58,419 nt of DNA from contig NCCT01000015.1 in assembly GCA_002279795.1 (NCBI GenBank), positions 1-58,419 on the forward strand, read 5' to 3'. Shown here one piece after another: positions 1 through 58,419 of this stretch. Source of the DNA: Hydrogenophilales bacterium 12-61-10. Lineage in GTDB: Bacteria > Pseudomonadota > Gammaproteobacteria > Burkholderiales > Thiobacillaceae. Made by a program: the position numbers and the translations under genes. Numbering within the stretch: the stretch's first letter is position 1; every line of letters begins with the position of its first letter. The notes beneath the pieces were generated by a model. It had not been told where the DNA came from and did no database searches. It saw nothing but the letters and a program-made list of their open reading frames with translations.

Positions 1-289
1 TCAGCATGCACCCCAGCAACGCGGCCAGCGCACCAAATACCGTCCCCAGCCCAATGCTGAAAGCATAACCGCCGAGAAAGGCGATGATCTGGCGCGGCAG
101 GCCGATGGCCGTGAATATTCCCCCCATCAGCAGGAACAGCAGCGCACCGTTGATGCCGTGGCCGCGCACCCGCGCGTCAATCCAGGCTTCGTTGACGCTA
201 TTGCCGAGATCGCTGGTGTTGAACAGATAGCCCAGCAAGGCCAGGCTCAGCATCAGCGCCAGGCCTTTAAGAATGACGCGCGCGTTCAT
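1..289 (-). CDS. TVP38/TMEM64 (DedA-like) membrane protein, 3' end beyond window
   Basis: The gene starts with ATG at 289, directly after the stop codon of the upstream glycosyltransferase, and runs off the left edge, so about 96 N-terminal residues are visible. A hydrophobic helix at about residues 7-22 is followed by a second hydrophobic stretch and the segment GLPRQIIAFLGGYAF, which matches the conserved GxPRxxxxxxxG region of SNARE-associated TVP38/DedA integral membrane proteins. Members of this family sit in the inner membrane; some act as lipid scramblases or undecaprenyl-phosphate transporters, but the role of this member is not known. Adjacency to a DPM-type glycosyltransferase suggests an envelope role (inference). 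Confidence 0.7.
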   Translation of the reverse strand, partial: MNARVILKGLALMLSLALLGYLFNTSDLGNSVNEAWIDARVRGHGINGALLFLLMGGIFTAIGLPRQIIAFLGGYAFSIGLGTVFGALAALLGCML

Positions 290-1039
290 CTACAGGTCGG
301 AATCTGGCTCGATCAGCGGCAAGCGCACCCGTCGCTGCAGCCAGGCCACGCCGAACAGATCGACGATGCCCACCCACAGGCGGTTATGCACGCCATATTT
401 GGACGTGCCACGTTCGCGCGCACGATGGTGAACCGGCACCGACACCACCGCGCCGCCGTTGCGCATCACCAGCGCGGGCAAAAATCGATGCAAATGGTCG
501 AAGTTGGGGAGCTGCAAAAATGTCTCGCGCGCAAACACCTTGAGTCCGCAGCCAGTATCTGGCGTGTTGTCTTTCAACATGCGTGAGCGCACGCCGTTGG
601 CGATTTTCGACGACAGGCGGCGCAAAAAGGTGTCATTGCGCTTGGCGCGCCATCCGGCCAGCAACTCCAGGTTGGCGGGCTGCGCGGGATTGGCCAGCTC
701 GGCCAGTAGCGCCGGAATATCGGCAGGATCGTTCTGTCCATCGCCGTCGAGCGTGGCGATCCATTCGTATCGCGCCGCGTTCACCCCGGTCGTCACCGCG
801 CGACTTTGCCCGCAGGACTCCCGATGCCGGATCACCCGCAACATCGGGAATTCCGTCTTCAGCGCCGCCAGCCGCGCTTGAGTGGCGTCGGTGCTGCCAT
901 CGTTGATATAGAGGATTTCGAACTGGGTGTTGCCAGACAGCGCCGCTGCGATTTCGCGCACCAGCGGCTCGACGTTGTCCTGTTCGTTCTTGACGGGTAC
1001 AACCACGGACAGCCTGCCGTGATAGGCATATTTAGGCAT
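290..1039 (-). CDS. Family 2 glycosyltransferase (DPM1/DPG synthase-like)
   Basis: This 249-residue cytosolic glycosyltransferase has a GT-A fold. The N-terminal strand LSVVVPVKNEQDNVEPL (about residues 10-26), the INDGSTDAT nucleotide-binding segment (about 45-53) and the acidic motif TLDGDGQNDP (about 96-105) are all present, with later residues typical of polyprenyl-phosphate sugar transferases. Such enzymes move a hexose or aminoarabinose-type sugar from a nucleotide donor to undecaprenyl phosphate for envelope glycan modification; the sugar here cannot be told. No transmembrane segments follow the catalytic domain, unlike GtrB- or ArnC-type enzymes. The membrane protein gene downstream begins immediately after the stop, so the two are probably cotranscribed. 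Confidence 0.85.
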   Translation of the reverse strand: MPKYAYHGRLSVVVPVKNEQDNVEPLVREIAAALSGNTQFEILYINDGSTDATQARLAALKTEFPMLRVIRHRESCGQSRAVTTGVNAARYEWIATLDGDGQNDPADIPALLAELANPAQPANLELLAGWRAKRNDTFLRRLSSKIANGVRSRMLKDNTPDTGCGLKVFARETFLQLPNFDHLHRFLPALVMRNGGAVVSVPVHHRARERGTSKYGVHNRLWVGIVDLFGVAWLQRRVRLPLIEPDSDL

Positions 1040-1437
1040 TGCGATGTTCTTCGATCGAAGGATTCGGGCAAGCCGGCTCGCACCAAACTCACTATGAATG
1101 ATACAAAACCGGGATTAATTTTCCTTAAAACCGGGCTTTGAGACGGCACAAGACACCCTGAATTAAATCATGAAGGTCAACACTCTAAATGGGTTTCCCG
1201 GGTTGCGCACGCCCCGCGCGCCAATTCCCGAACCCACCCAATCACCCCCTGCCTGCTGCCATAGGCACTGGGCGTCTCCCATCCCCATGAGCGAATCGAC
1301 CGTTGTACAGTGCAAGGCAATCGACTGGATATGACTGGACTCCGGGCACCGAGACGAGGCGAACCACAAGATCAGGCACCGCCATAAAAATTGAAAAACC
1401 CGCACAGCCAATAGCCATGCGGGTTTTCAGGAATAAC
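1040..1437. other. Intergenic stretch without a convincing gene
   Basis: About 400 bases separate the glycosyltransferase start from the tRNA-Ser gene. It contains a direct repeat of AAAACCGGG (about 1106-1114 and 1125-1133) and the tRNA terminator listed separately. An 82-codon minus-strand open frame (1163-1411) runs into the terminator hairpin, has no family resemblance and no good ribosome-binding site, so I do not call it a gene. Confidence 0.6.
1391..1430 (-). terminator. Intrinsic terminator of tRNA-Ser(GGA)
   Basis: Read on the minus strand, AAACCCGCA and TGCGGGTTT form a stem around a loop of about 13 nt. The stem ends in a T-rich tail (TTTTTC then AATTTTTA). It lies just downstream of the tRNA-Ser gene on the same strand. 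Confidence 0.75.
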
Positions 1438-1528
1438 TGGCGGAGAGGGCGGGATTCGAACCCGCGTTAGGATATTATCCTAAACACGCTTTCCAGGCGT
1501 GCGACTTAAACCGCTCATCCACCTCTCC
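1438..1528 (-). tRNA. tRNA-Ser (anticodon GGA)
   Basis: The minus strand folds as a class II tRNA: acceptor arm GGAGAGG/CCTCTCC (1522-1528 with 1442-1448), anticodon arm CACGC-CTGGAAA-GCGTG giving anticodon GGA, a long variable arm (TTAGGATAATATCCTAA), a T arm with GGTTCGAATCC, discriminator G and an encoded CCA (1438-1440). It reads UCC and UCU serine codons. Confidence 0.97.
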
Positions 1529-1539
1529 GGGAGCCGGGC

Positions 1540-1568
1540 ATCATACCGGAAGCCCCCACCTGCAGCAA
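1540..1568 (-). promoter_or_regulatory. Sigma-70 promoter of tRNA-Ser(GGA)
   Basis: On the minus strand TTGCTG (1568-1563), a spacer of 17 nt and TATGAT (1545-1540) lie 11 nt before the mature tRNA 5' end. Position and spacing fit a sigma-70 promoter. Confidence 0.7.
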
Positions 1569-1623
1569 ACTGAACTTGCGCTGATTAACCCTACTCGCCG
1601 CATAAAAAAGTTGACGTCCGCCA

Positions 1624-1651
1624 CTTGAATCTCCGTCGACCATCCCCATTT
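1624..1651 (+). promoter_or_regulatory. Sigma-32 heat-shock promoter of grpE
   Basis: CTTGAA (1624-1629), a 14-nt spacer and CCCCATTT (1644-1651) match the RpoH (sigma-32) consensus very closely. It lies 26 nt before the grpE ATG. No CIRCE inverted repeat (HrcA operator) is seen. Confidence 0.9.
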
Positions 1652-1677
1652 GTTCGCGAGATCAATTGGGAGTGCAT

Positions 1678-2205
1678 ATGCAGGACGACATCGAAATCAA
1701 TGCAGACGCGGCTAACGCTCCAACTGCTCACACCAAAGAAACCATGCCCAGCCTGGAAGAAATGCTGAAGGCGTCAGAGCTTGTCGCAGCCGAACATCAT
1801 GACGCCTGGCTGCGTGCCAAGGCTGAAACCGAGAACATGCGCCGCCGCGCGGCAGATGACGTCGACAAGGCGCGCAAGTTCGCAGTGGAAAGCTTCGCCA
1901 GCGAACTGATGGCGGTCAAGGACAGCCTGGAAGCGGCACTCACAGTTGAGTCTCCGAGTGTCGAAAACATGAAGGACGGCGTCGAACTGACACTGAAGCA
2001 GCTGGTTGCCGCATTCGCTAAATTCAGCCTGAACGAGATCAACCCGGTGGGTGAGAAATTCGATCCGCACCAGCATCAAGCCATCCAGATGATCGAATCC
2101 GATCAGCCCGGCAACACCGTGGTCACCGTATTGCAAAAAGGCTATCGCCTGCATGAGCGCACGCTGCGCCCGGCTCTGGTCATGGTGGCAAAAAATAAAG
2201 ATTGA
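1678..2205 (+). CDS. grpE: Nucleotide exchange factor GrpE
   Basis: GrpE is the cytosolic dimeric co-chaperone that releases ADP from DnaK. The 175-residue protein has an acidic N terminus, a long coiled-coil helix (about residues 15-75, including [13 protein letters not shown]) and the conserved C-terminal beta domain with [15 protein letters not shown] and [18 protein letters not shown] choose ATG 1678 because GGGAG (1668-1672) sits at proper distance before it; in-frame TTG 1666 and GTG 1672 are alternatives. It is first in a grpE-dnaK-dnaJ cluster and is preceded by a sigma-32 promoter. No hrcA gene is present upstream. Confidence 0.97.
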
Positions 2206-2226
2206 ACGCCTGGATGCGCCGATGCT

Positions 2227-2254
2227 ATTGAAACCGGCACGGCGCTCCCCACAT
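2227..2254 (+). promoter_or_regulatory. Second sigma-32 promoter, in front of dnaK
   Basis: ATTGAA (2227-2232), a 14-nt spacer and CCCCACAT (2247-2254) resemble the RpoH consensus. It lies in the 85-bp grpE-dnaK gap and would let dnaK be induced independently of grpE. Confidence 0.7.
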
Positions 2255-2290
2255 ATCACCCCATTCAAACACTATTAGAAGGAACGCATC

Positions 2291-4168
2291 ATGGGACGCA
2301 TTATTGGAATTGACCTCGGCACCACCAACTCCTGCGTGGCAGTGATGGAAAACGGCAAGCCGAAGGTGATCGAAAACGTCGAAGGCGCACGCACCACGCC
2401 GTCCATCGTCGCCTACACCGAAGACGGCGAAATCCTGGTGGGTGCACCCGCCAAGCGTCAGGCGGTCACCAACCCGAAGAACACGCTGTACGCGGTCAAG
2501 CGCCTGATCGGCCGCCGCTTCGATGAAAAAGAAGTGCAGAAAGACATCGGCCTGATGCCCTACAAGATCGTCAAGGCCGACAACGGCGACGCCTGGGTTG
2601 AAGTGCGCGGCCAGAAAATGGCGGCACAGCAGGTCTCGGCCGAAACCCTGCGCAAGATGAAGAAAACCGCCGAAGATTATCTGGGCGAAGAAGTCACCGA
2701 AGCCGTCATCACCGTGCCGGCCTACTTCAACGACAGCCAGCGCCAGGCGACCAAGGACGCCGGCCGCATCGCCGGTCTCGAAGTCAAGCGCATCATCAAC
2801 GAGCCGACTGCGGCCGCGCTGGCCTTCGGCATGGACAAGAAGGAAGGCGACCGCAAGATTGCCGTGTATGACCTCGGCGGCGGCACCTTCGACATCTCCA
2901 TCATCGAGATTGCCGAAATGGACGGCGAGCACCAGTTCGAAGTGCTGTCGACCAACGGCGACACCTTCCTCGGCGGCGAAGACTTCGACCAGCGCCTGAT
3001 CGACTACATCGCCGACGAATTCAAGAAAGAGCAAGGCGTCGACCTGAAGAAAGACGTGCTGGCGTTGCAGCGCCTGAAGGAAGCGGCAGAAAAGGCCAAG
3101 ATCGAGCTGTCGTCCGCGCAGCAGACCGAAGTCAACCTGCCCTACATCACGGCTGACGCCTCCGGTCCCAAGCACCTGGCCGTGAAAATCACCCGCGCCA
3201 AGTTCGAGAGCCTGGTCGAGGAACTGATCAAGCGCACCATCGACCCATGCAAAATGGCACTGAAGGATGCCGGCCTGACCACCTCGCAGATCGACGACGT
3301 GATTCTGGTCGGCGGCCAGACCCGCATGCCCAAGGTGATGGATGCGGTGAAGGACTTCTTCGGCAAGGAAGCGCGCCGCGACGTCAACCCGGATGAAGCC
3401 GTGGCAGTCGGCGCTGCGATTCAGGGCGGCGTGCTGCAGGGCGAAGTCAAGGATGTGCTGTTGCTTGACGTGACGCCGCTATCGCTGGGTATCGAAACCC
3501 TGGGCGGCGTGATGACCAAGCTGATCCCGAAGAACACCACGATCCCGACCAAGGCGAGCCAGGTGTTCTCGACCGCTGACGACAACCAGAGCGCAGTGAC
3601 CGTGCACGTGCTGCAAGGCGAACGTGAAGTCGCCTCGGGCAACAAGAGCCTGGGCCAGTTCAACCTGAGCGAAATTCCGCCCGCGCCGCGCGGCATGCCG
3701 CAGATCGAGGTCACGTTCGACATCGACGCCAACGGCATCCTGCACGTGTCGGCCAAGGACAAGGCCAGCGGTAAGGAAAACAAGATCAAGATCCAGGCGT
3801 CCTCGGGCTTGAGCGAAGAAGAAATCCAGCGCATGGTGAAAGACGCCGAAGCAAACGCCGCCGAAGACCACAAAGCAGTCGAACTGGCGACGGCGCGCAA
3901 TGCGGCCGACAGCATGATCCACTCGGTGAAGAAATCGCTCACCGAACACGGCGACAAGGTGTCGGCCGATGAAAAGGCCGCGATCGAAACAGCTTTGCAA
4001 GAGTGCGAAGACGCTGTGCGCGAAGGCGACAAGGACATCATCGAAGCCAAGACCAACGCACTTGCCACCGCCAGCCACAAGCTTGCGGAGCAGATGTACA
4101 AGGAAGATCAAGCGCAGCAACCGGGTGCGGCAGCCGGCGGGAAGAGGTTAAAGACAAGTAAGCCGTGA
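2291..4168 (+). CDS. dnaK: Molecular chaperone DnaK (Hsp70) with altered C terminus
   Basis: DnaK is the cytosolic ATP-dependent Hsp70 chaperone. The ATPase domain is intact: [13 protein letters not shown] (residues 5-17), the [15 protein letters not shown] segment, DLGGGTFD (about 196) and the interdomain linker [12 protein letters not shown]. The substrate domain and lid follow. The protein ends after 625 residues in [14 protein letters not shown]. Family members are usually near 640 residues and end in a DDVVDAEFEEVKDK-like tail. Here GAAGAGGTTAAAGACAAGTAA (4141-4161) encodes exactly EEVKDK-stop, but in another frame from 2291. A small deletion plus frameshift before 4141 is therefore likely, leaving the chaperone core whole but the tail replaced. 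ATG 2291 follows AGAAGGAA. Confidence 0.95.
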
Positions 4169-4185
4169 GCGGTGAGCGGTGAGCG
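4165..4185 (+). repeat. Three tandem copies of GTGAGCG
   Basis: Perfect 7-bp tandem repeats at 4165-4171, 4172-4178 and 4179-4185 overlap the dnaK stop codon and the 5' arm of the terminator. Confidence 0.85.
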
Positions 4186-4207
4186 GGCAACCGTTCACCG
4201 CTTTTTG
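4175..4207 (+). terminator. Intrinsic terminator between dnaK and dnaJ
   Basis: AGCGGTGA (4175-4182) pairs with TCACCGCT (4195-4202) across a 12-nt loop, followed by TTTTTG. It would lower dnaJ transcription relative to dnaK. Confidence 0.75.
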
Positions 4208-4245
4208 CTTTCCAGCTTTCTTGCTCACTGTTTACGCCCACCATC

Positions 4246-5355
4246 ATGTCAAAACGCGACTATTACGAAATCCTCGGCGTCGCCAAGAACGCCTCGGACG
4301 AAGAAATCAAAAAGGCCTACCGCAAGCTGGCCATGAAGCACCATCCTGACCGTAACCCGGACGACAAGGGCGCGGAGGAGAAATTCAAGGAAGCCAAACA
4401 GGCTTACGAAATGCTGTCCGACTCGGACAAGCGTGCTGCTTACGATCAGTTTGGCCATGCCGGCGTCGACCAGCAGGCTGGAATGGGCGGCGGAGGCGGT
4501 GGATTTTCCGATGCCTTCTCCGACATTTTTGGCGATATTTTTGGCGGTGGCGGAGGCGGCAACCGCCGCGACCGCGTCTACCGCGGCGCCGACTTGCGCT
4601 ACAACCTGGAAATCGGGCTGGAAGAAGCGGCTCGGGGCACTGAAACCAAAATCCGCATCCCCACGCTGGAGGAATGCGAGGTTTGTCACGGCAGCGGCGC
4701 CAAGCCCGGCACCACGCCCACCACGTGCACCACCTGTGGCGGTCATGGCCAGGTTCGCATCCAGCAGGGCTTTTTCTCGGTGCAGCAAACCTGCCCGCGT
4801 TGCGGCGGCACCGGAAAAATGGTGAGCGATCCCTGCACCGCGTGCCACGGGGAAGGCCGGGTCAAGAAGCACAAGACCCTGTCAGTCAAGATCCCCGCTG
4901 GCGTCGACAATGGCGACCGCATCCGTTTGGGTGGCGAAGGCGAGGCCGGCGTCAACGGCGGACCTGCAGGAGATTTGTATGTCGTCATTCAACTGAAGGA
5001 GCATGCTGTCTTCAAACGTGACGGCGATGATCTGCATTGCGAAATGCCGATCAGCTTTGCCACGGCAGCCTTGGGCGGTGAAGTCGAAATACCCACCCTC
5101 GACAGCCACGCCAAAATCAAGATTCCACCCGAAACGCAGACCGGCAAGGTATTCCGCCTGCGCGGCAAAGGCATCAAGGGGGTACGCAGCAATGCGCCTG
5201 GCGACCTGATGTGCCACATGCAGGTGGAAACGCCCGTGAACCTGTCCGATCGTCAGCGTGAACTACTGCGCGAATTCGACGACCTGAGCCCTGGCCGCAA
5301 CAACAATCCGCGCGCCCAGTCGTTCATGGACAAGGTGAAATCGTTCTTTGGCTAA
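4246..5355 (+). CDS. dnaJ: Chaperone DnaJ (Hsp40)
   Basis: DnaJ delivers substrates to DnaK and stimulates its ATPase. The 369-residue protein shows the full type I layout. The J domain carries [10 protein letters not shown] (HPD at about residues 33-35), and a Gly/Phe-rich linker follows (about 75-107). The zinc region has four CxxCxGxG repeats ([32 protein letters not shown], about 145-210), followed by the C-terminal substrate domains. It follows dnaK across a terminator-like hairpin. I see no strong Shine-Dalgarno sequence before ATG 4246. Confidence 0.97.
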
Positions 5356-5380
5356 GGATCGGCCCTCTGGGCTGCTGCTC

Positions 5381-6238
5381 CTAATAACTGAGTTGCAGCG
5401 ACGCGTACGCTGCGGTCTGATCCGGCTGGTTGGCGATATTGCCGAGTTGGGCATAAGCCAGCGTCAGCGAGACTGACTTACTGGGCAGCCAGGCGAGGAA
5501 AACATCGCGATAGTCATCTTCACGAAAAGCGCTGAGGTTATCCGGCTTGTGCCGGTATTCCATCCCCAGCGCCACGGCATCATTTAGAAAAACCGCCGCC
5601 GAACCCTCAAAGTGCGCCTGATAATGGTTGGCACGATCGCCGCCAAAACCCAGCAGGCCCATCTGGTTGGCACGCGTGCCGCGCAGGGTTGCATTCAGCA
5701 ATACGTTGCGTCCCAGCAAACCAGCCAGATAAAGCTTGGTTGCACTGGCATAAATGTCGATGCCCCGGTCATTCCGCGCGCCCAGTGCGCTCGGCACGAA
5801 GTCAAAATCCCGGTTGCGCTTGTATTGCAGCCCCAGGGCGACTTGCGGAACCCAGGTGTCCTGATCGAACACTGCATCTCCCAGAACCTTGAGTTTCAGC
5901 CCGACGATGTCCTGCTCGATGGACTCGCCCGGCACCGTGCTTCCCAAGCCCAGGCGCTGGCGTGCAAACGACAGTTCCACCCGATCGTAAAAGCCGATCG
6001 CCACACCTGCGCTGTGCAGCCTGAAGTTGCTGATATCGAGATACGTTGCATACGCGGTCATGCCGATCTCATCACGCGTACCGGTGCCTGCAATCAGCGC
6101 CCACGGCGTCAAACCGCCGCCTGCAGCCCCCTCCAACTGGCTAACACCCCCCGTAGCCAACAGACGTCCACCTGCGTGGGCGGTGTGAACTGCGGCCAGC
6201 GTCATCGCTGCAACAACAAGCAAGCTCCTGTACTTCAT
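5381..6238 (-). CDS. DUF3034 family outer-membrane protein
   Basis: The 285-residue protein begins with a clear signal peptide (MKYRSLLVVAAMTLAAVHTAHA, cleavage near residue 22). The rest has alternating hydrophobic beta strands and an aromatic C-terminal residue (ASLQLSY), as expected for an outer-membrane beta-barrel. The sequence matches my memory of the DUF3034 family, found mainly in betaproteobacteria; its function is unknown. It is divergent from the haemoglobin/cupredoxin/GGDEF operon at 6371-9794, with a shared 132-bp intergenic region, and this proximity suggests a joint role (inference). Confidence 0.75.
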   Translation of the reverse strand: MKYRSLLVVAAMTLAAVHTAHAGGRLLATGGVSQLEGAAGGGLTPWALIAGTGTRDEIGMTAYATYLDISNFRLHSAGVAIGFYDRVELSFARQRLGLGSTVPGESIEQDIVGLKLKVLGDAVFDQDTWVPQVALGLQYKRNRDFDFVPSALGARNDRGIDIYASATKLYLAGLLGRNVLLNATLRGTRANQMGLLGFGGDRANHYQAHFEGSAAVFLNDAVALGMEYRHKPDNLSAFREDDYRDVFLAWLPSKSVSLTLAYAQLGNIANQPDQTAAYASLQLSY

Positions 6239-6370
6239 GATTCGACGATCCGGGTAGAGGGAGGGAAAGCTCAGATAACGGCGAGAAATTTAATAAATGA
6301 ATCCCTCAAGCCCCGGATTCAAAAGCCGATATCTCTCTAGCAGCCTTTTACACCCGACAGATAAAAAACC

Positions 6371-6796
6371 ATGCGGAAACTGTTGTTACTGAGCGTCATG
6401 CTGTCCGGCATGGCGGGAAATATCGCGTACGCATCCGGCGGCGAATCGCTGTATTCCCGCATCGGAGGCCAGCCCGTCGTTGCTGGCGTGGTCGATCAGA
6501 TGATCGAGGCCGTCGCCCATGACCCTAACGTGAATCAGTCCTTCGACAAGGTCAATCTCAAGCGCCTGAAAGAAAAGCTGGCAGAACAGATTTGCGCGCT
6601 AAGCGGAGGCGGCTGCATCTATACCGGCGATGAAATGAAATTGGTCCACAAGGGACTCAGGATCAATGAACGCGAGTTTTTTTACCTGGTAGAAGCGTTG
6701 CGTGAAGCACTCGATTCCCACGGCGTCGCCCAGAGTGAGAAGAACGAACTGCTGGCGATTCTTGCCCCGATGAAACGTCTGATTGTCGAAAAATGA
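6371..6796 (+). CDS. Exported group I truncated haemoglobin
   Basis: This 141-residue protein has the 2-on-2 truncated-globin pattern, with SLYSRIGGQPVVAGVVDQM (about residues 26-44) and the proximal haem ligand His93 in KLVHKGLRI. A signal peptide precedes it (hydrophobic core LLLLSVMLSGMAG, likely cleavage after AYA at 21), so the globin should be periplasmic; most family members are cytosolic. Two cysteines (75 and 82) could form a disulphide. Truncated globins bind O2 or NO and may carry out NO dioxygenation. It overlaps the next gene by four bases (ATGA) and is the first gene of a three-gene operon. No FNR-like box is visible upstream. Confidence 0.85.
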   Translation: MRKLLLLSVMLSGMAGNIAYASGGESLYSRIGGQPVVAGVVDQMIEAVAHDPNVNQSFDKVNLKRLKEKLAEQICALSGGGCIYTGDEMKLVHKGLRINEREFFYLVEALREALDSHGVAQSEKNELLAILAPMKRLIVEK

Positions 6797-7401
6797 AGCG
6801 AGCTTGCACGTCTGTCACCCTGTTCCTGCTAGCGCTGGCCGGCATCCCCTCAGCACATGCCGCCAGCCTGACGCTCCAGGTACGGGATGCCAGGGGCGCT
6901 GCAGTGGAAGATGCCGTGGTCTACCTGATGTCGAATCAAACGCACCGCATGCCGGTGAAAAATGCCACGCTGCGAATTGATCAGGTCGACAAAGCCTTTG
7001 TTCCGCTGGTCTCGGTGGCGCAGACCGGCACCCGCGTCAGTTTTCCGAACAAGGACAACATCCGGCATCACGTGTATTCGTTTTCGAGCGCCAAAAAATT
7101 CGAGATCAAACTGTATGCCGACACCCCTAGCCAGCCTGTCCTTTTCGACAAGCCCGGCGTGGTCGTCATGGGCTGCAACATTCACGACAACATGGTCGCG
7201 CATCTGCTGCTGGTGGACACGCCCTTTTATGCCAAATCAGACCGCCAGGGCAACGCACGAATCGACGATCTGCCGCCTGGCGATTATTCGCTGATTGCCT
7301 GGTATTACATGCGCCCGGACAAGGATGCAGCGGTAATTCCGATCAGCCTTAAAACCGACACGTCGCGGACCATCACTATCACGACCCGGGATTTGAGGTA
7401 A
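6793..7401 (+). CDS. Periplasmic cupredoxin-like protein (methylamine utilization protein-type)
   Basis: The 202-residue protein has a signal peptide (residues 1-23, ending SAHA). It then has a cupredoxin-like domain with candidate type 1 copper ligands: His92 or His93 (RHHVYSF), Cys128, His131 and Met134 in GCNIHDNM. Similar proteins are labelled methylamine utilization protein or plastocyanin-like, without a proven function. The C-terminal region (DLPPGDYSLIAWYY) resembles a carboxypeptidase-regulatory-like beta sandwich. Its start overlaps the haemoglobin stop, and the GGDEF/EAL gene begins 8 nt after its stop, so the three are one transcript. A periplasmic electron-transfer or copper-sensing role is inferred. 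Confidence 0.8.
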   Translation: MKRACTSVTLFLLALAGIPSAHAASLTLQVRDARGAAVEDAVVYLMSNQTHRMPVKNATLRIDQVDKAFVPLVSVAQTGTRVSFPNKDNIRHHVYSFSSAKKFEIKLYADTPSQPVLFDKPGVVVMGCNIHDNMVAHLLLVDTPFYAKSDRQGNARIDDLPPGDYSLIAWYYMRPDKDAAVIPISLKTDTSRTITITTRDLR

Positions 7402-7409
7402 AAGCCGCC

Positions 7410-9794
7410 GTGAAATTTCTACGATTCAAAACCCTGCAGGGCCGGATCTTCGGCTTCTTCTTCGGCCTGCTGCTGCTCACGCAGCTGGGCAGCATCCTCA
7501 TTACCAGCACGATCGGTTACTCCATCATGGGGCGAATGCTGGGGGACGAATTGCGCAGCGGAAAGCAGGTCTTCATGCGCCTGTTCGAACAGAATACGGC
7601 GTTTCTTGGACAGGGCGCCCGCATTCTGGCTGCCGACTACGGTTTCCGCGAAGCGGTCGGCAGCAACGACGCGGACACCATCGTGTCTGCGCTGGACAAT
7701 CACAGTGCCCGCATCAAGGCCGATCTGATGCTGTTCATCGGCCGCGACGGCGAGGTGTACCAGAGCGCGGTCAAATCCCAAAAAAACCTTGATATCAGCG
7801 GTCTGCGCTGGCTCGATCCCGCACAACCGCCCCGTGACACGCTCGCGCTGATCGAGCGTATTGATGGCCAGCTTTATCAACTCATTGCCGTGCCAGTCAC
7901 TGCGCCCTTGCCTATCGGCATCGTTGTCGCGGGCTTTCGCATCGACGCCACGACCGCAAAAGATATCGGCAATATCACGCACACCGAAGTCAGCTTCATC
8001 AGTCAAGGCAACAGGTCGGACTGGCAGATCAACGCAAGCACGCTACCGGCTCCACTCGCTGCCACCCTCGGCCAGGCACTCAATACCAACCAGATCGGCG
8101 AAAAAACCATCGACGAGTTGCAGACGCAACAAGGACGCTATCTTGGTTTGCGAGCGTCGCTGCCCTCGCCCGATGGCCAGGCTGCTGGCGTCGTGCTGCA
8201 AAAATCGCTCGATCTGTCACTCGAGCCGTTTTACGATCTGCGCAACAAGCTCCTGATCCTCGGCGCCATCGGCCTGATTCTGTCTGCCCTGTCGAGCCTG
8301 GCGATCGCACGGGGAATTTCGCGTCCGATCAAGGCGCTGGCGGGCTTCGCAACGAAAATCGCGCAGGGTGACTACGGTAAAAAACCGGTCATCTCCAGCA
8401 CCACTGAAATCGCCGAACTGAGCGATGCCTTCGACCACATGAGCCGCGAAATCGCATCGCGCGAGACGCACATTCTGCAACTCGCCTACAGCGATACGTT
8501 GACCGGCTTGCCCAATCGCGCCATGTTCCATGACCGCTTGCAGCAGGCCATCAACATGACCGGCCGCGTGGGCAAGCCACTGACGGTGATGTTGATGGAC
8601 CTGGATCATTTCAAATACGTCAATGATTCGCTCGGCCATCACATTGGCGACCTGCTGCTGAAGGAGGTCGCCAGTCGTCTGCAACACTCACTGCAACGCG
8701 GGTCGGATACCGTCGCCCGCCTCGGCGGCGACGAGTTCGCCATTCTGCTGCCCACCGCAGACATCCCCAACGCACGCAAAGTGGCACGCACACTTCTATC
8801 CGCACTGGAAGCCCCCATGACGCTGGACGGCCAGATCATCGACGTGCGCGGAAGCATCGGCATGGCGTCCTCACCCCAGCATGGCTCGGACATCACCGCC
8901 CTGCTGCGCTGCGCCGATGTCGCCATGTATCAGGCCAAGCGCAACAGCTCCGGATTTGCCGAATACGACGCACACTACGATCACAACACGCTGGAGCGGC
9001 TGTCGCTGATGAGCGAACTGCGCGAAGCGGTGGAACGCAACCATCTGGTGCTGTATTACCAGCCCAAGGTCGACCTCAAGACGAGCCTGACCTACTCGGT
9101 CGAAGCACTGGTGCGATGGGTACACCCGCAGCGCGGTTTGGTCCCTCCCGACAGTTTCATACCGTTTGCCGAGCAAACCGGCTATATCAAGGCCATCACC
9201 AACTGGGTGCTGAATGAAGGCGTGAAGCAATGCGCAGCCTGGGCACGCGACGGCATCGACGTCAACATTTCGATCAACATCTCGGCACGCGACCTGATGA
9301 ACGCCGATTTGCCTGTGTATTTTGCGGCGCTGCTGCAGGAATATGGTTGTCCGCCCGAACGTATCTGTCTCGAAATCACTGAAAGTGCGATCCTCGACGA
9401 TCCCGCGCACGCGATGGAAAATCTGCGCCGACTGGAAGTCATCGGCTGCAAGTTGTCGATCGATGATTACGGCACGGGATATTCATCGCTGGCTTATCTG
9501 AAGCGTCTGCCGGTGGGCGAGCTCAAGATTGACCGTTCGTTCGTCATGAACATGATGAACGACCCGAACGACGTCATCATCGTCCGCTCGACCATCGACC
9601 TGGCCCACAATCTTGGGCTGCGCGTAGTGGCCGAAGGGGTTGAAAACGAGGCCATTCTCAATCAGCTCTGCAAGCTGGGGTGCGACCAGGCGCAGGGCTA
9701 TCTGTTTTCAAAGGCGGTATCGGCCGACGACTTCACCGCCTGGATCAGCACGCAGCTTTGGCGAGACCAGGTGAAAGTGGCCTGCCGAATCTGA
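7410..9794 (+). CDS. Membrane-bound GGDEF/EAL cyclic di-GMP protein
   Basis: The 794-residue inner-membrane signalling protein has an N-terminal helix (about 14-36), a periplasmic sensor region, a second helix (about 278-300), a HAMP linker, a diguanylate cyclase domain with intact GGDEF (about 438-442) and a phosphodiesterase domain with intact EAL (about 565-567, SVEALVRW). Downstream DDYGTGYSSL and the KIDRSFV segment also look catalytic. The protein could make and break cyclic di-GMP. The GTG start at 7410 lies 8 nt after the cupredoxin-like gene. Its periplasmic sensor probably reads the state of the two exported metalloproteins encoded just upstream (inference). Confidence 0.93.
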   Translation: MKFLRFKTLQGRIFGFFFGLLLLTQLGSILITSTIGYSIMGRMLGDELRSGKQVFMRLFEQNTAFLGQGARILAADYGFREAVGSNDADTIVSALDNHSARIKADLMLFIGRDGEVYQSAVKSQKNLDISGLRWLDPAQPPRDTLALIERIDGQLYQLIAVPVTAPLPIGIVVAGFRIDATTAKDIGNITHTEVSFISQGNRSDWQINASTLPAPLAATLGQALNTNQIGEKTIDELQTQQGRYLGLRASLPSPDGQAAGVVLQKSLDLSLEPFYDLRNKLLILGAIGLILSALSSLAIARGISRPIKALAGFATKIAQGDYGKKPVISSTTEIAELSDAFDHMSREIASRETHILQLAYSDTLTGLPNRAMFHDRLQQAINMTGRVGKPLTVMLMDLDHFKYVNDSLGHHIGDLLLKEVASRLQHSLQRGSDTVARLGGDEFAILLPTADIPNARKVARTLLSALEAPMTLDGQIIDVRGSIGMASSPQHGSDITALLRCADVAMYQAKRNSSGFAEYDAHYDHNTLERLSLMSELREAVERNHLVLYYQPKVDLKTSLTYSVEALVRWVHPQRGLVPPDSFIPFAEQTGYIKAITNWVLNEGVKQCAAWARDGIDVNISINISARDLMNADLPVYFAALLQEYGCPPERICLEITESAILDDPAHAMENLRRLEVIGCKLSIDDYGTGYSSLAYLKRLPVGELKIDRSFVMNMMNDPNDVIIVRSTIDLAHNLGLRVVAEGVENEAILNQLCKLGCDQAQGYLFSKAVSADDFTAWISTQLWRDQVKVACRI

Positions 9795-9814
9795 TTTTTC
9801 CGGCTTGAACCGGA

Positions 9815-10585
9815 TCAGGGGCGGGCCGTCGAAAACAGGCGAAAGAAGTTTTGCGTGGTGGCGTCGCCGACCGCCTCGGCCGTGATGCCGCGCAGCCGCC
9901 CGATTTCTTCTGCCACATGCCTGACATACCCTGGCTGGTTGGTCTGTCCGCGATGCGGCACCGGCGCCAGATACGGCGAGTCCGTCTCGATTAGCATGCG
10001 TTCCAGCGGAATCGCCGCCGCCACTTCGCGCAGCGCCGCTGCGTTCTTGAACGTGACGATGCCGGAAAACGAAATATAAAAACCCAGATCGATTGCGGCT
10101 TCGGCGACAGCCAGGCTTTCGGTAAAACAGTGCATAACGCCGCCCACCTCGCCCGCCTTTTCCTCACGCATGATGCGCAAGGTGTCGTCGGCCGCCGCGC
10201 GGGTATGGATCACCAGGGGCTTGCGGCTTTTCCGCGCAGCGCGGATATGGGTGCGAAAGCGCTCGCGCTGCCATTCGAGGTCACCGGTCAGCCGAAAGTA
10301 GTCCAGCCCGGTTTCGCCCATCGCCACCACTTTGGGGTGATCAGCCAATTCAACCAGTTCATCCACCGTGGGTTCGGTGCAGTTCTCGTGATCGGGATGC
10401 ACGCCCACCGAGGCGTACACATTCGGATAGGTCTCGGCAAGACGGCGAATTTCGGGGAATTTTTCCAGCTCCACGCTGATACACAAGGCGTGGCTCACCT
10501 GATTTTCCTGCATGAGCGCGAACAGCTGGGGCAGTTTGTCGGAAAAATCGGGGAAATTAATGTGGCAGTGCGAGTCGATGTACAT
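9815..10585 (-). CDS. tatD: TatD family metal-dependent hydrolase
   Basis: This is a cytosolic TIM-barrel metallo-hydrolase (deoxyribonuclease-like). The N-terminal metal site DSHCHINF, the internal GETGLDYFR motif, KPLVIHTRAA, MHCFTES and the late ETDSPYLAPVPHRG segment are all present, so the active site is complete. I start at ATG 10585; a TTG four codons upstream (10597) is possible. It is the last gene of the long minus-strand operon, following the PilZ gene by about 100 nt. Its end is 20 bp from the convergent GGDEF/EAL gene. Confidence 0.93.
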   Translation of the reverse strand: MYIDSHCHINFPDFSDKLPQLFALMQENQVSHALCISVELEKFPEIRRLAETYPNVYASVGVHPDHENCTEPTVDELVELADHPKVVAMGETGLDYFRLTGDLEWQRERFRTHIRAARKSRKPLVIHTRAAADDTLRIMREEKAGEVGGVMHCFTESLAVAEAAIDLGFYISFSGIVTFKNAAALREVAAAIPLERMLIETDSPYLAPVPHRGQTNQPGYVRHVAEEIGRLRGITAEAVGDATTQNFFRLFSTARP

Positions 10586-10686
10586 GGGTCTGATCAAGGC
10601 TCAAGTTGCGCGATGCAAGGCTCCTGAAGGCGCCATGGTTTCTAAAAGGGCCTGGCGCCACCGTGTCGCTTGAGTCTTGCACCCGT

Positions 10687-11058
10687 CTACATGGTGTGGG
10701 TGGGTCGCAGAGATTTTAACGAACCACCGAGGAAGCCTTCAATTTTCTTTTGCGCGGCCCGCCCGCTTTCGTTCGGCGCGAACTGAACGCCGACACCCTG
10801 CGTGCGGCCGCCGTGCGAACCTGCTGGTGTCACCCACACGACCTTGCCGGAAACCGGAAGCTTGGCCGGATCGTCCATCAGCGTCAGCAGCATGAAGACA
10901 TCCTCACCCATCTTGTAGGTCTTGTTGGTCGGGATGAACAGCCCGCCTCCCTGAATGAAAGGCATGAAGGCCGCGAACAAGGCCGACTTTTCCTTGATCG
11001 AAAGAGACAGCACGCCTGGGCGAACCTGTCCGGTAACATCATTTGGCATTGCACTCAT
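10687..11058 (-). CDS. PilZ domain protein (type IV pilus/c-di-GMP)
   Basis: This small cytosolic protein of 123 residues (from ATG 11058, preceded by AGAGAAG) has the pattern of the PilZ proteins encoded next to holB in many proteobacteria, where the gene affects type IV pilus biogenesis. The segments GGGLFIPTNKTYKMGEDVFMLL and KVVWVTPAG are typical. The usual RxxxR and D/NxSxxG c-di-GMP ligands are not evident, so nucleotide binding is doubtful. It lies 25 nt downstream of holB and upstream of tatD in the same operon. Confidence 0.82.
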   Translation of the reverse strand: MSAMPNDVTGQVRPGVLSLSIKEKSALFAAFMPFIQGGGLFIPTNKTYKMGEDVFMLLTLMDDPAKLPVSGKVVWVTPAGSHGGRTQGVGVQFAPNESGRAAQKKIEGFLGGSLKSLRPTHTM

Positions 11059-11083
11059 GATCGCTTCTCTTCGCTGTATCGCT

Positions 11084-12067
11084 TCAATCAAACATATGCC
11101 GGTACTGGATCAGCCAGGCCTGCAATTGCAAGCTGCGGTTGAGCGGATGGGCCAGTGTCCGGCCTTCCGCTGCCTGCATTTTGGCCAAGGCCAGCAAACC
11201 TGCCAAATCAGCCCGTTTGCCCAACTGTTCCAGTTCGTCCGAAAAATCGCGGTTAAACCGGACTCCGCCCTGCAATTTCACGGCCAGCAAATCGCCCAGC
11301 CATTTGTACACGACTTTGTGCCAGGTCTGCGGACTGACCGCTTTCCAGCGCTCGCCCTGGCTTACAGGGTCCATCTGGTCCGGTCGCATCAGCCCTTCCA
11401 GAATGCCGCGGCGCTCGTCCAGTTCACCACTGCCCACCCAGCGCTGCGCATCCAGCGGCGACCCGCCAGCCAGCGCCAGCAGATTCACTGCGTCATCCAC
11501 GCCCTGGCGGCTCAACCATTGCGCTGCCTGCTCAGCCGGCGGCAATCCGATATCAACCCGGGCGCAGCGGCTGCGAATGGTGGGCAACAAGCGGCGCGGC
11601 TGATCCGACACCAGCACGAATACTGTATTTAACGGCGGCTCTTCCAGTACCTTTAACAAGGCGTTGGCCGAGGCGATGTTGAGCGTGTCGGCCGGGTTGA
11701 CCAGGACGACGCGATACCCGGCCCGATACGTCGACATGCGGACAAACTCGACCGCTTCGCGTGCCTGGTCGACCTCGATCGCGGTCGCCATCCGCGTCTC
11801 GCCCTCTTTGGTGGTTTTTTCCAGCAGGGTAACCCGCTGAAAATCCGGGTGCGTACCGGCCTCGAACCAGTGACAGGCAGGACAACTGCCGCAGGCACTG
11901 CCATCGGGTTGGGGCGACTCGCACAACAGGGTTTGTGCCCACGCTTGTGCCAGCAGCCCTTTGCCCACGCCGCGCGGGCCTGCGAGCAACAAGGCCTGCG
12001 CCGGGCGCGCACGGCTCGCCAGCAAACGCTGCCAGGAAGACTCCAGCCAGGGATACGGTGCGTTCAT
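11084..12067 (-). CDS. holB: DNA polymerase III subunit delta'
   Basis: This is the clamp-loader subunit delta' of the replicative polymerase. The 327-residue protein has an AAA+ fold with GPRGVGKG (about residues 30-37), a zinc module [10 protein letters not shown] (about 59-68), the SRC motif in TIRSRCARV and a LLKVLEEPP stretch. It overlaps tmk by four bases (ATGA) in a tmk-holB-pilZ-tatD arrangement that is widespread in proteobacteria, so the genes are translationally coupled. Confidence 0.95.
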
Positions 12068-12678
12068 GCCAGTTCCTGCAGCAGCCGGGTGATTTCCGCC
12101 TGCAGCTCGGCAATGGTGTGGCGCGCATCCAGCACCCGGATGCGCTGGGGATCCGCTTCTGCCCGGTCGAGATAAGCCTGACGCACGCGGTTGAAGAAAA
12201 GCTCGGCCTCACGCTCGAAACGGTCGGCCGCGCGCGCAGCGGAACGACGCGCTTCGGCCACCTCGGGCGGCACATCGAACAACAAGGTCAGATCGGGAGA
12301 AAAGCCGCGCTGCACCCAGGCTTCCAGCGCGGCAACGCGTTCTGCGGCAATTCCGCGGCCGCCGCACTGGTAGGCGTAACTGGCATCGGTAAAGCGGTCA
12401 GACAGCACCCACGCGCCGCGCGCCAATGCTGGCAAAATAAGCTGCGCCAGATGCGCCTGCCGCGCGGCAAACATCAGCAACAACTCGGTATCCGCATCCA
12501 TGTCACGATGAAGCAGCAGTTCGCGCAGCGTCTCGCCGAGCGGCGTGCCGCCGGGTTCACGGGTGACGATGACTTCCCTGCCCTGCCGGCGCAGCCAGTC
12601 GGCCACAAATGCGATATGCGTGCTTTTGCCTGCGCCATCGACGCCATCGAGCGTAATGAATTTACCGGTCATATTCAT
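12064..12678 (-). CDS. tmk: Thymidylate kinase
   Basis: Tmk converts dTMP to dTDP in the dTTP pathway. The 204-residue protein has a P loop GVDGAGKST (about residues 12-20), the DR(Y/F) motif as [12 protein letters not shown], and [11 protein letters not shown]. The start at 12678 overlaps the mltG stop as ATGA, which supports it over the ATG two codons downstream. holB follows with the same overlap. Confidence 0.96.
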
Positions 12679-13664
12679 CGTTGGTAGCGGTTTACCGCGC
12701 GATTGTGGGCGTCGAGCGTGCTGGAAAATACGTGAGTGCCGTTTCCCCGCGCGACGAAATACAAGGCTTTGGTTTTGGCGGGGTTGAGCGCGGCGCGGAT
12801 GGCGGCTTCACTCGGCATCGCAATCGGCGTCGGTGGCAGCCCGGCACGCGTGTAGGTGTTGTACGGCGTGTCGCGCTCCAGGTCGGTGCGGCGCAAATTG
12901 CCGTCAAAACGCTCGCCCAGCCCATAAATGACGGTGGGATCGGTCTGCAAACGCATGCCCAGTCTGAGCCGGTTGATGAACACCCCGGCTATCTCGGGGC
13001 GCTCGAACGCCGCGCCGGTTTCCTTTTCGACGATGGACGCCATGATCAGCGCCTCGTACGGCGTGCGATACGGCAAGTCCGGTGCGCGTTCCGCCCAGGC
13101 TGCCTCAAGCTTGTCGCGCTGCAGCCGATAGGCTCGGCGCAGCACGTCGAGGTCGGACGTGTGCGGCGTGTAGAAGTAGGTGTCGGGAAACATCAGTCCT
13201 TCGGGATGGCTTTCTTCGGCGCCGATCGCACGCATGAGTTCGGCATCGGTCAGGTCGGCGCTGTCGTTTTTCAGCAAGGGCTGAGCGGCCAGCGACGCGC
13301 GCACTTCGCGCCAGTTCTTGCCTTCGATGAACTGGATGACGGCCTGCGAGACTTCGCCGCGCTCGAATTTTTCGTAGAGCGCAAGCGGCGTAAGCGGCTT
13401 GTCCAGCGTATACACCCCGAGTTTGAGTGTGCCGGCCTTGCCCGTCACGCGTCCGAGCAACCAGAACACCGGCGCGTTGCCGATCACGCCTTCGCGTTTG
13501 AGCATCGTGCTCAGGCTACGCAAATTCGTCCCTGGCGTCACGTTCAGGGTTTGCGGCAAAGGCGCTATTTGCAAAGGTTGCGTGGCATACCAGGCCAGTC
13601 CGCCTGCGCCCAGCAGGGTAGCCAGAAGCGTCAACAAAATCAGTCGTTTAATCCAGATTGTCAT
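12675..13664 (-). CDS. mltG: Endolytic transglycosylase MltG
   Basis: MltG is an inner-membrane enzyme that cuts nascent peptidoglycan strands and helps set glycan length. One N-terminal anchor helix (about residues 6-25) precedes a periplasmic YceG domain with the catalytic glutamate in [10 protein letters not shown], then [22 protein letters not shown]. The length of 329 residues is normal. In-frame ATGs at 13676 and 13673 are possible alternatives; all overlap the end of pabC, so translation is coupled. It sits between pabC and tmk, the common proteobacterial order. Confidence 0.94.
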
Positions 13665-14451
13665 ACAAGGCATCATTCAAAAGAAGGGTCCATCCCGCGG
13701 GCAACCAGGTCGTGTCATCCAACCGGGCGACACGACGCACGCCGATGAGGCTGTTGCAGATCATCACTTCGTCAGCAGCGAGGAGGTCGGCAGGCGTAAA
13801 ACGATCGATATGGACCCGGATGCCCCGGCGGGCGGCGGCACGCAGCAAGCGCATTCTAGCTACGCCGGCCACGCCGCATTGACTCAAATCCGGGGTAAAC
13901 AGTTCGCCCTGCTTCGCCCAGAACACGTTGCTCATTACGCCGCTGACGATGGCGCCCTGATCGTCGCACAACAATCCTTCAAAAATATCCGGTTCATCCC
14001 ACTCTGCGCGAGCCAGCACATTTTCCAACCGGTTCAGATGCTTGACGCCGGCCAATCGCGGCTGCCGTGCCAGCTTGAGCTCGCACCAGCGCGCGCGGAT
14101 GTCGCCTAGCGACTTTGCATGCTGCGGCATGGCTGAAGCCAGAACCACACACGTATTTGCAGAGGCTTCAGGCACGGCATACCCGCGCATACCGACTCCC
14201 CGGGTCAAGATGATCTTGACGACGCCTTGCCCGGCTTCGGCCGCCCGGCACACCTCGTCGCGCAATGTGTTTTGATCCGGGCAATCCAGCATCAGCACGG
14301 AACAATCGGCTTCGAGCCTGGCGTAATGATCTGCCCACCACACCGGCTGGCCGGCTTCGGTGCGAAGGGTACGAAATACGCCGTCACCATAAGCCAGTCC
14401 GCGATCCCGCGCATGAATGCTGTCGATGGCCAAGCCATTGACGCGGATCAT
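13648..14451 (-). CDS. pabC: Aminodeoxychorismate lyase
   Basis: PabC is a PLP enzyme of fold type IV that splits aminodeoxychorismate to p-aminobenzoate and pyruvate in folate synthesis. RDRGLAYGDGVFRT near the N terminus, the catalytic lysine in AGVKHLNRLENVLA (about residue 146), and a late GVMSNVFW segment identify it. The 267-residue protein overlaps pabB by four bases at its start and mltG at its end. Confidence 0.93.
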   Translation of the reverse strand: MIRVNGLAIDSIHARDRGLAYGDGVFRTLRTEAGQPVWWADHYARLEADCSVLMLDCPDQNTLRDEVCRAAEAGQGVVKIILTRGVGMRGYAVPEASANTCVVLASAMPQHAKSLGDIRARWCELKLARQPRLAGVKHLNRLENVLARAEWDEPDIFEGLLCDDQGAIVSGVMSNVFWAKQGELFTPDLSQCGVAGVARMRLLRAAARRGIRVHIDRFTPADLLAADEVMICNSLIGVRRVARLDDTTWLPAGWTLLLNDALYDNLD

Positions 14452-15758
14452 GCAACCCCCAGCGTGCGCAACAGCCCGCGCGCCTTGGCTCGGGTTTCTT
14501 CCAGTTCACGGTTGGCGTCCGAATCTGCCACGATGCCTGCACCGGCACGAAACGCCAGCCCATCCCCGCGCAGCAAAAAACTGCGGATCAGGATATTGAA
14601 ATCAAAGCTGCCATCGTGATTGATATAACCGACGCTACCGGTATAACTGCGGCGTGGGGTCTGCTCGAGCTCCCGAATGATCTGCATCGTGCGGATCTTG
14701 GGGCAGCCGGTGATGGTGCCGCCGGGGAACACCGCACGCAGCGCATCGAACACGGTCAGCTCCTCGCGCAGTGTCCCGCTCACGGTCGATTCGATGTGGT
14801 GCACGTGCCGATAACTGGTGACATCCATCAGCGCGTCGACCTTGACGCTGCCGGCCACGCAGACCCGCCCCAGATCATTGCGCTCAAGGTCGACCAGCAT
14901 GACGTGTTCGGCGCGCTCCTTGGGGTGCGCATGCAGACGTGCGCGCAACGCAGCGTCTTCCGCCGGGTCTTCGCTGCGAGGGTGGGTGCCGGCAATCGGC
15001 CGGGTTACCAGCCGTCCATCGGCCCCGAGACACACCAGCCGTTCAGGTGAGGAGCTCACAATGGCCCACTCCCCCATCTGCAACAGCGCAGAATAAGGTG
15101 CTGGATTGCGCGCCATGAGACGCGCAAACAGGGCCGCCGGTGAAACGGGGCCGGCAAACCCCGCCTGCCAGCCACGCGACAGGTTGACTTGAAAGACGTC
15201 GCCCGCGCGGATGTAGTCCTGAATGCGGGAGACGCCCGCCAGAAACGCTGTAGGTTCGTCTTCGCGCAACACGTTCAATTCCGGCATTTCGGGAACAGGC
15301 TGTAGCAGACGATCCAGATCGCATGCCAGCATATCGAGCAGCGTGCCCTGGCCAGATTCGGCCACCAGCACGCAGCGCCCGGTGTTTCGTTCGAACAAAA
15401 CCGCAGCCGGAATGCGCACCAGCCAGGCCAGCGGGAAATCTGGCTCGCCAGGAAATCCAACATGGGGCTCAAATACGCCACCCAATTCATACGACAACGC
15501 GCAGAGCCAACCGCCCGTGAAGGGCAGGCCCGCCTGCGTGGACTGAATCAAGCGCGGATGGAGCCGCATTGCCGGGTGTGTCTGCAAGGACTGCAGATCG
15601 GCGGCGGAATCGATGCGTGTCGCGTCACACGGAAAAGCAAACAACACATCCCATCCTGAATCGCCGCTGCTCAAAAACAGCCCTGGATAGCGCTGGGGAT
15701 TCGATGCCTGCAAACCTATCAGGTCAGGATGGCCAGACCACTCCCGGATTTCCGGCAT
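14448..15758 (-). CDS. pabB: Aminodeoxychorismate synthase component I (PabB), PIAGT type
   Basis: This is the chorismate-binding subunit that forms 4-amino-4-deoxychorismate with glutamine amidotransferase PabA (not in the window). The chorismate-binding domain is complete: VFQVNLSRGW, SSSPERLV, ITGCPKIRTM and the GAGIVADSD region. The active-site motif reads RPIAGTHPR (14985-14999). Classical PabB carries PIKGT with a nucleophilic lysine, whereas PIAGT is typical of anthranilate synthase. The overlap with pabC still favours the PabB role. I use ATG 15758 (436 residues); a TTG at 15785 overlaps the fabF stop and is also possible. Confidence 0.85.
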   Translation of the reverse strand: MPEIREWSGHPDLIGLQASNPQRYPGLFLSSGDSGWDVLFAFPCDATRIDSAADLQSLQTHPAMRLHPRLIQSTQAGLPFTGGWLCALSYELGGVFEPHVGFPGEPDFPLAWLVRIPAAVLFERNTGRCVLVAESGQGTLLDMLACDLDRLLQPVPEMPELNVLREDEPTAFLAGVSRIQDYIRAGDVFQVNLSRGWQAGFAGPVSPAALFARLMARNPAPYSALLQMGEWAIVSSSPERLVCLGADGRLVTRPIAGTHPRSEDPAEDAALRARLHAHPKERAEHVMLVDLERNDLGRVCVAGSVKVDALMDVTSYRHVHHIESTVSGTLREELTVFDALRAVFPGGTITGCPKIRTMQIIRELEQTPRRSYTGSVGYINHDGSFDFNILIRSFLLRGDGLAFRAGAGIVADSDANRELEETRAKARGLLRTLGVA

Positions 15759-15781
15759 AGCCTGACCGTGTGTCGTTGACG

Positions 15782-17014
15782 TCAAACGCGTTTGAAAATG
15801 AGTGAGCCGTTGGTGCCGCCAAACCCGAAATTGTTTTTAAGCGCAGCTTCGATCTTCATGTCGCGCGCAGTATTGGCGCAGTAATCCAGATCGCATTCCG
15901 GGTCTTGCGAAAAAATGTTGATGGTCGGCGGCGAGATTTGATTGTGCACCGCCAGGACGGTGAACACCGATTCAACGCCACCTGCCCCACCCAGCAAGTG
16001 GCCGGTCATCGACTTGGTCGAGTTGACAACCGTTTTGTAAGCTGCATCACCCATGGCAAGCTTGATCGCATCGGTTTCATTCTTGTCGCCGAGCGGGGTC
16101 GAGGTGCCGTGTGCGTTGATATACTGAATCTGATCGGGATTGAGTCCCGCATCCTTCATCGCATTAACCATCGAGCGACGGGGCCCATCGGTGCTCGGCG
16201 CAGTCATGTGATAAGCGTCGCCGCTCATCCCAAAGCCCACGACTTCGGCATAGATCTTGGCGCCACGTGCCTTGGCATGCTCATACTCTTCGAGCACGAG
16301 CACTCCGGCACCTTCACCCAGCACAAAGCCGTCCCGATCCTTGTCCCACGGCCGACTGGCGGTCGCTGGATCATCGTTGCGCGTCGACAACGCACGCGCA
16401 GCCGAAAAGCCGCCAACGCCTAGTGGCGAGGTCGCACATTCGGCGCCCCCAGCAACCATCGCGTCTACATCCCCATACGCGATCATGCGAGCGGACAAGC
16501 CAATGGCATGCAGTCCAGTGGTGCAAGCTGTCACCACGGCCAGGTTTGGGCCCTTGATACCGAACTGAATCGACAAATTACCGGAAATCATATTGATGAT
16601 GGAACCCGGAATAAAGAAGGGGGAAATCTTCCTTGGGCCGGATTCCAGCAATAAACCATGGGTGTCTTCGATCAGCGGCAGGCCGCCAATACCTGATCCG
16701 ATATTGATGCCAATACGCTCAGCGTTGGCATCGGTTACTTCCAGGCCAGAGTCGCGGATTGCCTGGATTCCCGCAGCCATGCCGAACTGGATAAAGGTAT
16801 CCATGCGGCGCGCTTCCTTCGGATTGAGATATTGCTCAATCTCGAAGTTCTTGACTTCACCAGCAATTTGCGAAGCAAATGACGTGGGATCAAAACGGGT
16901 TATCCGGGCGATTCCGGAACGACCAGCGACCAGGTTATCCCAAGCCTCCGGAATGGTATTGCCGACGGGGGAAATAATCCCCAGTCCGGTAACAACAACG
17001 CGACGTTTGGACAA
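15782..17014 (-). CDS. fabF: Beta-ketoacyl-ACP synthase II
   Basis: FabF elongates acyl-ACP with malonyl-ACP in type II fatty acid synthesis. The 410-residue thiolase-fold protein shows the catalytic cysteine in [11 protein letters not shown], the histidines in [12 protein letters not shown] and GHLLGGAGG, and the C-terminal [10 protein letters not shown]. Translation appears to start with TTG at 17014, preceded by AAGAAGGA; there is no nearby ATG. It follows acpP by 28 nt and leads into pabB with a short overlap. Confidence 0.96.
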
Positions 17015-17042
17015 AAGTCAGTCCTTCTTGCTTGGTGAAAGA

Positions 17043-17276
17043 TCAGCTCGAATGGCTGTTGACGTAGTCAATTGCCTGCTGGACGGTGGTGATTTTTTCT
17101 GCATCTTCGTCGGGAATCTCGCAGCCGAACTCTTCTTCCAGCGCCATCACCAGCTCTACTGTATCGAGCGAATCCGCACCCAGGTCGCCCACGAAGGATG
17201 ATTCGTTCTTGATGTCTGCTTCGTTAACGCCCAATTGCTCTGCGACGACTTTAAATACACGCTGCACGTTTTCCAT
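17043..17276 (-). CDS. acpP: Acyl carrier protein
   Basis: ACP is the 77-residue acidic carrier whose serine takes the phosphopantetheine arm. The modification site is Ser in [18 protein letters not shown] (about residue 37). I choose ATG 17276, preceded by AAGAGGGG; an upstream in-frame extension to 17309 runs through the terminator-like hairpin and is not credible. It lies between fabG and fabF, as usual. Confidence 0.98.
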
Positions 17277-17291
17277 TACTGATCCCCTCTT

Positions 17292-17323
17292 AAAAAAATG
17301 AGGCTTCAATCAAACTTGAAGCC
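17292..17323 (-). terminator. Terminator-like hairpin between fabG and acpP
   Basis: On the minus strand GGCTTCAA (17323-17316) and TTGAAGCC (17309-17302) form a perfect 8-bp stem with a 6-nt loop, followed by TCA and seven T residues. It sits just before the acpP ribosome-binding site and may be an attenuator or partial terminator. A TAGAAT -10-like box lies upstream at 17363-17358, so a separate acpP promoter is possible. Confidence 0.7.
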
Positions 17324-17392
17324 ATGAAACTGAAACCGCTCAAAATGGCAGCCTTGGATTCTATCAAAGTTATATCCAAAATTAGCTGGCAC

Positions 17393-18163
17393 TCATGCCA
17401 TGTACATGCCGCCATTCACATGCAAAGTCGTGCCCGAAATGTAGCCAGCTGCGGACGAAGCCAGGAACAGCACCGCTTGCGCAATATCGTCGACTGACCC
17501 CAGTCGGCCCAGCGGAATGTGATTCAACAAGGCTTGACGCTGGGCATCCGGCAACGCACGCGTCATGTCGGTGTCGATAAAGCCAGGGGCGACGCAGTTG
17601 ACGGTGATGTTGCGGCTACCGATCTCGCGCGCCAGCGACTTGGTGAAGCCCATGATGCCGGCTTTGGCTGCACTGTAGTTGGTCTGCCCTGCGTTGCCCA
17701 TTGCACCGACCACCGAGGCAATGCTGATAATGCGCCCGCTGCGCGCTTTCATCATGGCGCGCAATACGGCACGCGACAGGCGGAAAACCGACGTCAGATT
17801 GGTCGCCACGATGTCGTCCCATTCTTCGTCCTTCATTCGCATCAGCAGATTGTCACGCGTGATGCCGGCGTTGTTGACCAAGATGCCAATGTCGCCGAAC
17901 CGGGTGTTGATCGCCGCCATGACCGCATCCACTGCGGCAGCATCGGTGACATTGAGATTCATGCCGCAGCCTTTGATATCGGCAGCGGCAAGATAGTCGC
18001 TGATCGCCTGCGCGCCCTTGTCGCTGGTGGCGGTGCCGATCACGGTGGCGCCTGCGTTGCCGAGCGCCAGCGCAATCGCCTGGCCGATTCCACGGCTTGC
18101 GCCCGTAACCAGGGCCACCTGACCGTCAAGGTTCGCGCCAGGCGCGGGGGTTTGTTGCAGCAT
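17393..18163 (-). CDS. fabG: 3-oxoacyl-ACP reductase FabG
   Basis: FabG reduces beta-ketoacyl-ACP with NADPH. The 256-residue short-chain dehydrogenase shows the Rossmann motif VTGASRGIGQAIA (about residues 20-32), NNAG (about 100), and the catalytic Ser-Tyr-Lys set with NYSAAKAG. The C-terminal end SGTTLHVNGGMYM is typical. It follows fabD by 8 nt. Confidence 0.97.
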   Translation of the reverse strand: MLQQTPAPGANLDGQVALVTGASRGIGQAIALALGNAGATVIGTATSDKGAQAISDYLAAADIKGCGMNLNVTDAAAVDAVMAAINTRFGDIGILVNNAGITRDNLLMRMKDEEWDDIVATNLTSVFRLSRAVLRAMMKARSGRIISIASVVGAMGNAGQTNYSAAKAGIMGFTKSLAREIGSRNITVNCVAPGFIDTDMTRALPDAQRQALLNHIPLGRLGSVDDIAQAVLFLASSAAGYISGTTLHVNGGMYMA

Positions 18164-18171
18164 ATCGTTCC

Positions 18172-19110
18172 TTATTGATTAAGAGCAGCGACAAGGCTGG
18201 TTTCATCGACCAGGGCCACCGCCGGCAGGCTGTCGTCAATGCGTTTATTGAGGCCTGCCAATACTTTTCCGGGGCCACATTCGATCACGCGGTCGATGCC
18301 GGCGGCTTTAAGCGCCTGCACCGTCTCGACCCATCGAACCGGCGTATGCAGTTGCCTGGCCAGCGCTAAGCGAATTGCATCCGCATCGGCCTGACTGTGC
18401 ACGTCAGTGTTATGCAGCACGGGAATCAACGGCATGGCAATCGTTACGCCCTGCAAGTGGGCCAGCAGCTTTTCGGCTGCTGGCAACATCAACGAAGAAT
18501 GAGACGGCACGCTGACCGGCAATGGCAACGCACGTTTTGCGCCTTTTTCCTTGGCCAGCACCATGGCGCGCTCAACGGCGGCCTTGTTGCCTGCAATGAC
18601 CACCTGACCGGGCGAATTGAAGTTGACCGCTTCGACAACCTCGCCTGCCGCAGCTTCGCTACACACCGCGCGCACCGCATCGTCTTCCATACCCAGAATC
18701 GCCGCCATCGCGCCTACGCCATCGGGCACAGCAGCCTGCATCGCCTCGGCGCGAAAACGCACCAGCCTGATAGCATCGGCAAAACCCAGCGCACCGGCTG
18801 CCACCAACGCGGCATACTCGCCCAGGCTGTGGCCGGCAAGCAGCGCAGGCGTCGCGCCGCCTGCCGCCTGCCAGACACGCCAGGCAGCGATATCGGCTGC
18901 CAGCATCGCAGGCTGGGTGTTAACCGTCTGGTTGAGCAACTCGATGGGGCCATCTGCAACCATCGCCCACAGATCCTGACCCAGCGCATCGGAGGCTTCA
19001 GTGAAAGTGGCGCGCACGTCAGGACGCTCGCCCCATCCCTGCATCATCCCGACTGATTGCGAACCCTGTCCGGGGAATACAAAAGCCAGCTTTAGATTGT
19101 GGGTAGCCAT
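18172..19110 (-). CDS. fabD: Malonyl-CoA:ACP transacylase
   Basis: FabD loads malonate onto ACP. The 312-residue protein has the N-terminal FPGQGSQSVGMM, the serine nucleophile in GHSLGEYAAL (about residue 95), and the catalytic histidine region VPSHSSLM. It starts 9 nt after fabH ends. Confidence 0.97.
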   Translation of the reverse strand: MATHNLKLAFVFPGQGSQSVGMMQGWGERPDVRATFTEASDALGQDLWAMVADGPIELLNQTVNTQPAMLAADIAAWRVWQAAGGATPALLAGHSLGEYAALVAAGALGFADAIRLVRFRAEAMQAAVPDGVGAMAAILGMEDDAVRAVCSEAAAGEVVEAVNFNSPGQVVIAGNKAAVERAMVLAKEKGAKRALPLPVSVPSHSSLMLPAAEKLLAHLQGVTIAMPLIPVLHNTDVHSQADADAIRLALARQLHTPVRWVETVQALKAAGIDRVIECGPGKVLAGLNKRIDDSLPAVALVDETSLVAALNQ

Positions 19111-19119
19111 TTGAATGCC

Positions 19120-20058
19120 TTAATACTTGAGGAGCACGGAGCCCCAGGTGAAGCCGCCGCCAAAGGCCTCCATCAGCACGGTCTGGCCGCGCTGGATGCG
19201 GCCGTCGCGCACCGCCGAGGCGGCTGACGTGTTGCCGTGTCCGGCTACTGTGGTGACGACATTGTCCATGCTCATGCCGAGCTTTTTTGCAGTGGCGCTA
19301 ATGATGCGGATATTCGCCTGATGCGGCACCAGCCAGTCGATATCGGATTTCTGCAAACCATTGGCCTCGAGCGTCTCGTCGACGATGCGGTCGAGCGTGT
19401 TGACCGCCATCTTGAACACGGCATTGCCTTCCATCCGCATCAGCGCAGGCTCGTGCGAACTGGTCGAGGTGCCGGTGGTAGTGCGCAGCAATTCCTTGTG
19501 TCGGCCATCGGCATGGATGTGAGTCGCGATGATGCCGGGTTCGCTCGATGCACCCAGCACCACGGCGCCTGCGCCATCGCCCCACAGGATGCAGTTGCCG
19601 CGGTCGTTCCAGTCGGTAATGCGAGACAGGGTTTCGGCGCCGATCACCAGCACGTGCCGGGCCGCGCCAGTCTTGATGAACTGGTCAGCCACGCTCATCG
19701 CATAGACGAAACCGCTGCATACAGCCTGCAGGTCGAACGCGGGCTTGCCGCTGGTCATGCCAAGTTTGGACTGCACGATGCAGGCGGTGCTGGGAAACAC
19801 CAGATCGGGTGTGGTCGTCGCGACCAGCAGCAGATCGATGTCGTCTGCCGCAAGACCTGCCGCATCAAGTGCCTGACGCGCGGCCGCAGTGGCGAGGTCG
19901 CTGGTGAATTCTCCCTCGGCGGCAATGTGCCGCTCACGAATGCCGGTTCGCTCGACGATCCATTGGTCGTTCGTTTCAACCAGCTTCTCGAGGTCAGCGT
20001 TGGTGAGGATGTGCGCCGGCAGATAACTGCCTGTGCCGAGGATGCGGGAATAGGTCAA
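19120..20058 (-). CDS. fabH: Beta-ketoacyl-ACP synthase III
   Basis: FabH starts fatty acid chains by condensing acetyl-CoA with malonyl-ACP. The 312-residue protein has the Cys-His-Asn triad: Cys in [12 protein letters not shown] (about 112), His in VPHQANIRI (about 242) and Asn in GHGNTSAAS (about 272). Translation seems to begin at TTG 20058, overlapping the plsX stop (TTGA); the N terminus [14 protein letters not shown] supports this. fabD follows. Confidence 0.97.
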
Positions 20059-21074
20059 GCAGGTACCCGTTGCAAAAGTTGGATCTGATCGGTGATGCGT
20101 TTCAGCACATTGTTGCGGACTTCTTCACTGGCGGTTTCGATCGCGTGCTCGAATGCAAAGCGATCTGCCGAACCATGGCTTTTCACCACCACGCCCTTGA
20201 GTCCCAGCAGGGTGGCACCGTTGTAACGGCGTGGATCAAGCCGTTTCTTGAACGCGTTGAGCACGGGCAGGGCCATCAGGCCGGACAAGCGCGTCAGCCA
20301 GTTGCGCTTGAACTCGGCACGCAATGTTGTTGCAATCATTTTGGCCAGGCCTTCGGACGCCTTCAGGGTGACATTGCCAACGAAGCCATCGCACACCACC
20401 ACATCGGTCGTGCCCTTGAAAATATCGTTGCCTTCCACATTGCCGTAGAAATTGAGATGACTGTCGCGCAACAGGATAGACGCCTGTTTCACCACCTCGT
20501 TGCCCTTGATATCTTCTTCACCGATATTGAGCAACCCAACGCTCGGATTGGGGTTGTGTTCCACGGCCGACACCAGCATCGCACCCATGATGCCGAACTG
20601 CAGCAGGTGTTCAGCCGTGCAATCGACGTTGGCCCCCATATCCAGAACCAGCGCATGCCCGCTGATGGTCGGCATCACGGCAGCAATTGCTGGACGGTCG
20701 ATACCGGGCAGGGTTTTGAGGACGAAACGTGCGGTTGCCATCAGGGCACCAGTATTGCCGGCCGACACACAGGCATCGGCTTCTCCGGACTTGACCAGAT
20801 CAATCGCCACGCGCATGGACGAGTCTTTTTTTCCGCGCAACGCGAGTGCCGGCGCCTCGTCCATGGCCACCACCTGGCTGGCGTGACGAACGATAAGGCG
20901 TGGACTGGTCTTGGCGCGTCGCGCCTTGAGTTCAGCCGCAACAATATCCTGCGGCCCGACCAGAATCACATTCAGATCAGGATGACGCGCAAGACAACGG
21001 ATCGCTGCCGGAACCGTGACATGGGGGCCGTGATCGCCCCCCATGACATCAATGGCAACTGTGATGTTTCTCAT
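20055..21074 (-). CDS. plsX: Phosphate acyltransferase PlsX
   Basis: PlsX makes acyl-phosphate from acyl-ACP, the first donor for phospholipid synthesis. The 339-residue protein shows [18 protein letters not shown] near the N terminus, [10 protein letters not shown] (about residue 105), [13 protein letters not shown] and the C-terminal half [12 protein letters not shown]. It sits between rpmF and fabH, the standard order, and is translationally coupled to fabH. Confidence 0.96.
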
Positions 21075-21170
21075 GCAGCCGGAAAAATGGGCTGTAAAGG
21101 ATGCACCATGCCGATCAGGTCAAACGCGGGTGTAATTGAACACCGCGCAACCCGGCATGGCGCCAATAAA

Positions 21171-21350
21171 TCAATCGCCCTTGGTCTTGACGACTTTGCG
21201 GCCACGATAAAAGCCGTTGGGGCTGATATGGTGACGCAGGTGGGCCTCGCCCGTGGTCGCTTCAACTGCCAGCGCCGGTGCGGTCAGGAAATCGTGCGAA
21301 CGGTGCATGCCGCGCTTGGACGGGGATTTTTTATTCTGCTGAACAGCCAT
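21171..21350 (-). CDS. rpmF: 50S ribosomal protein L32
   Basis: This 59-residue protein runs from [20 protein letters not shown] to [14 protein letters not shown], a clear L32 sequence. The start ATG at 21350 has a strong ribosome-binding site (AAGGAG, 7 nt upstream). L32 of many bacteria has two zinc CxxC pairs; this one has no cysteines and is the zinc-free type. The gene lies between yceD and plsX, as in most proteobacteria. Confidence 0.97.
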
Positions 21351-21434
21351 TTCCTACTCCTTGAAAATCAACGCGCAAAATCTGGCGCCTTGAACATTAC
21401 TTTTAAAAAATCGATTTAAAAAAACAGCACCCAA

Positions 21435-21869
21435 TCAAGCAGGGCATTTACCTGGTGCGTGCATCACTGCCACCGGCAGACTCAACAACACCTCATCTTC
21501 AACCAGCTCGACCAGACTCAAGACCTCGCCAGCCTGAATCGCATCACTATCGGGCAGCGCGTCAAGACGCTCCATTTCAGCCTCATTTCGCGCCAGATAC
21601 AACGTGCGCGCCATATCGACCTTGTAGGGCATGTCGCTCAAACAACGCTGGCAGGTCATGCCCACTTCGCCGCTGACCTTCACCTGCAGGGACAGACTTC
21701 CCCGCGTGTTGACTCGTCCAATCACTCGACAGAACAAGGTGCCTTGCGTAAATTCACTGGCGAGGCGGGGAAACGCAGCTACCTCGGAGCGGATTTCCCA
21801 CGACTGACCATCCTTGCAAAAGCGCCATGGATCCACCTCGGTTGGCGAAAGCTTGAGGGATTCATTCAT
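21435..21869 (-). CDS. yceD: YceD/DUF177 family protein (23S rRNA accumulation)
   Basis: A cytosolic protein of 144 residues with the DUF177 signature TCQRCLSDM (two cysteines, about residues 72-75), preceded by SGEV and followed by an acidic C-terminal region (VELVEDEVLLSLP). In Escherichia coli YceD is needed for normal 23S rRNA accumulation, and plant homologues act in rRNA processing. I choose ATG 21869; another ATG at 21887 is possible, and longer frames upstream lack support. It is the first gene of the rpmF-plsX-fab operon. Confidence 0.88.
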   Translation of the reverse strand: MNESLKLSPTEVDPWRFCKDGQSWEIRSEVAAFPRLASEFTQGTLFCRVIGRVNTRGSLSLQVKVSGEVGMTCQRCLSDMPYKVDMARTLYLARNEAEMERLDALPDSDAIQAGEVLSLVELVEDEVLLSLPVAVMHAPGKCPA

Positions 21870-21968
21870 GGCGCACCCGGTAGACATAGCCAGCAACATT
21901 AGCCCGCAATGATATGATTTCGCGTTCTTTTTGTCAAAGAATCCCCAGCAACCACACCAAAATCGCCC

Positions 21969-23387
21969 ATGCTCAAAAAAATACTGGTCGCCAACCGGGG
22001 CGAGATCGCTGTCCGCATCGTTCGTGCCTGCGCCGAACTCGGGATCAAATCGGTCGCGATTTACACTGATGCTGACCGTCATGCCCTGCATGTGAAGAAG
22101 GCTGATGAGGCTTACCACATCGGCAAGGATCCGATTCTGGGCTATCTGAACGCGCACACGCTGGTCAACCTGGCGGCGGCCTCGGGTTGCGACGCTCTAC
22201 ACCCAGGCTATGGCTTCCTCTCCGAAAATCCCGAACTGGCGACCATCTGCGCGCGCCGCGGCATCCGCTTCATCGGCCCCTCGCCGGAGGTGATCCGCAA
22301 GATGGGCGACAAGATCCAGGCCCGCAACGCGATGATTGCAGCGGGCATCCCGGTGACGCCCGGCTCGGATCACAACCTGGAAAACGTCGAAGAGGCCCGT
22401 GCGCTGGCCAACAAGATCGGCTACCCGGTGATGTTGAAGGCCACCAACGGCGGCGGCGGGCGTGGCATTCGGCGCTGCGACAGCGAAGCTGAACTGCTGA
22501 AAAACTACGACCGCGTGGTGTCGGAGGCCAGCAAGGCCTTCGGCAAGCCCGAAGTTTTCGTCGAAAAGTGCGTGGTACGGCCCAAACACATCGAGGTGCA
22601 GATTCTGGGCGACACCCAGGGCAACGTGATTCACCTGTTCGAGCGTGACTGCTCGATCCAGCGGCGCAACCAGAAGCTGATCGAAATCGCGCCCTCGCCT
22701 CAACTCACCGAGGCGCAACGCCAATATATCGGCAAACTGGCGGTGCGCGCCGCCAAGTCGGTCGGCTACGTTAATGCCGGCACGGTGGAGTTCCTGCTCG
22801 ACCAGGACAACCAGTTCTATTTCATGGAAATGAACACCCGCCTGCAGGTCGAGCACCCCATCACCGAAACCATCACCGGCGTAGATATCGTGCAGGAGCA
22901 GATCCGCATCGCCTCCGGCCTGCCGTTGCAATACAAGCAGGAAGAAATCAGCCACCGCGGCTTTGCCATCGAATTCCGCATCAACGCCGAAGACCCCAAA
23001 AACGAATTTCTTCCGAGCCTCGGCCGCATCACGCGCTACTACTCGCCAGGCGGCCCCGGCGTGCGGGTGGACGCCGCGATCTACACCGATTATGTGATCC
23101 CGCCCTATTTCGATTCGATGTGCGCCAAGCTCACGGTGTGGAACCTGACTTGGGAATCGACCATCGCGCGCGGCAGCCGCGCACTGTCCGACATGCTGGT
23201 GTATGGCGTGAAAACAACCATTCCGTACTACAAGGAAATTTTGAAGAATCCCGAGTTCAAGAGCGGTCGCTTCAACACCAGTTTTGTCGACGACCACCCG
23301 GAACTCACGCAATACACCGAAAAGAAACCACCGGAAGTGATGGCCGCCGCCATCGCCGCCGCCATCGCTGCTCATCAGGGCTTGTAA
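21969..23387 (+). CDS. pycA: Biotin carboxylase subunit of pyruvate carboxylase
   Basis: An ATP-grasp biotin carboxylase of 472 residues. KILVANRGEIAVRIVRAC (about 4-21), HPGYGFLSEN, the ATP loop NGGGGRGIRR, EVQILGD, NQKLIE and the FMEMNTRLQVEHP segment complete the active site. It is divergent from yceD with a 99-bp gap, and the biotin-carrying transferase gene lies 3 nt downstream. A heteromeric acetyl-CoA carboxylase would normally pair accC with accB. The neighbour here shows that the partner is a pyruvate/oxaloacetate-type carboxyltransferase, so the pair probably forms oxaloacetate from pyruvate and bicarbonate. Confidence 0.85.
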   Translation: MLKKILVANRGEIAVRIVRACAELGIKSVAIYTDADRHALHVKKADEAYHIGKDPILGYLNAHTLVNLAAASGCDALHPGYGFLSENPELATICARRGIRFIGPSPEVIRKMGDKIQARNAMIAAGIPVTPGSDHNLENVEEARALANKIGYPVMLKATNGGGGRGIRRCDSEAELLKNYDRVVSEASKAFGKPEVFVEKCVVRPKHIEVQILGDTQGNVIHLFERDCSIQRRNQKLIEIAPSPQLTEAQRQYIGKLAVRAAKSVGYVNAGTVEFLLDQDNQFYFMEMNTRLQVEHPITETITGVDIVQEQIRIASGLPLQYKQEEISHRGFAIEFRINAEDPKNEFLPSLGRITRYYSPGGPGVRVDAAIYTDYVIPPYFDSMCAKLTVWNLTWESTIARGSRALSDMLVYGVKTTIPYYKEILKNPEFKSGRFNTSFVDDHPELTQYTEKKPPEVMAAAIAAAIAAHQGL

Positions 23388-23390
23388 ACC

Positions 23391-25241
23391 ATGGCAAAAG
23401 TACACATCACCGATCTGGTTCTACGCGACGGCCACCAGTCGCTCATCGCCACCCGCATGCGCACCGAAGACATGCTGCCGATCTGCAGCAAGCTCGACCA
23501 GATCGGCTTCTGGTCGCTGGAAGCCTGGGGCGGCGCCACCTTCGACGCCTGCGTGCGTTTTCTGCGCGAAGACCCCTGGGAGCGTTTGCGCAAATTGCGG
23601 CGCGCGCTGCCCAACACACGCATCCAGATGCTGTTGCGCGGGCAAAACCTGCTCGGATACCGCAATTATTCCGACGACGTGGTGCGCGCCTTCGTGCAAA
23701 AATCGGCTGACAACGGCGTCGACGTATTCCGCATTTTCGATGCGATGAACGACCTGCGTAATCTTCAGGTTTCAATCAAAGCGGTCAAGGACGCAGGCAA
23801 GCATGCCGAGGGCACCGTCTGCTACACCACCAGCCCGGTACACGACATCCCGCATTTCGTCGAACTCGCCCAAGGCCTGGCCGGGATGGGCTGCGACACC
23901 ATCGCGATCAAGGACATGGCGGGCCTGCTCACGCCCTATACCGCGTTCGAACTGGTTGGCGCCATACGTGCCGCGACGAATCTGCCCATCCACACCCACA
24001 GCCACGCCACCTCGGGCCTTGCGCACATGACGCACCTGAAGGCAGTGGAAGCCGGGGCCACCATCATCGACACCTGCGTCGGCGCGTTTGCCGAAGGCGC
24101 CAGCCATCCCACCACGCAGAGCCTGGTCGCTGCCTTGGCTGGCACCGAATACGACACCGGCCTTTCACTGCCGCTGATCGAGGAAATCTCGGCCTACTTC
24201 AAGGAAACGCGCAAGAAGTATTGGCAATATGAATCGGCCTTCACCGGCACCGACACCCGCGTGCTGATCAACCAGGTGCCGGGTGGCATGATTTCCAACC
24301 TGGCCAACCAGCTCAAGGAACAGGGCGCGCTTGACCAGATGGACGCCGTGCTCGAGGAAATTCCGCGTGTGCGCGAAGACCTCGGCTATCCGCCGCTGGT
24401 CACCCCCACCTCGCAGATCGTCGGCACCCAGGCCGCGCTCAACGTCATGACCGGCACGCGCTACAAATCGGTGACCAACGAAGTGAAGCTTTACCTGCAG
24501 GGTCGCTACGGCCGCGCGCCGGGACACGTCAACGAAGAAGTGCGCAAGATGGCCATCGGCGACCTGGAAGTCACCACCTGCCGCCCCGCCGACCTGCTGG
24601 GCGACGAACTAGACAAGCTGCGTCTCGAAATCGAGGGTCTCGCCAAGTCCGACGAAGACGTGCTGACCTACGCCATGTTTCCCGAAATCGGCAAAACCTG
24701 GCTGCAGGAGCGCGCCGCCGGCAGCCTCAAGCCCGAGCCACTGCTGCCACAGCCGAGCGAAGTCACGCAGGACAACGCGCCACGCTACGCCGCCGACGAA
24801 TTCAAGATCACCCTGCACGGCGAGACCTACCACATCAAACTGTCGGGCAGCGGCCGCTCGGACGCCACCCAGCGCCCCTACTTCGTGGCGATCGACGGCG
24901 TCACCGAAGAAGTGCTGGTCGAACCGCTGAACGAAGTCGCGGTATCCGGCGGCAGCGAAAAGTCCACGCGCAAAGCCAGCGCCGCCGCCCCCGCACCTGG
25001 CCAGAAGCCCCGCCCCAGCCACCCCGGCCACGTCACCGCCGCAATGCCGGGTTCCATCGTCGACGTGCTGGTCAGCATCGGCCAGACGGTCAAGGCCGGC
25101 GACGGCGTGCTGGTGATCGAGGCGATGAAAATGGAGAACGAAGTGCAGGCGCCGATCGCCGGCGTCGTCATCAGCATCTTTGCCAAGAAGGGCGACGCGG
25201 TGACACCCGATATGGCGCTGGTGGAAATTCAACCGGAATGA
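23391..25241 (+). CDS. pycB: Carboxyltransferase/biotin carrier subunit of pyruvate carboxylase (OadA-like)
   Basis: The 616-residue protein has an HMGL-like TIM barrel with metal and substrate residues (LVLRDGHQSLIATRM, AWGGATFD, HTHSHATSG), a conserved carboxylase domain, and a C-terminal biotinyl domain with EAMKMENEV (lysine about residue 581). The same fold occurs in the alpha subunit of Na+-pumping oxaloacetate decarboxylase, but no oadB or oadG lies nearby. Together with the biotin carboxylase gene just upstream this fits the two-subunit pyruvate carboxylase of archaea and some bacteria, supplying oxaloacetate anaplerotically. It overlaps maf by four bases. Confidence 0.87.
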   Translation: MAKVHITDLVLRDGHQSLIATRMRTEDMLPICSKLDQIGFWSLEAWGGATFDACVRFLREDPWERLRKLRRALPNTRIQMLLRGQNLLGYRNYSDDVVRAFVQKSADNGVDVFRIFDAMNDLRNLQVSIKAVKDAGKHAEGTVCYTTSPVHDIPHFVELAQGLAGMGCDTIAIKDMAGLLTPYTAFELVGAIRAATNLPIHTHSHATSGLAHMTHLKAVEAGATIIDTCVGAFAEGASHPTTQSLVAALAGTEYDTGLSLPLIEEISAYFKETRKKYWQYESAFTGTDTRVLINQVPGGMISNLANQLKEQGALDQMDAVLEEIPRVREDLGYPPLVTPTSQIVGTQAALNVMTGTRYKSVTNEVKLYLQGRYGRAPGHVNEEVRKMAIGDLEVTTCRPADLLGDELDKLRLEIEGLAKSDEDVLTYAMFPEIGKTWLQERAAGSLKPEPLLPQPSEVTQDNAPRYAADEFKITLHGETYHIKLSGSGRSDATQRPYFVAIDGVTEEVLVEPLNEVAVSGGSEKSTRKASAAAPAPGQKPRPSHPGHVTAAMPGSIVDVLVSIGQTVKAGDGVLVIEAMKMENEVQAPIAGVVISIFAKKGDAVTPDMALVEIQPE

Positions 25242-25831
25242 AACTCGTCCTGGCTTCCACCTCGCGCTACCGGCGCGAACTGCTATCGCGTCTCGGCATG
25301 CCGTTCGATGTACTGTCGCCCGATGTCGACGAAACTCCACTGCCGGACGAAACGCCTTCGAGCACCGCGCTGCGGCTGTCGGTGCTGAAGGCGCAGGCCG
25401 CCGCGTCGACCCATCCCGACGCGCTCATCATCGGTTCCGACCAGGTGTTGATGCTCGATTCAGAACAACTCGGCAAGCCGGGGAACTTCGCCAACGCCTT
25501 CGCCCAGCTGAAGAAAATGCAGGGCCGCGCCATGGTGTTCCACACCGCGCTGACCCTGCTCAACAGCCAAACCGGCCATACCCAGACGCGCGATGTGCCG
25601 ACCGTGGTGCACCTCCGCCCGCTCTCCGACGCGCAAATCACCGCTTATCTCAACAAGGAAACGCCCTACGATTGCGCCGGTTCGGCCAAGAGCGAATCGC
25701 TCGGCATCGCCCTGATGGAACGCATGGACAGTCCCGACCCCACCGCGCTGATCGGCCTGCCGCTGATGGCGCTGACCGAGATGCTCGCCAACGAAGGCGT
25801 CGATGTGCTGACCTGGAACGCTGCGCCCTGA
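25238..25831 (+). CDS. Maf-family nucleotide pyrophosphatase
   Basis: The 197-residue protein has the Maf signature: LASTSRYRRELLSRLGMPF at the N terminus, SDQVLMLD (about residue 70) and YDCAGSAKSESLG near the C terminus. Family members hydrolyse modified or ordinary nucleoside triphosphates to monophosphates, limiting incorporation of odd bases. The sequence resembles the YceF subgroup, which prefers 7-methyl-GTP, but the subgroup is not certain. Its start overlaps pycB (ATGA), and the RsmI-like gene starts 2 nt after its stop. Confidence 0.9.
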   Translation: MKLVLASTSRYRRELLSRLGMPFDVLSPDVDETPLPDETPSSTALRLSVLKAQAAASTHPDALIIGSDQVLMLDSEQLGKPGNFANAFAQLKKMQGRAMVFHTALTLLNSQTGHTQTRDVPTVVHLRPLSDAQITAYLNKETPYDCAGSAKSESLGIALMERMDSPDPTALIGLPLMALTEMLANEGVDVLTWNAAP

Positions 25832-25832
25832 G

Positions 25833-26534
25833 ATGGCCAGCCTCTACCTGATTCCGGTGCCGCTGGGGCCGGTCGATCCGCATAGTTGCCTGCCGCCGGA
25901 CACGCTCGCTGTCGCCCGCCGCCTCGATTACTTCGTCGTCGAGCGCGCCAAGACCGCCCGCGCCCACCTCAAGGCCATGGGCCACCCGCAACCGATCCAG
26001 ATGCTGCAACTTTCAGAGCTCAACGAGCACACGCCAGTCGCCACGATTCCATCGCTGCTGGCGCCGATCAAGGCCGGACACGACCTCGGCCTGCTGTCCG
26101 AAGCCGGCTGCCCTGCCGTCGCCGACCCGGGCGCTGCGCTCGTGCTTGCGGCGCATCGCGAAGGCATTCCGGTCATTCCATTGATCGGCCCGTCGTCGAT
26201 CCTGCTGGCGCTGATGGCCTCGGGACTGGGCGGACAACGCTTCGCCTTTCACGGCTACCTGCCGGCCAAGGAACCCGAACGCAGCCAGGCCATCCGCAGC
26301 CTCGAACAGACTGCCCGGCGCGACCGCGCGACCCAGTTATTCATCGAAACACCCTACCGCAGCGCAGCCCTGCTGGATGCCCTGGCGCAAACGCTCGCGC
26401 CCACTACCCTCATCAGCGTGGGCGCGGATCTCAGCCTGCCCAGCCAGTGGATCCAGACCCGCAGCGCAAAAAACTGGCGCGGGCAAACCGACGCGGCAAA
26501 AGACCGTCTGGCGGTGTTCGGCATCGGCATTTAA
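25833..26534 (+). CDS. RsmI-like SAM-dependent methyltransferase (tetrapyrrole methylase fold)
   Basis: The 233-residue protein has the TP-methylase fold. LYLIPVPLG at the N terminus, GLLSEAGCPAVADPG (about residues 88-102), IPLIGPSSILLALMASGL and a GYLPAKEPER segment correspond to the SAM site and conserved loops of RsmI, the 16S rRNA 2'-O-methyltransferase acting at C1402. It lacks the extra C-terminal part of RsmI, which points to a shorter paralogue often found beside maf in betaproteobacteria. Whether it methylates rRNA is unknown. It appears cotranscribed with maf. Confidence 0.82.
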   Translation: MASLYLIPVPLGPVDPHSCLPPDTLAVARRLDYFVVERAKTARAHLKAMGHPQPIQMLQLSELNEHTPVATIPSLLAPIKAGHDLGLLSEAGCPAVADPGAALVLAAHREGIPVIPLIGPSSILLALMASGLGGQRFAFHGYLPAKEPERSQAIRSLEQTARRDRATQLFIETPYRSAALLDALAQTLAPTTLISVGADLSLPSQWIQTRSAKNWRGQTDAAKDRLAVFGIGI

Positions 26535-26627
26535 AGCGGAAGATTGAACTGCGCCGGATCGTGATGGTCATTGAGCAAACCCATCGCATTTTGATACCGT
26601 GCACCCCCCAGTCTGATAGGACGCAAC

Positions 26628-27161
26628 ATGAACTTTTGCAGTGAATGCGGCAGCACCGTCTTGTTGCGCGTGCCCGATGGCGACCACCTGCCGCGCCATA
26701 TCTGTCCCGGCTGCGGCACGATCCATTACCAGAATCCGAAAATGGTCGTCGGCTGCATCCCGGAATGGGAGGACAAGGTATTGTTGTGCCGCCGCGCCAT
26801 CGAACCCAAATACGGCTGGTGGACGCTCCCCGCCGGGTTCATGGAAAACGGCGAAACCACGCTCGAAGGGGCCGCACGCGAAACCTGGGAAGAGGCCGGC
26901 GCGAACATCGAGGTCGGCAGTTTGTATACCTTGTACAACCTGCCGCACATCAATCAGGTGTATCTCATGTTTCGCGCCCGGCTGCTCGACCTCGACTTCA
27001 AGCCCGGCATCGAATCACTGGAAACCCGACTGTTTACCGAAGCCGAAATCCCCTGGGATGACATCGCGTTCCGCACCGTGCGCGCCACACTGGAACAATA
27101 TTTCGACGACCGCCGCAACGGCACATTCAGCTTTCACTTCGGCGACATCCGCACGCGCTGA
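26628..27161 (+). CDS. Zinc-ribbon Nudix hydrolase
   Basis: The 177-residue protein begins with a zinc ribbon (FCSECG and HICPGCGTIHY, four cysteines) and then carries a complete Nudix box, GFMENGETTLEGAARETWEEAGANI (about residues 71-95). This architecture is that of the NudC-like/ADP-ribose pyrophosphatase group. Substrates may be NADH, ADP-ribose or another nucleotide diphosphate; the sequence does not settle this. A good ribosome-binding site (AGGAC) precedes ATG 26628. It is convergent with the 27192-28703 gene. Confidence 0.88.
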   Translation: MNFCSECGSTVLLRVPDGDHLPRHICPGCGTIHYQNPKMVVGCIPEWEDKVLLCRRAIEPKYGWWTLPAGFMENGETTLEGAARETWEEAGANIEVGSLYTLYNLPHINQVYLMFRARLLDLDFKPGIESLETRLFTEAEIPWDDIAFRTVRATLEQYFDDRRNGTFSFHFGDIRTR

Positions 27162-27191
27162 TCCAGCGAAAAGCCGGATGTCGGAAAGCAT

Positions 27192-28703
27192 TCAGGCCGC
27201 TACCGCAAGCTCCTGTTCGCGTCCCACCACATCCATGCTCACGCGCAGCCATTCTTCATGGCTTTCCTGCACCTCCCCCAAGCGCAGGCGATAGATCGCA
27301 TCGTCCTCGCGCAGCATCAGCGACGCACCCAGCTTGTAATGGCTCTGCGGAATCAGCAGATTGCTCACGCTCTGTTCGGTATGCGTCATTGGCAAATACA
27401 CCGCCCAGACCTTTTCCCCAACCCCATCGGCGCCCGGCTCATCCGAATAAACTTCCACCCGCTTGGGATGGCGCGACAGCCGCTGCGTGCCCACCAGATT
27501 CTGGCCGTCTTCTTCCCGGTTCCAGCGCGTCGCCAGCAACTGCCAGACATTTTCAGAAGGATCCCAGCTCACTGCCACCAGGCGTCCATGCGGCAACACC
27601 TGATCTTCGGGCAGCGCAAACCCCAAACCATCCGTGCTTTCGTCACGCAGCATCCAGGGTTCGAGCACCGGGTGGCTTTTGGCCGCAGCGGGGCCCAGCA
27701 ACGCCGCCAGAATATTGGCCATTCCCGCCGCCACCCAGACGCGGCCAAAACGATGCGTACGCTGACGATTGCGACGAATGCCGCCACGCTCGATCAAACT
27801 GGCGATCTGACGCGTGAAAAATTGATCGGACTCGGCGTCCGGGCTGGAATCGAGCGTCTTCAAATGCTCAATCAAGGGGCGCAAGGCAAAGTAGCGCAAG
27901 CGACGTCCCTGTTCCCGCCCGATTTCCACCACATAGGCGCTTTCATCCTGCGACAGATCGACCATGTGGGTATGCACGCCCTCCAGCGGCACCTTTTCCG
28001 GCAAAGCCAGCGCCGCATAGCCTTCAAAAATCTGCGCAATCGCTTCGATTTCCTGCGCGCGGTAGCCAACCGGCTGCACCAGCCCCATGAGCATGGCCAG
28101 CGAATACTCGCGCGCGCAATGCGTGGCGCGTGAATTGAACACCACCTCGTTCTGCGCCAAGCCATCGCGCTCGACCAGGCGATAGACCTTGTGCAAACGG
28201 CACCAGCCCGACGCCGCCGGATTGCGCGCCTGGTGGTAGTCCCAGCGCATCACCAGCCCCGCGTAGCGCAACGCGCGCACCGCCATATCGGCCACAAACG
28301 GCTTCAGTTCATCACTGTGCGGACCCCGATAGGCCTGCTTCAACATGCCCAGCCAGGCGTCTGCCTGCAGCGACCAGAATACCCAGGTCTCGCGCCACAA
28401 GGCCTGCCGCGCCAGGCGAAACGTCGCCTGGTTCCGCACATACTGGTCGACGACGCGATACTGCAACGGCAAGCCAACCGCTTCCAGTTTCAACAAGGCC
28501 TGCATGCGCCCCAGCGTAGCCACCTCGTTCTCGGCATTGAAACGCTCCATCCCCTCGACCAGCGCATGGTGCGCGTCGTAATCCGAATCCGATGGCAGCG
28601 ATTTCAGCCATTTTTCGACCGCCTTCACCGAGGCAAAAGGCGATCCCGTTTCCACCTTTCTGCGGCGGGCAATGTTGCCAAGCATTTCAAAGAAGTCAGT
28701 CAT
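27192..28703 (-). CDS. Conserved hypothetical protein of 503 residues
   Basis: I do not recognise the family with certainty. The protein is soluble, without signal peptide or membrane helices, and is rich in Arg and Leu in its first 350 residues, which read as helical. Conserved-looking segments include FRLARQALWRETWVFWSLQADAW and CAREYSLAMLMGL. The RRNRQRTHRF stretch (about residue 310) resembles the RxxxR half of a PilZ motif. The C-terminal 180 residues look like beta structure with HGRLVAVSW and MLREDDAIYRLRLG, perhaps a degenerate PilZ-like domain. The D/NxSxxG half is not seen. Codon use matches neighbours and the gene is intact, so it is a real gene. Confidence 0.75.
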   Translation of the reverse strand: MTDFFEMLGNIARRRKVETGSPFASVKAVEKWLKSLPSDSDYDAHHALVEGMERFNAENEVATLGRMQALLKLEAVGLPLQYRVVDQYVRNQATFRLARQALWRETWVFWSLQADAWLGMLKQAYRGPHSDELKPFVADMAVRALRYAGLVMRWDYHQARNPAASGWCRLHKVYRLVERDGLAQNEVVFNSRATHCAREYSLAMLMGLVQPVGYRAQEIEAIAQIFEGYAALALPEKVPLEGVHTHMVDLSQDESAYVVEIGREQGRRLRYFALRPLIEHLKTLDSSPDAESDQFFTRQIASLIERGGIRRNRQRTHRFGRVWVAAGMANILAALLGPAAAKSHPVLEPWMLRDESTDGLGFALPEDQVLPHGRLVAVSWDPSENVWQLLATRWNREEDGQNLVGTQRLSRHPKRVEVYSDEPGADGVGEKVWAVYLPMTHTEQSVSNLLIPQSHYKLGASLMLREDDAIYRLRLGEVQESHEEWLRVSMDVVGREQELAVAA

Positions 28704-28931
28704 GTCGCATATCGGCTTGGGGTAGATGCGTATTGACCAGCACCATCCATGCCATCGACCCAGCTCCGGCGCCCGATCGCAAGACCTTGGTTTAATTAAT
28801 TTTTAAGAAAGCATCCCAAACCGCGCAGCGACGCAGCAACGAAAAATCGACAGCGCCTGTTGAAACCACATCAACCAGAACGCGGCTCAGGATTCGCACG
28901 CCGGCCCCGGCACAAAACCGGGCGAACCCGC

Positions 28932-28937
28932 TACAAT
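28932..28937 (+). promoter_or_regulatory. -10 element before tRNA-Ser(UGA)
   Basis: TACAAT lies 10 nt upstream of the mature tRNA 5' end, matching the sigma-70 -10 box. I see no good -35 at the expected distance. Confidence 0.5.
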
Positions 28938-28947
28938 GCGCGCCTAC

Positions 28948-29037
28948 GGAAGTGTGGCCGAGCGGTTTAAGGCACCGGTCTTGAAAACCGGCGAGGATGC
29001 GAGTCCTCCGTGAGTTCGAATCTCACCGCTTCCGCCA
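28948..29037 (+). tRNA. tRNA-Ser (anticodon UGA)
   Basis: A class II tRNA: acceptor GGAAGTG/CGCTTCC, anticodon arm CCGGT-CTTGAAA-ACCGG giving anticodon TGA, a long variable arm and a T arm with GTTCGAATC. Discriminator G and an encoded CCA complete it. It reads UCA and, by wobble, other UCN codons. Confidence 0.97.
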
Positions 29038-29046
29038 ATTCAATCA

Positions 29047-29070
29047 AACGACCTCGCGGGTCGTTTTTTT
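29047..29070 (+). terminator. Intrinsic terminator of tRNA-Ser(UGA)
   Basis: AACGACC (29047-29053) and GGTCGTT (29059-29065) form a stem with a short loop, followed by a run of T residues to 29070. It lies 9 nt after the tRNA. Confidence 0.88.
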
Positions 29071-29195
29071 ATGTCTGTGCGGCGATGTGCTCGAGAGCCG
29101 CCGGACCCGTCTTCGCAGTCCCCGATGAGCGGCAACTCGGGCCAGCCAGCCCTGCGGTATGCTTGAGACTGTTTTTCACCCGCCAGTTGATCGCC

Positions 29196-29693
29196 ATGAC
29201 CCTCCAGACAACCCCCCTCAGCCTGCTTGCCGCGTTGCTGTTCACCTTGCCCGCCCACGCGTGGGAAATAGGCGAATTCAAAAACGGCATGCCGCGCAGC
29301 GAAGTCGAGCAGGCGCTTAAAACCTGGAATTTCGACAAGACTCTGACGGTAGGAAATGACGGCCTGTTTGCCTACGACCTGCCCAACAATCCGGCCGGCC
29401 GTCGATATCTGTTCACGTTTTGCAACGACAAACTGGTCGCATTCGATCAGGAAATCGAGCCTGCATTCCGCTCGTTCATTGTCATCGCATCGAACTATGC
29501 CAACCTCTACGGCAATCCGCTCAAGGTGATTCCGTATTCCGGGGTGGTCGCCAATGGCGAAAAAAACCTGCTGGCGATGTTCTGGCGCAAGGGCTCCGAT
29601 TTCATCGGCGTCAAATACGCGCTCTACCCCATCAGCGAGCAGCTCTCGATGACCTGGCAGGTCAACAACAATTGCTGGCAGGCACCGCGCTGA
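29196..29693 (+). CDS. Small exported protein of unknown function
   Basis: The 165-residue protein has a signal peptide (MTLQTTPLSLLAALLFTLPAHA, about 22 residues), so it is probably periplasmic. The mature part is mixed alpha/beta with an FTFCNDKLVAFDQEIE segment and two cysteines. I do not recognise a family. I use ATG 29196 rather than any upstream codon because the signal peptide starts there; the frame upstream overlaps the tRNA and its terminator. It is convergent with the P-type ATPase gene. Confidence 0.7.
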   Translation: MTLQTTPLSLLAALLFTLPAHAWEIGEFKNGMPRSEVEQALKTWNFDKTLTVGNDGLFAYDLPNNPAGRRYLFTFCNDKLVAFDQEIEPAFRSFIVIASNYANLYGNPLKVIPYSGVVANGEKNLLAMFWRKGSDFIGVKYALYPISEQLSMTWQVNNNCWQAPR

Positions 29694-29716
29694 ACCGTTG
29701 TTCAGCCTGCTGGCTG

Positions 29717-32359
29717 TCAGGATCGGCTGTATAGCCAGCCACGCCGCACCAGCCATTTCTCGATTTCCACCGCAAAAAATACGATGGAAGACATGGCCAG
29801 ACAAAAAGCCATCTCCTCCACGCCGAGCGGCTCGGTCTTGAAGACGGGGTTGAGAAAAGGCACATAGAGCACGGCCATTTGCAGGACGAAGGTCAGTAGA
29901 ACCGCGCCGATCAGGGCCGGATTGGAAAACACGCTGCGGCTGAAAAACGATACACGTTCGTAGCGAACCGCCAGCACATGTCCCAGTTGCGATAGCGTAA
30001 GCACGGTAAACACCATGCTCTGCCAGTGCGCGGAGCCGACATGAATCGCCCACGCCTGCGTCAACAGCGAGACCCCGCCCATCAAACAGCCGACCCAAAG
30101 CATGTGCTGCCACATGCCGTGCGCGAAGATGCTTTCCTGCGGCGGCCGCGGTGGCCGCCGCATCACCTCGCGCTCGGCGCGTTCGTTCGCCAGTGCCAGG
30201 CCCGGCAGGCCGTCGGTCACCAGGTTGATCCACAGAATATGGATCGGCAGCAAAGGGATCGGCAGGCCGAGAAAAGGCGCGAGGAAGATGGTCCAGATTT
30301 CGCCGGAATTGCTCGTCATCGTGTATTTGACGAACTTGCGGATGTTGTCGAAGATGCGGCGGCCTTCGCGCACCGTCGAAACGATGGTGGCGAAACTGTC
30401 GTCGAGCAGCGTCATGTGCGCCGCCTCGCGCGCCACGTCGGTGCCGCCGCGTCCCATGGCGATGCCGATGTCCGCCATTTTCAGCGCCGGGGCATCGTTG
30501 ACGCCATCGCCCGTCATCGCGACAAACTCGCCCTTGTCCTGCAGCGCCTGAACGATCTTGATTTTCTGCTCCGGGTTGATGCGGGCATAGACCCGCACCG
30601 AATCCACCTCGCGCTCGAAGGCTTCCAGCGACAGCGCTGCCAGCTCACTGCCGGTCAGCACCTTGCCGCCATCGTCGACGATGCCCAGGCGGACCGCGAT
30701 GGCGCGCGCAGTGGCGGGATGGTCGCCGGTGATCATGACCGGGATGATGCCGGCGGCCTTGCACGCCGCAACCGCCTCGGCCGCCTCAGGGCGCGGCGGA
30801 TCGATGAGGCCGGCCAGACCGATGAAGGTCAGCCCGGTTTCTACCGTGACCGCGTCAGGCGCATCGGGTAATTGCGGCAGACGCCGCAGCGCAAAGGCCA
30901 GCACGCGCAAGCCCTGTTGCGCCAGCGTTTCGGCTTGGTCATGCAGCGCGGCCTGGTCGATCGACCCTGCGCCGTTGGCAAACAGTTGATCGACGCACAA
31001 CGGCAACACGCTCTCGGGAGCGCCCTTCACCAGCACCAAAACGGCATCGCCTTCGCCGTGCAGCGTGCTCATGCGGGCGCGATCGGAGTCGAACGGGACT
31101 TCCGCCATGCGGGGCAATTCCTGGCGCAGCGCAGACTGGGTTAACCCCGCTTTCTGGGCGGCGACAAGCAGTGCGGTTTCAGTCGGGTCGCCGGTCAGGT
31201 TGCCGGACGCATCGATCCCGGCGTCGTTGCACAGCGCCATGGCCCAACCCAGCTCGCGCCAGGGCATGCCCTCAACCCCCTGCAATACGGGGCGGTTGGC
31301 GCCATCGGCCAGCACGCAATCGACCTGCATCTGGTTCAGCGTAAGCGTGCCGGTTTTGTCGGAGCAGATATAGGTGACCGAACCCAGCGTTTCCACCGCT
31401 GGCAGGCTGCGGATCAGCGCGTTCTGCTTGACCATGCGCGCCGCGCCCAGGGCGAGCGAAATGGTGACCACAGCGGGCAGCGCCTCGGGGATCGCGGCGA
31501 CGGCCAGGCTGATCGCGGTCAGCAGCATCACCAGCGGCGGCTCGCCGCGCAGCCAGCCGGCGACAAAAATAATGATGCAGATGGCGAGCACCACCAGCGC
31601 CAGATTCTGGCCAAACCGCGCCAGGCGTTTTTGCAGCGGCGTCTTGCCGGTTTCTCCGGACAACAGCGCGGCTATCTTGCCCAGTTCGGTCTGCATGCCG
31701 GTTCCCACCACCAGGCCGAGCGCACGGCCATAGGTGACGACCGTTCCCTTGAAGGCCAGATTGAGGCGGTCGCCCAGCGGCAGGTCGGCCTGGTGCAGCT
31801 GCGCCACCCGTTTCTCGACCGCCTGCGATTCACCGGTCAGCGCAGACTCGTTCACCTTGAGCGAAGCCAGTTCAAGCAGCCGCAGGTCAGCTGGCACGAT
31901 GTTGCCGGCTTCCAGCTTGACGATATCGCCCGGCACCAGATCGGGTGCGGGAATCAAGTAGATGTTGCCTTCGCGGACGACGCTCGCCATCGGGGCGGCC
32001 ATCTGTTTCAGCGCAGCCATTGCGCGCTCGGCACGATATTCCTGGACAAAACCCAACAGGCCGTTGAGCAGCACGATCACCACGATGGCGATGCTGTCCT
32101 GTGGATCCCCCACCACGCCGGCAATAACGGCCGCCGCGATCAACACCAGGATCATGAAGTCGGAGAACTGCGCAGCCAGCAGAATGAGCGGCGAGCGGCG
32201 GCGGGTTTCCATCAGGATATTGGGACCGTGCCGTGTCAGCCCGGCGGACGCCGCCTCGATGGTCAGCCCCTGCTGCGGGTGGCTGTCCAGATGGGCAACC
32301 GCCTCCTCGCTGCTCAGACAGTGCCAGTCGACTTGCGATTTTGCGGTGTGTTTAGCCAT
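29717..32359 (-). CDS. P2A-type calcium/cation-transporting P-type ATPase
   Basis: The 880-residue inner-membrane ion pump has the phosphorylated aspartate in SDKTGTLT (about residue 333) and the hinge TGDGVNDAPALKMADIGIAMG (about 620). It also has an N-terminal cation-ATPase domain (HLDSHPQQGLT...) and about ten membrane helices. The fourth-helix motif PEALPAVV and the overall SERCA/PMR1-like pattern indicate Ca2+ (or Mn2+) export rather than a heavy-metal P1B pump, and no CPx motif is present. It overlaps the exchanger gene upstream by 8 bp, suggesting a shared calcium-homeostasis operon. Confidence 0.9.
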   Translation of the reverse strand: MAKHTAKSQVDWHCLSSEEAVAHLDSHPQQGLTIEAASAGLTRHGPNILMETRRRSPLILLAAQFSDFMILVLIAAAVIAGVVGDPQDSIAIVVIVLLNGLLGFVQEYRAERAMAALKQMAAPMASVVREGNIYLIPAPDLVPGDIVKLEAGNIVPADLRLLELASLKVNESALTGESQAVEKRVAQLHQADLPLGDRLNLAFKGTVVTYGRALGLVVGTGMQTELGKIAALLSGETGKTPLQKRLARFGQNLALVVLAICIIIFVAGWLRGEPPLVMLLTAISLAVAAIPEALPAVVTISLALGAARMVKQNALIRSLPAVETLGSVTYICSDKTGTLTLNQMQVDCVLADGANRPVLQGVEGMPWRELGWAMALCNDAGIDASGNLTGDPTETALLVAAQKAGLTQSALRQELPRMAEVPFDSDRARMSTLHGEGDAVLVLVKGAPESVLPLCVDQLFANGAGSIDQAALHDQAETLAQQGLRVLAFALRRLPQLPDAPDAVTVETGLTFIGLAGLIDPPRPEAAEAVAACKAAGIIPVMITGDHPATARAIAVRLGIVDDGGKVLTGSELAALSLEAFEREVDSVRVYARINPEQKIKIVQALQDKGEFVAMTGDGVNDAPALKMADIGIAMGRGGTDVAREAAHMTLLDDSFATIVSTVREGRRIFDNIRKFVKYTMTSNSGEIWTIFLAPFLGLPIPLLPIHILWINLVTDGLPGLALANERAEREVMRRPPRPPQESIFAHGMWQHMLWVGCLMGGVSLLTQAWAIHVGSAHWQSMVFTVLTLSQLGHVLAVRYERVSFFSRSVFSNPALIGAVLLTFVLQMAVLYVPFLNPVFKTEPLGVEEMAFCLAMSSIVFFAVEIEKWLVRRGWLYSRS

Positions 32360-32828
32360 GTAGATACAGGAGCCAGGTGTTGAGCAAATAAATGACCAGC
32401 AGCAGCAGGCTGATCCAGCTCACCGTGCGGAAAATACGCGACGTGGGCCGCAGAACCAGCCCCACTACGGCCAGCCCGCTCATCATCATGGTGGAAAAAG
32501 CAGAGATCGCGTGAAGCAGCGACACGTCAGCCAGCAACGGGCCCGGCAGGTAGAACAGATCGTCGATGGCCAGAATGGCGATATTGAACAGGTTGCTGCC
32601 AAACAGGTTACCGATGGCCAGATCGACCGCGCCCAGACGCAGCGCAGCCAGCGTGACCACGACTTCGGGTGCGGAGGTGACCGCCGCAACCAGCAGCGTA
32701 CCGACGAAGCTTTGCTCCCATGCCATCGCCAGCGCCAGATCACGGGCGATGAACGGCAGCCAGATGCCGGCCGCCACCACTGCAAGCGCAGCCAGACCAT
32801 AGCCCTTTAGCGCCTGCTTCAGGCTCAT
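32352..32828 (-). CDS. Half-size Na+/Ca2+ exchanger family protein (C-terminal repeat only)
   Basis: The 158-residue membrane protein matches only the second half of CaCA (Na/Ca exchanger) proteins. GTLLVAAVTSAPEVVVTLAA is the alpha-2 repeat, followed by AIGNLFGSNLFNIAIL and three more membrane helices. Ordinary members are about 300-350 residues and have two inverted repeats; the alpha-1 half is absent. Upstream on the minus strand, a 26-codon frame beginning at ATG 32907 (MQNPVLVCLSLFASLAV...) ends at the start of this one. It could be the remnant of the deleted first helix. A homodimer of the half-protein is not excluded, but truncation is more likely. Confidence 0.65.
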   Translation of the reverse strand: MSLKQALKGYGLAALAVVAAGIWLPFIARDLALAMAWEQSFVGTLLVAAVTSAPEVVVTLAALRLGAVDLAIGNLFGSNLFNIAILAIDDLFYLPGPLLADVSLLHAISAFSTMMMSGLAVVGLVLRPTSRIFRTVSWISLLLLVIYLLNTWLLYLHG

Positions 32829-33192
32829 GTCTGGATGGCGCTCGACACGCCGATGACGGCAAGACTGGCAAACAGCGACAAACAGACGAGGACAGGGTTT
32901 TGCATACTGGACTGGAAACGCTCTCCAATTGAACGGACTTCCGAACGAGCCCCCCGGAAAGCGAACATGTTATTGGATGGTAAAAGCGCAGGTCAAAAAG
33001 CGCCGCGTCTGTTTTACCGCAGGATGGTTACCGAGCGCATGCGTTGCACCCTTTAGCTACAGGATACGGAGTGTTACCCGGAAATCAGGCTGACAAGCGA
33101 GGTGCGTACAAAAGACCGGTACCGGCAACTGCCAAACCATTTAGCCCGCCCCATGCCGATCGCGCGCGCCGGGTGATAGTGCCCAGCACCGA
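32829..33192. other. Gap of about 360 bases, no intact gene
   Basis: The stretch holds the possible N-terminal exchanger remnant (32830-32907, minus) and then about 280 bases of mixed sequence. I see no ribosome-binding site with a long frame, tRNA, terminator with a clear T run, or repeat. Confidence 0.5.
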
Positions 33193-35412
33193 CTAGGCGT
33201 TTTGCGGCGAGCAGTCAGCCGCCTGGGGCGTGGCGAGGTCGAGCGATGTCAGCCAGCTTGTCGCAACGGCAACCGCCGCGGGCTTGCTGTACAGATAGCC
33301 CTGCGCGTCGTTGCAACCGAGTACGCGCAGCGCGACATCCTGGGCCTGCTCTTCCACGCCTTCGGCTACCGTGCGCAACCCCATGCTGTTGGCCATGGTG
33401 ATCACGGCCTCGACGATGGCGATGTCCTGGTGGTTCGAGGCCAGTTCAGACACAAAGCTGCGATCGATTTTCAGGGTAGTAATCGGCAGCCGGCGCAGCA
33501 AGGCGAGCGAAGAGTAGCCCACGCCAAAGTCGTCGACGGCAATGGCCACCCCCATGTCGCGCAGCGACTGCAACAGCCCCAGCACGGCAGGGCCGTCCGA
33601 CGTCAGCGCGCTTTCGGTCAGTTCGAGTTCGAGCATGGCGGCGGGCACGTCATGCTTGCGCAGCGTCGCCACCACGGCATCGAGCAGGCCATCGCGCAAC
33701 TGCGCGGGCGACACATTGACCGCCACGCGCGGCACCTGCAGACCTTGCCGCATCCACTCCGCAATCTGCGCGACGGCCTGATCCAGCACTTCGAGGCCGA
33801 GTGCCCAGATCAGTCCGCTGTCCTCGGCCAGCGGAATGAAGCGGTCCGGCGGCAGAAAGCCCAGGCGTGGATGATTCCAGCGCACCAACGCTTCAAGCCC
33901 GGTCAACTCCTGATCGACCAGCCTCACCTGGGGCTGGTAATACATTTCAAGCTGGCCACTTTCGATGGCGAGACGCAGATCCGTTTCCAGTGTCATGCGT
34001 TCGAGCGCGCGAACATTCATCTCATCGGAAAACACCTGGTACTGGTTACCCCCCAGTTCCTTGGCGTGGTACATCGACAGGTCGGCATGCCGCAACAACG
34101 TATCTTCCGTCTCGCCCTGCAATGGATAGACGGCCACCCCTGCGCTGCAGCCGACCTGCACGCTGTGTCCCTTCAGGTTCATCGGCTGCGCGATGGCGTT
34201 GATGATTTTTTGCGCAACCTGCACCGCTTCGTCCGCATGGTGCAGCGCGGGCAGCAGAATCGCGAACTCGTCGCCGCCAAGGCGCGCCACGGTATCGGAC
34301 TCCCGCAGCAGGGCAGTCAGGCGTTCCGCTATGACCTGCAGCAATGCATCGCCGACATCGTGTCCCAGCGTGTCGTTGGTCCACTTGAAGCGGTCGAGAT
34401 CAAGGAACAGCACGCCCAGTTGCGTCTGGTCGCGTTTCGCCGACTTGAGGCCGTGCTGCAGGCGATCCATCAATGCAGCGCGATTGGGCAAGCCGGTCAG
34501 GGGGTCGCGCGTGGCCAGATGCATGATGCGGATTTCCGCCTCGTGGCGCAGCGCCACCTCGGTTTCGAGGACGCGGATACGGTCGCGCAATTCCAGTTCC
34601 GTAACCACATTGCGGGCCAGCACCTCAAGCGTCATGCGTTGTGTGGCATTGAGCTTGCGCGGTACCCGGTCCACCACGCACAGCGTGCCGACCACTTCGC
34701 CACCTGGCAGCACCAGCGGCATGCCCGCATAAAAGCGGATACCCGCTTCGCCGCGCACCACCGGGTTGTCGGCAAACCGCTCGTCCAGGCTGGCGTCTTC
34801 GATCTCGAGCAATTCGCCATTAACGAGGGCGTGCGCGCAAAAAGAAACCGTGCGCGACGTCTCGCGAATGTCGAGGCCGACCCGGGCCTTGAACCACTGT
34901 CGCTCGGCATCGACCAGGCTGATCAGCGCAATCGGCGCCTCGACCACCGCCGCTGCCAGCCGGGTAATCGCACTGAACACGGCTTCATCCGGCGTATCCA
35001 GAATATCCAGCCGGTTTAGCGCACGCAGCCGCAACTTTTCGTTGATCGGCAAGGGCGGCATCCATTGGGCCAGACGCAGCAACAAATCGTTGAGATCGCC
35101 GCTTTTCTCGAAGTAGGCGTCTGCGCCGGCTTCAAGACATAATTTCTGGTAAGGGTCGGCAGGCTGGTTGGTAAAAACCAGCACCCGGGTGGGCAGGCCT
35201 GCTGCGCGGATCCGCTTCAGCAGCTTGATGCCGCTGCCGGGAGACAGTTCCAGATCGAGCAATACGACATCCGGCGTGCTGCTGAGAATCAATGCGTAGG
35301 CTTCATCTTCGCCGCGCGCGTGGCCGATGACGGACAACCCGGGGTAGCTCGACAAAATTTCGATCAGGTTGTCCAGTACCAGGCTGGAATCTTCCACCAC
35401 GACGATTTTCAT
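33193..35412 (-). CDS. Response regulator REC-GAF-GGDEF-EAL protein
   Basis: The 739-residue cytosolic regulator has a receiver domain with phospho-acceptor Asp53 (VVLLDLELSPG) and a GAF-like sensor (about 145-290, NRLDILDTPDEAVFSAIT). It also has a diguanylate cyclase with an intact GGDEF (RLGGDEFAILLP) and a phosphodiesterase with an intact EAL (GLEALVRW) and VDDFGVGYSSL. Both enzymatic halves look catalytic. I use ATG 35412 (TTGGAG just upstream); an in-frame ATG at 35445 is less likely. It lies downstream of the CHASE3 kinase/LuxR pair, which may supply its input (inference). Confidence 0.9.
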   Translation of the reverse strand: MKIVVVEDSSLVLDNLIEILSSYPGLSVIGHARGEDEAYALILSSTPDVVLLDLELSPGSGIKLLKRIRAAGLPTRVLVFTNQPADPYQKLCLEAGADAYFEKSGDLNDLLLRLAQWMPPLPINEKLRLRALNRLDILDTPDEAVFSAITRLAAAVVEAPIALISLVDAERQWFKARVGLDIRETSRTVSFCAHALVNGELLEIEDASLDERFADNPVVRGEAGIRFYAGMPLVLPGGEVVGTLCVVDRVPRKLNATQRMTLEVLARNVVTELELRDRIRVLETEVALRHEAEIRIMHLATRDPLTGLPNRAALMDRLQHGLKSAKRDQTQLGVLFLDLDRFKWTNDTLGHDVGDALLQVIAERLTALLRESDTVARLGGDEFAILLPALHHADEAVQVAQKIINAIAQPMNLKGHSVQVGCSAGVAVYPLQGETEDTLLRHADLSMYHAKELGGNQYQVFSDEMNVRALERMTLETDLRLAIESGQLEMYYQPQVRLVDQELTGLEALVRWNHPRLGFLPPDRFIPLAEDSGLIWALGLEVLDQAVAQIAEWMRQGLQVPRVAVNVSPAQLRDGLLDAVVATLRKHDVPAAMLELELTESALTSDGPAVLGLLQSLRDMGVAIAVDDFGVGYSSLALLRRLPITTLKIDRSFVSELASNHQDIAIVEAVITMANSMGLRTVAEGVEEQAQDVALRVLGCNDAQGYLYSKPAAVAVATSWLTSLDLATPQAADCSPQNA

Positions 35413-35544
35413 GAGCGCACTCCAAGTGCATTGGATACGCTTCATGATGGATACAAGCGACCTCGCCGACTATCGGGTGCCCGCGCATTCGGCTGCGCAG
35501 CGGAACCTGATACCGGCATAGGGAAATGCCCTACAAAAAACGCG

Positions 35545-36183
35545 TCAACCTGATCCGACCAGTCCCTGTTTCATGCAGTAACGGGCGATTTCTGCCGTGT
35601 TACCGAGGCCGGTTTTTTCGAGAATGCGCGCGCGGTAGGTGCCGACGGTCTTGACGGACAGGTTCATGGATTCGGCGATATCGCTGGCGGCCTTGCCTTC
35701 GGCGATCAGCAGCATGACCCGGTACTCCTGCGCGGACAGCGTGTCATGCGGCAGACCCGGTGCGCCCTGCCCCGACAACACATCGGCCAGCCGCTCGGCC
35801 AGGCTGTTGCTGATGTAGCGCCCGCCGCTGCGCACCCGGTCGATCGCGCTCACCAGCTCGGCGGTTGCGTGTTCCTTGGTGAGGTAGCCCGACGCGCCCT
35901 GCTGCAGCGCGCGGCTGGCATAGGCTGTTTCGTCGTGCATGCTGAGCACCAGGATGGGCAAGCCAGGCAAGGCCCGGCGCAGATGTGTCAAGCCTTCCAG
36001 ACCGCTGGCATCCGGCAATGACAGGTCGAGAACGGCCACGTCCCAGTTGTCTGACCGGGCCAGCTTGAGTCCCTGTTCGAGCGTGTCAGCCTCGCCGATT
36101 TCGGTTTCCGGCCAGCGTTGTTCGATCAACTGCCGCACGCCAAAACGCATCACCGGGTGATCGTCAATGATCAGAATCCGCAT
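35545..36183 (-). CDS. LuxR/NarL-family response regulator
   Basis: The 212-residue transcription factor has a receiver domain with Asp53 (VAVLDLSLPDASG), the Lys switch in YLTKEH (about 104) and a C-terminal helix-turn-helix (about 145-205, IAEGKAASDIAESMNLSVKTVGTYRARILEK). The start overlaps the end of the histidine kinase gene by 20 bp, so the pair is translationally coupled, and cognate partnership is likely. Its target genes are unknown. Confidence 0.93.
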   Translation of the reverse strand: MRILIIDDHPVMRFGVRQLIEQRWPETEIGEADTLEQGLKLARSDNWDVAVLDLSLPDASGLEGLTHLRRALPGLPILVLSMHDETAYASRALQQGASGYLTKEHATAELVSAIDRVRSGGRYISNSLAERLADVLSGQGAPGLPHDTLSAQEYRVMLLIAEGKAASDIAESMNLSVKTVGTYRARILEKTGLGNTAEIARYCMKQGLVGSG

Positions 36184-37609
36184 CCGCCTTCTCCTGACTG
36201 GGTTTGAGGGGCAATCGTACCTGCACGCGCAAGCCGCCCGACCGGCCCGGCCCGAGTTCGAGCGTGCCGCCCATCAGGGCTGCGCGTTCGCGCAAGCTAA
36301 GCAAGCCAAGAGAACTTGCGACGACGCCCGAAATGCCGCACCCATTGTCCTCGATCGCCAGCCCGTACTGATCATCGCGGGCGCTCCCTTCAATCCAGAC
36401 CTGACTGGCATCGGCATGACGGGCAACATTGGTCAACGCTTCCTGAACAATACGATAAAGCTGGGTCGCCTGTTCAGGCGACAGGCGCTCATCGTGCTCG
36501 ATGATGGCCGCGCACGGCACGCGCGTGTCCTCCGAAAACCGCTGCGCCTTGTGCGTCAGCGCGGCGCCCAGTCCCAGATCATCGAGCAAGGGTGGCCGCA
36601 ACTCGCCCGCGATGCGGCGCGCGGTCGCGACCCCGTCTCCCAGCAGACGGTTCATCCGCTCGATAGGCTCGGCCATGTCCGGCACGTTTTTGAAATGGTG
36701 ATTCAGGCTCATTTTCAGCGCGGTAAAGATCTGCCCCAGCTGGTCGTGAACCTCGCGCGCGAGGCGGCGGCGCTCCACCTCGATTCCATTGTCCAGGCGC
36801 TGGGCAAAAGCCGCGATCTCGCCGCGCGCTTTTTCAAGCTCGGCGGTGCGATGGACGACCTCGGATTCCAGATGCGCATTTGCGTATTGCAAGGCGTGTT
36901 CGGCGCGGATGCGGCGCTTCTGCTCGCGTAGCAGCAAAACATAGGCGCCGGTGATCAAAACGATGCCCAGTAACGTCAAGCCGCCTTCTGACCAGAATGC
37001 ACGCTGTTTCAGCGTGGCGACTTTCTGGTTACGCGCGTCGATTTCCTGGCGCAGCACACGATCGAGCCGGGCGAAGTCCGCACGGATGGCTTCCATCGTC
37101 ACGCGACCGCCATTAGCCTGAATCGCTTTCAGCGCTTCATCGAAGCCCTGCAACCGGCGAGTCTCGACGCCCTGCCGTGCAAGTTCGATTCGATGATCGA
37201 TCAGTTTATTGAGGTTTTGCCGGACCCCGTGCGTAAGCGGCAGATGCGCAAGCTGCTGTGACAGCTGGTCAAATGCCGGGCCGATTTGCGCCAGCCCGGT
37301 CTGGTAGGGGCCAAGATAGTCCGGGTCGCCGGTCAGAATGTAACCGCGTTGACCCGTTTCCAGATCCTTGAGCAACGACAGCACCTTGCCGCTGCTCACC
37401 ACGCCTTCGCGTGCCTGGGCGCGCAAGTTGGTGGTTTCCTCCATCACGAGCAAGTTCTGGTAACTATTGAGCGCAACCAGAATAAACAAGACCAGCCCCA
37501 CCAGCACGAGCAGGGCAATGTTGAAATCAATCCGAGGCGCGTAAGCAGTTTTTGCCAATCTTCGAGCGGTCCAGCAAGGTGCAACAGTCAAACCATAACC
37601 GAATTTCAT
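36164..37609 (-). CDS. CHASE3-domain sensor histidine kinase (HisKA_3 type)
   Basis: The 481-residue membrane kinase has one helix at about 30-50, a periplasmic CHASE3-like helical domain (DLETGQRGYILTGDPDYLGPY), a second helix (about 203-220) and a coiled-coil linker. The dimerization segment has the phospho-acceptor His in RRRLAREVHDQLGQ (about residue 288), and the HATPase domain has N (EALTNVARHA) and DNGCGI. I start at ATG 37609. Longer frames upstream run antisense to the Rieske gene and are spurious. The C terminus overlaps the response regulator, so together they form a two-component system. The stimulus is unknown. Confidence 0.9.
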   Translation of the reverse strand: MKFGYGLTVAPCWTARRLAKTAYAPRIDFNIALLVLVGLVLFILVALNSYQNLLVMEETTNLRAQAREGVVSSGKVLSLLKDLETGQRGYILTGDPDYLGPYQTGLAQIGPAFDQLSQQLAHLPLTHGVRQNLNKLIDHRIELARQGVETRRLQGFDEALKAIQANGGRVTMEAIRADFARLDRVLRQEIDARNQKVATLKQRAFWSEGGLTLLGIVLITGAYVLLLREQKRRIRAEHALQYANAHLESEVVHRTAELEKARGEIAAFAQRLDNGIEVERRRLAREVHDQLGQIFTALKMSLNHHFKNVPDMAEPIERMNRLLGDGVATARRIAGELRPPLLDDLGLGAALTHKAQRFSEDTRVPCAAIIEHDERLSPEQATQLYRIVQEALTNVARHADASQVWIEGSARDDQYGLAIEDNGCGISGVVASSLGLLSLRERAALMGGTLELGPGRSGGLRVQVRLPLKPSQEKADADSDH

Positions 37610-37746
37610 TTCGCCGGCACACGCGGCGCCAGATGGCCGCCAGGCGAACGGCCCGTCATGCCGACAGCCCGCCGGGGAGATCGCCTCCCTGGTGACCCGC
37701 AAGCAGCAAGTGTTCGCGCCGCCGGGCCCAGTCCAAGCCGGAGCTA

Positions 37747-38856
37747 CTAAAGGTGTGGCGCAAGCTCGCGCCGCAGAAAGGCATGAAAATGCATCATCCC
37801 GTCTTCGAGCGGCGACTGATACGGCCCGGTTTCGTTCAGGCCCTGCTGATACAGCGCGCGCCGCCCGCGCTGCATCCGCGTGCAGATGACGTCGTCTTCG
37901 ATCGCTGTTTCCTGGTAAGCCGCCTGCTGGGCTTCGATGAAGGCGCGCTCGAACAGCACGATATCTTCGGGGTAATAAAACTCGACGACGTTGCGGCAGG
38001 ATTCGATGCCGGTGGGGATGATCGACGACACCACCAGCACATGCGGATACCACTCGACCATCAGGCCGGGGTAGTAGGTCAGCCAGATGGAGCCGTGCGC
38101 CGGCACCTTGCCGCGCTGGTAGGCCATCACCTGCTCGTGCCAGCGCTGGTAAACCGGCGACCCGGCCTTGGCCAGCCCGCGATTGACGCCCACGGTCTGT
38201 ACCGACCACCAGTCGCCGTATTCCCACTTCAGGTCGTCGCAGGTCACGAATTGGCCAAGGCCGGGATGCGCAGGGCCGACGTGGTAATCCTCCAGGTACA
38301 CCTCGATAAAGGTTTTCCAGTTGCAGGCGTAATCGGTCACCTGCACCGAGTCGAGCCTGAAGCCGGAAAAGTTGAGGTCGCGCACCGCCTGCATGCCGGC
38401 CAGATCGGCGTTGACGTCGCGTTCGCCGGCGAACAGCAGGCCCTGCCAGGTTTGCAGGCCGCTGCGCTTGAGGTTCATGCAGGGATTGCCCGGGAATTCT
38501 GGCGCGCCCAGCAACGTGCCCTGGCTGTCGTAGGTCCAGCGATGAATCGGGCAGACGATGTTGCCGGACGGCAGCGTGCCGCGTCCCTCCAGCATGATGG
38601 CCTGGCGATGACGGCACACGTTGGACAGCAACTCGGTGCCGGCGCTGCTGTTGACCAGCAGCTTCGCGCCGTCGAACACTTCCAGCGCGTGATAATCGCC
38701 CGGCTCGGGCACCATCAATTGATGCCCGACATAGCCGGAACCCTGCTTGAATAAATATTCGCGTTCCAGCGCGTACACAGCGGGATCGAAATACCAGGAC
38801 ACAGGCAATTGAGGCGAAGTAAGCGACAAGGCGCTGGATTCGGCGAGATCGCTCAT
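37747..38856 (-). CDS. Rieske non-haem iron oxygenase, alpha subunit
   Basis: The 369-residue protein has an N-terminal Rieske [2Fe-2S] centre (CRH...CPIH, in NVCRHRQAIM and GNIVCPIHRW, about residues 80-102). The catalytic domain carries the mononuclear iron ligands in EDYHVGPAHPG (His...His, about 195-203). Such enzymes hydroxylate or demethylate aromatic or quaternary-amine substrates using a partner reductase, which is not in the window. The sequence is closest in feel to the choline/carnitine monooxygenase and aromatic-ring groups, and the substrate cannot be assigned. I choose ATG 38856 (GTAGGG upstream). Confidence 0.87.
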   Translation of the reverse strand: MSDLAESSALSLTSPQLPVSWYFDPAVYALEREYLFKQGSGYVGHQLMVPEPGDYHALEVFDGAKLLVNSSAGTELLSNVCRHRQAIMLEGRGTLPSGNIVCPIHRWTYDSQGTLLGAPEFPGNPCMNLKRSGLQTWQGLLFAGERDVNADLAGMQAVRDLNFSGFRLDSVQVTDYACNWKTFIEVYLEDYHVGPAHPGLGQFVTCDDLKWEYGDWWSVQTVGVNRGLAKAGSPVYQRWHEQVMAYQRGKVPAHGSIWLTYYPGLMVEWYPHVLVVSSIIPTGIESCRNVVEFYYPEDIVLFERAFIEAQQAAYQETAIEDDVICTRMQRGRRALYQQGLNETGPYQSPLEDGMMHFHAFLRRELAPHL

Positions 38857-39158
38857 GGCGCACCCTACAAAATCAGCCCCCTTCCGGTATGCACCAGAAG
38901 CGGCAGGCGTGACCGAAACGGCCACCATTAATAAAGTATCGGCGAAAAAAATGGAGCAGAAACAAGGACGCGACCGCCCCGAAGCCCACCGATTCAACCC
39001 ATGACTCCCTGACGGCACCCGCATGAGCCTTTGGGGAGGGGCGGGGATTCTAGCACAGCCCGCCCGTTCCCTGCCCGGCCGAATTGACCCACAACGGGTA
39101 CGGTCTTGTTCTGCCCGTCCCGGCTAAAATGGCGTTTTAATTAGATCAGGAACCCTCC
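38857..39158. other. Promoter region, about 300 bases between Rieske gene and CDGSH gene
   Basis: The two flanking genes are divergent, so both promoters must lie here. TAAAAT at 39124-39129 resembles a -10 box for the CDGSH gene. I see no hairpins or recognisable operator. Confidence 0.4.
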
Positions 39159-39410
39159 ATGTCCGACCCCGTTGTGTATGACCGCGCCCCCGCCGAACTC
39201 GAACTCGAACCGGGCGAATACTGGTGGTGTACTTGCGGCCGCTCGATGACTCAGCCGTTTTGCGACGGTTCGCACGAAGGCACCGAATTTGAGCCCCAGT
39301 CGTTTGTCATCGCGGAAAAGTCCACGGTCTGGCTGTGCAACTGCAAGCACAGCAAAGACAAACCGTTCTGCGATGGCAGCCATAACGATTTGCCCGACGA
39401 TATTTTTTAA
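39159..39410 (+). CDS. CDGSH iron-sulphur protein (two motifs)
   Basis: The 83-residue protein contains two CDGSH-type [2Fe-2S] sites, CTCGRSMTQPFCDGSH (residues 24-39) and CNCKHSKDKPFCDGSH (about 60-75), each with the C-x-C-x7-C-x3-H pattern. It is related to the mitoNEET-like miner2 class, and clusters are held by three Cys and one His each. The role is not known; electron or Fe-S transfer is plausible. ATG 39159 is preceded by AGGAA. The DUF924 gene starts 28 nt downstream. Confidence 0.92.
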   Translation: MSDPVVYDRAPAELELEPGEYWWCTCGRSMTQPFCDGSHEGTEFEPQSFVIAEKSTVWLCNCKHSKDKPFCDGSHNDLPDDIF

Positions 39411-39437
39411 GCCGGTTTTCGACGCCGTCGTTCTGAC

Positions 39438-40046
39438 ATGAGCCAGGCAGCCAGTCCGGAAGCCGTACTCGACTTCTGGTTTGGCCAGCCCGGCCCCGCG
39501 GCCGAGGTCGCCGCGCGACAACGCCCCCTCTGGTTCGGCAAGTCGGCGGCCAACGACCAGCAGGTCACCGATCGCTTCGCCGACACGCTCACCGCGGCCG
39601 GCGCAGGCCAACTCGACCACTGGGTACGCACTCCACGCGACCAGCTTGCGCTTATTGTCGTGCTCGACCAGTTCCCCCACCATATCCACCGCGATCAAGG
39701 GCTATCGTTCGCCTACGATGCGCAGTCGCTGGCGCTCGCGCTGGACATGATCCAGAGCGGCAACGCTGCCTGCGTCGCGCCGATCGAGCGAGTGTTTGTC
39801 TACCTGCCGCTGGAGCACGCCGAATCGCTGGAGCTGCAAGACCAATCCGTCGCGTTGTACGCGCAGCTTGCCACCGAGGCCCATGCCGCCGAGCGGCCGC
39901 TGTTCGATGGCTTCCTCGATTACGCAGTCAAACACCGCGATGTCGTCGCGCGTTTCGGCCGCTTCCCGCACCGCAACGAATTGCTGGGCCGCCCCAGCAG
40001 CAGCGAAGAAATCGCCTTTCTCCAGCAGCCCGGCTCACGCTTCTAG
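39438..40046 (+). CDS. DUF924 family protein
   Basis: The 202-residue soluble protein is all alpha-helical in appearance. It matches DUF924, with the N-terminal PEAVLDFWFG segment, a KSAANDQQVTDRFADTL region and the highly conserved LALIVVLDQFPHHIHRDQGLSFAYD block (about 72-96), then RFGRFPHRNELLGR near the end. The function is unknown; it is frequently annotated only by domain number. It follows the CDGSH gene closely and precedes metG. Confidence 0.88.
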   Translation: MSQAASPEAVLDFWFGQPGPAAEVAARQRPLWFGKSAANDQQVTDRFADTLTAAGAGQLDHWVRTPRDQLALIVVLDQFPHHIHRDQGLSFAYDAQSLALALDMIQSGNAACVAPIERVFVYLPLEHAESLELQDQSVALYAQLATEAHAAERPLFDGFLDYAVKHRDVVARFGRFPHRNELLGRPSSSEEIAFLQQPGSRF

Positions 40047-40127
40047 CCGTTATTTGGCCCCACTGCGTAAAATGGCGGACTTTGCCCTTTGGGCAACCGT
40101 CCAGCCGGATTTTCATTCAGACCAGCC

Positions 40128-42185
40128 ATGTCCCGCCAAATTCTCGTCACCTCCGCCCTGCCCTACGCCAACGGCAGCATTCACTTAGGCCATCTGGTCG
40201 AATACATCCAGACCGACATCTGGGTGCGCTTCCAGAAAATGCGCGGCCACGCGTGCCACTACGTGTGTGCCGACGACACCCACGGCACTGCCATCATGCT
40301 GCGCGCAGAGAAGGAAGGCATCACCCCGGAAACGCTGATTGGTCGCGTATGGGACGAGCACACGCGCGACTTCGCCGGCTTCCACATCGGCTTCGACCAT
40401 TACTACTCGACGCATTCGGACGAAAACCGCGCGCTGGCCTCGAAGATTTATCTGAGCTTGAAGGACGCCGGGCTGATCGACGTCAAGACCATCGCGCAGC
40501 TCTTCGATCCGGTTAAAAACCTGTTCCTGCCCGATCGTTTCATCAAGGGCGAATGCCCCAAGTGCGGCGCGGCGGACCAGTACGGCGACAACTGCGAAGT
40601 GTGCGGCGCGACCTACAGCCCGACCGAGTTGAAAAACCCGGTATCGGCGGTGTCGGGCGCGACGCCGGTGCACAAGGATTCCGAGCACTACTTTTTCAAA
40701 CTCGGCGCGTGCGAGACCTTCCTGCGCGAGTGGACGACCTCTGGCGCGCTGCAAAGTGAAGCCGCCAACAAGATGCAGGAATGGTTCGCCTCGGGCCTCA
40801 ACAACTGGGACATCAGCCGCGACGCGCCCTACTTCGGCTTCGAAATTCCCGACGCACCGGGCAAGTATTTCTACGTCTGGCTCGACGCGCCGGTCGGTTA
40901 CATGGCGAGTTTCGCCAACTATGCAGCGAACAACGGACTCGATTTCAATGCCTGGTGGGGCGCCGATTCCACAACCGAACTGGTGCATTTCATCGGTAAG
41001 GACATCCTGTATTTCCACGCCCTGTTCTGGCCGGCGATGCTGAAATATTCCGGCCACCGCCTGCCGACCGCGGTCTACGCGCACGGCTTCCTGACGGTGA
41101 ACGGGCAGAAGATGTCGAAATCACGCGGTACGTTCATCACCGCTGAAAGTTATCTGGATTCGGGTCTGAATCCGGAATGGCTGCGCTATTACTTCGCGGC
41201 CAAACTGAACGGTTCGATGGAAGATCTCGACCTCAACCTGGACGACTTCACCGCACGGGTGAACTCGGATCTGGTCGGTAAATTCATCAACATCGCCAGC
41301 CGCACGGCCGGTTTCATCCACAAGATCTTCGAGGGCACACTCGCCGACGGCGTGGCGAATATCGAACTCATCGGCGCATTCCAGGCAGCCGCCAGCGACA
41401 TCGCCGCGCACTACGTAGCGCGCGACTACGGCCGCGCGCTACGCGAAATCATGGCGCTGGCCGACCGCGCCAACCAGTATGTCGCTGACGAAAAACCCTG
41501 GGAATTGGCAAAACAACCCGAAGCCGTCTATCGCCTGCATGAAGTCTGCACGGTGGCGGTCAATTGCTTCCGCCTGCTGACGCTGTACCTGAAGCCGGTG
41601 CTGCCGAAACTCGCCGAGCAGGTCGAAGCCTTCCTCAATATTGACCCACTGACCTGGGACGACGCGCAAACCCTGTTCATCCGTCACCGCATCAACGCAT
41701 ACACCCACCTGATGACCCGAATCGACCCCAAATCCATCGAAACCATGATGGACGCCAACAAGCAGAACCTTGAAGCCACGCCGGCCCCCGCACCAACACG
41801 CCATGCCGAAGCGCAGGCGCACGCCGCCCAACCGGTAGCCGCTGCGCCGGTTGCCGAAACGATCAGCATCGACGATTTCGCCAAGATCGACCTGCGCATC
41901 GCCCGTATCGCCAACGCCGAACACGTCGAAGGCGCGGACAAACTGCTGCGCCTGACGCTCGATCTGGGTGATTTGGGCACGCGTCAGGTATTCGCCGGCA
42001 TCAAGTCGGCCTACGCGCCGGAATCGCTGGTCGGCCGCTTCACCGTGATGGTCGCCAACCTCGCCCCGCGCAAGATGAAGTTCGGCATGAGCGAAGGCAT
42101 GGTGCTGGCCGCCTCGGGCGACACGCCGGGCCTGTTCATCCTGTCGCCCGATTCCGGCGCGCAGCCCGGCATGAAGGTGAAATGA
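40128..42185 (+). CDS. metG: Methionyl-tRNA synthetase with C-terminal tRNA-binding domain
   Basis: MetRS charges tRNA-Met. The 685-residue protein has the HIGH-type motif [15 protein letters not shown] (about 8-22), a zinc knuckle with four cysteines ([21 protein letters not shown], about 142-162), the KMSKS motif as [12 protein letters not shown], and a C-terminal EMAP-like tRNA-binding domain ([13 protein letters not shown] onward). I choose ATG 40128; an upstream extension runs into the intergenic region. The acylphosphatase gene overlaps its stop by four bases. Confidence 0.97.
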
Positions 42186-42463
42186 GCGGGCAGACCCTGC
42201 GCCTGGTCATTCATGGCCGGGTGCAAGGCGTGTTTTACCGTGAGTCCCTGCGGCAGCAGGCACTCCGACTCAATGTCACGGGCTGGGCGCGCAACCGCGC
42301 TGATGGCACGGTAGAAGCAATCATCCAGGGCAGCGCCGATTCAGTCAGCAAGCTGCTGGAATGGGCGCATCGCGGGCCGCCGCTGGCGAAGGTGACCCAT
42401 ATCGATGTGGAAACCGCCCGTGGTGAGTCGTCGGCCTTCGAGATTCAGGCGTCAAGCGACTGA
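42182..42463 (+). CDS. acyP: Acylphosphatase
   Basis: The 93-residue enzyme hydrolyses acyl phosphates. The catalytic loop [14 protein letters not shown] holds the phosphate-binding Arg (about 21) and the Asn of [15 protein letters not shown] (about 38). Size and both motifs are complete. ATGA overlap couples it to metG. Confidence 0.93.
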
Positions 42464-42486
42464 ATCCCATTGCATAAAACCCGGAC

Positions 42487-42585
42487 AAAAAAATGCCCAG
42501 CTCCTGAGAGCCGGGCAGAGAATCCAACTTATGAGGAAGGATTGGAGGAGACAACACTGAGAGCAATTGCTGCGTCATCAGCGTT
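42487..42585 (-). ncRNA. Candidate small RNA with anti-Shine-Dalgarno segments
   Basis: A minus-strand transcription unit lies in the dnaE-acyP gap. TTGACA (42620-42615), a 17-nt spacer and GAAGAT (42597-42592) predict a start near 42585. The RNA of about 100 nt ends in a strong terminator: TGCCCGGCTC and GAGCTGGGCA pair as a 10-bp stem with one G-U pair and a 4-nt loop (42517-42494), then seven T residues to 42487. Between start and hairpin the RNA is C/U-rich and contains CTCCTCC and CCTTCCTC, each complementary to Shine-Dalgarno sequences. No reading frame with a start codon fits. This is the pattern of a base-pairing regulatory RNA; expression is not shown. Confidence 0.65.
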
Positions 42586-42591
42586 ATAAGT

Positions 42592-42620
42592 ATCTTCTAA
42601 TATTCTTGTATGCCTGTCAA
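42592..42620 (-). promoter_or_regulatory. Promoter of the candidate small RNA
   Basis: A perfect -35 box TTGACA (42620-42615) and, 17 nt later, a weaker -10 GAAGAT (42597-42592), on the minus strand. Confidence 0.6.
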
Positions 42621-42677
42621 CACTTATTTGCCGTCCAATGCTGAATCGGTAGGTTTATACCGCCTCGATCGAAGCAA

Positions 42678-45600
42678 TCAGTAAACCACGTTGACCGCTT
42701 CGGGCTTGAGCCAGCCCCTGAGCGACTCCAGCAGGCGGTCGTCCAGCCGTACCCGCCAGCCTTCTCCCAGCCGCACCCGGCAACGGGCATGGGTGTTTTG
42801 ATACTCCACCCAGACCGGGCATCCACCTTCCTGCGCCTTGTAGGCATCGAGCAGTTCGGCCAGCTTGCGGCCATTGCCTGGTTGCGCACTGACCTGTCCA
42901 TTGCAAACCAGGCGCAGCCCCTGCGCAAAACGGGTGCGAGCGCCGGCCAGATCGTAAATCTTCTCGGCCGTTACCCGCATTCCGCCCGAATACTCGTCGC
43001 GGTTGATTTTGCCTTCGATCACCAGCAGGGCATCGTCTTTCAAGAAATGTCGGTTCTGCTCGTACAGCTCGTTGAAAATCACCACTTCGATCTGCGCAGT
43101 GGCGTCGTCCAGCAGCAGGATCAGCATCTTGCCGCGCCGCGTCATCTGGGTACGCAGCGAGACGACAATGCCGGCCAGCATCACCGGATCGCGCGACGGT
43201 TCCAGGCTGTTGAGCTGGCGCTTGGCAAAGCCGGATACCTCGCTCAGATACGAGGTAAAGGGGTGGCCGCTGAAAAAATACCCGAGTGCGGACTTCTCCT
43301 GGATCAGCTTGTCCAGATCCGACCAGTACGGCACATCGACCAGATCTTCGCCGCCCTCGAGGGCTTCGCCGAACAGGCCGACCTGCCCGCCGCTCCGCGC
43401 CGCACGGTCGGCGGTTTCGAGCGCCGCACCGACCGAGGCCATCAGGCTGGCGCGATGATCGTTGATCGTGTCGAACGCGCCGGCTTTGACCAGCGCCTCG
43501 AGCACGCGACGGTTGAGGTAGCGCTTGTCCACCCGTCGCGTCAAATCGAACAGGCCCTGGTACGGGCCATTCGTTTCGCGCTCGGCCACGATCGCGCCGA
43601 TGGCCGCTTCGCCGCTGCCCTTGATCGCACCGAGGCCATAGCGGATCGCAGTTTTCGACACCGGCTCGAAGCGATACAGCGACTGGTTGATGTCGGGCGG
43701 CAGCATGGTCAGGCCGTTGCTGCGGCAGTCTTCATAAAAAATCCGCACCTTGTCGGTATCGGACATCTCGGACGACATCGTCGCCGCCATGAACTCAGCC
43801 GGGTAATAGGCCTTGAGCCAGGCGGTGTGATACGCGATCAGCGCATAGGCGGCCGAGTGCGACTTGTTGAAGCCGTATTCAGCGAACTTCTCCATCAGGT
43901 CGAACAGCCGCCCGGCGATCTTGTCCTCGACGCCGCGCTTGGCCGCGCCGTCGAGGAAAATCGTGCGCTGCACGGCCATTTCCTCGGGTTTCTTTTTACC
44001 CATGGCGCGCCGCAGCATGTCTGCGGCACCGAGGCTGTAGCCCGCCAGAATCTGCGCCACCAGCATCACCTGTTCCTGGTAGACGATGATGCCGTAGGTC
44101 GACTTCAGCACCGGTTCGAGGTCCGGATGGAAATACTCCGGCTTCTGCTTGCCCTGCTTGCGCGCGATGAAGTCGTCCACCATGCCGGAGCCGAGCGGAC
44201 CCGGGCGGTTCAGCGCCATCAGCGCGATGATGTCTTCGAAGCAGTCGCCCCTGAGCTTCTTTTCCAGATCCTTGGCCGAGCGCGATTCGGATTGGAACAC
44301 CGCCGTGGTGTTGCCGTCGGCGAACAGCTTGTACACCGCGCGGTCGTCCAGCGGCAGGTCTTCCAGGCGGAAGTCCTTGCGGTCTTCATGGCGCTGCACG
44401 AAGCGCACCGCCTCGGCCAGGATAGTCAGCGTGCGCAGGCCGAGAAAGTCGAACTTGACCAGACCGATCGCCTCGACGTCGTCCTTGTCGAACTGCGACA
44501 CCGCCGAGCCCGAGCCTTCGGCCTGGTACAGCGGGCAAAAGTCGGTCAGCTTGCCCGGCGCGATCAGCACGCCGCCGGCGTGCATGCCGACGTTGCGGGT
44601 GATGCCTTCGAGTTTTTCGGCCAGCGGCAGCAGCTCGGCGAGTTCTTCTTCGGCGGCGGCGCGCTCGTCGATCTGCGGTTCCTTCTCGCGCGCCTCGGCG
44701 AGCGAAATCCCCAGCTCGTTGGGCACCAGCTTGACGAACTTGTCGACGAACAGATATGGCAGGTCGAGCACGCGACCGACGTCGCGCAGCACCGCCTTGG
44801 CCGCCATGGTGCCAAACGTGGCGATCTGCGACACCGAGTCCGCACCGTAGCGGCGCTTGACGTAATCGATGACGCGATCGCGCCCGTCCTGGCAAAAGTC
44901 GATATCGAAGTCGGGCATCGACACCCGCTCGGGATTCAGAAAGCGCTCGAACAGCAGGTCGTAGGCCAGCGGGTCGAGATCGGTAATGCTGAGGCAATAG
45001 GCCACCAGCGAGCCTGCCCCCGAGCCGCGACCCGGGCCGACCGGCACGCCGTTGTGCTTGGCCCAGTTGATGAAGTCGGACACGATCAGGAAGTAGCCGG
45101 GAAAGCCCATTTGAATGATCGTGCCGAGCTCGAACTCCAGCCGCGCGACATATTCCGGCATTTTTGCGGCGCGCACCGCTTCATCCGGATAGAGATGGGC
45201 CATGCGTGCCTGCAGACCTTCGTGCGAACGCTGCCGCATGTAGTCGTCGAGACTCATGCCGTCCGGCGTCGGGAAATCGGGCAGGCGGCTCTTGCCGAGT
45301 TCCAGCGTGAGATTGCAGCGCTTGGCGATTTCGACGCTGTTGGCAAGGGCCTCCGGCAAGTCGGCGAACAGTTCCGCCATTTCTTCCTGCGACTTGAGAC
45401 AGGAACTGGATCGGGTGGGTGGCCACCGCCGGCAGATTGAGCGCGGCGCCAATGTCCAGCAGGCCGTCGATCAGGCGTTCGCTGTGCGGCTGGCCAAAGC
45501 GTTGCAGTTCCAGGTAATAGCGCCCGGGAAACAGGCTCGCCCACGCCGCGGCGGCCGCACGTGCGGCATCGGTTTTGTCGTCGAGCAGCGCTTGCGCCAC

Positions 45601-46014
45601 ATTGCCGCCGTCGCCGCCCGACAAGGCCAGCAAACCCTCGCTGTTTTCGGCCAGCCAGGCAGGGTCGATCTCGGCACGGCCGCGGTGGATGTTGTGCTGG
45701 TACGCCCGCGAGAGCAGTTCGCACAGGCGGCGATAGCCTTCGCGGTGCTGCACCAGCAGCAGCAGCCGCGAGGGCCGGTTGCGGTCGGCGGCATTGCTGA
45801 TCCACACGTCGCAGCCGAATACGGGCTTGATTCCCGCGCTGCGCGCTGCGCGGTAAAACTTGACCCAGCCGAAGGTGTTCGACAGATCGGACAGACCCAG
45901 CGCCGGCATCGCGGTGTCGCGCGCGCGCTTGACCGCGCCGTCCACCCGCACCAGGCCATCGGCGACGGAATATTCGGTGTGCAGGCGGAGATGGACAAAA
46001 CGCGGGTCGGTCAT
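42678..46014 (-). pseudogene. dnaE: dnaE, DNA polymerase III alpha subunit, with internal deletion and frameshift
   Basis: Two frames together encode most of the replicative polymerase. The 5' part (46014 to about 45400) gives the PHP domain (MTDPRFVHLRLHTEYSVADGL start) up to ATHPIQFL. The 3' part (about 45398 to 42678) resumes at LKSQEEMAELFADLPEALAN and continues through the catalytic palm (PDFDIDF, PVGPGRGSGAGS) and the OB fold. Between the two, the segment normally running DDFxAHEARVCIAEG...QY is absent, about 38 codons, and the frame changes. The visible parts amount to about 1,111 residues against about 1,150 expected. The gene is essential, so either the read or assembly is wrong here, or the protein is rescued by some means. 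Confidence 0.9.
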
Positions 46015-46075
46015 AGGAAAACAGCAGACAGGCGGGGCAGTATTTTAACGCCGGGGCGCACGCCCAAGGCGCTCA

Positions 46076-46104
46076 AAAACAAAAAGGCAGCCGCAGCTGC
46101 CTTT
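46076..46104 (-). terminator. Intrinsic terminator of efp
   Basis: AAAGGCAG (46083-46090) and CTGCCTTT (46097-46104) form a stem with a 6-nt loop. Read on the minus strand, they are followed by a T-rich tail at 46085-46074. It separates efp from dnaE. Confidence 0.85.
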
Positions 46105-46124
46105 GTGCGTAAAACCAGCGTCGC

Positions 46125-46685
46125 TCAGTTGGCGCGGCGCTTGAATTCGTTGGTACGGGTATCGATCTCAATCATGTCGCCGATATCCACAAAAGCTGCG
46201 ACCGGCAGTTCATACCCGGTGGGCTTGATGCGGGCGGGCTTCATCACCTTGCCGGAGGTATCACCGCGCACGGCGGGCTCGGTGTATTCGACTTCGCGGA
46301 TGACGGTGGTGGGCATTTCAACCGAGATGGCCTTGCCTTCGTAAAACACCACTTCGAGCGGCATGCCATCGTCCAGATAATTCAGCGCGTCGCCCAGGTT
46401 GTCGGCTTCGATTTCATACTGGTTGTATTCAGTATCCATGAACACATACAGCGGATCGGCGAAATAAGAATAGGTGCAATCCTTGCGATCCAGCGACACC
46501 TGCTCGAACTTGTCGTCGGCACGGTAAACCGTCTCTGTGCCGGAACCGTTCAACAGATTTTTAAGCTTCATCTTGACGACGGATGAGTTGCGGCCGGATT
46601 TCGAGAATTCGGCTCTCACCACGACCATCGGGTCTTGGCCGATCATCACGACGTTGCCGACGCGGAGTTCCTGGGCGGTTTTCAT
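46125..46685 (-). CDS. efp: Elongation factor P (EarP-modified type)
   Basis: EF-P relieves ribosome stalling at polyproline. The 186-residue protein has the KOW-like N-terminal domain and the modification loop KSGRNSSVV, where Arg32 is the site rhamnosylated by EarP; E. coli-type EF-P has Lys34. The C-terminal OB domains end in [12 protein letters not shown]. earP lies about 140 nt upstream in the same orientation, confirming the rhamnosyl-arginine class. A terminator follows. Confidence 0.96.
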
Positions 46686-46821
46686 GGGTATCTTGTCCTG
46701 CGACTAATGGCGCTGCGAGCGACGCAGCATGCCAAGGGGTTGGGAAAACGCGGCATTTTATTGATTCGTCAAGATAAAGTCCAGAAAAACGAGCGTGCTC
46801 AAGCCGCCTCAAGCCAGGCGC

Positions 46822-47973
46822 TCAAACCGCGTCTGGCCGCTTGTTTTCGACAAATTCCGCAAGCGTTTCGGTCAGCTCCGGCTGGGCAGCCAGCCGCGCC
46901 TGCCAGTCCGCCGCGTGGGTGCTCAAGCCGTTGCGATGCGTCCGCCAGCCCGCCCAGCACGCCGCCATGTCCGGGGCGCCTGGCACCCCGTTCCAGCGCC
47001 GCCAGGCATCCCGCACCGTCTGGGCTGCAAGCGGATCCAGGCCGTCGGTATAGATAGCCAGCAAGGCTTCAAGCTTGTCATGATGGGCCTCTTCCGCCTG
47101 TGGATACGCCTGCCACACCAGCGGCCGCGCCGCCCACTGTGCCCGCACGCAGGAATCCTCGCCGCGCACGAAATTGAGGTCGCACGCCCACAGTAGGCGG
47201 TCGTAGTCGTCCTGGCTGGCAAACGGCAACACCTGCACCTGCAATGCCTCGCGCCGGATGGCATCGCCCGCCTGCAGCGCATTCAAACCCAGCCATTTCG
47301 CCAGTTGCGGCAGGATACGGCCCTCCGGAACCAGCAGCGTGACCAGATCAGGGCCGGTAGACCAGGCATCGAGCAATTCCGCCAGAGCCGGGTTTTCATA
47401 GGCAAACAGGGAAATCCGCCACTCGCCCGGGACAGGTGCCGCCACGCCCAGCGATTGCCAGTAGCCCACGATGTCGTGCTGCAGAAACGCCGCGCGGCGC
47501 GCGAGCAGGTTGCGCTCGCGCAGCAGCCCGCCGGTTTGGCGCGTATAGCCGGGAAAAAAGAAATACTTGGTCAGCGGCCACTGCGGGTGCGGCGAGGGCA
47601 AGCCGTGATGTGCCGCCACCCAGGGTTCTGCGCTCAGGTATTCCAGGTTGATCCATACCGGCGGCGCGGCGCGCGCGGCCATGGCCGCCACATAGGTCCC
47701 GGGCAGGCTGCAGCCGAAGGCCTCGACCACGACTTCGGCGGGCGGCCCGAAGACCGCGTCCTGGCGCCAGGCGCAGACCGTCACTCCATCGCACACCTGC
47801 TGCGCCTGATCCGGCTGAATCTCGGGGCGTATGCGCTGGAACGCCACCAGATCGTCGACCCACAGGCGGACTTTGGCGCCCTGCTCGTGCGCCAGGCTGC
47901 GTGCCAGCCGCCAGCTCACGCCGATATCGCCGTAGTTGTCGATGACGCTGCAGAAAATATCCCAGGTGCGCAT
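46822..47973 (-). CDS. earP: EF-P arginine rhamnosyltransferase EarP
   Basis: EarP transfers rhamnose from dTDP-beta-L-rhamnose to Arg32 of EF-P. The 383-residue protein starts MRTWDIFCSVIDNYGDIGV, with the Asp-rich N-terminal loop typical of EarP. WINLEYLSAEPWV and, near the C terminus, LNFVRGEDSCVRAQWAARPLVWQAY match the conserved nucleotide-sugar region. It is directly upstream of efp on the same strand. I use ATG 47973; a longer frame upstream runs into the icd terminator. Confidence 0.95.
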   Translation of the reverse strand: MRTWDIFCSVIDNYGDIGVSWRLARSLAHEQGAKVRLWVDDLVAFQRIRPEIQPDQAQQVCDGVTVCAWRQDAVFGPPAEVVVEAFGCSLPGTYVAAMAARAAPPVWINLEYLSAEPWVAAHHGLPSPHPQWPLTKYFFFPGYTRQTGGLLRERNLLARRAAFLQHDIVGYWQSLGVAAPVPGEWRISLFAYENPALAELLDAWSTGPDLVTLLVPEGRILPQLAKWLGLNALQAGDAIRREALQVQVLPFASQDDYDRLLWACDLNFVRGEDSCVRAQWAARPLVWQAYPQAEEAHHDKLEALLAIYTDGLDPLAAQTVRDAWRRWNGVPGAPDMAACWAGWRTHRNGLSTHAADWQARLAAQPELTETLAEFVENKRPDAV

Positions 47974-47993
47974 GCCCGCATCGTACCGCAATG

Positions 47994-48018
47994 AAAAAGG
48001 CTCCCGCGGGAGCCTTTT
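47994..48018 (-). terminator. Intrinsic terminator of icd
   Basis: A nearly perfect palindrome, AAAAGGCTCCC/GGGAGCCTTTT, lies between icd and earP. The minus strand shows a T run after the stem, so it ends icd transcripts and lies just before earP. Confidence 0.85.
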
Positions 48019-48070
48019 GATTTGAAGCAGTCCGGAAGATGACTGCCTGATGATGGGTTCATCAGGCAGG

Positions 48071-49326
<1,256 letters not shown>

Positions 49327-49385
49327 GAGGGTCTCGAAACGTTGTGCTCTTAAATGGGTAAAATCGGGACTTTGCCCCCACCGAA

Positions 49386-49928
49386 GTGTCGCGTCTTATT
49401 GTGTTCAACAAACCCTACGGCGTTTTGAGCCAGTTCACCGCCGAAGGCCGCTGGCAGGGTTTGTCCGATTACCTCTCGCTGCCGGGTGTGTACGCAGCCG
49501 GACGCCTCGATGCGGACAGCGAAGGCCTGCTGATTTTAACCGATGACGGCATGCTGCAAAGCCGCATCGCCGACCCCAGGCACAAGCTGCCCAAAACCTA
49601 TTGGGCGCAGGTCGAAGGCACGCCCGACGACGCCGCGCTGGAGGCGCTGCGTCACGGCGTCGATCTCGGTGACTTCATCACCCGTCCGGCCACCGCACGC
49701 CTGATCGACGAACCCGCCGGCCTGTGGCCGCGCAATCCGCCGATTCGCCATCGTGCGGCCATCCCCACCCACTGGATCGAACTGGTGATCCATGAAGGCA
49801 AAAACCGCCAGGTGCGCCGGATGACCGCCAAGGTGGGGCTGCCCACGCTGCGCCTGGTCCGCGCCGCCATCGGCGAATGGACGCTGGGCGCATTGCAGCC
49901 CGGAGAATGGAAAGAACTGCATGTCTGA
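49386..49928 (+). CDS. rluE: 23S rRNA pseudouridine synthase (RluE type)
   Basis: The 180-residue RsuA-family enzyme isomerizes a uridine in 23S rRNA (E. coli RluE acts at 2457). The catalytic Asp lies in [22 protein letters not shown] (about residues 34-55), and [11 protein letters not shown] identifies the family. No N-terminal S4 domain is present, which fits RluE. The start is GTG 49386. TAAAAT at about 49358-49363 may be its -10 box. nudJ overlaps its end by 8 bp. Confidence 0.9.
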
Positions 49929-50385
49929 GCCAACGCCAAATACCCCGTGGTTACCCCACGTCGTCGTTGCCGCGATCGTTGAGCGCGACGGCAGGTTTTT
50001 GCTGGTGGAAGAAGAAACCGCCGAAGGCCTGCGCCTCAACCAGCCGGCCGGCCACTGGGAGCGCGACGAAACCCTGCTCGAGGCCGTGCGCCGCGAAACC
50101 CTGGAAGAAACCGCGCATCACGTCGAGCCGCAAGAACTGCTCGGCTGTTACACCACCTACTACCCACGTCGCGACATTACCTATCTGCGCTTCGCCTATG
50201 TCTGCAGCGTGACGGGGTTTGACGCCGAACGCACACTGGACACCGGCATCGTGCGCGCTCTCTGGCTGACCGCGGACGAACTCGCAGGCCATGCCACCCC
50301 GCACCGTAGCCCGCTGGTGATGCGCTGCCTGCAGGACTATCTGGCCGGGCGGCGCTTCCCGCTCGACTTCGTGAACCACGCATGA
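49921..50385 (+). CDS. nudJ: Nudix phosphohydrolase NudJ
   Basis: NudJ hydrolyses hydroxymethylpyrimidine pyrophosphate and nucleoside di/triphosphates. The 154-residue protein has the Nudix box [25 protein letters not shown] (about 43-67), with the preceding NQPAGHW. It sits between rluE and mnmA with overlaps on both sides (ATGA with mnmA), the same order as in many betaproteobacteria, so a common operon is certain in layout. Confidence 0.92.
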
Positions 50386-51458
50386 GCACGAAGGTCGTCG
50401 TTGGCCTGTCGGGCGGGGTCGATTCCGCCGTCGCCGCCTATCTATTGAAGCAGCAGGGCTACGACGTGCTCGGCGTCTTCATGAAAAACTGGGACGACGA
50501 CGACAACACCGAGCACTGCACCGCGCGCCAGGATTTTCTCGACGTGCTGGCGGTCGCTGACGTGCTTGGCATCGAGGTCGAGGCGGTCAACTTCGCCGCC
50601 GAATACAAGGAACGCGTGTTCAGCTATTTCCTCGCCGAGTACCAGGCCGGCCGCACCCCCAATCCCGACGTGCTGTGCAACGCCGAGATCAAGTTCAAGG
50701 CCTTCCTCGACGACGCCATCGCGCGTGGCGCCGAGTTCATCGCCACAGGGCATTACGTCGGCAAGGGCCAGGACGCCGCCGGCCGCGCGACCCTGCTGCG
50801 CGCAGCGGACAGCAACAAGGATCAAAGCTATTTTCTTTACCGCTTGAGCCAGGCACAGGTGCAACCTGCGCTGTTCCCGCTCGCCCATCTGCCCAAACCC
50901 GAGGTGCGCAAAATTGCCACCCAGATCGGCCTGCCCAACGCGGCCAAAAAAGACAGCACCGGCATCTGCTTCATCGGCGAGCGCAACTTCCGCGAATTCC
51001 TCGAGCGCTACCTGCCGCGCGATCCCGGCGAGATGCGCACCCCCGAAGGCAAGTGTGTAGGCCAGCATCAGGGCCTGATGTATTACACCCTGGGCCAGCG
51101 CCAAGGCCTGGGCATCGGCGGGCAGAAAGACGGCAATGACGACCCCTGGTTCGTCGCCGCCAAGGACATGGATTCGAACACCCTGATCGTGGTGCAGGGG
51201 CACGAACACCCGCTGCTCAAGCGCAGCAGCCTCGGTGCCGCCCAGCTCAACTGGATCAGCGGCGTCGCCCCCGATCCCGAACGTGCCTACACCGCCAAGA
51301 CCCGCTACCGCCAGACTGACGCCGCCTGCCACATCACCACGCTGGCCGACGACACCCTGGAACTGGCATTCGACACGCCGCAATGGGCAGTCACGCCCGG
51401 GCAGTCCGTCGTGCTGTATGAGGGCGAGGTCTGTCTCGGCGGCGGCATCATCGCCTGA
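50382..51458 (+). CDS. mnmA: tRNA 2-thiouridylase MnmA
   Basis: MnmA thiolates U34 in tRNA-Lys, -Glu and -Gln. The 358-residue protein has the PP-loop [15 protein letters not shown] (about 8-22), the catalytic cysteines in [12 protein letters not shown] (about 96) and [13 protein letters not shown] (about 195), and the C-terminal beta domain. Start ATG 50382 overlaps nudJ. The next gene starts 37 nt downstream and differs in composition. Confidence 0.96.
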
Positions 51459-51495
51459 CTCGCTCAATCACCAACAAGATCAAGGGGAATTATGT

Positions 51496-52632
51496 ATGGG
51501 CATTGCTGGTGTAATCGTTCTTTATATAGCGCTTAAGTTCTTGGCAATCTGGTCTGTCTTTTCAGGTTTGGCGCTGGGGGCAAGTGTTCTTATAGCTACA
51601 CGATTTTCTGGGCGTTCTGGAAATGCCTTGCCCCCGCCGCATGGGGTTGCTTCCGCTGCTTTTATATTCGCACTTCAGGTTTTTGGTTCTGGGGTCACGA
51701 CTCTTGTACTGGGTTCCATGCTGTCCGGGCATATTGACGATGGAAAAGGACTCAACGCACTGACAGGTGGATTCTTCCTCTTGGTTTGCAGCCTTTTAGC
51801 ACAACGCCAAGTCTGCAAAGTATTCAGATTATCGTTCTGGCAACCTCGCCTCTTGAAAGTGCCATTAGGCGTTGCAAGCCAGATTTTGCTGATCATGCTT
51901 TTCTTTGCGGGCAGTTGGTTGAGCGCTCAAGTATGGCCGGAACGGTATGAGCATCAACGTACAATTCGGCCAGAGAATCCATTCTCAAAGCAAATGCAGG
52001 ATATCCAACTTCGGCCCAGTAACGTTCGGCTATCCATACCCTCTAATCACATCAGCTCAGTGCGGGAAGACTATTTGCCAAGGTATCTGCAAACATTTTC
52101 CAGCCGCATGCAAACCGAAGTTACAGTGGAATTTCTATTTCCAAACTACGCCATTCGAACTCAAGGAAATGACTCGGTATTCAGAAATTACGCCAACCGT
52201 GACCGGCTCAGCATCAGAATCAAGCCATCCGCTGTACGCCAAGGGCTAAGTCTTAAAAAGGAATGGGAAATCCAGACTGGGCTGGATACCAATTCATCGC
52301 CTGCAGTCGAAGCAGGACAAAGCGCGGTGGAAGCTGGCGGTAGTAGGCATAACGTCCTCATCACACATGATGAGGCCACACAGCTAACCCTGTACTCTGC
52401 CGAAGGCCGTATCTGGAAATGGTACGCCTCCGGCGAACACGTCATACGTTGCCTGGCTCACGCCTCATCCGTTCCACTTATTGGCCAGCCGTGTGACGTG
52501 GAACACCACCTGCCCAATGGCGTAGACCTGGTTTACTCGTTTCCACTTTCTAGGCTTGCCCAATGGCAAGAGATCGACAGTTTTACGCGGAGCACTTTTG
52601 CCGGTTATGCCAAGACAAGCCAAATACCTTGA
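51496..52632 (+). CDS. Membrane protein of unknown function
   Basis: The 378-residue protein has four hydrophobic segments in its first 145 residues (about 4-36, 50-74, 85-100 and 120-143), then a soluble domain of about 230 residues with no motif I recognise. The gene is visibly less GC-rich than its neighbours, with many A/T-ending codons. That fits recent transfer. I use ATG 51496, preceded by AAGGGGAA; the longer frame upstream lies within mnmA. A toxin-antitoxin pair follows about 60 bases later. Confidence 0.75.
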   Translation: MGIAGVIVLYIALKFLAIWSVFSGLALGASVLIATRFSGRSGNALPPPHGVASAAFIFALQVFGSGVTTLVLGSMLSGHIDDGKGLNALTGGFFLLVCSLLAQRQVCKVFRLSFWQPRLLKVPLGVASQILLIMLFFAGSWLSAQVWPERYEHQRTIRPENPFSKQMQDIQLRPSNVRLSIPSNHISSVREDYLPRYLQTFSSRMQTEVTVEFLFPNYAIRTQGNDSVFRNYANRDRLSIRIKPSAVRQGLSLKKEWEIQTGLDTNSSPAVEAGQSAVEAGGSRHNVLITHDEATQLTLYSAEGRIWKWYASGEHVIRCLAHASSVPLIGQPCDVEHHLPNGVDLVYSFPLSRLAQWQEIDSFTRSTFAGYAKTSQIP

Positions 52633-52692
52633 GGACATTGCCGCACAACCGATAAAAGACTATATTCAGTCCCATCTAACATGGAGAATGTC

Positions 52693-52956
52693 ATGCGCTA
52701 CTCGACTCAAGTCAAACCCATCAGCTACCTAAAAGCCAACGCCGCCGAAGTGCTGCTGCAATTGAACGAGCAGCGCCAACCGATGGTCATCACCCAGAAT
52801 GGCGAGGCCAAAGCCGTACTTCAGGATGTGGCGAGCTATGAAGAGACGCAGGAAACGCTTGCATTGCTGAAGATGCTGGCACTGGGCAATCAGGACATTG
52901 AAGCGGGTAGAACGCGCCCGCTTGCGGATGTCGCCCAACGTTTGCGAAGCAAGTAA
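52693..52956 (+). CDS. YefM/Phd-family antitoxin
   Basis: The 87-residue protein matches Phd/YefM antitoxins: an N-terminal DNA-binding part (STQVKPISYLKANAAEVL) with the ITQNGEAKAVLQDVASYE motif, then a helical tail that wraps the toxin. GGAG (52682-52685) supports ATG 52693; an in-frame ATG 52681 is possible. It would repress its own operon. The toxin gene starts 9 nt downstream. Confidence 0.88.
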   Translation: MRYSTQVKPISYLKANAAEVLLQLNEQRQPMVITQNGEAKAVLQDVASYEETQETLALLKMLALGNQDIEAGRTRPLADVAQRLRSK

Positions 52957-52964
52957 GACGATCC

Positions 52965-53291
52965 ATGCAATTTGAGGTTCACCTGACCGCAGGTGCCGAG
53001 CGCGATCTGGAATCGATCTACGATTACATCGCCGAGTTTGATTCGCGCGCCAGCGCGGATCATGTGCTGGACAGACTGCTGAAAGCCGCTGAAGGTTTGG
53101 TGAGCTTTCCGGAGCGTGGCACTCACCCCCGGGAATTGCAGGCTTTGGGGGTTCGTGAATACCGCCAGGTCTTTTTCAAACCCTGGCGGCTGGTTTACCG
53201 GATAATCGGGCAGCAGATTTTTATCGTCCTGATCGCTGACGGTCGCCGCGACATGCAAGCGCTGCTGGCGCGGCGACTGCTTGGCGAATAG
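52965..53291 (+). CDS. ParE/RelE-family toxin
   Basis: The 108-residue basic protein has the RelE/ParE fold pattern, with TAGAERDLESIYDYIAEFDSR near the N terminus and SFPERGTHPRELQALGVREYRQVFF and RLVYRIIGQQIFIVLIADGRRDM near the C terminus. ParE-type toxins inhibit gyrase, and RelE types cleave mRNA; the sequence is closest to ParE, but the target is not certain. It is cotranscribed with the antitoxin gene. glnS follows with its ATG about 40 nt downstream. Confidence 0.88.
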   Translation: MQFEVHLTAGAERDLESIYDYIAEFDSRASADHVLDRLLKAAEGLVSFPERGTHPRELQALGVREYRQVFFKPWRLVYRIIGQQIFIVLIADGRRDMQALLARRLLGE

Positions 53292-53334
53292 TTCACTTTA
53301 CGTTTTTCTACCGCTTACACAGACTGCACTCTCA

Positions 53335-55032
53335 ATGAGCAACACATCCCCACCCTCCCCCGCCGCCAACTTCATCCGCAATATCATCGACGAGCAGAAC
53401 ACCGCCGGGAAATGGGGTGGCCGCGTCGAAACACGTTTTCCGCCCGAGCCCAACGGCTATCTGCATCTCGGCCATGCCAAGTCGATCTTCCTCAACTTTG
53501 GCCTGGCGCGCGACTACGGCGGCGTCTGCCACCTGCGCTTCGACGACACCAATCCGGAAAAGGAAAGCCAGGAATACGTCGATGCCATCACCGAATCGGT
53601 GCAATGGCTGGGCTTCGACTGGGGTCAGCATCTGTACTTCGCGTCGAACTATTTCGACACCATGTACGCCTGCGCCGAATCGCTGATTCAGTCCGGCCAC
53701 GCCTATGTCGATTCGCTCAGTGCCGACGACATGCGCACCTATCGCGGCACGCTCACCGAGCCGGGCAAGGACAGCCCCTACCGCAGCCGCAGCATCGCGG
53801 AAAACCTCGACCTGTTCCGCAAGATGCGCGCCGGCGAATTCCCCGACGGCGCACACGTGCTGCGCGCCAAAATCGACATGGCCTCGCCCAACATCAATCT
53901 GCGCGACCCGGCGATTTACCGCATCAAGCGCGCGCATCACCACAACACCGGCGACGCCTGGTGCATCTACCCGATGTACACCTACGCGCACCCGATCGAG
54001 GACGCGATCGAGCACATCACGCATTCGATCTGCACCCTGGAATTCGAGGATCAGCGGCCGTTCTACGACTGGCTACTGGACAAGCTGGCTGACGGCGGTT
54101 TCTTCCCGCGCCCGTTGCCACAGCAGATCGAATTTGCGCGGCTCAACCTCACCTACGTCGTGCTGTCGAAACGCAAACTGATTCAACTGGTGGAAGACAA
54201 GCACGTCAGCGGCTGGGACGACCCGCGCCTGCCGACGCTGGCCGGTGCGCGCCGTCGCGGCTACACGGCGGAAGGCCTCAAGCGTTTCACCGACCAGATC
54301 GGCGTCTCCAAATCCGACGGCTGGATCGACTACAGCCTGCTCGAAGCCTGCCAGCGCGACGGGCTGAACGACAGCGCGCTGCGCCGCATCGCCGTGCTCG
54401 ACCCGGTCAAGCTCATCATCGACAACTACCCCGAGGGCCTGTCGGAAGACTGCTTCGCCCCCAACCATCCGCAGCAGCCTGATCTGGGCAAACGCACCGT
54501 GCCGTTTTCACGCGAACTGTGGATCGAGCGCGAGGATTTCATGGAAACCCCGGCCAAGGGCTATTTCCGGCTTTTCCCGGGCAATTCAGTGCGGTTGCGC
54601 TACGGCTATGTCGTCACCTGCACCAGCTGCGACAAGGACGCCGACGGCAACATCACCGCCGTGCATTGCGAGTACCTGCCCGACACCAAGTCCGGCACGC
54701 CGGGTGCCGACTCGGTCAAGGTCAAGGGCAATATCCACTGGGTGTCAGCCACGCATGCGTATGCGGCCGAAGTGCGACTGTACGACCGCCTGTTCACCAC
54801 CGCGCAGCCGGGCGCCGACAGTGGCGATTTTTTGCACGATCTGAATGCCGACTCGGTGCGCGTCATCCGCGCACAGCTCGAATCGGGTCTGCGCGACGCA
54901 GCGGCGGAAGACCGCTTCCAGTTCGAGCGTCACGGTTATTTTGTGGCTGACCGCATTGACTCGAAACCGGGCGCGCCGGTATTCAACCGGACCGTCACGC
55001 TGAAAGATTCGTGGGCAAAGGCCGAAAAGTAA
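53335..55032 (+). CDS. glnS: Glutaminyl-tRNA synthetase
   Basis: GlnRS charges tRNA-Gln. The 565-residue class I synthetase shows the HIGH-type motif PNGYLHLGHAKS (about 39-50), CHLRFDDTNPEKE, the KMSKS-type segment VLSKRKLIQLV and the C-terminal beta-barrel anticodon domains. I start at ATG 53335; longer frames from 53281 overlap the toxin gene and are not credible. I see no strong Shine-Dalgarno sequence. Confidence 0.96.
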   Translation: MSNTSPPSPAANFIRNIIDEQNTAGKWGGRVETRFPPEPNGYLHLGHAKSIFLNFGLARDYGGVCHLRFDDTNPEKESQEYVDAITESVQWLGFDWGQHLYFASNYFDTMYACAESLIQSGHAYVDSLSADDMRTYRGTLTEPGKDSPYRSRSIAENLDLFRKMRAGEFPDGAHVLRAKIDMASPNINLRDPAIYRIKRAHHHNTGDAWCIYPMYTYAHPIEDAIEHITHSICTLEFEDQRPFYDWLLDKLADGGFFPRPLPQQIEFARLNLTYVVLSKRKLIQLVEDKHVSGWDDPRLPTLAGARRRGYTAEGLKRFTDQIGVSKSDGWIDYSLLEACQRDGLNDSALRRIAVLDPVKLIIDNYPEGLSEDCFAPNHPQQPDLGKRTVPFSRELWIEREDFMETPAKGYFRLFPGNSVRLRYGYVVTCTSCDKDADGNITAVHCEYLPDTKSGTPGADSVKVKGNIHWVSATHAYAAEVRLYDRLFTTAQPGADSGDFLHDLNADSVRVIRAQLESGLRDAAAEDRFQFERHGYFVADRIDSKPGAPVFNRTVTLKDSWAKAEK

Positions 55033-55038
55033 TCCGGG

Positions 55039-55575
55039 CTAATCCTTGAGGCGCGCGGCGTATTTTGCGCGCGCTTTTGCCACTTTCGGCGCCACCACGA
55101 ACTGGCAGTAAGGCTGGTTGGGGTTCTGCTCAAAGTAACCCTGGTGATAGCCCTCGGCGGGATAGAACGTCGTCGCTTCGCTCAACTCGGTGACAATCGG
55201 CGCGCCGAACTGTCCGGCTGCGGCCAGCTCGGCGATCACGGCTTCGGCTTCGGCTTTCTGTTCGAGGGTATGCCAGAAAATCGCCGAGCGGTATTGCGTG
55301 CCGACATCATTGCCCTGGCGATTAAGCTGGTTAGGGTCGTGCAGGGTAAAAAAGACATCCAGCAGTTCCCGAAAAGAAATCACATCCGGGTCGAAGTTGA
55401 CCCGCACCACTTCCGCATGGCCCGTGTCGCCGTTGCAGATGTCCTCGTAGGTGGGGTTCGCCGTATGTCCACCCATGTAGCCGGATACGGCTGACGACAC
55501 GCCGCGCAAGCGGTTGAACACCGACTCGATGCACCAGAAGCATCCTCCTGCGAAGCTTGCTATTGCGTGTGACAT
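55039..55575 (-). CDS. msrA: Peptide-methionine (S)-S-oxide reductase MsrA
   Basis: MsrA repairs oxidised methionine. The 178-residue protein has the catalytic GGCFWC near the N terminus (about 9-14), GYMGG, EVVRVNFDP, and the YHQGYFEQNPNQPYC region near the C terminus with a recycling cysteine. ATG 55575 is preceded by CTGGAG; longer upstream frames are not credible. It lies between glnS (convergent) and the glutathione transferase gene. Confidence 0.95.
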   Translation of the reverse strand: MSHAIASFAGGCFWCIESVFNRLRGVSSAVSGYMGGHTANPTYEDICNGDTGHAEVVRVNFDPDVISFRELLDVFFTLHDPNQLNRQGNDVGTQYRSAIFWHTLEQKAEAEAVIAELAAAGQFGAPIVTELSEATTFYPAEGYHQGYFEQNPNQPYCQFVVAPKVAKARAKYAARLKD

Positions 55576-55646
55576 GGTTTTCTCCAGAGTGTTTGGATTC
55601 AGCCCGCAGGCTCGACGACGCATCACACCGCGCCCGCTACAAATGC

Positions 55647-56255
55647 CTAGACGACGGGAACGGTATCCTTGAACGAGGCGCGTGCCATCAGCTTGTCCAT
55701 CAATGTCGCCAGATTGGGATGTGCGCTGCGCCACTCGATTTCAGCAAAGCGCAATTCGAGATAACCCAGCATGCAGCCGCAGGCGATATCGGCCAGCGTC
55801 ATGCTATTGCCGAGATACCAGGGCTTGTCGCCCAGCGCTTCCGACAGCGCTTCCAGCCCGCGAAACAGGGTTTTCTGCTGCAGGCTCAGCCAATCGCTGT
55901 TTTGCTGTTCGGGTGCGCGCTTTCTTTCCAGAAACACCGCCACGGCAGCATCGGTCACGCCGTCGGCCAGGGCCTCTATGCCGCGCACGACCATGCGGGT
56001 TTTCGGCTCGCCGGGGATGAGATGGGCCACCGGGCTGATGTGGTCGAGGTACTCGACAATGACGCGCGAATCGAATACGGACACGCCATCTTCGAGCACC
56101 AGCACGGGCACCTTGCCGAGCGGATTGATCGACGGCACCGGGCTGTCGGGCAGCCAGGGATTTTCAGCCTGCAACTGGAATGGGATTTTCTTTTCGAGTA
56201 GCACTACTCGGGCCTTGCGGCCGTAAGGGCTGGTGAGCGAGGTAACGAGTTTCAT
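55647..56255 (-). CDS. Glutathione S-transferase family protein
   Basis: The 202-residue cytosolic protein has an N-terminal thioredoxin-like domain with SLTSPYGRKARVVLLEK (Ser near position 9 as possible glutathione-activating residue), NPLGKVPVLVLEDG (cis-proline) and DSRVIVEYL, then an all-helical C-terminal domain (SMTLADIACGCML). Substrate is unknown; it resembles the GstA/YibF group. Start ATG 56255 is the first credible codon. Confidence 0.88.
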   Translation of the reverse strand: MKLVTSLTSPYGRKARVVLLEKKIPFQLQAENPWLPDSPVPSINPLGKVPVLVLEDGVSVFDSRVIVEYLDHISPVAHLIPGEPKTRMVVRGIEALADGVTDAAVAVFLERKRAPEQQNSDWLSLQQKTLFRGLEALSEALGDKPWYLGNSMTLADIACGCMLGYLELRFAEIEWRSAHPNLATLMDKLMARASFKDTVPVV

Positions 56256-56435
56256 GCGGATTCCCTGAAGAACGACCCGATTGGCTTGATGGGACAGTGC
56301 CATTATGGCTTGCTGCAAACCGTGTTCCAATCCCTGACTAGCACATCGTGACGTGGCAAGCGCTGCAAATACCGGCAGCGCAGCGACACAACCACGCAGG
56401 TTTTCGCCCGCAGTCAGCCAACGGCTGAAGCAGGG

Positions 56436-57878
56436 TTAGCGGACGTGATCGACGATGAACTGCTTGACCGCATGGATATCGGCATCCATCACATGCTTGT
56501 TTTGCGGTTGGTCTTCCAGGTTGGCGAGGTCGGCCGGGCGCACCGGCTCGATGCCGAGCGCCTCGCGGATGGCGTCGTCGAACTTGGCGGGCTGCGCGGT
56601 TTCCATGCAGATCAGCGGCACGCCGGGTTCGCGGTGTTCCATGCCCACTTTCAGGCCGTCGGCGGTGTGCGGGTCGATCATCGTGCCGTAAACCTCGTAC
56701 ACAGTGCGGATGGTGTCGAGGCGGTTGGCATGATTGCTCGACCCCGAGACCATGCCGAAATCGGCGACGCGCTTGAACAGACCATCCACATTCAGATCGA
56801 AGCTACCGCCGGATTCGACCGTGCTCCACAGGCTGCGAATTTTGGCCGCGTCGCGCCCACTGAGGTCGAAGATGAAGCGCTCGAAGTTGGATGCCTTGGA
56901 GATGTCCATCGACGGGCTAGAGGTGTGTTTCGTCTCTGGGCGCGGACGGTAGACGCCGGTTTTGAAGAACTCGTCGAGCACGTCGTTTTCGTTGGTGGCG
57001 ACGATCAGCTTCTTGATCGGCAAGCCCATCTGGCGCGCGATATGGCCGGCGCAGACATTGCCAAAGTTGCCCGACGGCACTGAGAACGAGACCTGCTGGT
57101 CGTTGGAATGCGTCGCCGCGAAATAGGCCTTGAAGTAATACACGCTCTGCGCCGCGACGCGCGCCCAGTTGATCGAGTTAACTGCGCCGATGTGATATTT
57201 CGTTTTGAAATCCAGATCATTGGATACGGCCTTGACGATGTCCTGGCACTGGTCGAACACGCCGCGGATCACCAGGTTGTGAATATTGGCGTCGGCAAGC
57301 GCATACATCTGTGCCTGCTGGAAACGCGTCATGCCGTGCTCCGGCGACAGCATGAAAACACGCACGCCGCGCTTTCCGCGCATCGCGTATTCGGCCGCCG
57401 AGCCGGTGTCGCCGGAGGTGGCGCCGAGGATGTTCAGTTCGCCCCCGGTTGCTTGTCCCGAAGGCGAGTGGGCCAGCGCGTATTCGAACAGGTTGCCCAA
57501 GAGCTGCATCGCCATGTCCTTGAACGCCAGCGTCGGGCCGTTCGACAGCGCCAGCACGTGAAGGCCTGGCTCCAGGGTTTTCAGCGGGGTAATGTCGGCG
57601 GCGTTTTCCTTGTCCGTGACGTAGCGGTACACATCAGCGGTGTAGGTCTTGTCGATCAGTGCGCGCAGGTCATCGTGCGGGATGTCGTCGATCAGGCGCG
57701 ACAGCACGGCAAATGCCAGGTCCGCATAACTCATGCCGCGCATCGCCGCGAGTTCGTCGGTGCTGAAACGTGGGTACGCTTCCGGCACATAAAGGCCGCC
57801 ATCGCTGGCCAGTCCGCCCAGCAGGATTTCGGAGAATCGGAGGTGCGGCGCCAGGCCGCGCGTGCTGAGGTAGTTCAT
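56436..57878 (-). CDS. thrC: Threonine synthase
   Basis: ThrC converts phosphohomoserine to threonine. The 480-residue PLP enzyme shows the cofactor lysine in PTLAFKDMAMQ (about residue 120), NILGATSGDTGSAAEYA, and SFSVPSGNFGNVCAGH, typical of the longer (class II) threonine synthases. ATG 57878 is 16 nt downstream of hom. The pair forms the homoserine-threonine part of the aspartate pathway. Confidence 0.96.
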   Translation of the reverse strand: MNYLSTRGLAPHLRFSEILLGGLASDGGLYVPEAYPRFSTDELAAMRGMSYADLAFAVLSRLIDDIPHDDLRALIDKTYTADVYRYVTDKENAADITPLKTLEPGLHVLALSNGPTLAFKDMAMQLLGNLFEYALAHSPSGQATGGELNILGATSGDTGSAAEYAMRGKRGVRVFMLSPEHGMTRFQQAQMYALADANIHNLVIRGVFDQCQDIVKAVSNDLDFKTKYHIGAVNSINWARVAAQSVYYFKAYFAATHSNDQQVSFSVPSGNFGNVCAGHIARQMGLPIKKLIVATNENDVLDEFFKTGVYRPRPETKHTSSPSMDISKASNFERFIFDLSGRDAAKIRSLWSTVESGGSFDLNVDGLFKRVADFGMVSGSSNHANRLDTIRTVYEVYGTMIDPHTADGLKVGMEHREPGVPLICMETAQPAKFDDAIREALGIEPVRPADLANLEDQPQNKHVMDADIHAVKQFIVDHVR

Positions 57879-57894
57879 GCTGATCCTAAATGAC

Positions 57895-58419
57895 TTACTT
57901 GGCCGCGAGTTCTTCGAGGCGGATGCGCATGACCTTGCCCGCCACGGTATCAAGCGCCTCGATCTTGGCGATCGCGGCATTGATGTTTTTCTCCACCGTG
58001 ATGTGGGTCAGCAGAATGATGTTGACCTCCACCTCGCCTTCGGCGGGTTCCTTCTGCACCATGGCGTCGATCGAGATGTTGCTGTCGGCGAGGATGCGGG
58101 TGATGTCGGCCAGCACGCCGGGACGGTCGAAGGCGCGCAGGCGCAGGTAATACGCGGTGCGAACTTCGTCAATCGGCAGGATCGGCGTGTCGGACAGCTG
58201 GTCGGGCTGGAACGCCAGATGCGGCACGCGGTGGTGCGGGTCGGCCGTGTGCAGGCGGGTGACGTCGACCAGGTCGGCCACTACGGCGGACGCAGTTGGC
58301 TCGGCGCCAGCGCCGGCGCCGTAATACAGCGTCGGGCCGACGGCGTCGCCCTTCACCAGCACGGCGTTCATCGCACCGTCGACGTTGGCGATCAGGCGGC
58401 GCTCGGGAATCAGCGTGGG
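57895..58419 (-). CDS. hom: Homoserine dehydrogenase, 3' part (truncated by window edge)
   Basis: Only the C-terminal 174 residues are visible, from PTLIPERRLIANVDGAMNAVL to the stop at 57895. The end of the catalytic domain (VLVKGDAVGPTLYYGAGAG) and an ACT regulatory domain (YYLRLRAFDRPGVLADITRIL) identify hom, the NAD(P)H-dependent enzyme of homoserine synthesis, probably feedback-inhibited by threonine. thrC follows on the same strand. Confidence 0.96.
   Translation of the reverse strand, partial: PTLIPERRLIANVDGAMNAVLVKGDAVGPTLYYGAGAGAEPTASAVVADLVDVTRLHTADPHHRVPHLAFQPDQLSDTPILPIDEVRTAYYLRLRAFDRPGVLADITRILADSNISIDAMVQKEPAEGEVEVNIILLTHITVEKNINAAIAKIEALDTVAGKVMRIRLEELAAK

Follow-up and report, generated by a model that had tools for sequence, protein, structure and literature searches.

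What is encoded in the short interval that separates dnaE from acyP in Hydrogenophilales bacterium 12-61-10, and does it amount to more than the end of a transcription unit? In the stretch of DNA analysed here (58,419 nucleotides of contig NCCT01000015.1, hereafter the window), the minus strand at 42620-42487 reads directly as TTGACA, a 17-nt spacer, GAAGAT, about 99 nt, a terminator stem and seven T residues, a layout for which a previous sequence-only reading had proposed a small regulatory RNA acting on Shine-Dalgarno sequences. The parts of this unit and its two neighbours are the following:

42678..45452, minus strand: 3' part of dnaE, the upstream neighbour (open reading frame; name as in the sequence-only reading)
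42615..42620, minus strand: -35 box TTGACA (sequence; present in 50/50 genus loci examined)
42585..42602, minus strand: 18-bp imperfect palindrome TATTAGAAGATACTTATA over the -10 box, candidate operator (consensus TATTAGA-N4-TCTAATA)
42592..42597, minus strand: -10 box GAAGAT (17-nt spacer; 3/6 match to TATAAT)
42487..42585, minus strand: predicted primary transcript of about 99 nt (delimited by the promoter spacing and the terminator; folds at -37.1 kcal/mol)
42553..42585, minus strand: stem-loop 1, the 5' hairpin (helices 1 and 2 with 14 pairs, 5 changed on both sides; outside the Rfam RF02278 model)
42487..42553, minus strand: RF02278 core with site 1, small hairpin and terminator (cmscan 59 bits, cut-off 50, model positions 1-64 of 64)
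42543..42553, minus strand: site 1 UGUCUCCUCCA, anti-Shine-Dalgarno (invariant in 48 aligned genus sequences, which were picked by exact GTCTCCTCC)
42523..42546, minus strand: stem-loop 2, UCCAAU/GUUGGA with a 12-nt loop (predicted fold)
42533..42540, minus strand: site 2 CCUUCCUC, in the loop of stem-loop 2 (sequence; unpaired probability 0.47-0.99)
42494..42517, minus strand: intrinsic terminator stem-loop (10 pairs; 3 of 9 consensus pairs changed on both sides across the genus)
42487..42493, minus strand: seven-U tail (sequence)
42182..42463, plus strand: acyP (acylphosphatase), the convergent downstream neighbour (open reading frame; name as in the sequence-only reading)

The elements previously described from the letters alone were recovered on direct inspection. 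The -35 hexamer lies at 42620-42615 and the -10 hexamer is as weak as had been proposed; a promoter scan requiring at least 4/6 matches in each hexamer listed no promoter at the 42487-42620 unit, and at the same spacing 49/50 genus loci show GANNAT or GANNCT and one shows TAGAAT. The two C/U-rich blocks correspond to CTCCTCC at 42550-42544 and CCTTCCTC at 42540-42533 on the minus strand, and the announced 10-bp terminator hairpin is built by the arms TGCCCGGCTC (42517-42508) and GAGCTGGGCA (42503-42494), with one G-U among its ten pairs, followed by the T run at 42493-42487. A terminator scan returned three overlapping terminator-like sites at the unit (shuffled sequences average 0.2), and the folding energy of 42590-42487 (-39.3 kcal/mol, z = -5.66) was reached by none of 200 shuffles. 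In the predicted fold, the order of the parts is stem-loop 1, an exposed site 1, stem-loop 2 carrying site 2 in its loop, and the terminator; within site 1, GUCUCC stays open (unpaired probability of 0.96 or more) and UCCA is mostly paired (0.10-0.41 unpaired).

Is this RNA new in kind? The Rfam model RF02278 (Betaproteobacteria toxic small RNA) matches 42553-42487 on the minus strand over its full length, with 59 bits against a cut-off of 50 (E = 2.3e-9), and the sequence features of the family are present, namely two hairpins, an intrinsic terminator, and C/U stretches of anti-Shine-Dalgarno type both at the 5' end and in the first loop. The RNA is a real, conserved member of this already named family and not new in kind. 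In this regard, the regulatory reading given to the locus gained support from the studied family members, which pair with ribosome-binding sites with Hfq, although the family itself had been missed. What is added here is an extended architecture, a likely joint superfamily with the NmsR RNAs of Neisseria and a candidate operator.

The window RNA shares with the rest of the family, which includes the double-hairpin RNAs ncS03, ncS05, ncS27 and ncS62 of Burkholderia cenocepacia and Hsnc059/063/086/107 of Herbaspirillum seropedicae, the same site 1, the C/U block in the first loop, the terminator, the U tail and a full-length match to the model. The Thiobacillus RNA differs in its extra conserved 5' hairpin and its dnaE/acyP site, and the loop block reads CCUUCCUC where the family consensus is CUCCUC. 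Copy number is also different, with a single match over the cut-off in the own genome against the three to five copies per genome reported for Burkholderia (PMC5688073). The next best match in the own genome (23.8 bits) lies on another contig; among this and the other RF02278-like places (23.4, 18.1 and 14.4 bits), which were collected at a lax threshold at which 13/14 control genomes match too, three look by eye like ordinary terminators, and the weak place at C11:5961 (L004) belongs to a different conserved element described below. A relative of another family offers an expanded set, with nine RF02278 matches on one contig (G066:C1; L081, L082 and further places), eight of them over the cut-off and two about 380 bases apart.

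Loss of the hairpin and blocks in relatives was one of the outcomes named beforehand as fatal to the proposal, and a covariance-model search of related genomes had been suggested as a check. In this search, 84 of 100 relatives had an RF02278 match at E <= 0.01 and 65 had one over the cut-off, as compared with 1/14 control genomes at E <= 0.01, below the cut-off, and 0/14 over it. Within the genus (56 genomes including the own one), 51/56 carry a match of at least 42 bits and 47/56 one over the cut-off; the five genomes without a strong match (G007, G018, G022, G041 and G044) are all less than 90% complete, and in two of these the match has only 26 bits. The relatives keep the hairpins and the C/U blocks. 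Fifty-one genus loci were fetched and 50 of them retained by an exact GTCTCCTCC followed by a T run (G014, L079, was dropped), so that the invariance of GTGTTGTCTCCTCCAATCC in the 48 distinct aligned sequences partly reflects, in its GTCTCCTCC portion, the selection criterion itself. Site 2 reads CCTCCTCC in most of the aligned sequences.

A closer view of the alignment revealed that the 5' hairpin ahead of the Rfam core, AACGCUGA...UCAGUGUU, changes its bases in step, with compensatory changes on the two sides of the stem. From 28 consensus pairs, 9 are changed on both sides, 5 of them in the 5' hairpin and 3 in the terminator, and all five covariation measures exceeded those of all 500 shuffles and all slid versions of the structure, which was predicted from the same alignment and compared with shuffles that ignore relatedness. 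The proportion of paired cells was 97.4%, against 28.5-41.9% in the slid controls. As judged from these aligned sequences, the conserved RNA is longer than the RF02278 model. In other genera of the family (L007, L009 and L019), the 5' hairpin has an additional C/U block in its loop (CUUCCUCCC, ACUCCC or ACCUCCC), which is a possible third pairing site that is not seen in the Thiobacillus RNAs.

The genomic site is conserved together with the RNA. For this comparison we used 46 named records matching a 22-base core pattern (28 labelled as Thiobacillus, 7 as Hydrogenophilales and 11 otherwise, the latter comprising one Sulfuriferula, one Rhizobium and the rest labelled at class or phylum level). 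The 3' end of dnaE occurs on the same strand at most 400 nt upstream in 45/46 of them, in agreement with the location downstream of dnaE already pointed out, and the single miss (L102) has only about 130 nt of upstream sequence. A convergent acyP lies at most 270 nt downstream in 36/46 records, whereas 8 gave no match and 2 have it further off; some contigs end there. As a separate observation, dnaE in the window is split over two overlapping minus-strand frames (45181-46014 and 42678-45452, with the overlap at 45181-45452), owing to a frameshift, a deletion or a draft assembly error, and the joined product presumably lacks some residues of DnaE.

What would such an RNA do? We consider it highly probable that the locus encodes a trans-acting RF02278-family small RNA that acts on ribosome-binding sites, very probably with the help of Hfq. 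According to this proposal, a σ70-type promoter downstream of dnaE would give a transcript of about 99 nt, which RNase E would probably cut at the GUGUUGUC junction, leaving a core of about 67 nt, as in the S17 RNA of Bordetella pertussis. By pairing with ribosome-binding sites of the GGAGGAGA type, sites 1 and 2 would then stop translation, and a regulator bound to the palindrome over the -10 box would probably control the promoter. Hfq is encoded in the own genome (TIGR02383, 98.2 bits over a cut-off of 61.7, at G000:C1:8015-8200), and the U tail of bacterial small RNAs is its usual docking site. Blocking of ribosome sites is the natural reading because it has been tested in relatives and Hfq is encoded here; for the own organism, we infer by analogy with them the transcript, its RNase E processing, its Hfq dependence and the pairing with ribosome-binding sites.

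The closest precedent is S17, which is reported to be Hfq-dependent, to be shortened with RNase E at a GU/GU cut from a 190-nt to a 67-nt form, and to repress the σ54 regulator BP2158 through site 1, as supported by compensatory mutations (PMC11722255). Both RNAs have in common site 1, a loop-borne site 2, a core of some 67 nt and a GU-rich junction resembling the GU/GU cut (PMC11722255), and the conserved GUGUUGUC of the genus would fit an S17-like cleavage. They differ in that the long form of S17 has 190 nt and sits beside coq7, whereas about 99 nt are predicted here beside dnaE. In this line, overexpression of ncS27 is described to slow growth of B. cenocepacia, with silencing having the opposite effect (PMC5688073), whereas S17 overexpression slowed E. 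coli growth modestly, in stationary phase, in the published experiments (PMC11722255), so the name 'toxic' may not describe the function of the family. The sibling RNAs NgncR_162/163 of Neisseria are also reported to bind Hfq and cover ribosome-binding sites (PMC9973317).

These Neisseria RNAs, also known as NmsRa and NmsRb, raise the question of how far the likeness goes. A structural similarity between the Burkholderia double-hairpin RNAs and the NmsRs had already been noted (PMC5688073), and NgncR_162/163 are described to pair through the single-stranded stretch that separates stem-loop 1 from stem-loop 2 and through the loop of the latter (PMC9973317), the same places where the window RNA carries its two sites. 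When the NmsRb model (RF02877) was run over the 100 relatives, it matched 28 places in 27 genomes at E <= 0.01. Of these places, 20 lie in the genus and therefore count as repeated sightings of a single ortholog; the remaining 8 come from seven genomes that belong to other families. By coordinates, all 28/28 are RF02278 places, and none of the NmsRb matches among the 100 relatives fell at other CUCC-bearing elements. Rfam lists no clan for either RF02278 or RF02877, and this full coincidence of the matches suggests that both belong to one superfamily.

A stronger version of this link, in which the window RNA would be a true ortholog of NmsRa/b controlling the same central-carbon targets (TCA and methylcitrate cycles), is one that we would sooner doubt than accept. 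The parts follow the same order (stem-loop 1, single-stranded site, loop site, terminator) and the coincidence of all 28 places speaks in its favour, as does one of the two places among the 100 relatives that exceed the NmsRb cut-off, L155, whose promoter carries TTGACA and TATTAGATAATTCTAATT, a palindrome with one mismatch. The other one, L154, has no palindrome, however, and the window RNA itself reaches only 26.8 of the required 52 bits, the own genome giving no NmsRb match at E <= 0.01. Moreover, the NmsRs are tandem siblings neighbouring dsbB/lrp, whereas the window RNA is a single copy that adjoins dnaE and acyP; this comparison was done with RF02877 (NmsRb) only.

Returning to the regulatory RNA that we favour, a simpler explanation is that the unit does no more than terminate transcription of dnaE, the terminator being preceded by a C/U-rich spacer, and that there is no separate RNA. 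The -10 box is weak, and dnaE runs on the same strand with its stop codon only 57 nt from the -35 box; such a terminator, however, leaves unexplained both the TTGACA and palindrome found in 50/50 loci and the covarying 5' hairpin with its conserved site 1, and RF02278 loci in other families of the order have different upstream sequences, all of which makes it very improbable. Least credible of all is a messenger for a small protein comparable to the 32-codon frame within the S17 long form, for which a 77-codon frame (42345-42578) opening in the RNA at 42578, against the literal claim that no coding frame fits, and an ATG at most 40 nt upstream of the core in 41/50 genus loci could be invoked, whereas 9/50 loci have no ATG there, the longest frame starts with ATG in 33/50, GTG in 12/50 and TTG in 5/50, varies in frame with respect to the core (18, 3 and 29 loci in the three frames) and in length (20 to 331 codons), and the changes in the hairpins preserve pairing; the claim is true in substance because start codon, frame and length vary in the relatives.

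If a separate RNA is made, what controls its promoter? A search pattern for the palindrome allowing 3-5 middle bases and up to two mismatches found it in 50/50 genus loci, in 7/19 separate places from outside the genus (one of the 19 was fetched twice, giving 20 rows) and once in the 58-kb window. Exact copies occur at 49 places in 41 of the 56 genus genomes, with none for the reversed control. The small RNA accounts for 35 of these. In a further 6 the palindrome precedes a DUF302 gene, in 3 it separates an Rrf2 gene from a divergent hmp gene, in 3 it precedes an LTXXQ-type gene (in two cases directly following a DUF808 gene of the same strand) and in the last 2 it precedes a peroxiredoxin gene. 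These assignments rest on one profile-checked example per family, the others being named by eye and the LTXXQ genes of G000 and G038 by likeness of context; every checked example passed its cut-off with one exception, the Rrf2 protein under the NsrR model.

The own genome contains five palindrome places with up to two mismatches (one per strand for the reversed control), at the genes for the peroxiredoxin, the LTXXQ-type protein, Rrf2/hmp, the small RNA and a candidate gene whose product we take to be a high-potential iron-sulfur protein. The four copies away from the small RNA, at G000:C88:32993, G000:C157:9733, G000:C11:1365 and G000:C114:2564 (L285, L303, L311 and L313), comprise two exact ones and two with 2 mismatches. 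Taken from its sequence neighbours, the palindrome looks like a possible operator of a redox or nitrosative stress regulator, defining a candidate redox regulon. NsrR was considered for this role and not assigned, because its published consensus, gATGyAT-N5-ATrCATc as given in PMC1274295, differs; the Rrf2 protein beside hmp (L288) scores 132.9 of 182 with the NsrR model, below the cut-off, and passes that of the Rrf2 superfamily only. In gonococci, RNA-seq is reported to have suggested effects of the sibling RNAs on iscR, dnrN, aniA and norB (PMC9973317), which by analogy would suit a link to redox stress without showing it.

On the side of the targets, for which the evidence is thin, the 10-nt complement of site 1 was found close before an ATG in 54 rows from 42/56 genus genomes, against 4 for a reversed control that is not matched for Shine-Dalgarno content. 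Such an excess is expected because the pattern contains the Shine-Dalgarno sequence, and the count is no proof of targeting. Two of the rows (G046:C274 and G050:C291) are antisense of the RNA gene itself, two from G025 are one site, and many of the 30 loci read out of the 54 rows open short frames only. The recurrent gene is prsR, encoding a PEP-CTERM-type σ54 response regulator (TIGR02915, 775 bits), with the full 10-nt complement in 18/50 genus orthologs (13/30 and 5/20) and GAGGAGAC before the gene in 20/30 and 7/20; these 50 come from 52 genomes with the protein, and of the other two G007 has the full site and G055 has no gene start. The full complement is absent before the own-genome ortholog, which reads GAAGGAGACGCCGC. 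The reported target of S17, BP2158, belongs to this class of σ54 regulators too, which may be a coincidence.

In the own genome, considering ATG starts only, two places have a site 1 complement of at least 9 nt. One of them precedes glmM (named by eye) with a perfect 11-nt match, which was rejected as a target: the TGGAGG part occurs in 28/30 of the orthologs examined (30 of 54 matches) whether or not the remainder is present, and the full TGGAGGAGACA in 5/30. The match counts little because its first part is, we think, coding sequence of the upstream gene. The second place (L134) opens a 110-codon frame. A complement of 12 nt precedes an hppA-like gene (named by eye) in G036 and G025. Site 2 complements before ATG numbered 18 in the own genome, with 1 for the reversed control, and the frames behind them have 1 to 112 codons, the longest (L150) resembling, on inspection by eye, a receiver domain entered at an internal start.

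The window RNA is not the only one of its type in these bacteria. Recurrent 89-nt matches in the genus were considered as copies of the RF02278 RNA and discarded, as the 3 tested of the 6 fetched (L042, L043 and L046; the others are L044, L045 and L047) are all anti-hemB RNAs (RF02837) over the cut-off, with 72.8-76 bits. The anti-hemB RNA, or Burkholderia RNA 7, is likewise a CUCCUCC-bearing RNA with a terminator, but the window RNA reaches 19.5 of 49.5 bits with its model and is not a member; at least two RNA families of the CUCCUCC type thus occur in the genus. Another conserved element bearing CUCC was observed at L004:1370-1544 (the C11:5961 region of the own genome), L036, L037, L038 and L039. 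It consists of a ACAACTAAAGTTGT dyad, then GCAAGCAGGAAGTTCTCCGCAACGAGGGG-TGTCTCCTCC, then a terminator, and the own-genome copy is the more degenerate one. Its scores stay below the cut-offs of RF02278 (four relatives, 30.5-33.9 bits) and of RF00519 suhB/mmgR (own genome, 33.6 of 41), and it is possibly a further anti-Shine-Dalgarno RNA.

In the literature consulted, RF02278 RNAs have been studied in Burkholderia, Herbaspirillum and Bordetella. The version described here occupies a single locus almost throughout the genus and has a conserved palindrome over its promoter, which offers a direct handle on the control of these RNAs. Through the bridge to NmsR, the literature on 'toxic' RNAs and that on the metabolic switch of Neisseria could inform each other. 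As a tentative scenario, towards which we remain more sceptical than convinced, RF02278 and NmsR RNAs would share a single betaproteobacterial ancestor, an anti-Shine-Dalgarno RNA with three stems. In many lineages the promoter of this RNA would carry the TATTAGA-N4-TCTAATA operator, and the regulator of redox or nitrosative stress that binds it would also act on peroxiredoxin, hmp/Rrf2, DUF302 and LTXXQ-type genes. If this were true, chemolithotrophic sulfur oxidisers would use the 'toxic' RNA as the part of that stress regulon that silences translation.
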